From Tomocerus qinae (taxonomy: Eukaryota; Arthropoda; Collembola; Entomobryomorpha; Tomoceridae): a stretch of DNA of 64,000 nucleotides. Below are positions 1 through 64,000 of this stretch, one piece after another. Numbering within the stretch: the stretch's first letter is position 1; every line of letters starts with the position of its first letter. The position numbers were made by a program, and so were the translations under genes. A model generated the notes under the pieces. The model ran no database searches. It was not told the origin of the DNA and was given only the letters and a program-made list of their open reading frames with translations. Location of the stretch: contig CM034546.1 in NCBI GenBank assembly GCA_020055645.1, positions 13,144,001 through 13,208,000 on the forward strand, given 5' to 3'.

Positions 1-1683
1 GGTAATTAGATTGTTTCGTTCGCACCAATTGCTAAGTCTCTTACTCATTATTGAAGTGAATAATTTCAGTATAGTGTTGGCCAGGGATATTGGTCTATAG
101 TTTTTAGGGTCTTCTCTTATTGCTTTTTTATAAATAGGTGTAATTACAATTTTTGTCCATGATTGAGGGAGTGTCGCCTGTCTCCAGTAGTTGTTAAAGC
201 AGTCTACAATGCAGAGACGAAGCTGAATAGATGCATGTTTCCAAAGTTCATTTTGAAAGCTATCTATTCCTGGGGCCTTTCCAATAGATAAGTTCTTTAT
301 TCCTGCATTTAATTCTGATAGGTTAATTTCCTTATCTAATTCAGGGATTTGTATTGGGTTAGCTACTGACTCTTCTTTTTCTGTCTGTTCCGTACTTTTG
401 TCACAATATATTCCTTCGAAGTGAGTTTTGAATGTGTCCGGTGTTGGTTGCTTTTTGTAGTTAAAGTTTGTTTTCCTTCTATAGTGAGATAGTGCTGCCC
501 AAAAGGCTGGTTTACATGAGTTGGCTAAATCGTTTGTGACTTTTTGAAAGTATTCTTTTTTACATGATGTTTTATATTCTTGGTATTCCTTTTTAGTTTG
601 CATGTATATTTGTTTATGTAAGTCTTTATCACTTGGGGCTTTGATATAGTGTCTGTAGGCAATTCTGGTATTTCTTTTTTTTAGTCTACGCGTATTATTA
701 ATATATTTAGGATATCCAATTATGGTCTGAGGTAAAACTTTTTGTCGCGCCATCCCATTTTCCTCTGCGGTTGTATGTATGATTTCCTGTATTTTTTCAA
801 AGTCCTTTATGGCTGGTAGGTATTGTAATTTTTCTTTTATTATATTTTGAAGTTTATTCATGTTATCACCTTTGAAGTCATACGTCTGCACGTATGTCTT
901 TTCCATGTTGTAGTCAGGTATCTTCTCATTAAGTTTTATTAATATAGGCAGATGTGATGAGTAATCAGATATAGGTAGTACTTTAAAGTCTTCAATTATT
1001 GTGGCAATCTCCTCTGTTGAAATGCATAGGTCGACTACACTTTGACCATTCTTGTTGATAAATGTCCAGTCGCCATTCTTATCTCCAATAGTGTCTCCAT
1101 TAAACAGTCTTAAGTTATTGATATTAATATATTTTGCTAACTCTCTTCCCCTTTTATTCCACGTGACGTCTTTTGATGATCTATATTTGTTATTTCTTAT
1201 GGGTTTTTTTCCAACTCGAGAGTTTAGATCTCCAATCAGTAAATAATTTTCCGCATTATGTTTATTTATTGGTAAATGTTCTTCAAAATCGTAGTTAGTA
1301 CTTGGAGGTATATACATAAATAATAATTTGATTTTTTCAGTTCCAATTTTCAGAATAATTGAGATATATTCTTTATCCTTTTCAACTGAAATTACAAGTG
1401 ACTGAATTTCTTTTTTAAAGCCGATAAGCAATCCTCCAGAAGGTCTGCCAAATTTATTTTTTTGATTCGCGAATTCTTCAATTATAATGTAGTCTTCAAA
1501 AGTTGAGTGGGAAAAGGGAGTTGTGCACCATGTTTCCGTTAAAGCGAAAATAGTTGGGTCGTATGAATTTAGTTCAGTAAAGAAGTCAATGGTTTTGTTT
1601 TTAAGTCCTTCTATATTCCAATAAATAATAGAATTAATACTCGCCAATAGATTTGTAAATTTTTGCAAAGGCCGGCCGGGTCG
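1..1683 (-). CDS. LINE ORF2: APE-type endonuclease and N-terminal reverse transcriptase (partial)
   Basis: Read without a stop from 1683 to base 1 (561 codons). It shows the endonuclease motifs in order: WNIEGL near 1610, TETW near 1530, SGGLLIGF near 1430, LLIGDLNSRVG near 1220, and SDYSSHLPI near 960, which carries the catalytic Asp/His. A basic linker follows. Then come the RT entry motifs: GKAPGIDSFQNELW near 270, SWTKIVITPIYKK near 150, and YRPISLANTILKLF near 90, which is RT block 1-2. The YADD catalytic block lies beyond the window. No ATG lies near the start; the frame opens straight after the ORF1 stop, so ORF2 is probably translated by readthrough or reinitiation. Confidence 0.93.
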
Positions 1684-2416
1684 TCATGCAACACACACTT
1701 TTCCATCCTCTGAGGCTGTAAGTATTTGTTTGGTTCCATTTATTTCCAGATATAGTTTTCCTCTACTAATGGATCCTTTAGTGCTGTTGTCCTTTTCTTT
1801 CATTTCCTTTAATTTTTCTCTTAGCACATTCTCGATTTTTCTTTCTTCAGGAGTGAGATCATGATTGATGAATATTTTAGTTCCCTTTAGGTTTTTTCGA
1901 TTTTTCATTACTGCTTTCTTGTCTAACATTGACAGGAATTTGACGCATAGTGGTCTGTTACGTCCATATGCCTTCTTTCCAATTCTGTACAGATCGTCAT
2001 AGCCAAAGTCACCAACGCCGATTTTCCCCATTATTTCGTTCACTATTCTTAGTCTGCTGTTGTCATCTTCATCCGCCTCCTCCTTTGCCCCATGTATAAT
2101 AATATTTTTTTCTTTTTGTGATTTTTTGGATTTGGTTAATCTGGTTCTTCATGACAGTTTGAGCCCTTGTAAACGCTTCTAGTTCTTGTAAAGGTTTTAA
2201 TTGTTCCAAAATATCTTTTTTTAAGCCAGCAATTTCCCTCGTTATTAGAGCTTTTATCTCGTCCATTTCCATGTTCGATTTTTGTCTTTTATTTTCTTGC
2301 TCACTTTCAGGCGACTCTGATAAGCTACGTTTGCTTGAGCTTGTTGGAGTTACTATATTATGTGTATTTTCAGGTACACTTAGGCCAAGCGTCTTAAGTA
2401 TGCCAAAGCCATACAT
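1684..2416 (-). pseudogene. LINE ORF1 protein, one-base frameshift
   Basis: ORF1 of the LINE, about 243 codons. The N-terminal part (2416 to about 2128) is rich in Ser/Pro/Lys and then charged and helical, as expected for the ORF1 coiled coil. The C-terminal part (to 1684) follows the common LINE ORF1 pattern IIIHG, then an acidic stretch, then DLYRIGKK and RPLCVKF, typical of the RRM-like RNA-binding region. The two parts are in different frames. Removing one A from a run of six (plus-strand T run 2122-2127) joins them in the expected order, so the copy has a single homopolymer indel, either decay or a sequencing error. It ends at TGA 1684-1686, directly followed in the same frame by ORF2. 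Confidence 0.85.
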
Positions 2417-2495
2417 AGCATGGACATAGCAGGACAGAGCCTAGGCACAACCGCTCAGCTCCACTGCCAAACCAAGACTTGAATCACCATTATAC

Positions 2496-2710
2496 ATACT
2501 ACCATCACGTATCCAGTGGGAGAAAGGGCGCAGCGCCCCCCAAAGTAAATTCACCTTATACCCGAAGTTAAAAATGTGAACCTAGTGGGTGGCCATGCAG
2601 AGTAAGTTGCCGATTACCTAAATGCTATTTTAATACAAAAATATTGACCCTAGGTAGTGGTGAAGTTATAGAATATTTTAACTACACATTTGAAACAATA
2701 AAATAGTGTA
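2496..2710. repeat. Dispersed repeat family R1, copy 1
   Basis: Non-coding repeat starting with a GC-rich 'gcagcgcccc' box and ending in 'ttgaccctaggtagt'. A second diverged copy lies at about 23315-23720, split there by about 190 bp of extra sequence. Both share the stretch ending 'gctattttaatacaaa'. I see no terminal repeats or ORF. Confidence 0.75.
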
Positions 2711-3480
2711 CCACTTAATCTCACTATGATTATCTTCTATTTAACAATGGGTTTCAAGGATTTATTAAATAGTGGTTAAACATATATTACATACTTTCTA
2801 ATTGTTTCCAAATCACACATAAAAATCTATTGCGTTCTTTTTGAGAAACATTTTTAACCTGTGTTTTGCTATGCCGCCCATTTTCTCAACTTTTGATTTT
2901 CTAATCTTCTCTTCGATTTCCTCCCCCACCACGTTTTTCAGATCCTGCACGTGCGTGTATCTTACAGACTACAAAATTAAACAAAAAGTGCACAATTTTA
3001 TCTTTTTAGCTTTTCATCTACAATACAGAGCCGCAAGGGCACCAACGGACTCTTCCCCAAAATCGAAGAAAAGAGGAAGTTTTGCCTTAAAATCCAAAAA
3101 TTTGCAACTCTAAAACATGCTTTAGACTTTCAGTTTTCCCTTCCCTTTCACGGTTAGTGACGCCAAAATGACGTCCTCGTGTTTTAACTGCAGTGACGTC
3201 ACAAAAAGTGAAGGGGAAACGGGAAGTACAGAACAGGTTTAGAGCTTTCCGAAGGAATCATTAAATTTGCTTTTAATGATGTTTGAACTTTTGCATCATA
3301 GAATATCCAGGCACAAAAATGTGAGGGGCAATTTTAAACCTTTTCCAAACTATGTATTTTTAAAAGCATTTAATATACATATGTCAAAAATCCGAATCCA
3401 AATTTTTGGGTCTGGATATTCCACGATTGCAAAACTTCAAGCCCCTTAAAAATCAAATGTTTCCTTCGGAAGGAATTAAG
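2711..3480. other. Non-coding stretch with CRE-like palindrome
   Basis: No gene recognised. It holds a perfect TGACGTCA (CREB/ATF-type) palindrome at 3194-3201 and a second half-like 'atgacgtc' at 3169-3176. Both lie between imperfect inverted purine/pyrimidine tracts at about 3133-3160 and 3209-3225. Whether this regulates anything is unknown. Confidence 0.4.
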
Positions 3481-4160
3481 CCATATGTAAAACATATTAT
3501 AACATTCATTTTGATAGTCCCACGTGGTTGCTATGCACACTATGCAGGCGCATAGTACATCCTTAATTGCGGTAAAACCATCTATTTTTGAAACAATTAA
3601 AAATGTCAAGGTTAATGGCCAAATTGAATTTTCCCGCATATGAAAGAATAACCACCTTGAGCGCACTGACAGCTGGAAAAATTTGCATGCAGAATGCATG
3701 CATTGTTTCTGTTATGAAATATGTTTGTGCCTTTTAAGTCGTAGGAGACTAGAGCGTGCAGTATATAATTCCTAACTATTACGAAGTTATTCTGCCTCGG
3801 ACGTGTTGGAATTTCCCTCATTACGTGCGTTATTGTGTTCTTAGCTGGGTTTTAGAATTACGGCGAATGAACAAAGAAGTACAAACAAACCTACGGAATT
3901 AGACTTTTTTGCCGTTTATTTATATGGATAGTAAATATTAAACTTTTGTTTTAGAAAACAGTCGTTTTCTCCGGACAGGGAAGAGGTGCTTGGCAAATGT
4001 ATTGTCCTGTATCATAATTTTAACAATGTAAATGGCCAAATTTTAAATATTTCCGCACCTGAAATAATAGGAACCTTAAGCAAACCGAAAGCTGGAAATT
4101 TGGATACAGATGAACACATGAACTCTGGTTTGAAATGCAGTCACGGTATATTTAATTGAA
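3481..4160. repeat. Dispersed repeat family R2, copy 1 (with partial third copy)
   Basis: About 3600-3920 matches about 24540-25165: shared 'gaattttcccgca', 'ttgagcgcactg', 'agaatgcatgcattgtt', 'tcgtaggag', 'gacgtgttggaattt'. Copy 1 lacks the 312-bp palindrome found in the other copy. Bases 4020-4140 look like a third, weaker partial copy ('aatgtaaatggccaaattt', 'gaaagctggaa'). No ORF. Confidence 0.8.
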
Positions 4161-4654
4161 GAAAGGAGTTTCAACTACCACGTAGCATTACAGTTACTTT
4201 AATGAGTTTATCATCGCGCAAACGTGTATGTATGCATGCGTTTATGAATCCGTCTGAATTTAGTATCTTTAAAAACAAACCAAATATGTATATAAACTAT
4301 ATAAATAATCTATATGAAACATTGAGGAAACTACAATAAAAATCATATGACATGGAAATGGCTAGCTCTAATCCGCAAAAAAATTAATGCTCGTAAAAAG
4401 ATGGGGTTTTAGTCACTGTATGTAAATATTATATTACAGTTCAGATTAATAGATTGCTCTGAAAGAGGTCTCCGTTCATGCCTCAGGAGTCCATCCAATC
4501 ACAAGAACGAAAATTTTTTAAAATTGACGGTATAGACAATGCTTCATATATATATTTATAGTATAGTTTATATATATATGGCGTACATACAACATACAAA
4601 CATCCGTACATTCAAAAATTCTGATTACGCTTACATTATAGTCATGATTGTACA

Positions 4655-5720
4655 TTACTAGTGAACCCAGCTAAAAGGAGCGAACCTAGCACTCAAGAGA
4701 AATTCAGCAGGCCACCCATCACAGTAATAAAAACAATTCTGAAAAAATCATCGGTATTTGCCTTAGGTTAATATGTTTACATTGTAAATACAATATTTTA
4801 AATATACTTTAATTTTCTACAGCGGTTGGAAAAATTAGCTGCGGCGCCAACATTCTGATCAAAAGGAAGTTCCTAAACCAATATATAACAACTGTAGTGT
4901 AGTTAGATCGTAGCATCATTTACAGGGAACAATGAAAGACTCCATTTTTAATAAACACTCAAAAAAGTTCCCATTTAAAATCAGAAAAATAAGATTCCCT
5001 AGATTTTAGAAAAATGTACAAATCCAATGAGTACACTATACAAATAAATATTTTTATGGAAAAAATAGTAGTCCTCAGTTATTTAATTTAAAAAGGGGGC
5101 AGTAAAAAGTAATACCATCTCTATTAACAAATTGCAAATAAATTTTTCCATATATATAGCAGAACCAGTTTGGAGTTTTGCTAGTAGTTTTGAAATGCTA
5201 ATTAATATGCCTAATGTTTCGAAATGTCCCCTTTCGCAAATCATCTCCATTCAATCACCAATAATCATCTTATGTAAATTTCTATTATGTTTTGATGCTA
5301 TAATATTTTGAAACGACTCATTTCAGTGGTTAAGAGGAAGTAGGCATGCATGCACATGCGTATTTTGCTTTTAAGGAACGTGCATATGTTACGTGTGCAG
5401 TTGATGGGAAGAAGAGATACCCAAAAGTGTTACAGTCAGCGTTGCGTTATGCATGGGGGAGGGAATTTTGCGTTACGTTATATGTGCACGTTCCCTAGAT
5501 TCTCCCTACTATACATACATACATAGATGGTTGATTTTTTAAAGTCTGCGATTATATATTTGATGACTAGTAGCCCCCAGAGCAGGACTCAATTTCGAAA
5601 TGTATGCAATGATCATGCGTATTGGACATACAAACATTTATTTGTTCCTGCTTTTCACCCTACCACACATAGTTACATACATAGATATATAGGCAGGTAA
5701 ATTTATTGTTCTATCTAAAA
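4655..5720. repeat. Dispersed repeat family R3, copy 1 (about 1.1 kb, non-coding)
   Basis: Begins 'actagtgaacccagct' and matches 42500-43900 over most of its length (for example 'ggccacccatcacagtaat', 'ggttggaaaaattagct', 'gaacaatgaaagact', 'gttgatgggaag'). The second copy sits as an insertion inside duplication copy B, which suggests a mobile or transposed unit. No ORF of note. Simple AT runs occur at 4535-4580. Bases 4161-4654 to its left hold no gene that I can see. Confidence 0.8.
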
Positions 5721-5904
5721 CGGTGGTTATAGAATAGAATACTATGAGCTACTTACATTTAAAAAGTTTAAACATAAACCATTTTAGAAAATTCTTAAAA
5801 ACCGTTACAATAATGCATAATGTAACTATTGTGAGTGTTGTAGCGTTAATTAATGCAAATAAAATTATGATTTAGTTATTATCACACACACACAATATTG
5901 CTTT

Positions 5905-6160
5905 TCAATAGGAATATTCGAAAGTTCGAACAATAGTATTACCTCTTCTAATCCAAAAGTTATATAAGTGCCAAACAGTACAACCTTTGTTTTTTATACA
6001 ATTAAAAACTCTAGTTGGGGCGAGATAGTAGAATAATTGTTTAAACCCTGCCCTGTTTTCCCAAGTAAACACTACTACAAATATGAGAAGAAAAAACGAA
6101 ATAATAGGAAATATTGAGCCGATATTGGAGTTATAAAAGGTTAAAGGTCGAGGGGGAATT
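5905..6160 (-). pseudogene. Out-of-frame 3' end of the upstream IR gene (fourth membrane segment)
   Basis: Directly after the stop of the IR coding region (TAG, 6161-6163), the +1 frame continues with a proline-rich juxtamembrane stretch. A strongly hydrophobic segment follows at about 6120-6060 (IISFFLLIFVVVF), then a basic tail ending at TGA 5905-5907. This is where an ionotropic receptor's M4 should lie. Skipping one base near 6165-6175 joins it to the main frame. No plausible splice acceptor lies between, so a one-base insertion (mutation or error) is the simplest reading. Confidence 0.7.
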
Positions 6161-8293
6161 CTACTCCAACAAGTTCTTCACCTCGTATAGTTTACGTTCT
6201 TTAAAATGGTCTAACCATCTTTGGTAAAGTCCCGAATGAGTCACAAAACGTAACTTCTCTCTCAGAAATGTGGTGAACATGGGAATTAACTTGTTTCTAA
6301 AAGAAGTATGTACAGTCATAGGAAAAAACGGGTTTTCATCACTTCCTTGATATAATCGCTTGACGGGCCGAAATCCTCCCCTTTTAGGATTCCAGTAAGA
6401 ATCGTCCAGAGTTCGGTGCAAACGAGAACTTCTGATTATGAATACAGAATTGTTACACTGGGATAGCCATTCTGAGGGGCTGGTTGAAAAAAATCCAAGT
6501 GGAAGCCGAAACATTTTGAAAATTGCATTGACTGACTTTACTGTGTTTAAGCCGATACTTTTCTTGTGCTTTGAAAGGTAAGACTTCAAAAACGGCAATA
6601 ACTTAAATAATTTCCTTGAAAATCTTAACTTGTTAAACAGTACAACAGTATCATCGTCAACTACATCATTTAAATTATTCCACGAAAAATTGGCGGTTAA
6701 ATTGCGAAATATTATACATTCGGGAAAAATGATTAAACGTTTACATACCTTGAATTCTTTTAGGAATAATCGTTTTATTGTCTCAACTACATTTAGGTTC
6801 ATGAGTAAAGGAGTTAGCTCAAAGTTATTCTTAAATTCACCTAGATCGGTAAAATTTGGTAATTTAGCCAAATGTTCCATGGATTCAATTTGTTTAACTG
6901 GCCTTGGCTCAACTAAATCCGTAGTTACAATTCCCTTGTAACCATTTGTAAGTACAATAAGCATGAGAAGCAAAGGACCTATTATTACTTTGACCCAAAG
7001 GGTTTTATCGACCTGTGTTGATAACGGATAACTGGCCTCTAAGATATAAGCCCAGAAAATCAAAGCGAACGGAAAACTATTATAACTTTTGTAAAATCTT
7101 ACTCCGTAGACGAAAGCAGTTACAATAATTACCGAAATCAGGAGCCCTATCCATGCATAGAGTTGAAATGGTTTAGCGTATGCATAAAAAGAAAGACTTT
7201 CATCTTCCAAAACGACGCAGGAAATAAAATTGATAGAATCTTCCATTGTTGGAATTACTATGTATTGAGCTCCAGGAGACCTCCAATAAGACTCTTGTTG
7301 GAAATCAAACTCGATATAGTTATTTACCGTCACACTTGAACTGCCAATTACTAGCGTCAAATTTGGTAAATTTTGGAAAATCATTGAAGAAATTGGAAAT
7401 GACGGTCCCAAATCTTCGTCTGAAAAAGGTTTTGTGAAAGAAGTTTTCTGAATCTGTGATCCAAAGTATTTTCTACTATTTCCTTCCCAAGTGTAACCGT
7501 AGTGAATTATTAAACGTGCTGAGTTTGGAATATTACTTTTTGTTTCAAAGTTTCTAATTGCTAATTGACGTAATGTATGACCAAAGCAATATCTTCCGGA
7601 ACATATAGGAAAAATTGTAAACGTGAATTCTTTAAAATCAATACCTATTGACTGTGACCAAATAGAATACACAATGGGATCGCCTAGATCATCCAAAGAC
7701 AAGATAAACCATGATTTACGGTAAAATAGACGATATATGTTTGTATAACTGTAGTCGCTACCATTCATTGAAATCTGGTCTTCAATAAACATATTGCGAC
7801 CTGACTTGACCAGATCTAAGTACACTTTCTTGGCAATCACGTAAACAGAAGTATATTCTTCGAAATTGTACGAATTGAGCCAATTCACCTGTAATTTCCT
7901 GTGTAATTTTTTGGAAAAAGTTTCACTGATGTAATTGATTATTAATATTTCTTTCATAGTAGTAAAGTTGACATCGGCCAAAATGTGCGTCACACAAACA
8001 AAGCGGCTTAGAGGTCGAGGGGAAGAATTGTTTACTCCAATAATACAATCAATGTCATCTTCAGGGTCAACAACTTCAGATATTAAACAATCAAAGAAGA
8101 TTTGTTCTTTCAGCCTCGTAAATGCAAAAGGGATATCCAACTCTTGCAATGACTTCTCCAATGCTCCAGTAAAAGGCTTATCTTGGACTAAAACATTGGT
8201 ATAGCAATCTTTTTCAATTTCCACAACGTCCTTCAATTTCCAACCCAAACACAATGCAATCCACAAAAATGTCAACACTAAATATGCCAGCAT
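6161..8293 (-). CDS. Divergent ionotropic receptor (IR), frame interrupted before M4
   Basis: A ligand-gated channel of the iGluR/IR superfamily, expected in the membrane of chemosensory neurons. I prefer the start at 8293, the second Met of the 730-codon frame that opens at 8353, because it begins a clean signal peptide (MLAYLVLTFLWIALCLG). About 350 residues of divergent N-terminal and S1-like sequence follow. M1 (LYAWIGLLISVIIV), a short pore/M2 region, and M3 (LLLMLIVLTNGYKG), followed by the S2 lobe, are all visible. The end shows the familiar GLYQRW motif that precedes M4 in IRs. The frame then stops at 6161 and M4 lies just beyond in another frame. It is not closely similar to the two other IRs here. 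It could be a recent pseudogene, or intact with an assembly error. Confidence 0.85.
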   Translation of the reverse strand: MLAYLVLTFLWIALCLGWKLKDVVEIEKDCYTNVLVQDKPFTGALEKSLQELDIPFAFTRLKEQIFFDCLISEVVDPEDDIDCIIGVNNSSPRPLSRFVCVTHILADVNFTTMKEILIINYISETFSKKLHRKLQVNWLNSYNFEEYTSVYVIAKKVYLDLVKSGRNMFIEDQISMNGSDYSYTNIYRLFYRKSWFILSLDDLGDPIVYSIWSQSIGIDFKEFTFTIFPICSGRYCFGHTLRQLAIRNFETKSNIPNSARLIIHYGYTWEGNSRKYFGSQIQKTSFTKPFSDEDLGPSFPISSMIFQNLPNLTLVIGSSSVTVNNYIEFDFQQESYWRSPGAQYIVIPTMEDSINFISCVVLEDESLSFYAYAKPFQLYAWIGLLISVIIVTAFVYGVRFYKSYNSFPFALIFWAYILEASYPLSTQVDKTLWVKVIIGPLLLMLIVLTNGYKGIVTTDLVEPRPVKQIESMEHLAKLPNFTDLGEFKNNFELTPLLMNLNVVETIKRLFLKEFKVCKRLIIFPECIIFRNLTANFSWNNLNDVVDDDTVVLFNKLRFSRKLFKLLPFLKSYLSKHKKSIGLNTVKSVNAIFKMFRLPLGFFSTSPSEWLSQCNNSVFIIRSSRLHRTLDDSYWNPKRGGFRPVKRLYQGSDENPFFPMTVHTSFRNKLIPMFTTFLREKLRFVTHSGLYQRWLDHFKERKLYEVKNLLE

Positions 8294-8353
8294 TTTGGGA
8301 TAGTAAATTATGTGTAATACAAATAAAAAAGAGTCATAAGGTAAGATCAACAT

Positions 8354-10166
8354 GTACGCACGAACAAAATTTAATGTTAATGCCGTATTTGATGATCTAT
8401 AATATCCTCATCCCCGTGAATATTTATATCCGCATAAAGACTTTAGTTTACACTTTGAGTAGTTTGACTTCACTGAAGAGACATATTATGCCAAACATTA
8501 GCATGACTTAAATGCATAGTCACGAGAGTCGCGACCACGACATATTCTAAACTATTATTGGATGAATGGGAGTCGAACTTTTTGCTTTTATACTGATGAT
8601 AGAAAAGTCTTTAATTATTTTCACATCGCAAATTACTCTGAACATTACAAAAACACTTTTATGTTAAGTCTTTGTAAACGCCACACCACATTTTTATTAA
8701 TTAGGATTTCACAGGCAGAAAGATGTCTTCGGAGAGGTTCAAAGGGCTTAGAATATTCATATTAAAAATGGGGCCACTAAATGTCAACTAACTTCACGTT
8801 GTTTCAAAGTACGTCCGTACATTGGATGTAAGTACTACTCACATACTCACATTGTTTATATGTATGCTTTAACTTATTTACATTTAGCTTGCTAGCTATT
8901 CTATTAGTGAAGTTTAGCCTTCCGAGGAATAAGTAATGACTCTTCGCGGACAAATTGGCGGCGATTAAGCAAACAAAATAAGTTTTAGAAAATAAGACAA
9001 TGGTATGTTTAATTCGCCCAGGGAAGCAAGCTATGAAACCGCAGGCGCCGCAGTCTAACTGCTTGTTCGTATGAAAAATCATATTGACTGAATAAAGGAA
9101 AATATCAAAAGATTTTCTTAATCAAATTTAGAAGAAATAAAATCTGTCAGGATTTTATTTATTTTATATATTTATTTATTCTAAACTTTTTTACAACTTC
9201 ATTTGCTGATTCTACAGCTATTTGTCCCTTAAGGAACGATTTAGCCCCAATGCACTGTTTGCTCAATACAATGTTTTTATATAATCCATTTTCAAAAGGC
9301 TAATGGCTAATTCACACATTAATTTAGTCCTAGAAAAGCTTTGCAGCGTGAGCCTTTGTACACTCTATACTACTCAAAATTAATTTAGGTTTCAAAAACA
9401 GAAAAATACATACTGGGATAATTTAAAATCATAGGAGACAATCATTTTACAACTTGGGCCACTTAGTCGTCTCTGTTTGCTGTAGCTTGAAAGTCACTGT
9501 ATGCTAGTAAATGATTTGACAGTTAAGTAAGCACTTTTTGAATTGGCACTTTTGGACATTGAGATTGCCAATTGGCAGTTTTATTTTGAACTTATATATC
9601 CGGATACCGTAGTAAATATAATATTCAGATCGCTTACGTGTTTTAACTTGTTTACATTTACAATAGCTTAAATATTCGGGTTTGCTTAATGTTTGATTCC
9701 GTGTATTCTAATTTAAACATGTCTAAGCACACTAAGCAGTATGAAAACCAAACTTTGCTAAACCTTCCGAAGAATAAATAATGTTCTTGGCGGACAAATT
9801 GGGGACGTCTGGTCAAACAACTTTAGTTTGAGAAAATAAGACATTTGTACTAGGACCGCAGCCAGAAAAATACTTCTTGAAGTCGAACAAATTATAAATA
9901 GAAATACATACCATTTAGTTTAAGGTATTTTTATTTCCGGAGGACATACACCCTTCTACTGCTAGTACCACTTCTTGTTGATTGCCACTCTTACATTACC
10001 CCGTGCGTTTGAAATAAACATGGCAAAAGAAAGTATGGACCTTTGAGAGAGCTTATTGTTTTAGCTTCGCTTCTACCACGAAAGGCCTTATATGTAGCAA
10101 CTAACTAAATTAATTTTAATTTGTTTATAATCAATACTAAGGAATTAAAAGGAATTAAAATTAAAA
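8354..10166. repeat. Intergenic stretch with two repeat pairs
   Basis: No gene recognised. Bases 8448-8655, just upstream of the IR gene, match 15128-15335 at the 3' end of the matrix-type gene (shared 'gtttacactttgag', 'atactgatga', 'gaaaagtct', 'tctgaacatt'). Bases about 8850-9005 match about 9640-9850 (shared 'ccttccgaggaataa/ccttccgaagaataa', 'gcggacaaattgg', 'gaaaataagaca'), so this is a local duplication about 850 bp apart. Confidence 0.7.
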
Positions 10167-10717
10167 ATGGCGAAAACAACATTTTGCATTTCCGTAGACT
10201 TTGTTTGGTCTTTGATAATCCTATTGACGAAAAATCAACATTTTGTGCTGGAATTCAAGCAGAAATTTTTAGGGTGTGAATTACCACAGAAAGCTAAAGA
10301 CACCTATATGCAATTTCTAAAATTCATGCAAAATGCGAAGACTTATCCCACTGTAGGTAAGAACCAGAAGTAGTAAAGCAAAACTGTTGATACCAATCGT
10401 AAGGCCGTCCAAAGTTACACTAATGAGGGTACTTTGATAAATGTCACCTACCCTGAAGGGGTTCAAAAAATTACTAAATGCAAAAAACAAAAGTAAAACA
10501 ATGAAATAAAATCTGCCCGTTTTCCAAGTTTTCGGACTTTTCCTGTCTACAAAACATTTTATTTCCAAAACTAAAGTTTCTAAAGCCTTTCTTAGGATCG
10601 TATTAGTGATTTTTCAATTGTCATCAAAATTTTATGGAGAATGTTTTGAAATCATTTCCAGCTGTGCCTAAAGGCGCTTCCAGAAGACTTAAATCGCTCG
10701 AAAAAGCTAGTTTTTAA
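10167..10717 (+). CDS. Putative small two-exon gene, unknown function
   Basis: Exon 1 is 10167-10356, starting ATG in an A-rich context, with a strong donor GTAAGA. Exon 2 is 10662-10717, after the acceptor ATTTCCAG, ending TAA. The phases join (1 nt plus 2 nt), giving 81 residues. The N-terminus contains a hydrophobic run (residues about 7-21, VDFVWSLIILL) that could be a signal or anchor. The rest is Lys-rich, with a basic C-terminus (ASRRLKSLEKASF). I recognise no family. Support is only the matched splice sites and joined frame, so it could be chance. Confidence 0.38.
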
Positions 10718-12646
10718 AACTTTAATCTTTAACTTTAATCTTTCTTGGCGCGATAACCCCAGTAAACTGGGATAGATATTAATGTTTTCAATAATGTAAC
10801 CCAACGTATACCTTCATGTGTTAAATTTAGTACACGGAGGTGTGCTTTGGGGTACATTATTAAAAACTTTAATTGACTAAAGACTAAAACATTGATTCGG
10901 AACCAGTAGCAAATCCAAATGCATTTGCCTCTCTAGAAAACTAAACGTAATATATTCTATGTACAAGTTGTCTATTTTCTTCTGCTTGCTTTCAATGTGT
11001 AATTTTATAGTCGCAATAAACATTTCCACTTAAAACTGATCCTGTTAGTGACAATAGAAACATTTGAGGGTTCTAAATCAGAGCTATTTCAGTAAGAAAA
11101 AAATACGTTAAAATATATAAAAAATTTTATTTATTAAAACTTTTTCCAGTTGCCAAAAAACGAGGGAACTTAAGATTAAATTTTAAATTCACTTTTGTTC
11201 AACAAAGCATAATATAGCGATGACGATTCTTTTGATAGATAATATTTATCAATTATTGCACATTTCTTTTGATTTTAATCGTTAATATTTCATTGTTTTT
11301 AATTTTTGGTTATTTTTATTTTTAACTATGAACAATATTTATTGATCTAATTTGACTTACTGTTCAATTTAATATTCAAATTAAATTTATTTCTAGTATT
11401 ATTCCATAAAAATTGTGCACTATAGTCCCTTTTACTCAGGCAAACTTCTGTTAGTTTGTTTGCTTGTAGGTTTAATGTTTAACGTTTGTTCCCTATCTGG
11501 CATTCAACTACACCAAATTTTGTCAATTTTCAGTACAAAACCATGGGCTTTAATACCAAATTTGCTAATTCGTTGTTTGTATATTATGTATTACTATAAT
11601 GAATTTTGTATTAAAATTATTTGGAAATCTATATAAAACAACGGCAGCATGCTTTACTATTCAGTTTCTTAAAAAAATGTTGTGTTTGGCTATTACTTTT
11701 CTTAAGCACAGTTTTTCACAATTAAGAAAGAAAAAAATATTGAATGGTTTATTTTACAGAAATAACTTTCCACACTTTACATTACAAAACAATTTCAACA
11801 AAATAGCGTAATTATATGTAAGTAGGGTGTAGTTTTACAAAAATAAAGGATAAAGTGCTACTTATACTATTCCTTTCATTATCACGATTTGTGATGTCAT
11901 TATCGTTGATTTACAATCTACCAAAATTTGTTTCCAATGAGACATGACGTAATTTTTATGTCACCTAGCATGATGGCGATTACAGATTAGGACTTACAAT
12001 GTTTAAATGTGTAGTCGTTTTTGGAAAAATAAAGAAGTAGATGTGTGAGCGAATCCGGAATTTTAATAACGCCTCTTACATGTGGATTACTTGAGTTTTT
12101 GCTGCAGCCAAGTTATCAAAAAACCCGGATTTTTTAAGAAAAAGTCTTAGACCCAGGGTTGTTTGGGTTTAAGGATTTTTTTATATAACTATAGGCATAA
12201 ATGTAAGCACATATACTATACCATATATGAATACTACAGCTGACAATAACAGCAACAATGTAATGCTGCAACTACTATAATTTATGTCTGCGAAAACAAC
12301 TAATAATAATTTATAAATTTTAACAGGTTGTAACGTAGCAAACGCAAAGTAATTTTTGTGAACATTGGTGTAAAATTATGCATAATATTTTACTGATTAA
12401 ATTGAGTTTATGAAATTATTAATTATAGTATTATATTAATGTAGAACTTTAATCGAGAATAAGCAGTACAGTATAATAGTATAGTGAATATGTAATAAGG
12501 GATAAATTAAAATTGAGCCTAATTATGTGTACAATAATATATATGCCATCACTCACATCATCGGGATACATTAATTTTTGCCAAAAAACCCAAAATACCT
12601 AAACCCATAAAAAATCCAGCCCACAATCGGCCCTGGTTGTATTACA
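10718..12646. other. Intergenic, AT-rich, with a small palindrome and a repeat match
   Basis: No gene recognised. A 90-bp palindromic element lies at 10781-10870 (listed separately). Bases about 11330-11480 match 22955-23290 and represent that locus without its 175-bp inserted element. The remainder is low-complexity AT-rich sequence. Confidence 0.5.
10781..10870. mobile_element. Short palindromic MITE-like element, copy 1
   Basis: Near-palindrome with ends 'aatgttttcaataatgta' and 'tacattattaaaaac', and a central 'taaatttag'. A second copy at 19982-20070 has the same ends and core, so this is a mobile family of about 90 bp. A flanking TA would fit Tc1/mariner-type insertion, but I cannot fix the exact ends. 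Confidence 0.7.
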
Positions 12647-12943
12647 TTATCCACCGCAAGAGTACGGGACATTACACACGTCACACCAATAGGGACAATT
12701 TCCAGAACAGCAGCCACCCCATTGCGGTTCACAACTAGCAGGTACACCTAAAAATTAAAATGTCAAAAATACTTTTTACCAAGTGTAAACCTAACGACAG
12801 TTTCAATTCAGTAAATTAATAGAAATTTTAATGAAATCGATTAAATAAAAATTCTTACAGCCACTTTGTTCAGCAGAAGTGAACGACAACAGCGTAAGAA
12901 GGACAGCTCCGAGTAGGAGAGCGGCAGTCCATAAGTTTGCCAT
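12647..12943 (-). CDS. Secreted cysteine-rich small peptide (two exons)
   Basis: Exon 1 is 12859-12943 and ends at donor GTAAGAAT. Exon 2 is 12647-12747, after acceptor TTTTTAG, and the stop is TAA 12647-12649. The product is 61 residues. The first about 24 are a textbook signal peptide with a Leu-rich core ending in TSA. The mature part carries eight cysteines spaced C-x4-C-x6-CC-x3-C-x3-C-x2-C-x5-C. Adjacent CC in the middle is typical of disulfide-rich secreted peptides (knottin/defensin-like classes), so extracellular defence, signalling or venom-like roles are all possible; the sequence alone cannot choose. A TATA box lies upstream. An in-frame upstream extension to 13027 exists but would bury the signal peptide. 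Confidence 0.78.
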
Positions 12944-13048
12944 CTTTATTGAGGATATAAAATGGACAAGTTTCGAATCTTTTTTAGTTAGCTGAGAGTG
13001 CTGCAGTACCAATATTTCAAATGACATAAGGATTCAAAGTTAATTTTG

Positions 13049-13056
13049 CTTTTATA
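13049..13056 (-). promoter_or_regulatory. TATA box of the cysteine-rich peptide gene
   Basis: TATAAAAG on the minus strand, about 106 bp before the chosen ATG. A transcription start about 25-30 bp downstream would leave a leader of about 75-80 nt. Confidence 0.6.
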
Positions 13057-15354
13057 CTTTTTGGAACCATAGATAGTTTATAAATATGTGCAATTGCCTT
13101 CCTCTTCCTCATGCATTCATCAGGATGCACCATAAAAAAACTAAGTCAATCTGGTTCATACCGTTTAAGACGACGCTTATAAAACCGAAATATTTATTTT
13201 GCATGTTTATATAACTATAGGCATAGAACACTTGTATTATGGGACAAGGAAGTGTATTAATATGTGTAAAAGCCAATATTGCAATATTATAATGCACCGA
13301 ACATTATGAAAAAGAAAGGTCATTATATAAATATATGAATATTATATGATTTTTGTCATATTTGCATTTATCTGTTAAATGGTAGTCTTATATGGCAGAT
13401 ATTCTGTCAGATTGCGTTAACACAGGCAGTTAAGATAAGAATTACCACTCCCAAATCAATTGCCATTTGAAAAAAAGTTTTTTTTTAGAGTAGGTTAAGT
13501 TTCTATTACGTAATGTTATATACCTAATATTATATTTAAATGCATACCACATGCATGCATCGTCAGTGACCAGTACCGTATTTAGAAGGGGGCAATACAT
13601 TATTTCTGATCTGGTTTGAAAGTTCGAATAATGAAGAGTCAGATCAGTGTATCTATTATTTTAGCCGCCGTTTTTCATTTATACAGCCATTCAGCAGAAT
13701 ATAATAGCCCTGTAATTTTATAAAATGGCCTTATGGTTATAGTACCATACTAAGCACGTATCCAGAGAAGGCGGGGGCCGAGTCCCCCTTAAATTCCTAG
13801 AAAATCGCTTATTTTGTCAAAAAAGGTTTAAAAGAATCCAAAAAATGTCTTAATTTTACCAATATATTTTTTGTGTGATCCTACTTATCCCCTTGGTCAA
13901 ATTTCTGGATACGTGCTTGTACCATACTACACTAAGACTATTAATACTCCTCTCGAAAATGTAGTCCAAATATTATATCCAGCTGCCTCTATTACCTTTG
14001 GGTTAAACTGTTTTTATCAGTCGAAATAGAATTGAAAAACATTTTTACACCACTAATTTGAAAACTTCTTCTTGATTTAAGTTATTATTTTAACCATTTT
14101 TGGCCATTTCAGCAACTATATATAGCCAACAAACATTTTATCCATACACTAATATATTTTAGCCACTTCCATTTTAACCAGTGGCTAGTAAAGACTGATA
14201 ACACTGATATTCGCAGAGTTTTATTGCTTATCTGGAAAACATACGAATGAGAGGTCAAGAAAAGTTTCATACGCGGAAAAGCCTTCGGTACATATATTGC
14301 TGCAACCTTTAACACATTATATGCACCTATTATTTATTTGTGCTTTGATATAAAACAATATGCACTACTGCATACATCTTTCTTTATAGTACCAACTATA
14401 TAATTAATTTAAATTAAAAGTATAAATATTTAATAAACAAATCCATTTAGAATGATAGGTATTACATTTCTAATGATTTAATTATAATAATATAATAATT
14501 TATAATCAATTGATAACATTATAGTGATCTTTTGTTACGCGTTTAACATCGAAACAAATAACATTTGACATTCTATTCAACATTATCTGAAAATTATATT
14601 GCCAAATACCTGTCTATTTCTATAAATGGCGAGGTAATTAGAAAATGGGTAAATGAGTCTCAAATATCACTTTTTTCGATAAATATTCATTCAATGGTCA
14701 CCAAATGTAGGTATGCTAACTGCTGTGCAGTTTTAACGTTATGTAAATAAAAGTTCAAACGTAGGAATTATAAGTCCATAATAATTGTACCAATTTAATT
14801 TAATTGTTGAATTATAACAGTAATATTGATAAATACATTTAGACTATATACATCCATCGTTGTCATAATTTGATCCAAAATTCTTCCCCGCCAATTCAAC
14901 AACAATATATAGTTATAACAATCAAAAGAAAAATTGTGAAAAGCCAGACAACGAAAGTAGTACACATAATTAGAGTTAAAAGATGGAAACAAAAAGACAA
15001 ATAAATAGAAAAATAAATAGTAAGTAAGTTTTAGGTAGTATAGTAAGAAACCGTAGAGATAAGAAACAAGAACATCTCAATCAATGAAAATTTTAAATGA
15101 ATTGTATTGTATCGACATTTACAGACTGTTGTTTACACTTTGAGTGGTTTGGCTTTCCTAAAGTGACATACGTCAAAACAATGCCATTCACGTCAATCTT
15201 AATATGACTTTACTACATAGTCTCGACTTTCTCTAAACTTTTATTCCGAGTTAAAATATGAGCCATAGATCTGTTTTATACTGATGACTGAAAAGTCTTA
15301 CACATAATTCCTATCACACTGCAAATAGCTCTGAACATTCACAAATACATAAAA
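13057..15354. other. Intergenic, no gene seen; one MITE
   Basis: Apart from the 169-bp element at 13751-13919, I see only AT-rich sequence with no convincing exon on either strand. Bases 15128-15335 belong to the repeat shared with 8448-8655. Confidence 0.5.
13751..13919. mobile_element. MITE family M1, copy 1, with 8-bp target duplication
   Basis: Ends TAAGCACGTATCCAGA and TCTGGATACGTGCTTG are inverted repeats. The flanks carry the direct repeat TACCATAC (13743-13750 and 13920-13927). The interior is GC-rich near one end ('gcgggggccgagtccccc') and otherwise AT-rich and non-coding. A second copy is at 23003-23177. An 8-bp duplication fits hAT-type transposition, but no transposase is present. 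Confidence 0.85.
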
Positions 15355-18300
15355 TTAGATAGCAGAAGGGTCATCGCTGCAGGCTACTTCGTCAGAGCAA
15401 TCATTGCAGTCACAATTTCCATCATCATCGCATTGATATTCTATTGGAATGCACTGACCGTTGGAACATTGGAACTCCGTGATATTGCACGAATCTTCAA
15501 CCCAAACACCCCAAATACAGAATTTTAGAGTGAATAAACGCAACACGCACATGCAAATCAATAATAAACCATTTCAATTTTTAAACTAAATCCTATGAAA
15601 AATCTTTGATTAATTAGGTTATGTTTTTTTTGAATTTCGGATGTCCCCCTAAAATACAATCTTGCGTTTCAAAAAATCAATGCTAATAATTACCTTCATT
15701 AATTACCAATCCAGTTTGTTCTCGCCCTCGAATGCTTTGATTTGGAGGACCATTCGATTTGACAATTACTTCGGCCACAGCTTCTGCTACACCGGCTTCG
15801 TTTGCAGCACGACAAGCGTACCGCCCACCGTCTGTTACTTCAATTCCTGGGAACTTTAACAAAAAATTGAATACTTATATGTACTATTAAAAAATGATTA
15901 AAGTACACCTTAAATTAGTGATTATCTTACTATTAACTGCGAGCCATTGATGATCATTGAAGTAGGTCTTAAATCAGTTTTAAACCAGTTGATGGTAATT
16001 GGTTGTCCTCCCGTTACAATGCACATAATTTCGACAATGTCTCCTATTCTCACAATTTGTTGAGCCGGTTGCAACTGAATTCTTGGAAGAGAAAGCAGAG
16101 CTGAAAAAGTTCAAGTTCATAACTGAAAATAAGTTCGTTCGTTCAGTTCAATTGAGCTGATCGAACGAACTGTTGAAGGATTTCGGCCATGACAGAACGA
16201 ACGAACTAGAAATTTTTTACCGAATGATTGATCGAAATTAAAAAGTAGCATCAAGTTCAATTCAATCCACATGCAACTTAATGTTACAATACCAATAGGT
16301 CCATCGTAGCTATTCGATAGATAAACAGATATTTCATTTGAAATGCCGCAATACATATACAAAGAACAAAATAGTGCTGTTTTTTATTATGTATTCGGTT
16401 TTTCAATTCAACTTTTACGAAATGATCGAGTTTTAATTTCGCGAACTGAACGATATTTTTTTTCGTCGTTCAATACAACGAACGAACTAATCGAGTAAAC
16501 TTTTTCAGATCTGGGAGAAACTATTAATTTTTACGTCAAAAAATTAATTTCATTTTATTTAGCTGTAAGGCAACGTTGTAATTTTTTACTTAAGGACGTG
16601 TGGAGACTTTCATCAAATATTGTTCATAAAAATCGGCTAAACGTACAGTAATGCGGTTTTCAGTTCCCAGAAATCGTAAATAAAGCACGAAATACAGCAC
16701 TAGCAAGCAACATAAATTGTAAATTAACTTCCGCCAGTTATATAGTATGCCGTATGCCCTACCTTCAAATTTGCAATCAGGTCCAGTAAATCCAGGCACG
16801 CAAAGACAAAGTAGTTGACCGTCTTTAAATCTGCACCCTACAGCATTTTTTCCACAAGAACAACGTTTACAAACTCCACCGGTTCCAACAGAATGATCAT
16901 TTGGATCACGATAGTATCCTTCCCCACATGACTAAGACATTCACAGATACAGTATTACATGCATTGCAATTTGCAAAAACAAAGACGAACGCAGCGGTAA
17001 TACTCAATTCCCTACGAATCAATTTTGTAGGTTTGATAGAATTATTTTTAAATGTTCAAAATTTGTTTTACTTTTCAATCATACTGGGAATAAATACCAC
17101 AGTAAATATAAATTTTTAAACACGTTTTACTTCACAAGAAAGTCCTTCGTAGCCAGGTGGACATCTACATTCCTCTACTTCCATTACAATACCATTCGGG
17201 GTATAGTGCCTAACGGCATCATCCAGCGAAACATCTTTGATATAGGTTGCTTCCATCTCTCCGGTGAATGATGCTCGGATAAGAATAGCCTTTAGGTCTA
17301 CTAGGACTGATAAAATATCTTCTCGACTAGCCATTTCTTCATCACCTGCCAAATGTCTCCATCCTGCAGTTTCTCTCAGAGTTACTTCAAAGCCCTGAAC
17401 AAGATATATGTACAGATTTTCTAGGATGGATGTAACATTTGCACAAACATGTCACAAATCTTACAGCTTCTTGTCCAGACATTGGAGAACGATTATACCA
17501 GGACAACGAAATGTTGTTATTGCCGACAAAAATGACATCAATATCTTCATCAGGTGTGGCGTCACTTCCTGTACGAACCGAATACCTCCTAATAGCTCTA
17601 AGTTTACCTCCATATGAGGCAATCTAATACATTTCAAAGCAACTAGCATTAAGTTAAAATATTATTGGTATAAGTACTGTTAGATACTGTAGAGTGCATA
17701 CCCTGTTGCCTGTAAAATTTTGGGGAAGCGACCAATATATTCGCTCAGATCTTGTTGATGGCGGGTATCGATAAGATAATTCCCTCGTATTTGTGTCCAC
17801 CGATACATTCTGAACGGATTCTGTTCTTGCACTGTGGTATTCATAAGTTTGGTAACATTATAGCAATAGCATTTTGCTGTAATAAATACACTCGTTTCTC
17901 AAAATTAATCAAAAAAATTTGAACAAACCGGTCAGTTAGGGTGACTCCATGAGGACCGCTGAACAATTGCAAATCTTGTGTTGATCTGTACAGATTGGCA
18001 GAGGAGCATTCTGTGCTGAGTTTAGAGCAGAAGCATTCTAAGCAATCTTTTTGTGGGTTAAGGTTTTCCAAAGCAAAATGTCCTTGCTTGCACGAATTAC
18101 AAATTGCTGTCTCATTTCTTTCCTGAAAAATTAGTGAAAATGAAAAAAAGTTACGACCATTTTAAAATAAAAATAGTCTTTATTCTACATGGTAAGAATA
18201 GCAACTAAAACCTATAAGATAGCTCTTCATATCCACTATCCACAAAATTTACGTGGTTTTTGTAGAAGCTGTATTGTCAATTACAATTTTTACCTTTACA

Positions 18301-18709
18301 ACATGTGCTTCGATATTAACCATCTGGGTCTTCAATTTATCTATCTTATCATTCAGCATGTTGTTGATATAGCTTTTTAAATTTTAAATTTTGGTAGTGA
18401 GCCTTTCTTCCAAAGACGCAACAACCTTTTCCAAGTTTACCACAATATCTTCCCTATAGCTCGGCACGTCTATGTGTGCTATTTTCGATTCCAAACTCCC
18501 AATTTTTCTCTCAATGCTAGCAGTGTTTTGAAATACGTTATTCATTTTATGGTCCAACTGAAGAATAGCACGAATAATCTGAACACTGCTTTCGCCGAGA
18601 CTAAATAATTGAACAGAACGCAAATTGAATTTTTTTAAATTAGTTAATCCTGAAAAGATATCTCTATAAACGGTTTCAGATTCCACTTTTATTGCGGTAA
18701 TAATAGAGG
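15355..18709 (-). CDS. Extracellular-matrix-type protein: coiled coil, laminin EGF, laminin IV, EGF, Ig, LDLa
   Basis: A multi-exon secreted protein gene. Exons: 18709-18294 (coiled coil), 18122-17925 (laminin-type EGF with ICNSC, CLECFCSKLSTECSSANLYR, then start of laminin IV), 17820-17710, 17623-17465 and 17394-17131 (laminin IV: MYRW, SYGGKLR, NNISLSWYN, CRCPPGYEGLSC), 16931-16763 (EGF/laminin EGF), 16100-15931 and 15853-15694 (one Ig domain; DGGRYACRAAN), and 15494-15355 (LDL receptor class A; CSNGQCIP, CNDCSDE), stop TAA. Phases agree at all junctions. Module types match perlecan, but the order is reversed and the protein is short. Oddities: an in-frame TAA at 18384-18386, a weak donor GTTCAA after 17925, and a GC donor after 17710. 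It may be intact only if a 45-nt mini-intron removes the TAA. Confidence 0.78.
16096..16513. mobile_element. hAT-like MITE inside an intron, overlapping an exon edge
   Basis: Terminal inverted repeats CAGAGCTGAAAAAGTT (left) and AACTTTTTCAGATCTG (right) agree at 15 of 16 positions. Flanks AGAGAAAG and GGAGAAAC look like a decayed 8-bp target duplication. The interior is rich in GTTCGTTC/GAACGAAC. On the minus strand its left end reads CTTTTTCAG, which is exactly the splice acceptor of the first Ig exon, and the first five exon bases are also element sequence. Confidence 0.72.
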
Positions 18710-19140
18710 CTTTGGTTCGTTAAATAATTCACCCATTACTATACATAAAATCATTTTCTTCCTATTATGTTGCATTTCTCTATCTATCTATCTATTCCAT
18801 GGACAATGCATTGAATAAAGATTGCAATGGGGCGTTTCAAGTCTTTATGCGGACTACTAAATTCGAAATATCTGTGCATTATATAACGTATTTCGAATTA
18901 TTCAATGTAATTGGAATTGAAAAATTAGAATTCCAGTATTGCACCCCTCCCCCAAATCGACAATAATAGATTTTTTTCGGTGCCCTCCTTCAGCCCTCGA
19001 ATTTTTTTCTGGCTGCAGCCCAAAGTGCATTTTAATATATTATTAAAATTTAACCAAAATAAATGCCCAATTAATTCATTAGCATAATTACTCCAGTTGG
19101 GTAAATTAAAAGTAAGTACCCGTGACTAAAGTTTCCTTAC

Positions 19141-19250
19141 CCCGATTCCGCATAGTTTTCATTGGTATGATCAATTGTTGCACCCGATGTTAGCCGCATG
19201 TAAATGACAATGTAAATTGTGAAAACGACAATATCTGTTGTATTTTTCAT
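19141..19250 (-). CDS. Possible signal-peptide first exon for the matrix-type gene
   Basis: ATG at 19248-19250 opens a frame with a hydrophobic N-terminus (DIVVFTIYIVIYM) and a likely cleavage site near TSGA. It ends at donor GTAAGG after 19141. It lies just upstream of the coiled-coil exon, which lacks its own start. However, its phase does not match the acceptor I chose for that exon, so either an exon between them or another acceptor is needed. Confidence 0.4.
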
Positions 19251-20214
19251 TTTAAATTGCTTTTAGAATTGGAGCCACTGCTGTCTGCAATCAAAACCGT
19301 CGAAAAAGATAAAATATCAAATTTGATATTTTAAATGTGTTTATAGTGCAGGGAAATTCATTATGGATTGTTAAGCAATTTTATTAATGTTAATTGATGC
19401 ACGAACTCAAGTTACCATAATAAATCGTTTAAAAACCACAATTTATACATAGTGCACAAACCATGTAGAGATTACTTCGTGGGGCTTAACGTCATTGATT
19501 AAGCAATGGCTAAAGATTGTAGTTTAACTGATGCGATATCTTTCTTAGGGAAATTATGGATTTATAGTGGGCTATGCGATGCTAAAGACCCGTCACGATT
19601 GCTTCGTTAGGCATCGTTTCAAGCTTATAAAAGCTTTCCTCATTATCGCTTCAAACGTATAAACTGTAATGAATGATTCACATTCATTTCAAGGGATTCC
19701 AATGCGGGGAAAATGCGGCAAAATTACTTTACGCAAATTGGTGTAAATTGTTTTCGGCATTTTTAACAGATTTGTGGATAAATTGATACAGAAGTAGGTG
19801 GCAGTGGTAAACAAAAATGTAATATAATTTTCCCGCTTTTATTGTTTGCCACTAATTATGACTTAAAAGCCTTGAATGGCAAGAATTCATAAGTATTAAA
19901 TATAATTGTTATCAAATAAAGAGAAATGATAAAAGTTAAATTTGATATAACTACCTAAAATTTATTTAATATTATACTGTTAATGTTTTCAATAATGTAC
20001 CCAACGCATAATTCCACGTACAAAATTTAGCACATGAAATTATGCATTGGGGTACATTATTGAAAACATTATCAAAATTAAAAAACATTCCGGTCACACT
20101 GTACTTACACGCCCTTATAAGTGAATCGAGCAGTAACAAATGCTATGTAAGTAGTCTCCTGCTTTCGAAAAAACCACTTTGAGGTCGCTTAAATAACAGA
20201 TTGATGGAGTACTG
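19251..20214. other. Intergenic upstream of the matrix-type gene
   Basis: No gene seen. It contains the second palindromic MITE-like copy (19982-20070) and simple AT-rich sequence. Confidence 0.5.
19982..20070. mobile_element. Short palindromic MITE-like element, copy 2
   Basis: Ends 'taatgttttcaataatgtacc' and 'ggtacattattgaaaac' are inverted, and the core 'caaaatttag' matches the copy at 10781-10870. The palindrome is better preserved here, which suggests the younger insertion. Confidence 0.75.
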
Positions 20215-20676
20215 AATAAATGACAATTACTAATAAAGTACTTCAAAGTCGATATTTTATCATGTGAGGCGTTTCTTTGAGTTGACTGATTTATCTATTA
20301 GCAGTTAGGTTTAGAAATAAAAATGATCTAAAAAGTGTTGTACTGTCTACAATTAAGCAAATTTCTCTAATGGTATTATTTTATTGTATATAATTATAAA
20401 AGTAGAATAAAATTATAAGGTATAGTCAATCATTGGAAATTACAATAACACAAAAAAATGGCCATGACTGAAAAAATTTATAGCTTTACACTTAAAAGAG
20501 TCCACAAGTTGACTGTTGGGGAAATACTCTTTATGTACAAATTCACAACCCTGCTTGCTAGAGATAAATCTTGTTACTACGCATAGATAAAACAGACAGG
20601 CCAAAAGTCATTCTCAGTATTCTCAGTATCAAATATCTGACTACAACCTAGCCTAAAAATAATCGATATCGGTATA

Positions 20677-20729
20677 TCAAGTTCAAGTGTGCTGTGTTCT
20701 AAGTTGGAGCACAGCAGACTTGAACTTGA
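20677..20729. repeat. Hairpin, 20-bp arms
   Basis: Arms TCAAGTTCAAGTGTGCTGTG and CACAGCAGACTTGAACTTGA pair with one mismatch around a 13-base loop. It lies within sequence present in copy A but absent from copy B of the duplication. Confidence 0.7.
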
Positions 20730-23002
20730 ACTTCTCATTGTGATACAGATATTAAATGAATTTAATTTGCCATGCATCGAATGTAAGAAACTGTATGCCA
20801 TAAAGGTTGAATGACAATTTCAGCTTTCTATATGATCAACGATTTATATAAATTAATAGTATCGAATATTTGATTAGCCCAGTCGGATTAAACATTAACA
20901 TTTAACATGTACATAGATTTTTGGTAAGGCAGAAAGGAAATTCCTATGCAAACGAGATTTATTAAGTTAATAAATAAATAAATAATTATTATGAAGATGA
21001 CCTTGACAAAATTACACTGATTAGTTAATTCCGACCTCATAATTATAAACAGGAAGCGCGGCCCACTTGAAATACTTTAAATTCGTGTGTTCAGAAAAAA
21101 GTGCTTTATAATAGGCATAATATTACATATTGACAGGAGTATTTAGTTTACTTCGCTGTATACGCATTTATAAAACGCCAGGAATGTGACACAGGCTACA
21201 TAACAAGGATCAAAAAGCAATAAACATTTTACATGAAAATTCTGAAGTTATACGTTTATGCATTATAATTTAATTTTTTGTTCTTAATTTTTTGTGTTTT
21301 CTTAAACTCAAAGTTTGATTGATGACTGAAAGAAATATTGAAGAGAATTGATAGAATTAGCCATTAATTCACTACAGACGCTGGCAGTAGTTAGATCGAC
21401 TCATAAATTATTACTGTGCATGCTTGATTAAATAAATGTAAAATAAATATCGTACATGTCTTTAAATTTCAATGCTGTTCTTTCTTTAATGTGTCGTTTG
21501 TATATAGTTAACAATTTTTCACGATAGTGTATAACCAAGGTACAGATTAGATTAGAACTAGAATATTAACATTTTTATTAAATAAAGGCGGTTACAGGAC
21601 CCAAGTCCTGTAGTACATGGGGCTAGTGCATCTACAAACAATTTTGTAAAAATTATGGTTTCTAGTAGGCCAATTACACCGGCATTCAATTGGGTTCATC
21701 ACTAATATAATGTACCGTTCACAGGGCACAAGTCCTGTTATAAATAAAGCTAGTGTGTATTCCGGGGCAATATTGTACGATGGGTAGAATGTATTTCAGA
21801 CACATAGATTCATAGATTTTTATGTTAATTCCAATTGACCTTTTCATGATTTCTCATTAAGTGGGCCAGGGACAAAGGTACAGATTTTACGTTGCATTGA
21901 TAGAGTCAAAAAATATTCCAAAACCTCGCCTTAGTACGGCCTAGGGTCAACCTTTTGTTTAGAAAGAGCATTTGGCAAGTTACTCCGGTTACCCACCACA
22001 TTTTTGACTCGGATACTTTTAATCACTATTATACATACTGCCATGACTGGACCATTTTAAGGCCGAGTTAGCCTTAATTGGCAATGTAGCGTCAAGCGAT
22101 TATTTCGAAAATTGAGCGTTTTTTAATGTATATTTAGCTCATTGCTTGAATAAGCGGGCTTATAGAACCGCACAGTCTGTCCGTACGTCCGTCCTTCTGT
22201 CCCCACGATGACTTACGAATGCAAAGACGGATATGGACCAAACTTGGCGATCCCTATTGATTTTGGGACAAATCGGTCAATTGGTTGCTGAGATACCGCG
22301 AGCTCACTGTGTTTCATTTTGATAGTCAAAATAGAAGTGATCCACAATTTTTTTAATTTTTTTTAAATTTTTGATTAGGTAATAATATGTGGATTCCACA
22401 TATTACCTAATCAAAAATCCGCAATTTTTTGGACGCCCTCCCTACCTTTATCATCACATGTCAACATTTGCCAAACCCCATATGATATTATGTCCACATT
22501 GGTCCGTACCCCCTACACTGCAAAATTTTTTTTTTAAAGCAATTTAATTCGACTGTCTAAAATGCCATTTATTAAAGCATTTAAGGGGTAAAACTATTAT
22601 TAAATGCCTATTGCCTAATGGGGTAATGCCTATTTTCAGATTTTGACTTATTTTTACCCGATTCTTTACTATTAATTTTTTCAATTTAATTTCTGTTGAT
22701 GACATAATCATGAATGAGTTTGGACCCCCTCCCTCCCCCTGTCAGCAAGTGTAAGCATTTCCTTGTACCCCCTCCCTCCCTAACTATGTTAACGTAATAT
22801 GTGGATCACCCCAAATGGGTATTAAAAAGTTCAATTGCGTTTCCTATAAATTGTTTGCGGAAAATGTTTCACTCCGCTCCTACCAAATTTAAGATTTATA
22901 TTTTGATAGTCAAATATAACTTATTTTAAAACTGTTTGATTTAGATAACCAAATATGATCAATATTGATCTGATTTGAATTACTGTAGAATTTAGTAATC
23001 AA

Positions 23003-23177
23003 CAGATACGTATCTAGAAATTTGGTCAGGGGGGGGCGCAATCAAAAATGATGTCAAAAATAATAAAATAAGGCATATTCGCGCGAAAATGTTTTTCAAT
23101 TTTTGGAAAACATCCTCTTTTTCTCAGATTTAGGGGGGCGCTGCGCCCCCCTCCACCCCCTAATGGATATGTGCTTG
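23003..23177. mobile_element. MITE family M1, copy 2, with 8-bp target duplication
   Basis: Left end CAGATACGTATCTAG and right end ATGGATATGTGCTTG are diverged inverted repeats related to those at 13751-13919. Direct repeats GTAATCAA flank it (22995-23002 and 23178-23185). The related sequence at about 11330-11480 lacks the element and so serves as an empty site. The interior has poly-G/poly-C 'gggggcgctgcgcccccc'. Confidence 0.85.
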
Positions 23178-23314
23178 GTAATCAATCCTATTTCTAATAT
23201 CATTCTATACCAAAAATGTGCACATGGTCGCCTTTACTCAGGCGAGCTTCTGTTACGGTTTGCTGTTGGTTTTGTTCTCTACTCCTGTACTCGAAAAAGA
23301 GTAAAATTTGAACG

Positions 23315-23720
23315 TGAGTGCGTGCTTGGACGTGCCCATTGGGGGAGGGGGTGCAGAGCCCCTCTTAAAGTAACGTTACCTTATACACCAGGTTATAAAT
23401 GTGACCCTAGTGTGTGGTCAGAGTATGTTACCGATCGCCAGTATGCTATTTTAATACAAATATATTGACTCAGGCACCAAAAATCTCTTGCAACCTGCAT
23501 GGTTGCTGTGGAAATCGGCCCTCGCCCCGCCCCCAAAGTAGGAGAAGCTTACGTGTTCTCAGCCAATAGAATGTCACGATCCATTCGGGGGCGTGGCTAA
23601 TTGGCGGAGCTTAAGTGTGGAAATTAGCCAGTGGGCGGGGACTGTTAAACTGGATATTAAAATTTTTTCGATGCCTATTGACCCTAGGTAGTAGTAAAAT
23701 GAAATTTTAGAATGTTTTTT
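23315..23720. repeat. Dispersed repeat family R1, copy 2
   Basis: Matches 2496-2710 in two blocks: 23340-23475 and, after about 190 bp of unrelated GC-richer sequence, 23676-23720 ('attgaccctaggtagta'). Confidence 0.7.
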
Positions 23721-24539
23721 GACTATTGGAGTAACTCATTGAGCATACTATTATACTTTTAATGTATATCGTATATTTTATACATTGTGATGGTCGACAT
23801 TATATTCAGGATTCCAAAAATGTACCACACAAGAAAATCGATTAAGAACTTTAGATAGACAGAATTCCAAGAGTTGTAAAGCCAATTTACATGTATTTTG
23901 ATGATCATCAGAGATTTCCAAATCTGAGGTACCGGGAGCTTAAAGTCCTGGTGCATACAAACGTAAATGATCTCTTTGACTATCATATTCCTCATTATCC
24001 TCATTAACTTTTTTTGGGAAAGTGCTAATAAAGGATCCGAGATTACTGATCCAACACTCATAAAGTAAATTAAACAAAGATTCGTCGGAACTTATTTTAG
24101 AGGTTATATTTTTAAAATTTCACAATTTTGTCTTTGATTGGAAGATATACGGATCACAAAATGCAAATACAGGCAGGATTATGTATAAATTTCAAGTTTC
24201 TAACGATGGTATCTTTAAGCCAGAGACAAAAATGTGAAGTTTTCAAAGTATAACCTCTAGAATAAGTTTTGAAGAAAGTTTTTTACACTTACTACATGGG
24301 TGTAGGACCAGTAATCTGTGTGATCGTTTAGGACTTTCCCAATAAAGTACGAATTTTCGCGATTCCCATTTACCCTCTATGATAATTTTTGCTGATTACC
24401 TAGCAGCGTAACTATTTGTGGAAAAAACAGTCTTTTGAAATCTGCACCACTGCCTTAATCGGTGCAAAATTTACTTTACACAATCGAAAACTGACTCACT
24501 TTTTTGGGAATCTAACTTTTAAAACCAATTCAAAACATC

Positions 24540-25165
24540 AATGTAAATGACCAAATTGAATTTTCCCGCACATGAAGTAATAGAAACCTTGAGCGCACTG
24601 AAAGCTGGAATTTTTTTTATACAGAATGCATGCATTGTTCCTGTTGTGAAATTTGTTGTGCCTTTGTAAGTCGTAGGAGGCTATAGACCGCGCAGTGCAT
24701 AATTGCGTACTGCCACCAATAGACCTTATTCATATTAGCATCAGCGCCACTGCTGTTAGGTATAACGAGAACGGCGAAAGTTACTCAAACGGGTAAATGA
24801 ATGAATAGTAACCGTTCGCACACCGGTGGTATACCGTCACACCACGTGACACACAACGCGACGTACATACAGTTGTATGTATTTGTTTGGGTGTGTCACG
24901 TTGTGTGACGGTATACCACCGGTGTGCGAACGGTTACTATTCATTCATTTACCCGTTTGAGTAACTTTCACCGTTCTCGTTATACCTAACAGCAGTGGCG
25001 CTGATGCTAATATGAATAAGGTCTATTGTTCTGCTTTGGACGTGTTGGAATTTGCCTCATTATGTGCGTTATTATGTGCTTGGCTGAGTTTTAGAATTAC
25101 GGCAAATCAACACACGGAAGTACAAACATACAAACGGAATTGTCACGTGACTGACTTTTGCCGTT
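24540..25165. repeat. Dispersed repeat family R2, copy 2, split by a palindrome
   Basis: Same repeat as 3600-3920. The left block ends near 24716 and the right block resumes near 25029; between them lies the 312-bp foldback element. Confidence 0.8.
24717..25028. mobile_element. 312-bp near-perfect palindrome (foldback element)
   Basis: Ends CAATAGACCTTATTCATATT and AATATGAATAAGGTCTATTG are exact inverted repeats. The arms continue for roughly 140 bp with few mismatches ('cgttcgcacaccggtggtat' versus its complement) around a short centre near 24860-24885. No coding capacity. It interrupts repeat R2, and the R2 copy at 3600-3920 lacks it. I find no clear target duplication. Confidence 0.88.
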
Positions 25166-25245
25166 TATCTAATAGTAGTGATCAGTGAAAGAAATAAATA
25201 AAGAAATAATCGCCATTTTTCCTTGCCTCGCAAACTTAATGTTAA

Positions 25246-27123
25246 TCAAAAACGGCGTACTAATGTTTTATTAAAGTATTTATTCCAAAGTCCCAACGAA
25301 AATTCCATCACGAAAATCATTGAAGAGGCTAAGGATAAATATCCGAGTAAAATAAAAACAGTATGAATTTTCATCCACAAATTAATGCTCTTGGGTCTGA
25401 AGCTTTCATATTTGATCTTTGCTTCCAATCGATACACACGGTATTTTTGTGGATCATGGTTTGCCCACATTTCGAAAAATCCCTTCTCAAATAAACGGTA
25501 AGAATATAATTGGTACTCATGTCTAAAGGCCATTTTATAATACCATGTGACGGCGTAAGTAACAGCTTTTTCTTTAGCTATGCTGCACTTTACGTTTGGA
25601 AATTTCTTATGAATAACTTGTAAATTGTACTCACTTGTCGATTTGGGTCTTACACTGGTTAACTTTAACGTAAGATTTCCCAGAAGTTTAATATGCAAAT
25701 TATTATAGTCATATCCCTGTCTCCTGTAATCGGGTGCTGTATTATCCCATCCCCAATCATACACATAAGTACCATTTTTAATTTTATCATCAATTCCATT
25801 TTGGTGAAATACCTGATCTGAATTTACCACAACGGTACCATGTTGCTCTTGCACTAATACCCTGTATCCATTTTCTAGCAATTCTTTTATGTTTTCAAAT
25901 GTTTTCTTCTCTAGCGGTACAACTACTTCACTTGTTATGTAAGTTTCGTACAGGCATGAAATGAAAAAGGACATTGATACTACAAATAATGATAGAATCA
26001 TTTTCTTCTTAGCTGCCTCATGTTGTCCTACAAAGTTCGATATTGTTGATAAAAAAGCTGATACAATTTTTCTAAATATTTGCGTCGTACCTGAACCTGA
26101 TGCAAAAATTAGAATTATATTTGCTAGAGGAAAAAGAACAAAAATTAGTGCCCAACAGATATCATCAAATGTTTTTTGAACTAAAACTGATAATGGTACA
26201 CTGAGAAAAGTTTCTTCAGCTTCGCAATAAATCGCTACACCGTCTATATAAGATGGTACAAACATTTTCTCAACAAAGAAATATGCTATCTCATTTGTGT
26301 ATTCATCACCAATGAATATTAGTGACAAAGATTCGTTGAGCATTACTTTTGGAATTCCACTGTAGCCAACATACACTGCAGTAAAATTGAATTTCGCTGC
26401 CATTATTTCGACAGTCCTGTACTCCGGCGGACAATAATAATAAAATTTTGTCAAATGGTAAGTAGACTGGAGGCAATATTTATAGCTATAACGCTCATCA
26501 GTGCTAATGCTCTCATGCTTTACAGCGACTTCGTTGCCATGGATATTTCCATTCACGCTATTCCAAACTAATATCCATTTGTCTTCTGTCAACTGTGGCA
26601 TAATTTCGATAATCTTTGCAAATTCCGTTTTATACAACTGCAAAATCAGTACATCAAATTGCCATGAATTTTTTATTATAATATAGTAAAGTCCGCATAC
26701 TGAGTCAATTTTGACATTGAAAAATATGTGACGATCATATTCAGATTGGAATCCGTTATTTCGGTAGTCGTATAAAATTATGTATTGAGAAGTACGGCGA
26801 TTCACTTCTTGTCCAAAAAATTGAACCAAAGAGTAGAATGTATAATCTGGTTCTAAAAGAATGTTGACACTGCAAAGGCTGTTTGTTATATCCGTTGGAT
26901 TTTCTTCATCTCTACCGAAAAGAGATTTATTATAATTTGATGTAGCAATTGTCCATGGCTGCATATTTTGGTTAGCCATGAAAAACTGTTCTTCCCATGG
27001 TGATCCATGGAACTTAATCAAGTTGAAATCGCAGTTGCTAAACAAACTCAGATTTTTAATTGATGACACTAATAAAAAATTGGCCTGAAAATATACACTG
27101 ATAAGATAATAAACCGAAAACAT
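25246..27123 (-). CDS. Divergent ionotropic receptor (IR), intact, copy A
   Basis: A single-exon frame of 625 residues, complete from a hydrophobic N-terminus (signal peptide, residues about 1-20) to a C-terminal RRF. There is no glutamate-receptor amino-terminal domain beyond a divergent about 230-residue region. S1 holds PSYIDGVAIYC. M1 is about 321-341 (ICWALIFVLFPLANIILIF), the pore/M2 region about 352-368, M3 about 375-398 (MILSLFVVSMSFFISCLYETY), the S2 lobe about 403-570, and M4 about 582-610 (KIHTVFILLGYLSLASS). A ligand-gated cation channel of chemosensory type is the family expectation; ligand unknown. The canonical SYTANLAAFL of iGluR M3 is replaced, so this is a divergent IR. Its paralogue at 40173-42053 carries a nonsense codon. 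Confidence 0.9.
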   Translation of the reverse strand: MFSVYYLISVYFQANFLLVSSIKNLSLFSNCDFNLIKFHGSPWEEQFFMANQNMQPWTIATSNYNKSLFGRDEENPTDITNSLCSVNILLEPDYTFYSLVQFFGQEVNRRTSQYIILYDYRNNGFQSEYDRHIFFNVKIDSVCGLYYIIIKNSWQFDVLILQLYKTEFAKIIEIMPQLTEDKWILVWNSVNGNIHGNEVAVKHESISTDERYSYKYCLQSTYHLTKFYYYCPPEYRTVEIMAAKFNFTAVYVGYSGIPKVMLNESLSLIFIGDEYTNEIAYFFVEKMFVPSYIDGVAIYCEAEETFLSVPLSVLVQKTFDDICWALIFVLFPLANIILIFASGSGTTQIFRKIVSAFLSTISNFVGQHEAAKKKMILSLFVVSMSFFISCLYETYITSEVVVPLEKKTFENIKELLENGYRVLVQEQHGTVVVNSDQVFHQNGIDDKIKNGTYVYDWGWDNTAPDYRRQGYDYNNLHIKLLGNLTLKLTSVRPKSTSEYNLQVIHKKFPNVKCSIAKEKAVTYAVTWYYKMAFRHEYQLYSYRLFEKGFFEMWANHDPQKYRVYRLEAKIKYESFRPKSINLWMKIHTVFILLGYLSLASSMIFVMEFSLGLWNKYFNKTLVRRF

Positions 27124-27199
27124 GTTCGAAAACTATAGAAATCTTGAAATTGATTTGCTACGTAATAAAAATTGTTTTTTGAACAGTTTTTTCAAATGA

Positions 27200-27702
27200 T
27201 TTTTTAGATTGTATTAGTGAAGAAATATTAGACAAAAAGATATCTTTTAAAACGTAAAGTTAAGTTAACTTTATTAATGTTAATAAGTTTCAATCGATTA
27301 ATTTTCCGTGTTTCGAGGCAGACGAGTGAGCAGGGAAATATTATTGTAGTTTTCGACATTGACACTGACATTGCTTTGAAGGATAAAGTCCGAACCGGAG
27401 AGTAAAGTAGGAGGATATTATGGTAGTTTTCGACATTGACATTGCTTTGAAGGATGAATTGCAAATTAGTTGGCTGCCTCATTTCTCATAGAATAAATAA
27501 TTTCTTCCCCAGTGTGTACCCACATTCTTTTATTGTACCATTTAGCCTTAGTTGGAGTATTGATCAACTATTAAAGTATTGGAATACTAAGACATATCTG
27601 TGCTATCTTAACCACCTTAAGTAAAGTTAGATTGATGGCCATAGCAAAACTCAAAGGAAAATACAATAGAATATTGTTTGGAATATATAAACGTTGCTTT
27701 TA
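27200..27702. other. 5' flank of IR copy A
   Basis: Conserved with copy B (42130-42500). It contains an internal tandem repetition of 'ttttcgacattgac...attgctttgaaggat' around 27348-27385 and 27425-27455, which may be promoter sequence. No clear TATA box identified. Confidence 0.5.
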
Positions 27703-27710
27703 CTCCAGGT

Positions 27711-29211
27711 CAAGGAACAAAAAAAGACCTTTTATTGCTTTTTCCTTTGTTTTGCTTTTTTGTAAAAAAGGTAAGTGCACAATTGTAAAAAGGTTACCTT
27801 TTAGCTTTTTTACGTTGTTAAAAATTGCAATAAAAAATAAATAAAGGGTCTTATTTTGTAGTCCGATATTTCTAGATCAGTGTTCTATTGATTTAAAATA
27901 CTATTTCATGCAATAAATGTTTTATATTGGATTGGTTTGCGTAGTGGTTTTAGACTGACTACGTCTTTATGCATAGATAAAATAGCAAAAAGCAAAAAAG
28001 GCAAAATAGGTACCTTTTTAAAAATAAGGTACCTTTTTAAAAATAAAGTACCTTTTTAAAAATAAGGTACCTTTTTAAAAATAAGGTACCTTTTTAAAAA
28101 TAAGGTACCTTTTTAAAAATAAAGTACCTTTTTAAAAATAAGGTACCTTTTTAAAAATAAAGTACCTTTTTAAAAATAAGGTACCTTTTTAAAAATAAGG
28201 TACCTTTTTAAAAATAAGGTACCTTTTTAAAAATAAGGTACCTTTTTAAAAATAAGGTACCTTTTTAAAAATAAGGTACCTTTTTAAAAATAAGGTACCT
28301 TTTTAAAAATAAGGTACCTTTTTAAAAATAAGGTACCTTTTTAAAAATAAGGTACCTTTTTAAAAATAAGGTACCTTTTTAAAAATAAAGTACCTTTTTA
28401 AAAATAAGGTACCTTTTTAAAAATAAAGTACCTTTTTAAAAATAAGGTACCTTTTTAAAAATAAGGTACCTTTTTAAAAATAAAGTACCTTTTTAAAAAT
28501 AAGGTACCTTTTTAAAAATAAAGTACCTTTTTAAAAATAAGGTACCTTTTTAAAAATAAGGTACCTTTTTAAAAATAAGGTACCTTTTTAAAAATAAGGT
28601 ACCTTTTTAAAAATAAGGTACCTTTTTAAAAATAAAGTACCTTTTTAAAAATAAGGTACCTTTTTAAAAATAAGGTACCTTTTTAAAAATAAAGTACCTT
28701 TTTAAAAATAAGGTACCTTTTTAAAAATAAGGTACCTTTTGAAAAATAAAGTACCTTTTTAAAAATAAGGTACCTTTTTAAAAATAAGGTACCTTTTTAA
28801 AAATAAGGTACCTTTTTAAAAATAAGGTACCTTTTTAAAAATAAGGTACCTTTTTAAAAATAAGGTACCTTTTTAAAAATAAGGTACCTTTTAAAAATAA
28901 GGTACCTTTTTAAAAATAAGGTACCTTTTTAAAAATAAGGTACCTTTTTAAAAATAAGGTACCTTTTTAAAAATAAGGTACCTTTTTAAAAATAAGGTAC
29001 CTTTTTAAAAATAAGGTACCTTTTTAAAAATAAGGTACCTTTTTAAAAATAAGGTACCTTTTTAAAAATAAGGTACCTTTTTAAAAATAAGGTACCTTTT
29101 TAAAAATAAGGTACCTTTTTAAAAATAAGGTACCTTTTTAAAAATAAGGTACCTTTTTAAAAATAAGGTACTATCTTTTAAGTAAAAAAGGCATTTCTTT
29201 TTTGTTCCTTG
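27711..29211. mobile_element. hAT-like non-autonomous element carrying a minisatellite
   Basis: Ends CAAGGAACAAAAAA and TTTTTTGTTCCTTG are inverted repeats. Exact 8-bp direct repeats CTCCAGGT flank the element (27703-27710 and 29212-29219). Copy B of the duplication has the uninterrupted site CTCCAGAT near 44052, which proves an insertion. The CAAGG terminus and 8-bp duplication fit hAT elements. No transposase is encoded; most of the interior is a 19-bp tandem array. Confidence 0.92.
28009..29172. repeat. 19-bp minisatellite, about 61 copies
   Basis: Unit GGTACCTTTTTAAAAATAA, with an AAGTACC variant at scattered positions, one GAAAA variant and one copy a base short near 28890. The unit combines two palindromes (GGTACC and TTTTTAAAAA), so each strand can fold on itself. 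Confidence 0.97.
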
Positions 29212-29315
29212 CTCCAGGTGGAAAATACTACGACTTTGACTCTATAGGTAGGTGAATAATTAAATACACATTTATGTAAATATCGTGCATGTCTTTTATT
29301 TTCAGTTCCTATATA

Positions 29316-30460
29316 CAGGGTGGTCGGAAATGAACTAGGACTTTTGACTTCCACCTTTAATAATTCTGGAACAGGTAATGATATTACAACAAGAATACCA
29401 GCATTTTAAAGAGCATGCGTTTCTTAGTCAGATTTGAAATTTTGAGTCCCATATTAGGATTGTAACTGCATAAGGTAGGGTGCGAAACAAATAAAAGGCG
29501 AAAACTGGCTTTCTGTCCTTTTAATTGGACTTGACCTGTCGTTTTTGAACTGAAACTGGGAAAATCAAGCAGGGAGCAGAAAGTGTCCAAAATCCACTCC
29601 TACGGCTTCTATCCACACTCTAAATTCAAAAGTTCAACTTTCATTTCAAAGCTTAAACATCGAATGTCTAAAAGATGAATTTGTCAGAGGCGAGGACACA
29701 CGGAATGCAAATTATTGAATTAATTTTGAACTGTAAAATTCTTGGCTTTAGAATGTTCCAGGACATGGATGTTCCTTAGTGGTGATTGTGAGTTAAAGCG
29801 TTTAACTTTACAGTCCGGGTCTAATTCAATAATTTTAAGTAATGGAAGGGAGCTATGTTTTAAGAAAATCACTTTTGGATCGTTGGCCAATGGACCAGTT
29901 GGCTATTCACGCAGCGCCCCATCAGCGAGACACCACGACATTAAAAAGATAAACACAACAGCCGAGTTTCGGTCCGCCGCAGTGTCCATAAACCATTATG
30001 CGGTCGCGTCGGCCGAAAGTCGGCTACAGGTCTATCTTTTTAATGTCGTGATGTCTCGCTGATGGGGCGCTGAGTGAATAGCCATGCAACTGGTCCATTA
30101 AAAATAACCAAAGAAATGTTTCTAAATAATGACCTAAACTTTGAAATGAAACATTAACTTTTGAATTTATAACCGTAGGAGTGGATTTTGGACACTTTCT
30201 GCTCCCTGCTTGATTTTCCCAGTTTCAGTTCAAAAACGGCAGGTCAAGTCCAATTAAAAGGACAGAAAGCCAGTTTTCGCCTTTTATTTGTTTCGCACCC
30301 TACCTTATGCAGTTACAATCCTAATATGGGACTCAAAATTTCAAATCTGACTAAGAAACGCATGCTCTTTAAGATGCTGGTATTCTTGTTGTAATATCAT
30401 TACCTGTTCCAGAATTATTAAAGGTGGAAGTCAAAAGTCCTAGTTCATTTCCGACCATTG
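29316..30460. mobile_element. 1.1-kb foldback element
   Basis: Left end CAGGGTGGTCGGAAATGAAC is inverted at the right end as GTTCATTTCCGACCATTG. Arms of about 285 bp (29316-29600 and 30175-30460) match closely, with an inner arm pair around 29885-29955 and 30035-30090. Copy B of the duplication lacks this block. The mirrored short frames in the two arms are a by-product of the inversion. The centre is GC-richer. No transposase seen. Confidence 0.85.
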
Positions 30461-32065
30461 ACCATTTTTAAATAAATTTTCTTGTTAACTTTTTCATCAT
30501 TTTCATTTATCATAGAAAAATAATGCGCAATAATGTATCAAGTAATTTTTAATCATTTTTTTACACACTATTATATAAGTATAGTGCAAAATTACAACAA
30601 TGCAGATTGGCAAAATTGTAAATACAAATAGCATGGAATGCAATTTTTTGGTGCTTACCATCTATTATGAAATAGTTAACAATGAATTGCAGACAACAAT
30701 TTAAAATTACTTAAATATGTATATTTCTTTCTTCTATAAAAGGGTAAAATGACATGGAAACTCTTCTTATCATATTATCACTTTATGCAGTGGATAGATT
30801 TGAAATAGTACTAATTCCATTTTCCATTTGATCAACATGAGCATTATCTTTAACTACCTTTGATAAGTAAATAAATAGATTTGTATAAATAAATGTCTAT
30901 TCCATCAATCATACATACAATCTGTGTGATATCATTACAAATAGGTGGCGAATGGCAATAATAAATTCCATTCATATTATATAGATAAAATTTAAATAAA
31001 AGATATAATGTTTTATTTGTAGTTGTCTATGGAAATCCTTACATTCTAAAAAACCCAATTCGTAATCAGATGATGAACAATAGTCTATAATATAATTATA
31101 ACCACAGTATAAAGCATGCACCAAAGTAATAATGGTTTTAGTAGAATATATATATATAAAATTTATGCATAATGTTTGTTTAATTGGGGCAGCGCTGAAG
31201 AAAGTCTTCACTTCAGCTAAGTCAAATATTATGTTGGTTTGAGCACTCGGGTTTTTATAACATATGTTGAATTTACTATTTGAATGATCAATTGGTGCAT
31301 AAGGGCCGTTTTCTCTGTTATATACTTATGACTCAATTTTATTTAAAACTCTGTAAGAAATGATAAAACTATAATTCACCAATGACACATTTTACAACTA
31401 AATTTTATGTTACAATTTATAGTATGGTATTTAACGTTACATACGATTAAAACCCACATAACAATGCAAAGTGCTAGGTGGTATAATACACAGTAATGCT
31501 TACTGTGTAGAAATTTAGATAATGCTTACGTAGGAATCCATGTATTATCACAATAAATAAAACTGATTGCATGTATGTCGTACGCATGTATGTAACTTTA
31601 TTTATGTTCTTTCCCATGGACCCTGTGACTTTTTGTTGAAATGCGCAAGCGCGTATCTATTTTAATTGACGTTGCCAGAAAAAGAAGTAACAGTTTCAAA
31701 ACCGACAAAATTGGCCGTTATTATTTTTGCAAAATTGTCAAGTCTAACTGACCCGACCAACTTAGTGAGTAGGTTCCCGCCCTACCTATCACCATATTAT
31801 TGCATGTTAAGGTTCAGGAGTGGTTCAAAATACAGGAAAATTAAATGAGGGGCAGGTAATGGGGAAGTATCTATGGCTACGATTTAAAATACACAGAGTC
31901 ATAGAAATTTACAATGCAGCAAAATGAATAGGGCACAAAAGTGACGATTTGTTTTGGGAAACTTGGATATAGTCCCAGAATATTGGTCGTAGAAAGACGG
32001 GAAGTTTGTCTCTAAAAACGCAGAAAATGCCAATTTATAGCAGATTGCACTTAGATACCTAACTT
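30461..32065. other. Distal part of duplication copy A and satellite flank
   Basis: No gene seen. 30470-30900 matches 44190-44500. A small hairpin (CACAGTAA/TTACTGTG) lies at about 31489-31508, with an AT repeat near 31147-31158. Confidence 0.45.
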
Positions 32066-35000
32066 TTCTATATCAAAGGCAGTAATAAACACATAATTTC
32101 ATATCTAAGGTAATTTGAAAACGGGGAAAATACCGCCATATCAAATAATAAAGATATTATCAAGCATACATTTTTTTATTTTGAACCATATTTTGTACTT
32201 TTAACTTAATAACATATTTCCACCTAGTCAAACATCGTAAGAAATTAAACTTCTGAAAGGATCAACGTTTTGAGTCGTAGCCGTTACAGTGTGTTTATCA
32301 AATTCATCATTTGATATTCATATTATCCTTATAACATTTAAACATTAAACAGTGTTACTGTAAATTGTCTCCATTGGTTACATGTCCACTTTCCGCAGAA
32401 AAGATAGTTTCTATATCAAAGGCAGTAATAAAAACATAATTTCATATCTAAAGTAATTTGAAAACGGGGAAAATACCGCCATATCCACAAATAAAGGTAT
32501 TATCAAGCATACATTTTTTATTTTGAACTATATTTTGTACTTTTAACTTAATAACATATTTCCACCTAGCCAAACATCGTAAGAAATTAAACTTCTGAAA
32601 GAGTCAACGTTTTGAGTCGTAGCCGTTACAGTGTGTTTATCAAATTCATCATTTGATATTCATATTATCCTTATAACATTTAAACATTAAACAGTGTTAC
32701 TGTAAATTGTCTCCATATGTTAGGTGTCCACTTTCCGCAGAAAAGATAGTTTCTATATCAAAGGCAGTAATAAAAACATAATTACATATCTAAGGTAATT
32801 TGAAAACGGGGAAAATACCGCCATATCAAATAATAAAGATATTATCAAGCATACATTTTTTTATTTTGAACCATATTTTGTACTTTTAACTTAATAACAT
32901 ATTTCCACCTAGTCAAACATCGTAAGAAATTAAACTTCTGAAGGAGGCAACGTTTTGAGTCGTAGCCGTTACAGTGTGTTTATCAAATTCATCATATGAT
33001 ATTCATATTATCCTTATAACGTTTAAACATTAAACAGTGTTACTGTAAATTGTCTCCATATGTTACATGTCCACTTTCCGCAGAAAAGATAGTTTCTATA
33101 TCAAAGGCAGTAATAAACACATAATTTCATATCTAAGGTAATTTGAAAACGAGGAAAATACCGCCATATCCACAAATAAAGGTATTATCAAGCATACATT
33201 TTTTTATTTTGAACTATATTTTGTACTTTTAACTTAATAACATATTTCCACCTAGTCAAATATCGTAAGAAATTAAACTTCTGAAAGAGTCAACGTTTTG
33301 AGTCGTAGCCGTTACACTTGGTTTATCAAATTCATCATTTGATATTCATATTATCCTTATAACATTTAAACATTAAAATGTGTTACTGTAAATTGTCTCC
33401 ATATGTTACATGTCCACTTTCCGCAGAAAAGATAGTTTCTATATCAAAGGCAGTAATAAAAACATAATTACATATCTAAGGTAATTTGAAAACGGGGAAA
33501 ATACCGCCATATCAAATAATAAAGATATTATCAAGCATACATTTTTTTATTTTGAACCATATTTTGTACTTTTAACTTAATAAGATATTTCCACCTAGTC
33601 AAACATCGTAAGAAATTAAACTTCTGAAAGAGTCAACGTTTTGAGTCGTAGCCGTTACAGTGTGTTTATCAAATTCAGCATATGATATTCATATTATCCT
33701 TATAACGTTTAAACATTAAACAGTGTTACTGTAAATTGTCTCCATATGTTACATGTCCACTTTCCGCAGAAAAGATAGTTTCTATATCAAAGGCAGTAAT
33801 AAACAGATAATTTCATATCTAAGGTAATTTGAAAACGGGGAAAATACCGCCATATCAACAAATAAAGATATTATCAAGCATACATTTTTTTATTTTGCAC
33901 TATATTTTGTACTTTTAACTTAATAACATATTTCCACCTAGTCAAACATCGTAAGAAATTAAACTTCTGAAGGAGGCAACGTTTTGAGTCGTAGCCGTTA
34001 CAGTGTGTTCATCAAATTCATCATATGATATTCATATTATCTTTATTACGTTTAAACATTAAACAGTGTTACTGTAAATTGTCTCCATATGTTACATGTC
34101 CACTTTCCGCAGAAAAGATAGTTTCTATATCAAAGGCAGTAAATAAAACATAATTACATATCTAAGGTAATTTGAAAACGGGGAAAATACCGCCATATCA
34201 AATAATAAAGATATTATCAAGCATACATTTTTTTATTTTGAACCATATTTTGTAGTTTTAACTTAATAAGATATTTCCACCTAGTCAAACATTGTAAGAA
34301 ATTAAACTTCTGAAAGAGTCAACGTTTTGAGTCGTAGCCGTTACAGTGTGTTTATCAAATTCATCATATGATATTCATATTATCCTTATAACGTTTAAAC
34401 ATTAAACAGTGTTACTGTAAATTGTCTCCATATGTTACATGTCCACTTTCCGCAGAAAAGATAGTTTCTATATCAAAGGCAGTAATAAACACATAATTTC
34501 ATACCTAAAGTAATTTGAAAACGGGGAAAATACCGCCATATCCACATATAAAGGTATTATCAAGCATACATTTTTTTATTTTGAACTATATTTTGTACTT
34601 TTAACTTAATAACATACTTCCACCTAGTCAAACAACGTAAGAAATTAAACTTCTGAAAGAGTCAACGTTTTGAGTCGTAGCCGTTACAGTGTGTTTATCA
34701 AATTCATCATTTGATATTCATATTATCATTATAACATGTAAACATTAAACAGTGTTACTGTAAATTGTCTCCATATGTTACATGTCCACTTTCCGCAGAA
34801 AAGATAGTTTCTATATCAAAGGCAGTAATAAACACATAATTTCATATCTAAGGTAATTTGAAAACGGGGAAAATACCGCCATATCAAATAATAAAGATAT
34901 TATCAAGCATACATTTTTTTTATTTTGAAACATATTTTGTACTTTTAACTTAATAACATATTTCCACCTAGTCAAACATCGTAAGAAATTAAACTTCTGA

Positions 35001-38000
35001 AGGAGGCAACGTTTTGAGTCGTAGCCGTTACAGTGTGTTTATCAAATTCATCACATGATATTCATATTATCCTTATAACGTTTAAACATTAAACACTGTT
35101 ACTGTAAATTGTCTCCATATGTTACATGTCCACTTTCCGCAGAAAAGATAGTTTCTATATCAAAGGCAGTAATAAACACATAATTTCATACCTAAAGTAA
35201 TTTGAAAACGGGGAAAATACCGCCATATCCACATATAAAGGTATTATCAAGCATACATTTTTTTATTTTGAACTATATTTTGTACTTTTAACTTAATAAC
35301 ATACTTCCACCTAGTCAAACAACGTAAGAAATTAAACTTCTGAAAGAGTCAACGTTTTGAGTCGTAGCCGTTACAGTGTGTTTATCAAATTCATCATTTG
35401 ATATTCATATTATCATTATAACATGTAAACATTAAACAGTGTTACTGTAAATTGTCTCCATATGTTACATGTCCACTTTCCGCAGAAAAGATAGTTTCTA
35501 TATCAAAGGCAGTAATAAACACATAATTTCATATCTAAGGTAATTTGAAAACGGGGAAAATACCGCCATATCAACAAATAAAGATATTATCAAGCATACA
35601 TTTTTTTTATTTTGAAACATATTTTGTACTTTTAACTTAATAACATATTTCCACCTAGTCAAACATCGTAAGAAATTAAACTTCTGAAGGAGGCAACGTT
35701 TTGAGTCGTAGCCGTTACAGTGTGTTTATCAAATTCATCATATGATATTCATATTATCCTTATAACGTTTAAACATTAAACAGTGTTACTGTAAATTGTC
35801 TCCATATGTTACATGTCTACTTTCCGCACAAAAGATAGTTTCTATATCAAAGGCAGTAATAAACACATTATTTAATATCTAAGGTAATTTGAAAACGGAG
35901 AAAATACCGCCATATCAAAAAATAAAGATATTATCAAGCATACATTTTTTTATTTTGAACTATATTTTGTACTTTTAACTTAATAACATATTTCCACCTA
36001 GCCAAACATCGTAAGAAATTAAACTTCTGAAAGAGTCAACGTTTTGAGTCGTAGCCGTTACAGTGTGTTTATCAAATTCATCATTTGATATTCATATTAT
36101 CCTTATAACATTTAAACATTAAACAGTGTTACTGTAAATTGTCTCCATATGTTACATGTCCACTTTCCGCAGAAAAGATAGTTTCTATATGAAAGGCAGT
36201 AATAAACACATAATTTCATACCTAAAGTAATTTGAAAACGGGGAAAATACCGCCATATCCACAAATAAAGGTATTATCAAGCATACATTTTTTTATTTTG
36301 AACTATATTTTGTAGTTTTAACTTAATAAGATATTTCCACCTAGTCAAATATCGTAAGAAATTAAACTTCTGAAAGAGTCAACGTTTTGAGTCGTAGCCG
36401 TTACAGTGTGTTTATCAAATTCATCATATGATATTCATATTATCTTTATAACGTTTAAACATTAAACAGTGTTACTGTAAATTGTCTCCATATGTTACAT
36501 GTCCACTTTCCGCAGAAAAGATAGTTTCTATATCAAAGGCAGTAATAAAAACATAATTACATATCTAAGGTAATTTGAAAACGGGGAAAATACCGCCATA
36601 TCAAATAATAAAGATATTATCAAGCATACATTTTTTTATTTTGAACCATATTTTGTACTTTTAACTTAATAACATATTTCCACGTAGTCAAACATCGTAA
36701 GAAATTAAACTTCTGAAAGAGTCAACGTTTTGAGTCGTAGCCGTTACAGTGTGTTTATCAAATTCATCATTTGATATTCATATTATCATCATAACATTTA
36801 AACATTAAACAGTGTTACTGTAAATTGTCTCCATATGTTACGTGTCTACTTTCCGCAGAAAAGATAGTTTCTATATCAAAGGCAGTAATAAACACATAAT
36901 TTCATATCTAAGGCAATTTGAAAACGGGGAAACTACCGCCAAATAAACAAATAAAGATATTATCAAGCATACATTTTTTTATTTTGAACTATATTTTGTA
37001 CTTTTAACTTAATAACATATTTCCACCTAGTCAAACATCGTAAGAAATAAAACTTCTGAAAGTATCAACGTTTTGAGTCGTAGCCGTTACAGTGTGTTTA
37101 TCAAATTCATCATATGATATTCATATTATCCTTATAACGTTTAAACATTAAACAGTGTTACTGTAAATTGTCTCCATATGTTACATGTCCACTTTCCGCA
37201 GAAAAGATAGTTTCTATATCAAAGGCAGTAATAAACACATAATGTCATACCTAAAGTAATTTGAAAACGGGGAAAATACCGCCATATCCACAAATAAAGG
37301 TATTATCAAGCATACATTTTTTTATTTTGAACTATATTTTGTACTTTTAACTTAATAACATATTTCCACCTAGTCAAATATCGTAAGAAATTAAACTTCT
37401 GAAAGAGTCAACGTTTTGAGTCGTAGCCGTTACACTTGGTTTATCAAATTCATCATTTGATATTCATATTATCCTTATAACATTTAAACATTAAAATGTG
37501 TTACTGTAAATTGTCTCCATATGTTACATGTCCACTTTCCGCAGAAAAGATAGTTTCTTTATCAAAGGCAGTAATAAACACATAATTTCATATCTAAGGT
37601 AATTTGAAAACGGGGAAAATACCGCCAAATCAAAAATAAAGATATTATCAAGCATACATTTTTTATTTTGAACCATATTTTGTACTTTTAACTTAATAAC
37701 ATATTTCCACCTAGTCAAACATCGTAAAAAATTAAACTTCTGAAAGAGTCAACGTTTTGAGTCGTAGCCGTTACACTGTGTTTATCAAATTCATCATTTG
37801 ATATTCATATTATCCTTATAACATTTAAACATTAAACAGTGTTACTGTAAATTGTCTCCATATGTTACATGTCCACTTTCCGCAGAAAAGATAGTTTCTA
37901 TATCAAAGGCAGTAATAAAAACATAATTACATATCTAAGGTAATTTGAAAACGGGGAAAATACCGCCATATCAAATAATAAAGATATTATCAAGCATACA

Positions 38001-38876
38001 TTTTTTTATTTTGAACCATATTTTGTACTTTTAACGTAATAACATATTTCCACCTAGTCAAACATCGTAAGAAATAAAACTTCTGAAAGTATCAACGTTT
38101 TGAGTCGTAGCCGTTACAGTCTGTTTATCAAATTCATCATATGATATTCATATTATCCTTATAACATTTAAACATTAAAATGTGTTACTGTAAATTGTCT
38201 CCATATGTTACATGTCCACTTTCCGCAGAAAAGATAGTTTCTATATCAAAGGCAGTAATAAACACATAATTTCATACCTAAAGTAATTTGAAAACGGGGA
38301 AAATACCGCCATATCTACAAATAAAGGTATTATCAAGCATACATTTTTTTATTTTGAACTATATTTTGTACTTTTAACTTAATAAGATATTTCCACCTAG
38401 TCAAACATCGTAAGAAATTAAACTTCTGAAAGAGTCAACGTTTTGAGTCGTAGCCGTTACACTGTGTTTATCAAATTCATCATTTGATATTCATATTATC
38501 ATCATAACATTTAAACATTAAACAGTGTTACTGTAAATTGTCTCCATATGTTACGTGTCTACTTTCCGCAGAAAAGATAGTTTCTATATCAAAGGCAGTA
38601 ATAAACACATAATTTCATATCTAAGGCAATTTGAAAACGGGGAAACTACCGCCAAATAAACAAATAAAGATATTATCAAGCATACATTTTTTATTTTGAA
38701 CCATATTTTGTACTTTTAACTTAATAACATATTTCCACCTAGTCAAACATCGTAAGAAATAAAACTTCTGAAAGTATCAACGTTTTGAGTCGTAGCCGTT
38801 ACAGTGTGTTTATCAAATTCATCATTTGATATTCATATTATCCTTATAACATTTATACATTAAACAGTGTTACTGT
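32066..38876. repeat. 343-bp satellite array, about 20 copies
   Basis: The anchor 'gatagtttctatatc' recurs at 32403, 32745, 33088, 33431, 33774, 34117, 34460, 34803, 35147, 35490, 35834, 36177, 36520, 36863, 37206, 37549 (as tttctttatc), 37890, 38233 and 38576: spacing is 341-344 bp. The first copy is truncated at the left. Two unit types, 'atatcaaataataaag' and 'atatccacaaataaagg', alternate in much of the array. Units starting 34460 and 35147 look the same, as if a 686-bp dimer was copied. No ORF; all open frames here are chance. Confidence 0.97.
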
Positions 38877-40172
38877 AATTGCATATTACACAAATTAATT
38901 AAGTCTATAGGTTAACATTAGCGTATGTCAAAATAAAACCAAATGTTTATGTCTAATTATTTTGAAATTCAGACAGTACTGATGGCCTAGTAATTTATAA
39001 CTATAGACTAACAAAATGGTTCCATTTTTCTTCGTGTATTTTAGCATTTAGCAGCAAAAATTATTCTGGAAACTAGAAGTAAATATAGAGCTGGCATCTA
39101 ATTAGATAAGAAAGGCACACAATTATACCTTAAGTGGTTAACAATTGGTTGATTTCTGTGACGAATTAAGTAAATGGCAATTGCTAATGAAGTTCTTCAC
39201 AATTGATGTTTTATCATGTGAAGCGTTTTTTAGCATTGGCTAATTAATTTATAATCAGCCAGGTTTACAGAATACAATTACTCTAAAAAAATGTTTTGGA
39301 ATCTACAATTATGCAAATGCAAATTTAATGTGCGATATATCGAATGTAATTTACTACATGCCATAAATGTTGAATAAAAGTTACAAAGCTTTCTAAGATG
39401 TATAGAAATTAAGTAATGTGGAATATTTGAACAGTTTAGTTCAGACGGTTTCAACATTAACATGCACAAAGATTTTCTGTGAAGCAGACAGAAAGAAAAT
39501 TCCTATGCAAGCGGGAGCGAGATATACTCTTGTGAATAAATAGAGAAATTAGATGACGTTGGGACTACAACTATACAACAGAGTAAGGCGTCAATGACAA
39601 TGACACAGTTAATTCAGACTTGTTAATAATAAACATAAATCGTGACTCACATATTACTTGAAATTCGTGTGTATAATTAAGTGTCTTTTAATAGGCATAA
39701 TACAAAATAAATATACTATATTGGTACGAACATTTACTTCGGTATATATGTAATTATTAAACAGTGGCTAAGTCTCCATATAAATAGGATAAAAAAGCAA
39801 TAGCCAGTTTTACATAAAACGTTGAAGGCATATTCTTCTGCTTCATAATTTAATTTTTTTTAATTTTTTGTTTCTGGTAAAATATTGTGGTATTAGTAGT
39901 TATCTTGAGTAAAGTTTGCTTGATGACCAAAAGAAATATTGAAGGGAATGTTAGGAACAGACATTACTTCACTAAAGTTACTTCGACTCATTAATTATTC
40001 CTGTGAATGTTTGATTAAAGAAAGGTAAAATAAATATCGTTCATGTCTTTCACTTTCAATGTCGTCCTTACTTTAATGTGTCGATTCTGCATCGTGAACA
40101 ATTTTTCACGATCACGATAGAATATAACCAAAGTAGTCTACAGTTAAAAAAACTTGAATATTACAATTTTGA
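38877..40172. other. 3' flank of IR copy B
   Basis: From about 39163 onward this matches 20215-21585 of copy A ('ttttatcatgtga', 'gccataaatgttgaat', 'attcctatgcaa', 'aatttttcacgat'). No gene seen. Confidence 0.6.
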
Positions 40173-42053
40173 TCAAAAACGGCGAACTAATGTTCTATTG
40201 AAGTATGTTTTATAACGTCCCAATGAAAATTCTACTATGAAGATTATTGACGACACCAAGAGTAAATAGCCAAGTAAAATGAAAACAGTATGAATTTTCA
40301 TCCAGAGATTAATGCTCTTGGGTCTGGAGCTTTCATATTTGATTTCTGCTTCCAATCGATGTATAATGTAAATTGCTGGATCATGGTTTTCCCACATTTC
40401 GAAAAATCCTTTCTCGAATAAACGGTAAGAATGTAATTGGTACTCATGTCTAAAGCCCATTCTATAATACCAGGTGATGGCGTAAGTTACAGCAGTTTCT
40501 TTAGCTTTACTGCATTTCACGTTAGGAAATATTTTATGAATAACTTGTAGACTGCTCTCACTAGTCAGTTTAGGCCTTACACTAGTTAATTTTAATGTAA
40601 GATTTCCCAGAGTTTTAAGGTACAAATTATGATAGTCATATCCCTGTGTCCTATAATTTGGCGCAGTTGTATCCCATCCCCAATCGTACACATAAGTGCC
40701 ATTTTTAATTTTATCAGCTATTCCATTTTGGTGAAATACCTGATTTGAATTCATCACGACGGCACCATGTTCCTGTTGTACCAATACTCTGTATCCATTA
40801 TCTAGCAATTCTTTTATATTTTCAAATGTTTTCTTCTCTAGCGGGGCAACTACTTCACTTGTTATGTAAGTTTCGTATAAACATGAAATGAAAAATGACA
40901 TTAATGTAACAAATAATGATAGAATCATCTTCTTCTTAGGAGCCTCATGTTGTCCCACGAAGTTGGATATTGTTGATAAAAAAGCTTTTATAATTTTAAT
41001 AAATATTTGCGTCGTCCCTGAACCTGATGCAAAAATTAGAACTATATTTGCTAGAGGAAAAAGAACAAAAATTAGCACCCAGCTGATGCCATCAAATGTA
41101 TTCTGAACTAAAACTGATAATGGTACACTGAGGAAAGTTTCTTCAGCTTCACAATAAATCGCTACACCGTCTATATAAGATGGTACAAACATTTTCTGAA
41201 TAACATCATAACACGTTGTCTCATTTGAGTATGCATCACCAATCAATATTGTAGACAAAGATCCATTGTGCATTACTTTTGGTATCCCCCTAGAACCAAC
41301 GTATACTGCAGTAAAGTTGAATTTCTCTGCCATTACTTCAACAGTTCTCTACTTAGGCAGACAATTATAATAGAATTTTGTCAAATGGTACGTAGATTGG
41401 AGACAATGTTTATTGGTCGAACGCTCATCATTGCTGATCTTCTCATCTTTTACAGCGACTTCGTTGCCATGAAAATCTCCATTCAGTCTATTCCAAACTA
41501 TTACCCATTTGTCTTCCGGCAACTGTGACCAGACTTCAATAACCTTTTTAAATTTAGTTTTATACAGTTCAAAAGTCAACACATGAAACTGCCATGAATT
41601 TTTGATGATAATATAGTAAAGTCCGCTTACTGAGTCAATTTTGTAATTGAAAAAATTTTCACGATCTATTTCAGATTGGAATCCGAAATTTCGATAGTCG
41701 TATAAAATAATGTACTGAGAAGTACGGCGATTCACTTCTTGTCCGAAAAATTGAATCAAAGAGTAGAATGTATCATCTGGTTCTAAAAGAATGTTGACAC
41801 TGCAATGGCTGTTTGTTATATCCGTTGGATTCTTTTCATCTCGGCCGAAGGCAGATTTATTATAATCTGCTGTGGCAATTGTCCATGGCTGCATGTTTTG
41901 GTTTGCCATAAGAAACTGTTCTTCCCATGGTGAGTAATGGAACTGAATCAAGTTGAAATCGCAGTTGCTAAACAAATTCAGATTTCTAATGCACCACACA
42001 AATAAAAAATTGGCTTGAAAATAAACAGTGGTAAGATAACTGACCGAAAACAT
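40173..42053 (-). pseudogene. Divergent ionotropic receptor (IR), copy B, single in-frame nonsense codon
   Basis: Paralogue of the intact receptor at 25246-27123, alignable along its whole length in one frame (627 codons). Signal peptide, S1, M1 (VLIFVLFPLANIVLIF), pore, M3 (MILSLFVTLMSFFISCLYETY), S2 and M4 (KIHTVFILLGYLLLVSS) are all preserved. The only lesion I see is TAG at 41349-41351, where copy A has TAC (Tyr235). Downstream the frame stays open for 392 codons, with an in-frame ATG at 41333. It is either a young pseudogene, a sequencing error, or a receptor using stop-codon readthrough, as is known for Ir75a of Drosophila sechellia. Confidence 0.9.
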
Positions 42054-42499
42054 GCCCGAAAACTAAAGAAATTCGGGAAATAATTTACTATAATAATTAT
42101 TCTTTGGACTTTGTTATGCGCTTTTTATTAGTTAGTATTCGTAACAAATATTAGAAGAAAAGAAATGTTTTAAAATTAATTCAACTGTATCAATAGAATA
42201 TGTTTCAATTGATTAATTTTTTGTGTTTCGAAGTAGAACAGTAAGCAGGGGAATATTATTGTAGTTTTGTGCATTCACACAAAGATTGCTTTGAAAGTTG
42301 AAGTCCGAACTAGAATAGTAAGCAGGAGAAAATTATTGTAGTTTTCGACATTGAATGACACTGACATTGCCTTGAAGGATGAATTGCAAATTAGGTGGCT
42401 GCCTCATTTCTCATAGGATAAATAATTTCTTCCCACACTATGTACACACTTTCTTCTGTTGTACCAACTTGCCTTAGTGGGAGTGTTGAACAACTATTT

Positions 42500-43920
42500 A
42501 AGTACTAGTGAACCCAGCTCAGGGGCAAATCTAGCACTCAAAAGAAATGAAATTCAACAGGCCACCCATCACAGTAATAAAAACAATTTCGAAAACATCC
42601 CAATAGGTTATTATCAGGGTTGCGGTGTCCGGATAGGAAGGTGTGGACAAAAGTGGATAAAAGTGGTTTTATCCAGGGCAAAACTAGTTTTGTCCTGGAA
42701 GAAATTAGTTTTGTCCACTTTTGTCCTGGATAGAAAGTGGACAAAACTAATTTCATCCTGGATAGCAACAGTTTTGTCCGGACAAAACGCAACCCTGGTT
42801 ATTATGTTAATTTTGTAAACACAAAGAATATTTAAATTAATATACTTTTATTTTCTACAGTGGCAAGGCTGCATTGAGGGGGGAGGGCATAGGGAGCAGC
42901 CCCCGAAATCCAAGAAAAGGAAAAAAATTTTCTCAAAATATCAAAATATTTCGCTTTAGGCTATTATTGACTCATTTTAGACAAAATAAGCCAAAATATT
43001 TCGCGCTTTGCACGAATATGCCTAATGTATATAAGTGTATACGCCTCCGAAATCGACAGTGGTTGGAAAAATTAGCTATTGCCCCAACTTTCTGATAAAA
43101 AGGAATTTCCTACAACAAAATAATAACTGCAGATCGTAGCATCAAATACAGAGAACAATGAAAGACTCTATTTTCGAAAAAACTCCCACAAAGTTCCTAA
43201 AAAGCTTCCTATTTAAAATTTAAAAAAATAAGATTCCTCGTGAGATTTTAGAAAACCGTACAAATCCCATGAGTACAACTTACGAATAAATATTCTTAAA
43301 GAATAAATAGTGGCTCTGGCTCCCAGTAGTGTTATTTCATTCTACAAAAAGATGTCCCAACTGGCACATAGGTATCAAGAGGGTAGTAAAAAGTAAAACC
43401 AGTAAAAAACTTAAAACTAAAAAATACTAAGTTTGACCATATAGCAGAACAATTTGGATTAGAAGGTTTGAAATGCTATTTAATACGCACATTACGATCA
43501 TTACGAAATGTCTTTCGCTAATCATTTCCATTCGATCACGACTCATAACTCACCATTAAAACTTCTTATGTAAATTTTTATTATTATTTTGTTGTGACAA
43601 TAATAATATGAAACGAATCATTTCGTTGGTTTAGAGGAATCGGGCTTGCGCATTTAGCTTTTTATTTTTAAGGAGCCTGCATATATTTCGTGTGCAGTTG
43701 ATGGGAGGATTAGGTACTCAAAAGTGTTGTAGTCAGCACTTGCGTTACACATGGAGGAGGGGATTTTGCGTTACGTAATATATGCAGGTTCCCTAGGTTC
43801 TCCCTACCACACGTACACACATATATATACAAATATATATAGACAGGTAAATTTATTGTTCTAATCAAGTCTACGATTATATATAGAGATTAGCATACTA
43901 CTACGTAGGTAGACCTTTTA
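42500..43920. repeat. Dispersed repeat family R3, copy 2, inserted in duplication copy B
   Basis: Matches 4655-5720. Copy A lacks it, so it arrived after the duplication or was lost from A. It contains the 183-bp hAT MITE and a GC-rich patch ('gaggggggagggcatag', about 42870-42905) that the first copy lacks. No gene. Confidence 0.8.
42615..42797. mobile_element. 183-bp hAT MITE with 8-bp target duplication
   Basis: Ends CAGGGTTGCG and CGCAACCCTG are inverted repeats. GTTATTAT repeats on both sides (42607-42614 and 42798-42805). The interior is built from repeats of 'ttttgtcc' and 'ggacaaaa'. Family R3 copy 1 near 4770 lacks it. Confidence 0.92.
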
Positions 43921-44901
43921 CTACTACTACGACATATTTGTGTTAGTTTTATCGTAACCACCTTATGTAAGGTTTGATTGACGGTAATAGCAAAACTCAA
44001 AAGAAATATAATAATATAGTAGAAATTGTTTGGATTAGCCGTTGCTTTTACTCCAGATGGAAAATACTTCGACTTTACCTCCAATCTATAGGTAGGTTCC
44101 TATTTAAATACACATAGTATGTACATATCGTGCATGTCTTCTATTTTCAGTTCCATACACCTTCGATTTCTAGATTCTGTTAGTTATCGATTTTCTTGTT
44201 AACTTTTTCATCATTTTCATTTCTCATAAGGATATGATGCACAAAAATGAATCCAAGAACTTTGTCATTTTTCTTTTCATGCTTATGTGAAAGGTTACAG
44301 TGCAAAATTACAATAATTCAGTTTGGCTAAATTGCAAAAATAATTGTATGGATTGCAATAATTTTTTAGTGCTTATAACCAACTAATTTGAAATTATGGT
44401 TAACATTAGCGTACAGGCAACCATTTAAAATTCTTAAGTATAAATATTTTCGTATTCTCAAAATGATAATAAATGATATGGAAACTTTGTCTACCATATT
44501 ATCATTTTGTGCGAGGAGATACATTTGGAAATAAGTGTTATAGTATTATTTAACGTTATATACGATTAGAAACTTAACACTGGAGAGCGTTATTTTGTGT
44601 AGTGCAGATATGCTACAATGATTAGAATTTTAGTTAATCTAACGCGCGTAATGTTTACATAGGAATCCATTTATTACACTAATAATTGTTCTATATTTAT
44701 ACATGTATTTTAGTAGTAGTAGCAAAACGTAGATGTAGAGATGGATGGCATCATAATTGGACAAGAAAAGCAGAAAATTGTACGTAATTGTGTTTAATTT
44801 TTGTGCCGAATTAACAACTGTTATTTGAACATAGAAGCATGTACAGTAAAAATGTTTTTGAGTATCTGGTTGGTGAATATTGTTTTGGTGACATATAAAC
44901 T
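43921..44901. other. Duplicated 5' region of IR copy B and 3' flank of the CARD-kinase gene
   Basis: No gene seen. 43935-44500 matches copy A blocks. The target site of the minisatellite element is intact here near 44052. Confidence 0.5.
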
Positions 44902-47900
44902 TTATTTGAAAAGAGAGAACTTCAAAGTGTACACATAACCCCATGCGGTAATAGCTGTCAGTTTGAATCGTTTTGCATGACCGCCTGCTTCACTGTATAA
45001 GAAATGATCTGTAATGCCATTTTTCCACGAAGCCACACCACCCTGAAATAATTATCCGTATTCATATTTAGTATTATTACAGATTCCATTTAGATTGCTT
45101 TAAGTGTAGAAAAAAGGTCTTAAGCGTCCCTCTTTCAATAAATATCACTTACAGCAGTTGGCCATATACACACAAAGTATTTCTTCTTAGGGAAAATTGG
45201 GACTGGTTCGCTCAAGTCAATAATTTCCACTTTGCCAGCTTCCGCGATATAAATGGTCTCCATTTCACATAATGGCTGTCCAACCAGTAGAAATCCTTCA
45301 CCTTGAGATACTTTGATTTTCATGGTGGTTCTCTCACTTACTTTAGATGGGCTTCCCGCAAATCCCACTCCTTTCAAGTAAATGGGCGGGTCTCCTTCAT
45401 ATTCGTCGACTTGAAAGCTGAAATTAAAATAAATTATTTTCTGATGGGACAACTATGCAAGAAATGCCATTTACCTTGTTCCAAAAAGATAATCATTGAA
45501 GTGATTGGCATCCAATTCATGCTTTAATGTGAAGTCGGAGTATAATTGGACAATTTGTTCTTCAGTTGATCCTGTAGAAGGGGATAGGATATCCGTTACA
45601 TTCACCAGCGGTTTTCTGGAATAAAAAAAGAGATGTAATAAACTAGTCGACCATGCAGTAAAAATCTTAGATTATCTAAAGCCAATCAATATAATGAAAT
45701 ACTTTAAATAAATTTTTGAGTGAAATTTTTAAAAATCGTAAGCTTTTTCGACCAAAATGCTTACGATGTGTCAATTTCATTAATATTATTGTATAATACT
45801 TACGCATCTTTCAATTCTTTTTGATGTTGCTCAAATTTTTCAATGGCGATAGAGCTATGTTTCCTGAAGGCAGAATTCATTATCTCTATAAACTCCTGTA
45901 TAATGCAATCTGGTAGATTTTTAAATTGGAGAAGCATTTGATTTCTTATTTTATCTTCGACTTGGCCTTTTTTTCTGCAAAAATCTTGCGTTTCCTTCAT
46001 TTCCTTAGCAATAATTTCTAATTCTTGGGTATAAAAATGTACAGTTGTACGTAGCTCATTTTCAAACTGTTTTACAGCTTCTATCTTCTTTTCATTATTT
46101 TCTCTCTCCAACTCCAAAAATATTTGGTTTATATCATCGGCCAAAAATGATTGAAATGCTGCCGTACTATCAAAATTTTTTTCATGTTCTTCAACTACTT
46201 GTTCCAGAATAACGCCATGATACTCCTTTAACTGGTCCAGGGTCAGAAATGACTTTACACCTTGTTTATAGGTCATCATCTTTGTATGATATTCTTTAAC
46301 TGCATTAGAACGAGTCAAGCTCAGTTTGGAAATTTGTCTCTCTTTCTTCAACTCCCAGCTTGTTTTATGTTCAGCAAAAATGGTATCAATATCGTTTTCT
46401 AAGTGTGAAATATGACTTTGCAAACTCAGTTGTTCATATTCCTTTGGAAGCAAGTCGAAGAACCGTGACATACTATCATTTTTAAGCTGATTATGTTGGA
46501 AATCAATTTCAGTCTCTGAAATTGTATTCTCAGAAAACAAATTATTAACACTTTGAATGTAATTGCTCTTTACAAAATTTGCTTGTTGTTTTACAGTATC
46601 TTCCATATTTTTTAATTTTGTAGCCGCCTGCACTCGAAATTTTTGGTACTGATTTTCAGCCATTGCATCAAATTGTTTTTGTATATTTTCTTTTGCATTG
46701 GAGGATAGGGACTGCTTTTGTATTTCTTCTAGTAAGTAACAAAGACCCTCATTCAAAGCTTTTTTGTGTACTACTTCCACATCTTCTTCACTTAAAAACC
46801 CATTCGAATTACTTTCGATATATTTTTTGTATTCATCAAATGCCATTAAATGAATCGAATTGATCTTTTTATGCTGTTCATAATCTGTTTGACTTTCCTT
46901 AAACAAACAAAAAAATTACATTGAGATATAACAATCAATTCAATTCATGATAACCAAAATATTGAAATTTTCCAATTCAACATTTTTATTCCTCTCAAGT
47001 CAAGAAATCAAGTTTTTTAAAACTTACCCTTAATTTCAATTGTATATTTTTCGTACCGTCGCCCACCTCAATCCGTTTGGTTGGTTCTCTTTCCGTCAGT
47101 CGCAGTATCAGTGAATTCAGCCAAGATATATTTTTAATTACACTTCCTGTTTTTCTTCCATGAATAATTTCCCCAAATTTCCATGGTAATTCGGTTTCTT
47201 TTGCAGGATCAAAGATTTCTGATAAAATCAGTCCAAACGAGAACCAATCCGCATGTTGACCATATATTGCTTTGCCATCTGAATATTCTTCTCCCATTTC
47301 AGGTGCCCGATAGTCTTTGTTCCATTCCACTAATGACATTGCTTGATCCTCGTGATTTTTATTTTGAGTGGAAAACCCAAAATCCCCAATTTTGATGGGG
47401 AAAACAAAATTTATGTGTGAAAAGTAAATATTATCTGGTTTTAGGTCTCATGAATTAGTTCTTTTTCGTGTATGTAACATAAACCATCCGCTATTTCTTG
47501 GCCAATCAACCCGCACATAGACAATTCTGATTGAATGTTCTCCTTTAAAAGTTTGTTAAGCCATTCTCTAAGCGTTTCCCCACAAAGTTCCATTTTTATG
47601 ATAAAACCAGTAACTGATCTATTCTTGGCAGAATCAAAACAAGTTTCGAAATATTCTCGTGTGGAAATTGAAATTTTGGTTGTGCCGTCCCATTGAAGTA
47701 TCTCTTTTATATCTCTTGTGAATAATGAAAACTTTTCACATGATTTGTATTTAACGACATTCAGATGATTAAGTTTTGCATGATTTCTCACTTCCCGAAT
47801 GGTATCATGTTTCCCTAAGCGACCTTTTCTGTCTGGGATGATTTTTATTGCACAAATAAGCTGATCAATATTGTGCGTTGCTGAAATAACTACACCAAAA

Positions 47901-49479
47901 GACCCGCTGCCCAACACTTCGTTAGTTGTATAATTCCAATTCTCGATTACATCGTCTGTAAAAATAATCCATACTTTACAGAATATGTCAGTCATTATAA
48001 TTTATTAATAGGCATACACCCAGATAGTGGATCGGGTTTTATGAGCTATTTTTTCTGTTGTTGAAAACCTCAACCCACTAAACTGAGAAAATTCAGAAAA
48101 GAGTTTTTTGGATTTCTATAGCTGTAAAGTAGCTATAACTAGGCACGGCACACTATGGCTGCGGCAAAGCACGGCTTTGCCGCAGCCATTGTGTGTCTCT
48201 TTTTTAACGGTGTTTTACGAGATCGAGATATACTTTATGCTTGGCCAAAGCCAAAGCAAACAATGGGTACGGCTCGTATTGTGGACAAATAACTTGGTCA
48301 GGCGAAAGCAATGACAATGAATGTTTTAAAAACTATCTCCAGTTGCTATTATTTTTGCTTGAGTAGGGAATTAATAGTTTTATTTTAATTCTTGTATAAG
48401 TTAGTACCGAGTCTCCGTAATGTATCCAGAATTTGTTGTGCTAAATGTCCAGCAGTATTTACTTCCAGGGCAGCCAGCAAGAATGGTAACACTCTTTCAA
48501 TAGGTTTTCTTGAGATGGTAGTGTAAAATTTACTGTTCCTGTCTTGCAACGTCGTTTTTGACATCTATAAAAATATTAATGGCCGAACAATCATTGTTAC
48601 TTGTCGTATGTACTAATTTCCTTAAATAATTCCTGTAATAAAATGTTCTTTCCAGAGCTGGAAAACATTTGAGCTCATTTGAACCCGAGCATATGCTCAA
48701 ATCTACCCGGATACATTTGACCATCCCAAGCCAATTTATTTGAAACCGACAAAAGGTAATTGAGGATGTGTTCGGGATCAAATTATCCCGCAGATTAATA
48801 TTTAGACTTTTTTGAAAGCAAAATATTAGGAATCAGTTCATCACACTTTAACACAAAAATGTTAGGTTCATTCCCCAAAAATATTTGTCACTAAAATATT
48901 GTCGCCCCCCCCCCGAAATGTTTTTATGGCTGCGGCCCTTATAAAATGTATTAAGTCATTTTATGTAACTTACATTTTTGTGCAAATAATCTGTCACCAC
49001 GGTTATAATACGAATTATTACAAGTATTGAGAACAATTAGGAAATTATGTAATAGTGTATCTGACACTAATTCTGTACTTAACTGTAGGAAATTTTAATT
49101 TGTTAGTATTTAGATATAGACAAATAACATCTTAGTTTATACAATAATTGCTTGAAAATAAACACCTCCCTCTCCATTACACATTATCACACATATCGGC
49201 ATCAATATTATTTTAATGTGAATTAAAATTTGTTGGGAAATATCAAAATATATCAATAGTACAATAAAAATGACTTACAATACAGTCGACATCATTGTCT
49301 GTTAAGTTATGCGTAGATAGCATATAGAGACACAAATTCGACAGGGATGCATCCGTTGTACCTTCCACCAAAAAGTAAATCGAAGTTATGATAGCTTCTC
49401 TAAAATCTTCGTCATTCCAGTTGTGCATTTCTAACTTTCTTTTGTATTCTTCAGATTTACTGCTCACTAAGTCTGACAT
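44902..49479 (-). CDS. CARD-like / eIF2-alpha-kinase-like / GBP-helical-like / PHR-like protein (seven exons, one-base deletion)
   Basis: Exons: 49479-49279, 48564-48408, 47955-47028, 46897-45804, 45615-45475, 45417-45153, 45042-44902 (TAA). All phases match if one base is restored in exon 3, giving about 975 residues. About 20-118: CARD-like (LSTHNLTDNDVDCI, then FLLAALEVNTAGHLAQQIL). 120-429: kinase with G-loop GSGSFG, CAIK Lys about 157, a long insert, then KMELCGETLREWL, DLKPDN and IGDFG, the style of PKR/PERK/GCN2 eIF2-alpha kinases. 430-793: charged helical region; its start (MAFDEYKKYI, LSEEDVEVVHKKAL) recalls the GBP/atlastin helical domain, with no GTPase. About 842-975: PHR-like beta domain (IYLKGVGFAGS, EPVPIFPKKKYFV). 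The deletion removes one base of the HRD Arg codon at 47449/47450 and gives a stop at 47441. Innate stress or immune signalling is an inference. Confidence 0.75.
48151..48193. repeat. Perfect 15-bp hairpin in an intron of the CARD-kinase gene
   Basis: ATGGCTGCGGCAAAG and CTTTGCCGCAGCCAT (48155-48169 and 48175-48189) pair around the loop CACGG, and outer bases pair partly. It is GC-rich compared with its surroundings and lies in the intron between exons 2 and 3. Confidence 0.85.
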
Positions 49480-50495
49480 TATTTCCGTATGGGCAATGTA
49501 AATTTATTTCAACAAAGTTTTAAAATTTCTTTTAGTTGGTTCGAATCACAAGCACAATTACAATTTTGTGCAATTTTAAAACGAATTTTTGTAGCAACAG
49601 TAAATTAATGATTTTGATGTTAAAATAAACTGAAAACGAGACAAATATTATACTATCATTAATTGTGAATTTGGAACTGTCTACTGCACATTGGCATGTG
49701 AAAATGTAAACTGATATTATCATTATTCGTTTAAGCTGTGTGCCAGTTTGCTTATCTGACGAAGATAAAAGAATTAACCGTAGTATTACATTCCTTTATA
49801 TAATATCATTGTATTATATTATTTCGGCATCTCCTTTTCGGGAAAACAAAACCATTATCAAAACCTGGTAATGTAATGTTGGTCCATTAAATATATGTTC
49901 ATCATTTTTATCAAGTTGTACGTGATAGTTGTATTATTGCTCCAAAACACCCTTTCATTAGAAAGACAATGAATCATATGAAAACATAAAATATGCTTAT
50001 CTTGGACGAGAACTGGAAGATGAGCATCAACGGGGGATGTCCAATCGTTGCACTTGGAGCTCCCATGGTGATTTTGTAGGCTCAGAGTCCTCTCTGGAGA
50101 TAAGTCTATTGTAATGTGCTACATGATCCATTGCCTTCTAATGATGAGAGGATGTTTTGGAACAATTATAAACGTCCCATTATTGATCATTCTCAGACAG
50201 TGTGCTGGGTTGATTAATTGTATGCGCGATGAAATGCAATGTCTATTAGCTCTTTGATAACATCACCGATGTTGACGAATACGCTAGGTTAAGTTAGATT
50301 TAGCTCTAAAATTTAAGTTATGAAATCATCTGTTTATAAATGTTAAAATTGTAATAGCTAAGAAAATGTATAACATTTTCATGTGTTATTTGTATGGATA
50401 TTTGCATGACTAAGAAGGGTTAGGCATATCGTCCTATAGGGAACCAAATAGTCTATCTCCATTTTTCGTTTTGTGTACGAAATAGCCTATCTCCA
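49480..50495. other. Upstream region of the CARD-kinase gene
   Basis: No gene or clear TATA box seen on either strand. The ATG at 49477-49479 has A at -3. Confidence 0.45.
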
Positions 50496-50499
50496 TTTA

Positions 50500-51155
50500 T
50501 AAGGTAGTACAGGTCCCAAGTTTGTCCCAATTTTCAAAAATAATTATTAGTGCGAGTTTGATTTTGTAATGTGTAAACAGATTTCCGATAGCAAAGCATT
50601 TCAGGTACACATAACATTTAATTTTCAGGAGAACTGTGTCCTACTGGATATGAATCTGAATATAATGTCATTCAAACCACTTTATCGTTCCTCCAATTAA
50701 AAATTAAAATGAGCCTACAAAACCTTATCCAACGTTTTCACAAAAGTTTCAAGGTTTGAATTGCTATGCTTTAAGGCAGTACAGGTCAAAATTTTGTCCC
50801 AATTTTCAAAAATAATTATTAATGCGAGCTTGATTTTAAATTCTAATGTGCAAAAAGATTTCCGATAGCAAAGCATTTCATTTAATTCTCACTTAAACTG
50901 TGCCCTACTGAATGTGTATCTAAATATAATTTCATTCAATCCATTTTATGGTTCCTTCAATTAAAAATTGAAATGAGCCTGCAAAATCCTATCCAACGTT
51001 TTCACAAAAGTTTCAAGGTTTGAATTGCTATGCATTAAGGCAGTACAGGTCAAAATTTTGTCCCAATTTTCAAAAATAATTATTAATGCGAGTTTGATTT
51101 TAAATTGTAATGTGCAAAAAGATTTCCGATAGCAAAGCATTTCAGCATTTGAATA
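50500..51155. repeat. Satellite family S2 (260-280 bp), small array of about 2.4 units
   Basis: Units share 'aaaataattatta.tgcgag', 'gatttccgatagcaaagcatttca', 'ctgtg.cctactg', 'cctatccaacgttttcacaaaagtttcaagg'. Same family as the long array at 59546-64000. Confidence 0.93.
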
Positions 51156-51531
51156 CAAAATAAAACTCGCAATTTTGAAATTATCTCACTGAATTATATC
51201 AAGTGTCAATATTAGCGAAACCTCCAAAATTCTTATTGCTTTCTCCTGGAAATCCTGATTAACATTTTTCGAATTGCATTTTCTAACCAAATATTTGTTA
51301 CTACGTCTTAATACCATTTACGTTTTAGTAAAAACTTTTCGACAAAAGATAAGTGGACTTGCACATTACAATAAACCTTATCAGAAGGCTTGTCGCCATA
51401 CCACAGGACAACGAAAGGTCTGACGTTGGGTGATTCAAACAGTATAGTACGGACTAGATTAGGAGAACCGCCATTACTGTTCGAATTATCAATTCGCGAA
51501 CTTTTTGAAATAATAACCGCAGTGATAATCG

Positions 51532-51573
51532 CTTCTGATTGGTAGATGAATTTTTAAAATTGACCAATCAGAA
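51532..51573. promoter_or_regulatory. Inverted pair of CCAAT-type boxes
   Basis: TTCTGATTGGT and ACCAATCAGAA form an exact 11-bp inverted repeat around a 20-base spacer. It lies 5' to the putative plus-strand exons, so it could be a promoter, but also merely a hairpin. Confidence 0.35.
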
Positions 51574-51941
51574 CACAGAATTCCAAGGCCAAATTATATA
51601 TGATTTTCATAAAGGATTTCCAAGGGAAATATTTATTGCAACACTGAACTTTGAACTACAGATGTGTGATAGGAAAATACGGGCTAACACTTTTAGCATC
51701 ATTCATTACAAACTAATACACTGTACTCAACTCTGTAATGAATTTGGTACTTCTACAAGTACACTTTTCAAATACAACTCCTGGTTACCAATGGATGCCA
51801 AAAGGTAGAACTACTGCCTCAGTCATACTCTACCCGACGGTCATTTAAAATTCGCCCGCTAATTGAATTTCAAAGATATTCTTTAAAGGAAATTAACATT
51901 TCAACTAGTGCAAAATACTTACCGCACTAATGATAAGCCTT

Positions 51942-52169
51942 AATAAATTCTTTAAAATGAGTTCTTTTTGCAGACAAAGTGATAATTGTGTTTCAACGCA
52001 GATGGTGGTGGGAGCGTTTGGTGAATATGACGTACAGTCCGAAGACGCGGGTTTTGTGTTTGTGGAGACGAAACGAAGGTCAGACACAGCTGCAGAAATA
52101 CCATTCCCGGAAATGCCGCCAGCTGTACCAAGCAATCAAGGAAGCGACATAGAATTAGAAACACACTAA
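51942..52169 (+). CDS. Possible plus-strand coding exon with an acidic, proline-containing tail
   Basis: Open frame ending TAA 52167-52169. A possible acceptor CTTTTTGCAG ends at 51973, or an ATG at 51957 may start it. Codon use is more GC-rich than the surroundings. The product ends with [20 protein letters not shown] and then an acidic C-terminus, like a cytoplasmic tail. I recognise no family. Other frames are also open here, so the call is weak. Confidence 0.3.
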
Positions 52170-52363
52170 CACACGCTACTAGAAGAAACATTTCCCTATC
52201 TCACAATGTATTAATTTATATGGAAGCGTTTGTTGTACGAAAGTACAAGACCGGGAAACGTGTGTAAAAAGTGTGGAGAATGGAAGCTTTTTGTCTGTTT
52301 ACAATATCCTGTTACTTATCCTGTTATTTTGTTATGCGTTATCTAAATCCCCTTTCTATATCT

Positions 52364-52520
52364 ATGGGAAGCGATGGAGAGAGCTGCGGCGAGGGGGTCG
52401 ACGCCACTTCCTGGAACAGATTTAGGAGGTGAGTTTCCAGTGGAAGATATGAAAACTGGTCAAGGAGGACTGCTGCAAGTTTGCATGGAAGGAGTTGGAC
52501 TGCTTTTCGCCAACAGCAAG
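52364..52520 (+). CDS. Possible plus-strand first exon (two overlapping frames)
   Basis: ATG at 52374 in a good context opens 49 codons ([20 protein letters not shown]) up to AAG/GTTTGC at 52520. An alternative ATG at 52364 leads to a strong donor GTGAGT after 52428. The base composition is clearly less AT-rich than its neighbourhood. I cannot decide between the frames or connect either to later exons with confidence. Confidence 0.25.
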
Positions 52521-52599
52521 GTTTGCTCTATTTCGTCCTCTGCCTTAAGCTGTGAATGTATTTTCTCCCTCTCTAAAATCTTATTGCCGTAGTCGTACT

Positions 52600-55187
52600 C
52601 GTAGCTATTTAGTTATCAGTTATTGTAATTTACATATTTACTTCTTACATTGGCTACTTATCTACTTACATTATTATCTCAGCCTCATAAATTATTAAAC
52701 AAATCACATCTACGAGCAAATCTCATCCATCTAATCTCTATTTGACTCAGTCGAAATCTATTTTTACCATCACACGACGAATTTAATTAAGAGATTTAGG
52801 ATTCTCTATTATTCACTCAAAATATTTAGTTTTTTAGACGTCGACGAAACAAAGACATTGTTAAAAGAACCAGTTTAAGTACTACTAATAGTACTTTTAT
52901 TTCAGAAATAATAGAACACGAACATTTCAAAGGAGCAAGAACATAGTGGGAGGGATTAGTTTAATTCCAGGGAATTCAGGCTAAAAAGTGGGAAAAAGAC
53001 TGACAATTAAAATTTTTGTTTACGAAAAGTGTACCCACTGTAAGTAAATGTAACGACAGTGCAGCTGACAGTACGAGTAAATTACATTTCTGTATTTCTC
53101 GGACTTACCCAATTGTACCGGATTGTAGAGTAGGTGTCTGTAGAAATCGTATTGTACTGTATAACTTACTTACGAAGATTTTAAGCGTTGTTTTTCGACG
53201 TTAGGAAATATAACTACCGATTTAAGAAACCGACTTGGTATAGAAAAAGCAGCCAAATTATGCTTCATTTTTAAAAGTCTAAATAAGGATGTCGATTTTG
53301 AGTAATTTTGACTGCAGGAATGATTCTGACAAAATCTTGTATTTAGAACGGGTTTACTATTTTACCAAAAAATAAGCACAATTATTAATCTTGAACTGAA
53401 TTGATTTGAATCTATACTTTATAATAAATGTTAATTTTTTTCTATCTATCTAACATAAGTTAATCTCAATTATCTCTCTAGTAATTAAATTAAATAAAGC
53501 ACGGAACTCATTAATATGAAGCCTATAGGTTGTATTTTTAAGCAATAAACGTTTTTGTACATCCGTGTTGATGTATGAGGAAAATTAAAAAGAAACAAAA
53601 TTATTTTATTTTATTCACTAAGACTGAATTTGCTGAAGGAATAGTTGTTCGGTCTATTAGTGAATGGTATCATAACTGTGTAAAAAGGTAAAAGGGCAAA
53701 AAAGGACTGCTTTTATTGAAAAAGCAGTCCTTTTTACCTTTTTAGTAAAAAAGGAGTACCTTTTTTGTTCCCTGTCGACGATTGACATTATTAGGTTTTT
53801 AAAAAAAGAATTCAATTATTCTTATGTACTGCATGGAAAAAATACTCTTCACTCGTGTCAAATGTTTATTCTGTTTAAGTCAGGACCAGGGGTGGAAAAT
53901 ATGTTCCTGGTGGAATACATTTTTATACAGTGCAGCGCTGGGTTGCGATTCAAATATTTTTATGGCCGCAACGTCGAATTATACCTAAACAGTTGTTAAT
54001 ATAGTCAAAATATGTAAAATAGATGAAGGTTGTCCAATTCAAAATAATTTCAATATGTTACTGTTCTTTATTTCGGCATTAGACGCTTAATTACTAAATG
54101 GTCTTGATTGAATTTTATTTTAATGTTTCTAAGAAACATCTCGTATGCTAATAAGTGCTTTGTGGAGGTACTCCTATATAATTATAACATAAAAATGTCT
54201 TTTGTAATGTTTATTACGTTTATATAAGTACACGATTGGATGATGCAGAAATACAACAGCCTGGGATAAACCACCAAATATGAAAATTAAGTATGTTAGC
54301 TCTACTAATGTTTACCCGTACAATTATACATTTTTACAGGGAAAGAAGACACCTAATCACCATTATACTTTATTAAAGTAAGATATTAATTATATCAGAG
54401 CCGCTTTGAGTACAGAAGAGGAGGCAAGATAAAACAGAAATCACGGGCTGTACTTAACAAACGATTGCTAATTGTGAATAATCTTGCGATTGTTTTGCAT
54501 AGTGGTAAAGGGAGGTAGATAAAGCCTCTAAGATTACAATTAAGAAGAGTCGTATCTGTAAGTAAGTGATAAAGAAGTCCTTGAAACATTCAACAGATGC
54601 GTTGCGATAATGTTAAATGGGTTGCTAAAGGTTTTCATGACATGAGATTCACCTTTCATGGATCGGCATTAAAAATTTTAATTGCGCTTCCTTAAATTTG
54701 TTTTACTTTTAAAACTTTAAATTAGCTTTACTGAAATTACAATTTCTTAGTTAATGAGCAAAAACGAGAAATAACCTTCGGAGAAACTCCCATTCGTCCG
54801 TTCGAATATCCGAAACCGAACTGAGCCGATCTTTTCTCTTCCTTATCTAGGGAAACAAAAAGACACTATACTACTACTCCAGTCTCATTCGCATAGATAC
54901 CGTTCTCTGCAATCTGCAAGGATATTTTAGGTGACCGTACTATTTACGATAGAAGACTATCATCGTAGATATAGATTCCCAGTTTTGTCTTTAACTAGTG
55001 TTTTTTATAATTGTGGAGGAATTTAGTATATTTATATTTAGTAAGTATAAATATGTAAAAACTGTTCATTGCAAATATGCAAGCTCAGATCTGCACGTAG
55101 TCAGATCTAACCTTGCAGTGACTTAGGGGAGTTTTCAGTTCATTCGTCTCTTATCTTGTAATGTATGTAATGTGTATATACTTTCAG
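52600..55187. other. AT-rich non-coding stretch with a hAT relic
   Basis: Bases about 53680-53775 end with CTTTTTTGTTCCCTG, close to the right end of the element at 27711-29211, and contain an inner inverted repeat (AAAGGACTGCTTTT/AAAAGCAGTCCTTT). A related but broken copy is likely. At 54751-54824 a short frame after CTTAG ends PFEYPKPN and a stop; it is only a weak exon candidate. Confidence 0.4.
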
Positions 55188-55288
55188 AATCAGAATCCGC
55201 CGAAAATACTTTGCTTGAGCCGAAAGCGTCCACGTCTAGTGAATGTAATTCTTTGGGTATTGGATCAGAGGAAAATCATGCATATTAA
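55188..55288 (+). CDS. Possible plus-strand terminal exon
   Basis: Acceptor TATACTTTCAG is followed by a 33-codon frame rich in Ser/Glu (ESAENTLLEPKASTSSEC) that ends at TAA 55286-55288. It reads like a C-terminal tail. A second frame is also open. No family recognised; no confirmed upstream exon. Confidence 0.28.
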
Positions 55289-55771
55289 TACGTCATCATA
55301 ATTGTTAATATCTTTAAATTGTTGTTTGTATAATTTTTCTTAATAGTCTAGTCGAAATGTCTAAAATAGTCAGTTGTCATCTTGTACTGATCGGATCGAC
55401 ACGCAACTTTTCTCTCTGCCTCGGAAAGCAGAAGAAAAGTGGTTGTAATAGTAAAATTGTATGAAAATTTATGTTGAATAAACTAGTTTTAGTGTTAAAA
55501 CTAGTGGTTCTTTTTTCGTGCAAAAATCTCAAATTTAAACAATAATATGGCGTTGCAAACTTTAAAAAATATTTGATAGTCAAAATAACTCTTTAGACTT
55601 TGCCATAACAGTTTTTTTGCATTAGTGATTTAGAGATTTAGCGAAAATATATTTTCATGTGATTAATGCTTCCAAACTTAATTTATAATAATTAGGGGAG
55701 TTCACACTCAGATGTGTACATTTTAGAGTATCTATTTGACACGGCCGAATGCTGCTTGCATGCAATTGACT

Positions 55772-55806
55772 CTTAATTTTCCTAAATAATATTTAGGAAA
55801 ATTAAG
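55772..55806. repeat. 35-bp perfect AT-rich hairpin
   Basis: CTTAATTTTCCTAAATA and its complement TATTTAGGAAAATTAAG are separated by one base. No gene close by. Confidence 0.85.
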
Positions 55807-56744
55807 TGAAAGGAATTTAGGGTCCGTCCGGTGTGAAGAAATCTATTCCTGAAGAATAAATCCATCAATTTAGTGTAGAAGATGGATAATAAATTACTGC
55901 ATTTAACTACTGAACATTAACCTAACTTTTAGCTAAATATATCTGTAGATAGCATTCTCTAGTAGCATCTAGCTGCACATCTAGCTTAAACTTGCAGCTA
56001 AATTATATTATGCAGGACAATACTCACAATATTATTGACATTAAAAGCATATTGGAGGGGCCGTATATAAGAACCAGGTTCTTTTATACTGCCCCTCTGA
56101 CTTTCAATTATCTCCTTTCAGATGTTCGTCAAATGCTATAAAATAAAATAAATTATAAATAGTTAAATAATTATAATTTAACCAAATCGGACGCAATTAT
56201 AAATTATATTACATTCACATGGTTTTTATTTTGGTAGGTGCACATGTGAAAATATTCAGGTCATTATGAAAGAAGCATGTAATTTAACAGTCTACATATT
56301 ATGGTGTTTTACCGCAAATATTATTCTTCTTGAGGAAAATTAAGTTACTTTTTAAATGTGAAAAAATCTATATGGGCGAAAAATCTCAGTCAAAATGAAG
56401 TTAGCATACATTGTTGGACATGAGACATTTCAATACCACTACAAAGAAATTAAATATTTCTAATCTTAAACTTGAATTGCAAGATGGATAGAATGTATTT
56501 CAGAAACTTATTTCCGTCACTCACCTGGTGCGTGAGGGGAAGCAGTTGATTTGCTTAGTCGGATAAAACAGAATAACACTTGGCAGCATAGACGTAAGTT
56601 GTAGGTAAACATCCCATCCAATACAAAAGATGGAACATCCAACCCCATCCATCCCATCATCACCAAACACCCAAGAAAAGATCAACATCTTATCCAGCCC
56701 ACCACCAATATCCAAATAAAGTAATCCGTCTAATATAGCCCATC
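55807..56744. other. Intergenic, no gene seen
   Basis: AT-rich sequence without convincing exons on either strand. Confidence 0.4.
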
Positions 56745-56970
56745 GCCAGTTTCCAAATAAAGTACAGATTGCCTTCGTCGCGGTTTAAAATATGTTTATT
56801 ATAGTTATAGCTGGCCACTGTCCAAGGTTGTGAGTTTTGGTTGGCCAACACAAACTCTGTCTGGAGAAACATTACATCTTCATTCAACTGACGTGATATC
56901 CTTTTACTTTGATTCCCTTCAGTATATAGGTATATCTCCTCCACATGGAAATTGCATAGATTCTTAGTAG
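56745..56970 (-). pseudogene. N-terminal fragment of an ionotropic receptor
   Basis: Translation on the minus strand gives FVLANQNSQPWTVASYNYNK and then NRDEGN, clearly related to residues 47-74 of the two full-length IRs (FFMANQNMQPWTIA, NYNKSLFGRDE). An upstream CNFHV resembles the CDFNLIKFH just before. Similarity ends near 56770, and no channel domain follows, so this is a truncated relic of a third locus in the same subfamily. A hAT element sits about 100 bp upstream. Confidence 0.75.
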
Positions 56971-57073
56971 ATGTTTATACTAGTTCGTCGCTATTACAGT
57001 TAAACAGCGGTAGAAACACTATTATTTTGTTAGCTAATTCCTTATCATATGCCTTTCTTCACGATGTTATAAC

Positions 57074-57859
57074 CAGTGTTCGATTTTATCCGGCTAAAAA
57101 GCTTTTTGACCAACCAGCCGGCTAAAATGGTTAAAATGGCCAAAATGGTTAAAATGGCTAAAAATGTCCATATCCTTGAAACCTCCTTGATTTTGCGGCA
57201 CAGGAGTTCAAACTTCAAGCCACAGCGCAGCGTCCAACAAATGAATAAAAATAGACTGGCGCCATTTTGCTCTGTGTACTCTTTTCTCAAGCAAATTTAT
57301 TCTCTGATTAATAAGTTTATTTGTTTTTCAAAGTATACATTTTTAAAATTTAACTACATTTTATTTACGATATCAATTACTGTTACATTTCTATCGGATT
57401 TTACAGTTTTCGCAGATAATGTCATCAAAGCAAAAAACAAAACGAAGAACGCCGGCACGACGACGCTCTGCTGCAACCGCGTCACGTTTTAGTGCACCTG
57501 CTTCAGCAACAGTTCCTGACCGTACTAATTCGCCAAGAATCAAGACTGACAAGGTTTAGCGTAGTCTTATGTCTTCACAACGGTTAGTTGGAAGAATTGT
57601 GACCAGAATATTGATTTGTATATTGCAAGTATGTAGGCCCTTCTTAAACAAAATTAGTTTAAACTTTGGTGTAGATCAAGGATAGGCTAATATAGGCAGA
57701 ATAGGGTTTTACTTTGCCCCATTTTACGTATATTTTATTTTTGACCATTTTAACCAATTTAGCCATTTTATCCGCCGGCTAACAAGGGTATTTTGCCAGC
57801 CGGCTAGCCATTTTAACCTGACCATTATAGCCGGCTAACCGGCTGGTCATCGAACACTG
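57074..57859. mobile_element. 786-bp hAT element with 8-bp target duplication
   Basis: Ends CAGTGTTCGAT and ATCGAACACTG are exact inverted repeats. GTTATAAC flanks both sides (57066-57073 and 57860-57867). Subterminal regions carry many 'ccggct' and 'aatggttaaaatggc' repeats in inverted arrangement. The CAGTG terminus and the 8-bp duplication fit hAT. It is too short for a full transposase, but contains one small ORF. Confidence 0.95.
57419..57559 (+). CDS. Small basic ORF inside the hAT element (possible transposase N-terminal remnant)
   Basis: ATG at 57419 follows a TTTTCGCAG acceptor-like site. It encodes 46 residues rich in Arg/Lys/Ser/Ala (KRRTPARRRSAATASRF) and ends TAG; AAG/GTTTAG could also be a donor. 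Lower AT content than the flanks suggests former coding function. A short basic leader is compatible with the nuclear-localised start of a hAT transposase, but there is no BED finger or catalytic domain. The longer 138-codon frame overlapping it looks non-coding. Confidence 0.35.
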   Translation: MSSKQKTKRRTPARRRSAATASRFSAPASATVPDRTNSPRIKTDKV

Positions 57860-57867
57860 GTTATAAC

Positions 57868-58510
57868 TGCGGTATTCATCATCTTGTGTGCAATATCTTA
57901 TTTTCCGTCATGTGGTTCTTTAGCGAAAGCTAAAGTTTTCAGCTGATAATTTTGGAGAATCGTCTGGAGATTTTACAATCACTACTAACTACGCAAGAAA
58001 GGAATAAAGTATGAAAGGTACAAAAGAAATTCATGAATGTGTCTGGTCTGCCTCCAGTTCATGTCTCTTGTCTGACTTGAGCTCTCCGTGTTAATACTTG
58101 AGTAGTGAGGGAATGTAAGACTTGTCAAGTCTCTCCTACACTATACATCCGTCTATATACGATAAGTACTCCAGTCTCCCGAGAATAAAACATAGATATC
58201 CAAACTTAGCATGCATACTTATTACACACATTAGGGATTTATGGATTGTAAGAAGTCTATGTAGAGACATTTAAAACTTTCGAGAATTCTCGCACAACTT
58301 TTAATTAGTGCCCAGGCTGAAGATGTCTCCGAATATAATTATTATAGCAATTTTCCTTTTGCATTACAAACTATTCGCTATCATGTCTCACTTCGGCACT
58401 TCTAATGACAAAAGGTATACAATTAAGTGCCCGAGTGTCTGCAAGGTTGGCACAAGTGTAAACATTACAAAAACTACGTTTTAGTATGCCTAATAATTTA
58501 ATAATGAAAT
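57868..58510. other. Intergenic, no gene seen
   Basis: AT-rich sequence with no exon-like frames. Confidence 0.4.
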
Positions 58511-58513
58511 TTT

Positions 58514-58875
58514 AGTCATGAATTTCAAGTCTAAAAAATTATTTTTTAAGCTTTTTGCACTACTACCAGTATTCAGTCATGAATTTCAAGTCTTAAAAAT
58601 GATTTTTTAAGCTTTTTAGCCTAGTATAGGTATTAAATCATGAATTTCAAGTCTTAAAAATGATTTTTTAAGCTTTTTGCCCTACTACCAGTATTCAATC
58701 ATGAATTTCAAGTCTTAAAAATGATTTTTTAAGCTTTTGGCCCTACTACCAGTATAGTATTCAGTCATGAATTTCAAGTCTAAAAAATGATTTTTTAAGC
58801 TTTTTGCCCTACTACCAGTATTCAGTCATGAATTTCAAGTCTTAAAAATGATTTTTTAAGCTTTTTAGCCTACTA
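58514..58875. repeat. 61-bp minisatellite, six copies
   Basis: The anchor 'tcatgaatttcaagtct' recurs at 58516, 58577, 58638, 58699, 58765 and 58826. One interval is 66 bp because of an extra 'tagta'. Each unit contains 'ttttttaagcttttt' and 'ctactaccagtatt'. Confidence 0.95.
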
Positions 58876-59545
58876 CAGATTTTAAATATTAACCATTCTG
58901 GAAATAAATTATTGGGAGTTTTATACTGAATTCCAGAAGATTTGTGACACAAATCAGAAAATTGTAAATAGGAACATGATAAAGTCGTATTTTAGTGATA
59001 AAGAGGCATAGTGAATGCATATCAAGGAAACAAAAACGAATGATTGTTTGTATACAGATTAGAATGGTTATCTACTTTTTATTTGTATCTAGGAGGAAAG
59101 CATAAGAGAAATGTACCTTGCAAAAGTATGCATGATTAAGGCATAAAATTGTGTAAAAAATGAGATAAAAAAGGATACAGTTTTCTTATTTTCTTTGATA
59201 TAAACGGAATCCTTAAAACTTGCCTGGTTTTTAATAAAAAAGGAAAAAGCTTGTCCCTGTAGGAGATAGATTATGGAGATAGTAGTAGTTAGTAGTATCA
59301 GTGTCATAATAAATGGCGCATTATTAGGTCCCCTGGGGGGTCGTTGAAGTAGTTGTGTCATGTCAATTCGTAATATACACGTGTATTTGAATCACCACTT
59401 TGTTAAATTGAAGCGCTAGCGAAGTCCTTCCACGGACGCCAGTCAGTCTACTTTAGTACCTATCAAATGCTTAATTATTAATACAATATTTAACTCCATT
59501 GTAGACTAACTAGAAACACATTTATTTGTTCTACAATTCGTTTAC
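58876..59545. other. Intergenic, no gene seen
   Basis: A 90-codon minus-strand frame (59361-59089) has a hydrophobic stretch but no splice or family support. Confidence 0.4.
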
Positions 59546-62500
59546 ATTACATTTAATTCTCACTTGAACTGTGCCCTACTGAATGTGTATCTAAATATAA
59601 TTTCATTCAATCCATTTTATCATTGTTGAAACTAAAATTTATAATGAGCTTACAAAATTCTATCCGACGTTTTCACAAAAGTTTTAAGGTTTGAATTCCT
59701 ACGCATTAAGGTAGTACAGGTCCCAAGTTTGTCCCAATTTTCAAAAATAATTATTAATGCGAGTTTGATTTAGAGTTGTAATGTATAAACAGATTTCCGG
59801 TAGCACACACATCATAACACACATAACACATAACATTTAATTTTCACGAGAACTGTGTCCTACTGGATGTGAATCCGAATATAAATTCATTCAATCCACT
59901 TTATGGTTCCTTCAATTAAAAATTAAAATGAGCCTACAAAACCCTATCCAACGTTTTCACAAAAGTTTCAAGGTTTGAATTGCTATGCATTAAGGCAGTG
60001 CAGGTCAAAATTTTGACCCAATTTTCAAAAATAATTATTAATGCGAATTTGATTTTAAATTGTAATGTGCAAAAAGATTTCAGGTACACATTACATTTAA
60101 TTCTCACTTGAACTGTGCCCTACTGAATGTGTATCTAAATTTAATTTCATTCAATCCATTTTATCATTGTTGCAACTAAAATTTATAATGAGCCTACAAA
60201 ATTCTATCCGACGTTTTCACAAAAGTTTCAAGGTTTGAATTGCTATGCATTAAGGCAGTGCAGGTCAAAATTTTGTTCCAATTTTCAAAAATAATTATTA
60301 ATGCGAGTTTGATTTTAAATTCTAATGTGCAAAAAGATTTCCGATAGCAAAGCATTTCATTTAATTCTCACTTAAACTATGCTCTACTGAATGTGAATCT
60401 GAATATAATTTCATTCAATCCATTTAATGGTTCCTTCAATTAAAAATTAAAATGAGCCTGCAAAATCCTATCTGGCGTTTTCACAAAGGTTTCAATGTTT
60501 GAATTCCTACGCATTAAGGTAGTACAGGTCCCAAGTTTGTCCCAATTTTCAAAAATAATTATTAATGCGAGTTTGATTTAGAGTTGTAATGTATAAACAG
60601 ATTTCCGGTGGCAAAGCATTTCAGGTACACATAACATTTAATTTTCAGGAGAACTGTGTCCTACTGGATATGAATCTGAATATAATGTCATTCAATCCAC
60701 TTTATGGTTCCTTCAATTAAAAATTAAAATGAGCCTACAAAACCCTATCCAACGTTTTCACAAAAGTTTCAAGGTTTGAATTACTATGTACTGAGGTAGT
60801 ACAGGTCCCAAGTTTGTCCCAATTTTCAAAAATAATTATTAATGCGAGATTGATTTAGAGTTGTAATGTGTAAACAGATTTCCACAGGCAAAGCAATTCA
60901 GGTGTACATTACATTTAATTCTCACAAGAACTGTGCCCTACTGGATGTGTATCTGAATATAATTTCATTCAATCCACTTTATCGTTCATGCAACTAAAAA
61001 TTAAAATGACTTTACAAAATTCTATCCAACGTTTTCACAAAAGTTTCAAGGTTTGAATTCCTACGCATTAAGGTAGTACAAGTCCCAATTTTGACCCACT
61101 TTTCAAAAAAAATTATTAATGCGAGTTTGATTTTGTAATCTGTACACGATTTCCGATAGCAAAGCATTTCAGGTACACATAACATTTAATTTTCAGGAGA
61201 ACTGTGTCCGACTGGATGTGTATCTGAATATAATTTCATTCAATTCACTTTATCGTTCTTTCGTTTAAAATTAAAGTGAGCCTTCAAAATCCTATCCAAC
61301 GTTTCCACAAAAGTTTCAAGGTTTCAATTCTTACGCAATAAGGTAGTACAGGTCCCAAGTATGTCCCAATTTTCAAAAATAATTATTAATGCGAGTTTGA
61401 TTTTAAATTGTAATGTGCAAAAAGATTTCCGATAGCAAAGCATTTCAGGTACACATAACATTTAATTTTCAGGAGAACTGTGTCCGACTGGATGTGTATC
61501 TGAATATAATTTCATTCAATCCATTTTATGGTTCCTTCAATTAAAAATTAAAATGAGCCTGCAAAATCCTATCTAACGTTTTCACAAAGTTTTCAAGGTT
61601 TGAATTCCTACGCCTTCAGGTAGTACAGGTCCCAAGTTTGTCCCAATTTTCAAAAATAATTATTAATGCGAGTTTGATTTAGAGTTGTAATGTATTAACA
61701 GATTTCCGGTGGCACACACATCATACCACACATAACATTTAATTTTTACGAAAACTGTGTCCTACTGGATGTGAATCCGAATATAATTACATTCAATCCA
61801 CTTTATGGTTAGTTCAATTAAAAATTAAAATGAGTCTACAAAACCCTATTCAACGTTTTCACAAAAGTTTCAAGGTTTGAATTGCTATGTATTGAGGTGG
61901 TATAGGTCCCAAGTTTGTCCCAATTTTCAAAAATAATTATTAATGCCAGTTTGATTTTAAATTCTAATGTGCAAAAAGATTTCCGATAGCAAAGCATTTC
62001 AGGTACACATTACATTTAATTCTCACTTGAACTGTGCCCTACTGAATGTGTATCTAAATATAATTTCATTCAATCCATTTTATCATTCTTGCAACTAAAA
62101 TTTATAATGAGCCTTCAAAATTCTATCCAACGTTTTCACAAAAGTTTCAAGGTTTGAATTGCTATGTATTGAGGTAGTACAGGTTCCAAGTTTGTCCCAA
62201 TTTTCAAAAATAATTACTAATGCAAGTTTGATTTAGAGTTGTAATGTGTAAACAGATTTCCGGTGGCAAAACCCTATCCAACGTTTTCACAAAAGTTTCA
62301 AGGTTTGAATTGCTATCCATTAAGGCAGTACAGGTCAAAATTTTGTCCCAATTTTCAAAAATAATTATTAATGCGAGTTTGATTTTAAATTGTAATTTGC
62401 AAAAAGATTTCCGATAGCAAAGCATTTCAGGTACACATAACATTTAATTCTCAAGAGAACTGTGTCTTACTGGATGTGTATCTGAATATAATTTCATTCA

Positions 62501-64000
62501 ATCCACTTTATCGTTCATGCAACTAAAAATTAAAATGACGTTACAAAATTCTATCAAACGTTTTCACAAAAGTCTTAAGGTTTGAATTCCTGCGCATTAA
62601 GGTAGTACAAGTCCCAATTTTGACCCACTTTTCAAAAAAAATTATTAATGCGAGTTTGATTTTGTAATGTGTACACGATTTCCGATAGCAAAGCATTTCA
62701 GGTACACATAACATTTAATTTTCAGGAGAACTGTGTCCTACTGGATATGAATCTGAATATAATGTCATTCAATCCACTTTATGTTTCCTTTAATTAAAAA
62801 TTAAAATGAGCCTACAAAACCTTATCCAACGTTTTCACAAAAGTATTAAGGTTTGAATTGCTATGCATTAAAGCAGTTTAGGTAAAAATTTTGTCCCAAT
62901 TTTCAAAAATAATTATTAATGCGAGTTTGATTTTAAATTCTAATTGTATGATTTCCGATAGCAAGGTACACATAACATTTAATTCTCACGAGAACTGTGT
63001 CTTGCTGGATGTGTATCTGAATGTAATTTCATCCAATCTACTTTATCGTTCTTTCGTTTAAAATTAAAATGAGCCTTCAAAATCCTATTCAACGTTTCCA
63101 CAAAAGTTTCAAGGTTTCAATTCTTACGCAATAAGGTAGTACAGGTCCTAAGTTTGTCCCAATTTTCAAAAATAATTATTAATGCGAGTTTGATTTTAAA
63201 TTGTAATGTGCAAAAAGATTTCCGATAGCAAAGCATTTCAGGTACACATAACATTTAATTCTCAAGAGAACTGTGTCTGACTGGATGTGTATCTGAATGT
63301 AATTTCATCCAATCTACTTTATCGTTCTTTCATTTAAAATTAAAATGAGCCTACAAAATCTTATCCAACGTTTTCACAAAAGTTTTAAGGTTTGAATTCC
63401 TACGCATTAAGGTAGTACAAGTCCCAATTTTGACCCACTTTTCAAAAAAAATTATTAATGCGAGTTTGATTTTGTAATGTGTAAACAGATTTCCGATAGC
63501 AAAGAATTTCAGGTACACGTAACATTTAATTTTCAGGAGAACTGTGTCCTACTGGATATGAAGCTGAATATAATGTCATTCAATCCACTTTATGGTTCCT
63601 TCAATTAAAAATTAAAATGAGCCTACAAAACCCTATCCAACGTTTTCACAAAAGTTTCAAGGTTTGAATTGCTATGTATTGAGGTAGTACAGGTTCCAAG
63701 TTTGTCCCAATTTTCAAAAATAATTACTAATGCAAGTTTGATTTAGAGTTGTAATGTGTAAACAGATTTCCGGTGGCAAAGCATTTCAGTTGTACATTAC
63801 ATTTAATTCTCACTTAAACTGTGCTCTACTAAGTGTGAATTTGAATATAATTTCATTCAATCCACTTTATGGTTCCTTCAATTAAAAATTAAAATGAGCC
63901 TACAAAACCCTATCCAACGTTTTCACAAAAGTTTTAAGGTTTGAATTGCTATGTATTAAGGTAGTACAGGTCCCAAGTTTGTCCCAATTTTCAAAAATAA
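59546..64000. repeat. Satellite family S2 (260-280 bp), about 16 units, continuing past the window
   Basis: The anchor 'acgttttcac' recurs at about 59668, 59951, 60211, 60475, 60752, 61029, 61299, 61576, 61851, 62129, 62279, 62558, 62829, 63089, 63368, 63639 and 63918. Spacing is mostly 260-283 bp, with one 150-bp interval at 62129-62279 that marks an internal deletion. Length changes come mainly from presence or absence of a 'caggtacacataacatt' segment. Units differ much more than those of the 343-bp array, so this array is older or less homogenised. No ORF. Confidence 0.96.

Follow-up and report, generated by a model that had tools for sequence, protein, structure and literature searches.

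The minus strand of the analysed window, a continuous 64-kb stretch of DNA with a G+C content of 32.4%, carries seven predicted exons that run from position 49479 down to 44902 and can be joined with GT/AG borders. The six junctions are phase-compatible, with phases of 0, 1, 0, 2, 2 and 0 from exon 1 to exon 7, and this reading of splice sites and phases confirms the coordinates, the strand, the seven exons and the six matching phases of the preliminary description. The predicted joined product has 975 residues. The features of the gene and of its product are:

49279-49479, minus strand: exon 1, 67 codons from the ATG, encoding the beginning of the CARD-like region; donor ATT/GTAAGT, phase 0
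48408-48564, minus strand: exon 2, 52 codons and one base, remainder of the CARD-like region; phase 0 in, 1 out
47028-47955, minus strand: exon 3, PKR-type protein kinase with an internal frame break
47441-47452, minus strand: frame change from the HRD His to the Asp, with a TAA in the N-lobe frame
45804-46897, minus strand: exon 4, atlastin/GBP-type helical region without a GTPase; phase 0 in, 2 out
45475-45615, minus strand: exon 5, encoding a linker and the first part of the beta domain; phases 2 and 2
45153-45417, minus strand: exon 6, encoding the core of the PHR-like domain
44902-45042, minus strand: exon 7, end of the PHR-like domain; acceptor TTTCAG, phase 0; the stop TAA overlaps AATAAA
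Residues 1-119: exons 1 and 2
Residues 120-429: kinase (exon 3)
Residues 430-793: helical region (exon 4)
Residues 794-840: linker (exon 5)
Residues 841-975: PHR-like region (exons 6 and 7)

The donor of exon 2, GTACTA, is the sole weak splice site of the predicted gene. Exon 4 is stop-free over about 365 codons and is considered coding because a run of that length has a chance below 1e-12 per start, as calculated from the base frequencies. The in-frame codon score of exon 5 and of exon 7 is the best among the six frames of each exon, and codon usage does not separate exons 1 and 2 from the background. The predicted gene is present as a single copy, with no further copies within the 64-kb window, and Rfam and tRNA scans of the window gave no matches. 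The intron between exons 2 and 3 contains a near-perfect inverted repeat of 47 bases (48149-48195, 89% to its own reverse strand), which is perhaps a small mobile element.

Other features were observed on the minus strand of the window. A 748-codon ORF at 6161-8407 is receptor-like by eye and has no Pfam or NCBIfam match. Laminin B and EGF-like exons are located at 16590-17451, and the segment 17116-17451 matches Pfam Laminin_B with 1.9e-13. Two gene copies at 25246-27132 and 40173-42062, which we take to resemble divergent ionotropic receptors, are 80% identical over 629 residues and have no Pfam or PDB match; the copy at 40173-42062 features an in-frame stop where the other is open.

The kinase exon and its frame break

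Exon 3 matches Pfam Pkinase with 2.6e-33 when an X is placed at the frame break. The best PDB match is PKR (6.2e-24), followed by PERK (2.2e-20) and GCN2 (4.1e-15), and eIF2-alpha kinases occupy the first 13 rows before any other family among the best 60 of 1633 PDB matches. These results bear out the earlier call of an eIF2-alpha-type kinase and strongly place the sequence in that family, a membership that refers to a sequence family and not to a working enzyme because the frame is broken between the HRD His and the Asp. A protein search found 10 sequences below E 0.001 among 8000 candidates scored. The closest kinase, P0001, is 41% identical over about 300 residues, which make up 30% of the query; a partial PKR from Folsomia candida, P0002, is 39% identical over about 300 residues, and P0003, also from F. 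candida, is 29% identical. These closest kinases suggest that the sequence comes from a springtail or an animal near to springtails.

The Gly loop, the Lys, the HRD His, the Asp, the DFG and the APE are all present in exon 3, but not in one open frame. The N-lobe frame runs into a TAA at 47441-47443, directly after the HRD His, and the DLKPDN...DFG...APE half of the kinase is read in another frame from 47447. The two halves lie in overlapping minus-strand ORFs, 47441-48001 and 46995-47447, and each ORF matches Pfam Pkinase by itself (7.1e-14 and 3.8e-12). A small intron spanning the break was considered and rejected, as inspection by eye found no GT...AG pair that would spare the catalytic loop. 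The preliminary description did not report the frame change. Because the frame changes in the catalytic loop, an intact kinase is impossible from the gene as assembled. One lesion in about 975 codons points to either a young pseudogene or an assembly error. In the case of a young pseudogene, the locus would have had this architecture in the past and would no longer make a working kinase. We regard this as a serious possibility that falls short of being probable. It is consistent with a single frame change within the catalytic loop, immediately followed by a stop, and with the neighbouring gene copy at 40173-42062, whose frame is likewise interrupted by a stop that its open, 80% identical counterpart lacks. 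However, the lesion count is just one, exons 4-7 are open, and a sequencing or assembly error may also be the source of the break.

The substrate of the kinase was considered from an alignment to PKR, with the activation-loop Thr and the helix-G docking residues taken as markers of the PKR type. The alignment has Asn at the Thr451 position and Ser at the Thr446 position, and helix G aligns ambiguously. Asn is also found at the Thr451 position in P0001 and P0003, and P0002 has Ser there. Since the Thr451 position is Asn and the alignment of helix G is ambiguous, we only infer eIF2-alpha to be the substrate. The same two features would suit a signalling kinase of intact type that works as RIPK2 or IRAK do and phosphorylates an immune substrate other than eIF2-alpha; this reading appears somewhat unlikely, and the 13 leading rows of eIF2-alpha kinases among the PDB matches argue against it.

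The regions flanking the kinase

The N-terminal region encoded by exons 1 and 2 had been called a CARD. Pfam CARD gave no match to it up to E 10, and the claim stands only as a suggestive likeness to a local profile built from ten CARD sequences, all of which match CARD in a Pfam check (nine above the cut-off; Dronc, at 21.6 bits, falls below it). Against this profile residues 1-125 obtain 12.4 bits, a score reached by one of 2000 shuffles (at 19.2), in a test that is not selection-free, as exon 1 had been picked beforehand by the earlier reader. The next best score in a set of 499 tiles taken from other sequence, real or ORF-derived, is 4.4 bits. Known CARDs score 21-57 bits in a leave-one-out comparison, against 12.4 for residues 1-125, and the region itself scores 9.4-14.1 bits against the ten leave-one-out profiles. 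Profiles of other death folds scored 0.9 bits (death domain, reached by 182 of 1000 shuffles) and 0.6 bits (DED, reached by 366 of 1000) on the same region. Exons 1 and 2 may thus encode a CARD-like part, with a likeness that is better than chance and better than that to other death folds. A PDB sequence search with the N-terminus returned only ribonuclease chains, at E 1.2-1.3. A weak Pfam match of exon 1 to DUF7893 (13-14 bits) lies below the cut-off of 27 and was rejected.

The CARD score also bears on whether exons 1 and 2 belong to the kinase gene. The kinase might instead start at its own ATG upstream of the exon-3 acceptor, with the CARD-like exons belonging to another gene or resembling a CARD by chance. 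The ORF of the kinase exon contains an in-frame ATG (MTDIFCK...) just upstream of that acceptor; exon 2 starts with an ATG as well and ends at the weak donor, and the codon usage of exons 1 and 2 is uninformative. Against this, the phases are compatible and the CARD match requires both exons, with exon 1 placed before exon 2: exon 1 alone scores 0.9 bits, exon 2 alone 2.0, the two joined 12.5 and the two swapped 1.9. Among 25 candidate exons of compatible phase within the intron, exon 2 also has the highest CARD score, followed by a shorter form of itself at 7.6 bits and then by a candidate at 3.5; the best of 92 control blocks reaches 11.4 bits. That exons 1 and 2 lie outside the kinase gene is judged rather doubtful.

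In the structure comparison of exon 4, rows 1-15 and 17-19 are all atlastin, GBP-type and Sey1p chains, and those in rows 2-4, 6 and 7 match over the three-helix bundle of atlastin at 1.2-1.6 A. Sequence searches of the helical region gave no GBP or atlastin match in Pfam or PDB; the PDB search with exon 4 returned one designed bundle only, at E 0.12. The pieces scanned gave no match to GTPase families, and a GTPase ahead of exon 4 is ruled out by the preceding intron, which is 130 bases long. Of the earlier claim of GBP-like helices lacking a GTPase, the fold and the missing GTPase are upheld and a sequence relationship is not. Exon 4 has good support by fold as a set of GBP/atlastin-type helices without a GTPase, and the protein is not classed as a GBP because the dynamin-type GTPase domain is absent. 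The exon could also encode an ordinary coiled-coil or spectrin-like bundle whose likeness to GBPs and atlastins is convergent, but the rows filled by atlastin, GBP-type and Sey1p chains and the close fit to the atlastin bundle make this distinctly unlikely. A weak Pfam match to DOCK_C-D_N (17.6 bits, cut-off 23.5) was not accepted.

The PHR-like sandwich proposed for the C-terminus is weakly supported. The exon-6 ORF, 45135-45452, matches Pfam PHR with 19.4 bits (E 0.0016) over profile positions 22-100 of 151, which is below the cut-off of 23.6, and exons 5-7 match with 18 bits (E 0.0044). None of eight controls, one reversed and seven shuffled, gave a PHR match. A PDB sequence search with exons 5-7 returned nothing. 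Exons 6 and 7 may weakly be assigned to a PHR-like domain from these profile matches.

Proposed architecture and known systems

Protein searches with exons 4-7 (7996 and 6769 candidates scored) found no relatives at E <= 10, and no kin with the same domain order were found in protein searches. For this reason the apparent fusion depends on a single copy, on the phases of its splice sites and on the shortness of its introns. At a probability of about 0.45, slightly below even, the locus is read as a lineage-restricted animal gene, from an arthropod and probably a springtail, that was built by exon shuffling from a CARD-like bundle, a PKR-type kinase, a GTPase-free atlastin/GBP-type stalk and a PHR-like end, that would act via kinase clustering, and whose copy in this assembly is either a young pseudogene or the product of an assembly error. 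In the most likely mode of action of such a protein, the C-terminal half would either self-associate or bind a partner, which may be a trigger, a membrane or the surface of a pathogen. Clustering via the C-terminal half, the CARD-like part or both would bring the kinase domains together, and these would activate one another as PKR does. The output would be the phosphorylation of eIF2-alpha, or of another substrate, and phosphorylation of eIF2-alpha would stop translation in the affected cell.

P0001 and P0002 share the kinase with the predicted protein, but a comparison with exons 4-7 found nothing similar in either. The N-terminus of P0001 weakly matches Pfam HEPN_Swt1 (16.9 bits, below the cut-off of 27.5), that of P0002 scores 10.2 bits to another HEPN family, and an RxxxxH motif is seen by eye in both. 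Both proteins thus combine a PKR-like kinase with a possible RNase-type (HEPN-like) N-terminal fold. A CARD at the C-terminus of P0002 was rejected, with a score of 2.7 bits that 13 of 2000 shuffles reached and no Pfam CARD match. Since P0001 and P0002 carry a different N-terminus, the domains joined to the kinase appear to differ within this group. A broader and unlikely reading is that some springtail-lineage arthropods have a family of PKR-type kinases shaped by domain shuffling, with sensor or adaptor parts exchanged around one kinase (HEPN-like in P0001 and P0002; CARD-like, GBP-type stalk and PHR-like in the present gene), leading to an oligomer-triggered translation-arrest immune receptor that would sense via a GTPase-free GBP-type stalk. 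If intact alleles exist, PKR-like translation control in an arthropod would be wired to death-fold and GBP-type modules and not to dsRNA-binding domains, and the gene would offer a testable example of exon shuffling around a kinase as a source of immune receptors.

The order of CARD, kinase, helical and PHR parts was not found in the accessible text of the open-licence literature, including PMC2575513, PMC5644144, PMC9005921 and PMC9573974. These papers report many novel immune domain combinations in amphioxus (PMC2575513) and combinations of DEATH and kinase domains in the same animal (PMC9573974); they also call the presence and function of GBPs in invertebrates unclear and describe a silkworm atlastin as antiviral (PMC9005921). 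RIPK2 likewise has a kinase and a CARD in one protein (PMC9573974). However, its kinase comes first and its CARD last, the kinase is of another family, and RIPK2 lacks both a helical and a PHR part. Atlastins and guanylate-binding proteins share with exon 4 the fold of the helical domain that follows their GTPase, but the predicted protein has no GTPase domain and no detectable sequence kinship with them. The PHR domain proteins compared, which we take to include the PAM/Highwire/RPM-1 and BTBD types, resemble the C-terminus through the partial Pfam PHR match below the curated cut-off, and the pieces scanned gave no RING or BTB match. P0001 and P0002 are alike in the kinase (41% and 39% identity) and differ in their N-terminus, which is HEPN-like by a weak Pfam match in P0001 and by the motif seen by eye in both. 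The likeness to PKR (EIF2AK2), PERK and GCN2 lies in the kinase domain, for which they are the best PDB matches, with Asn at the position of PKR Thr451. In place of a dsRNA-binding, luminal or HisRS-like part, none of which was found, the predicted protein has CARD-like, helical and PHR-like parts.
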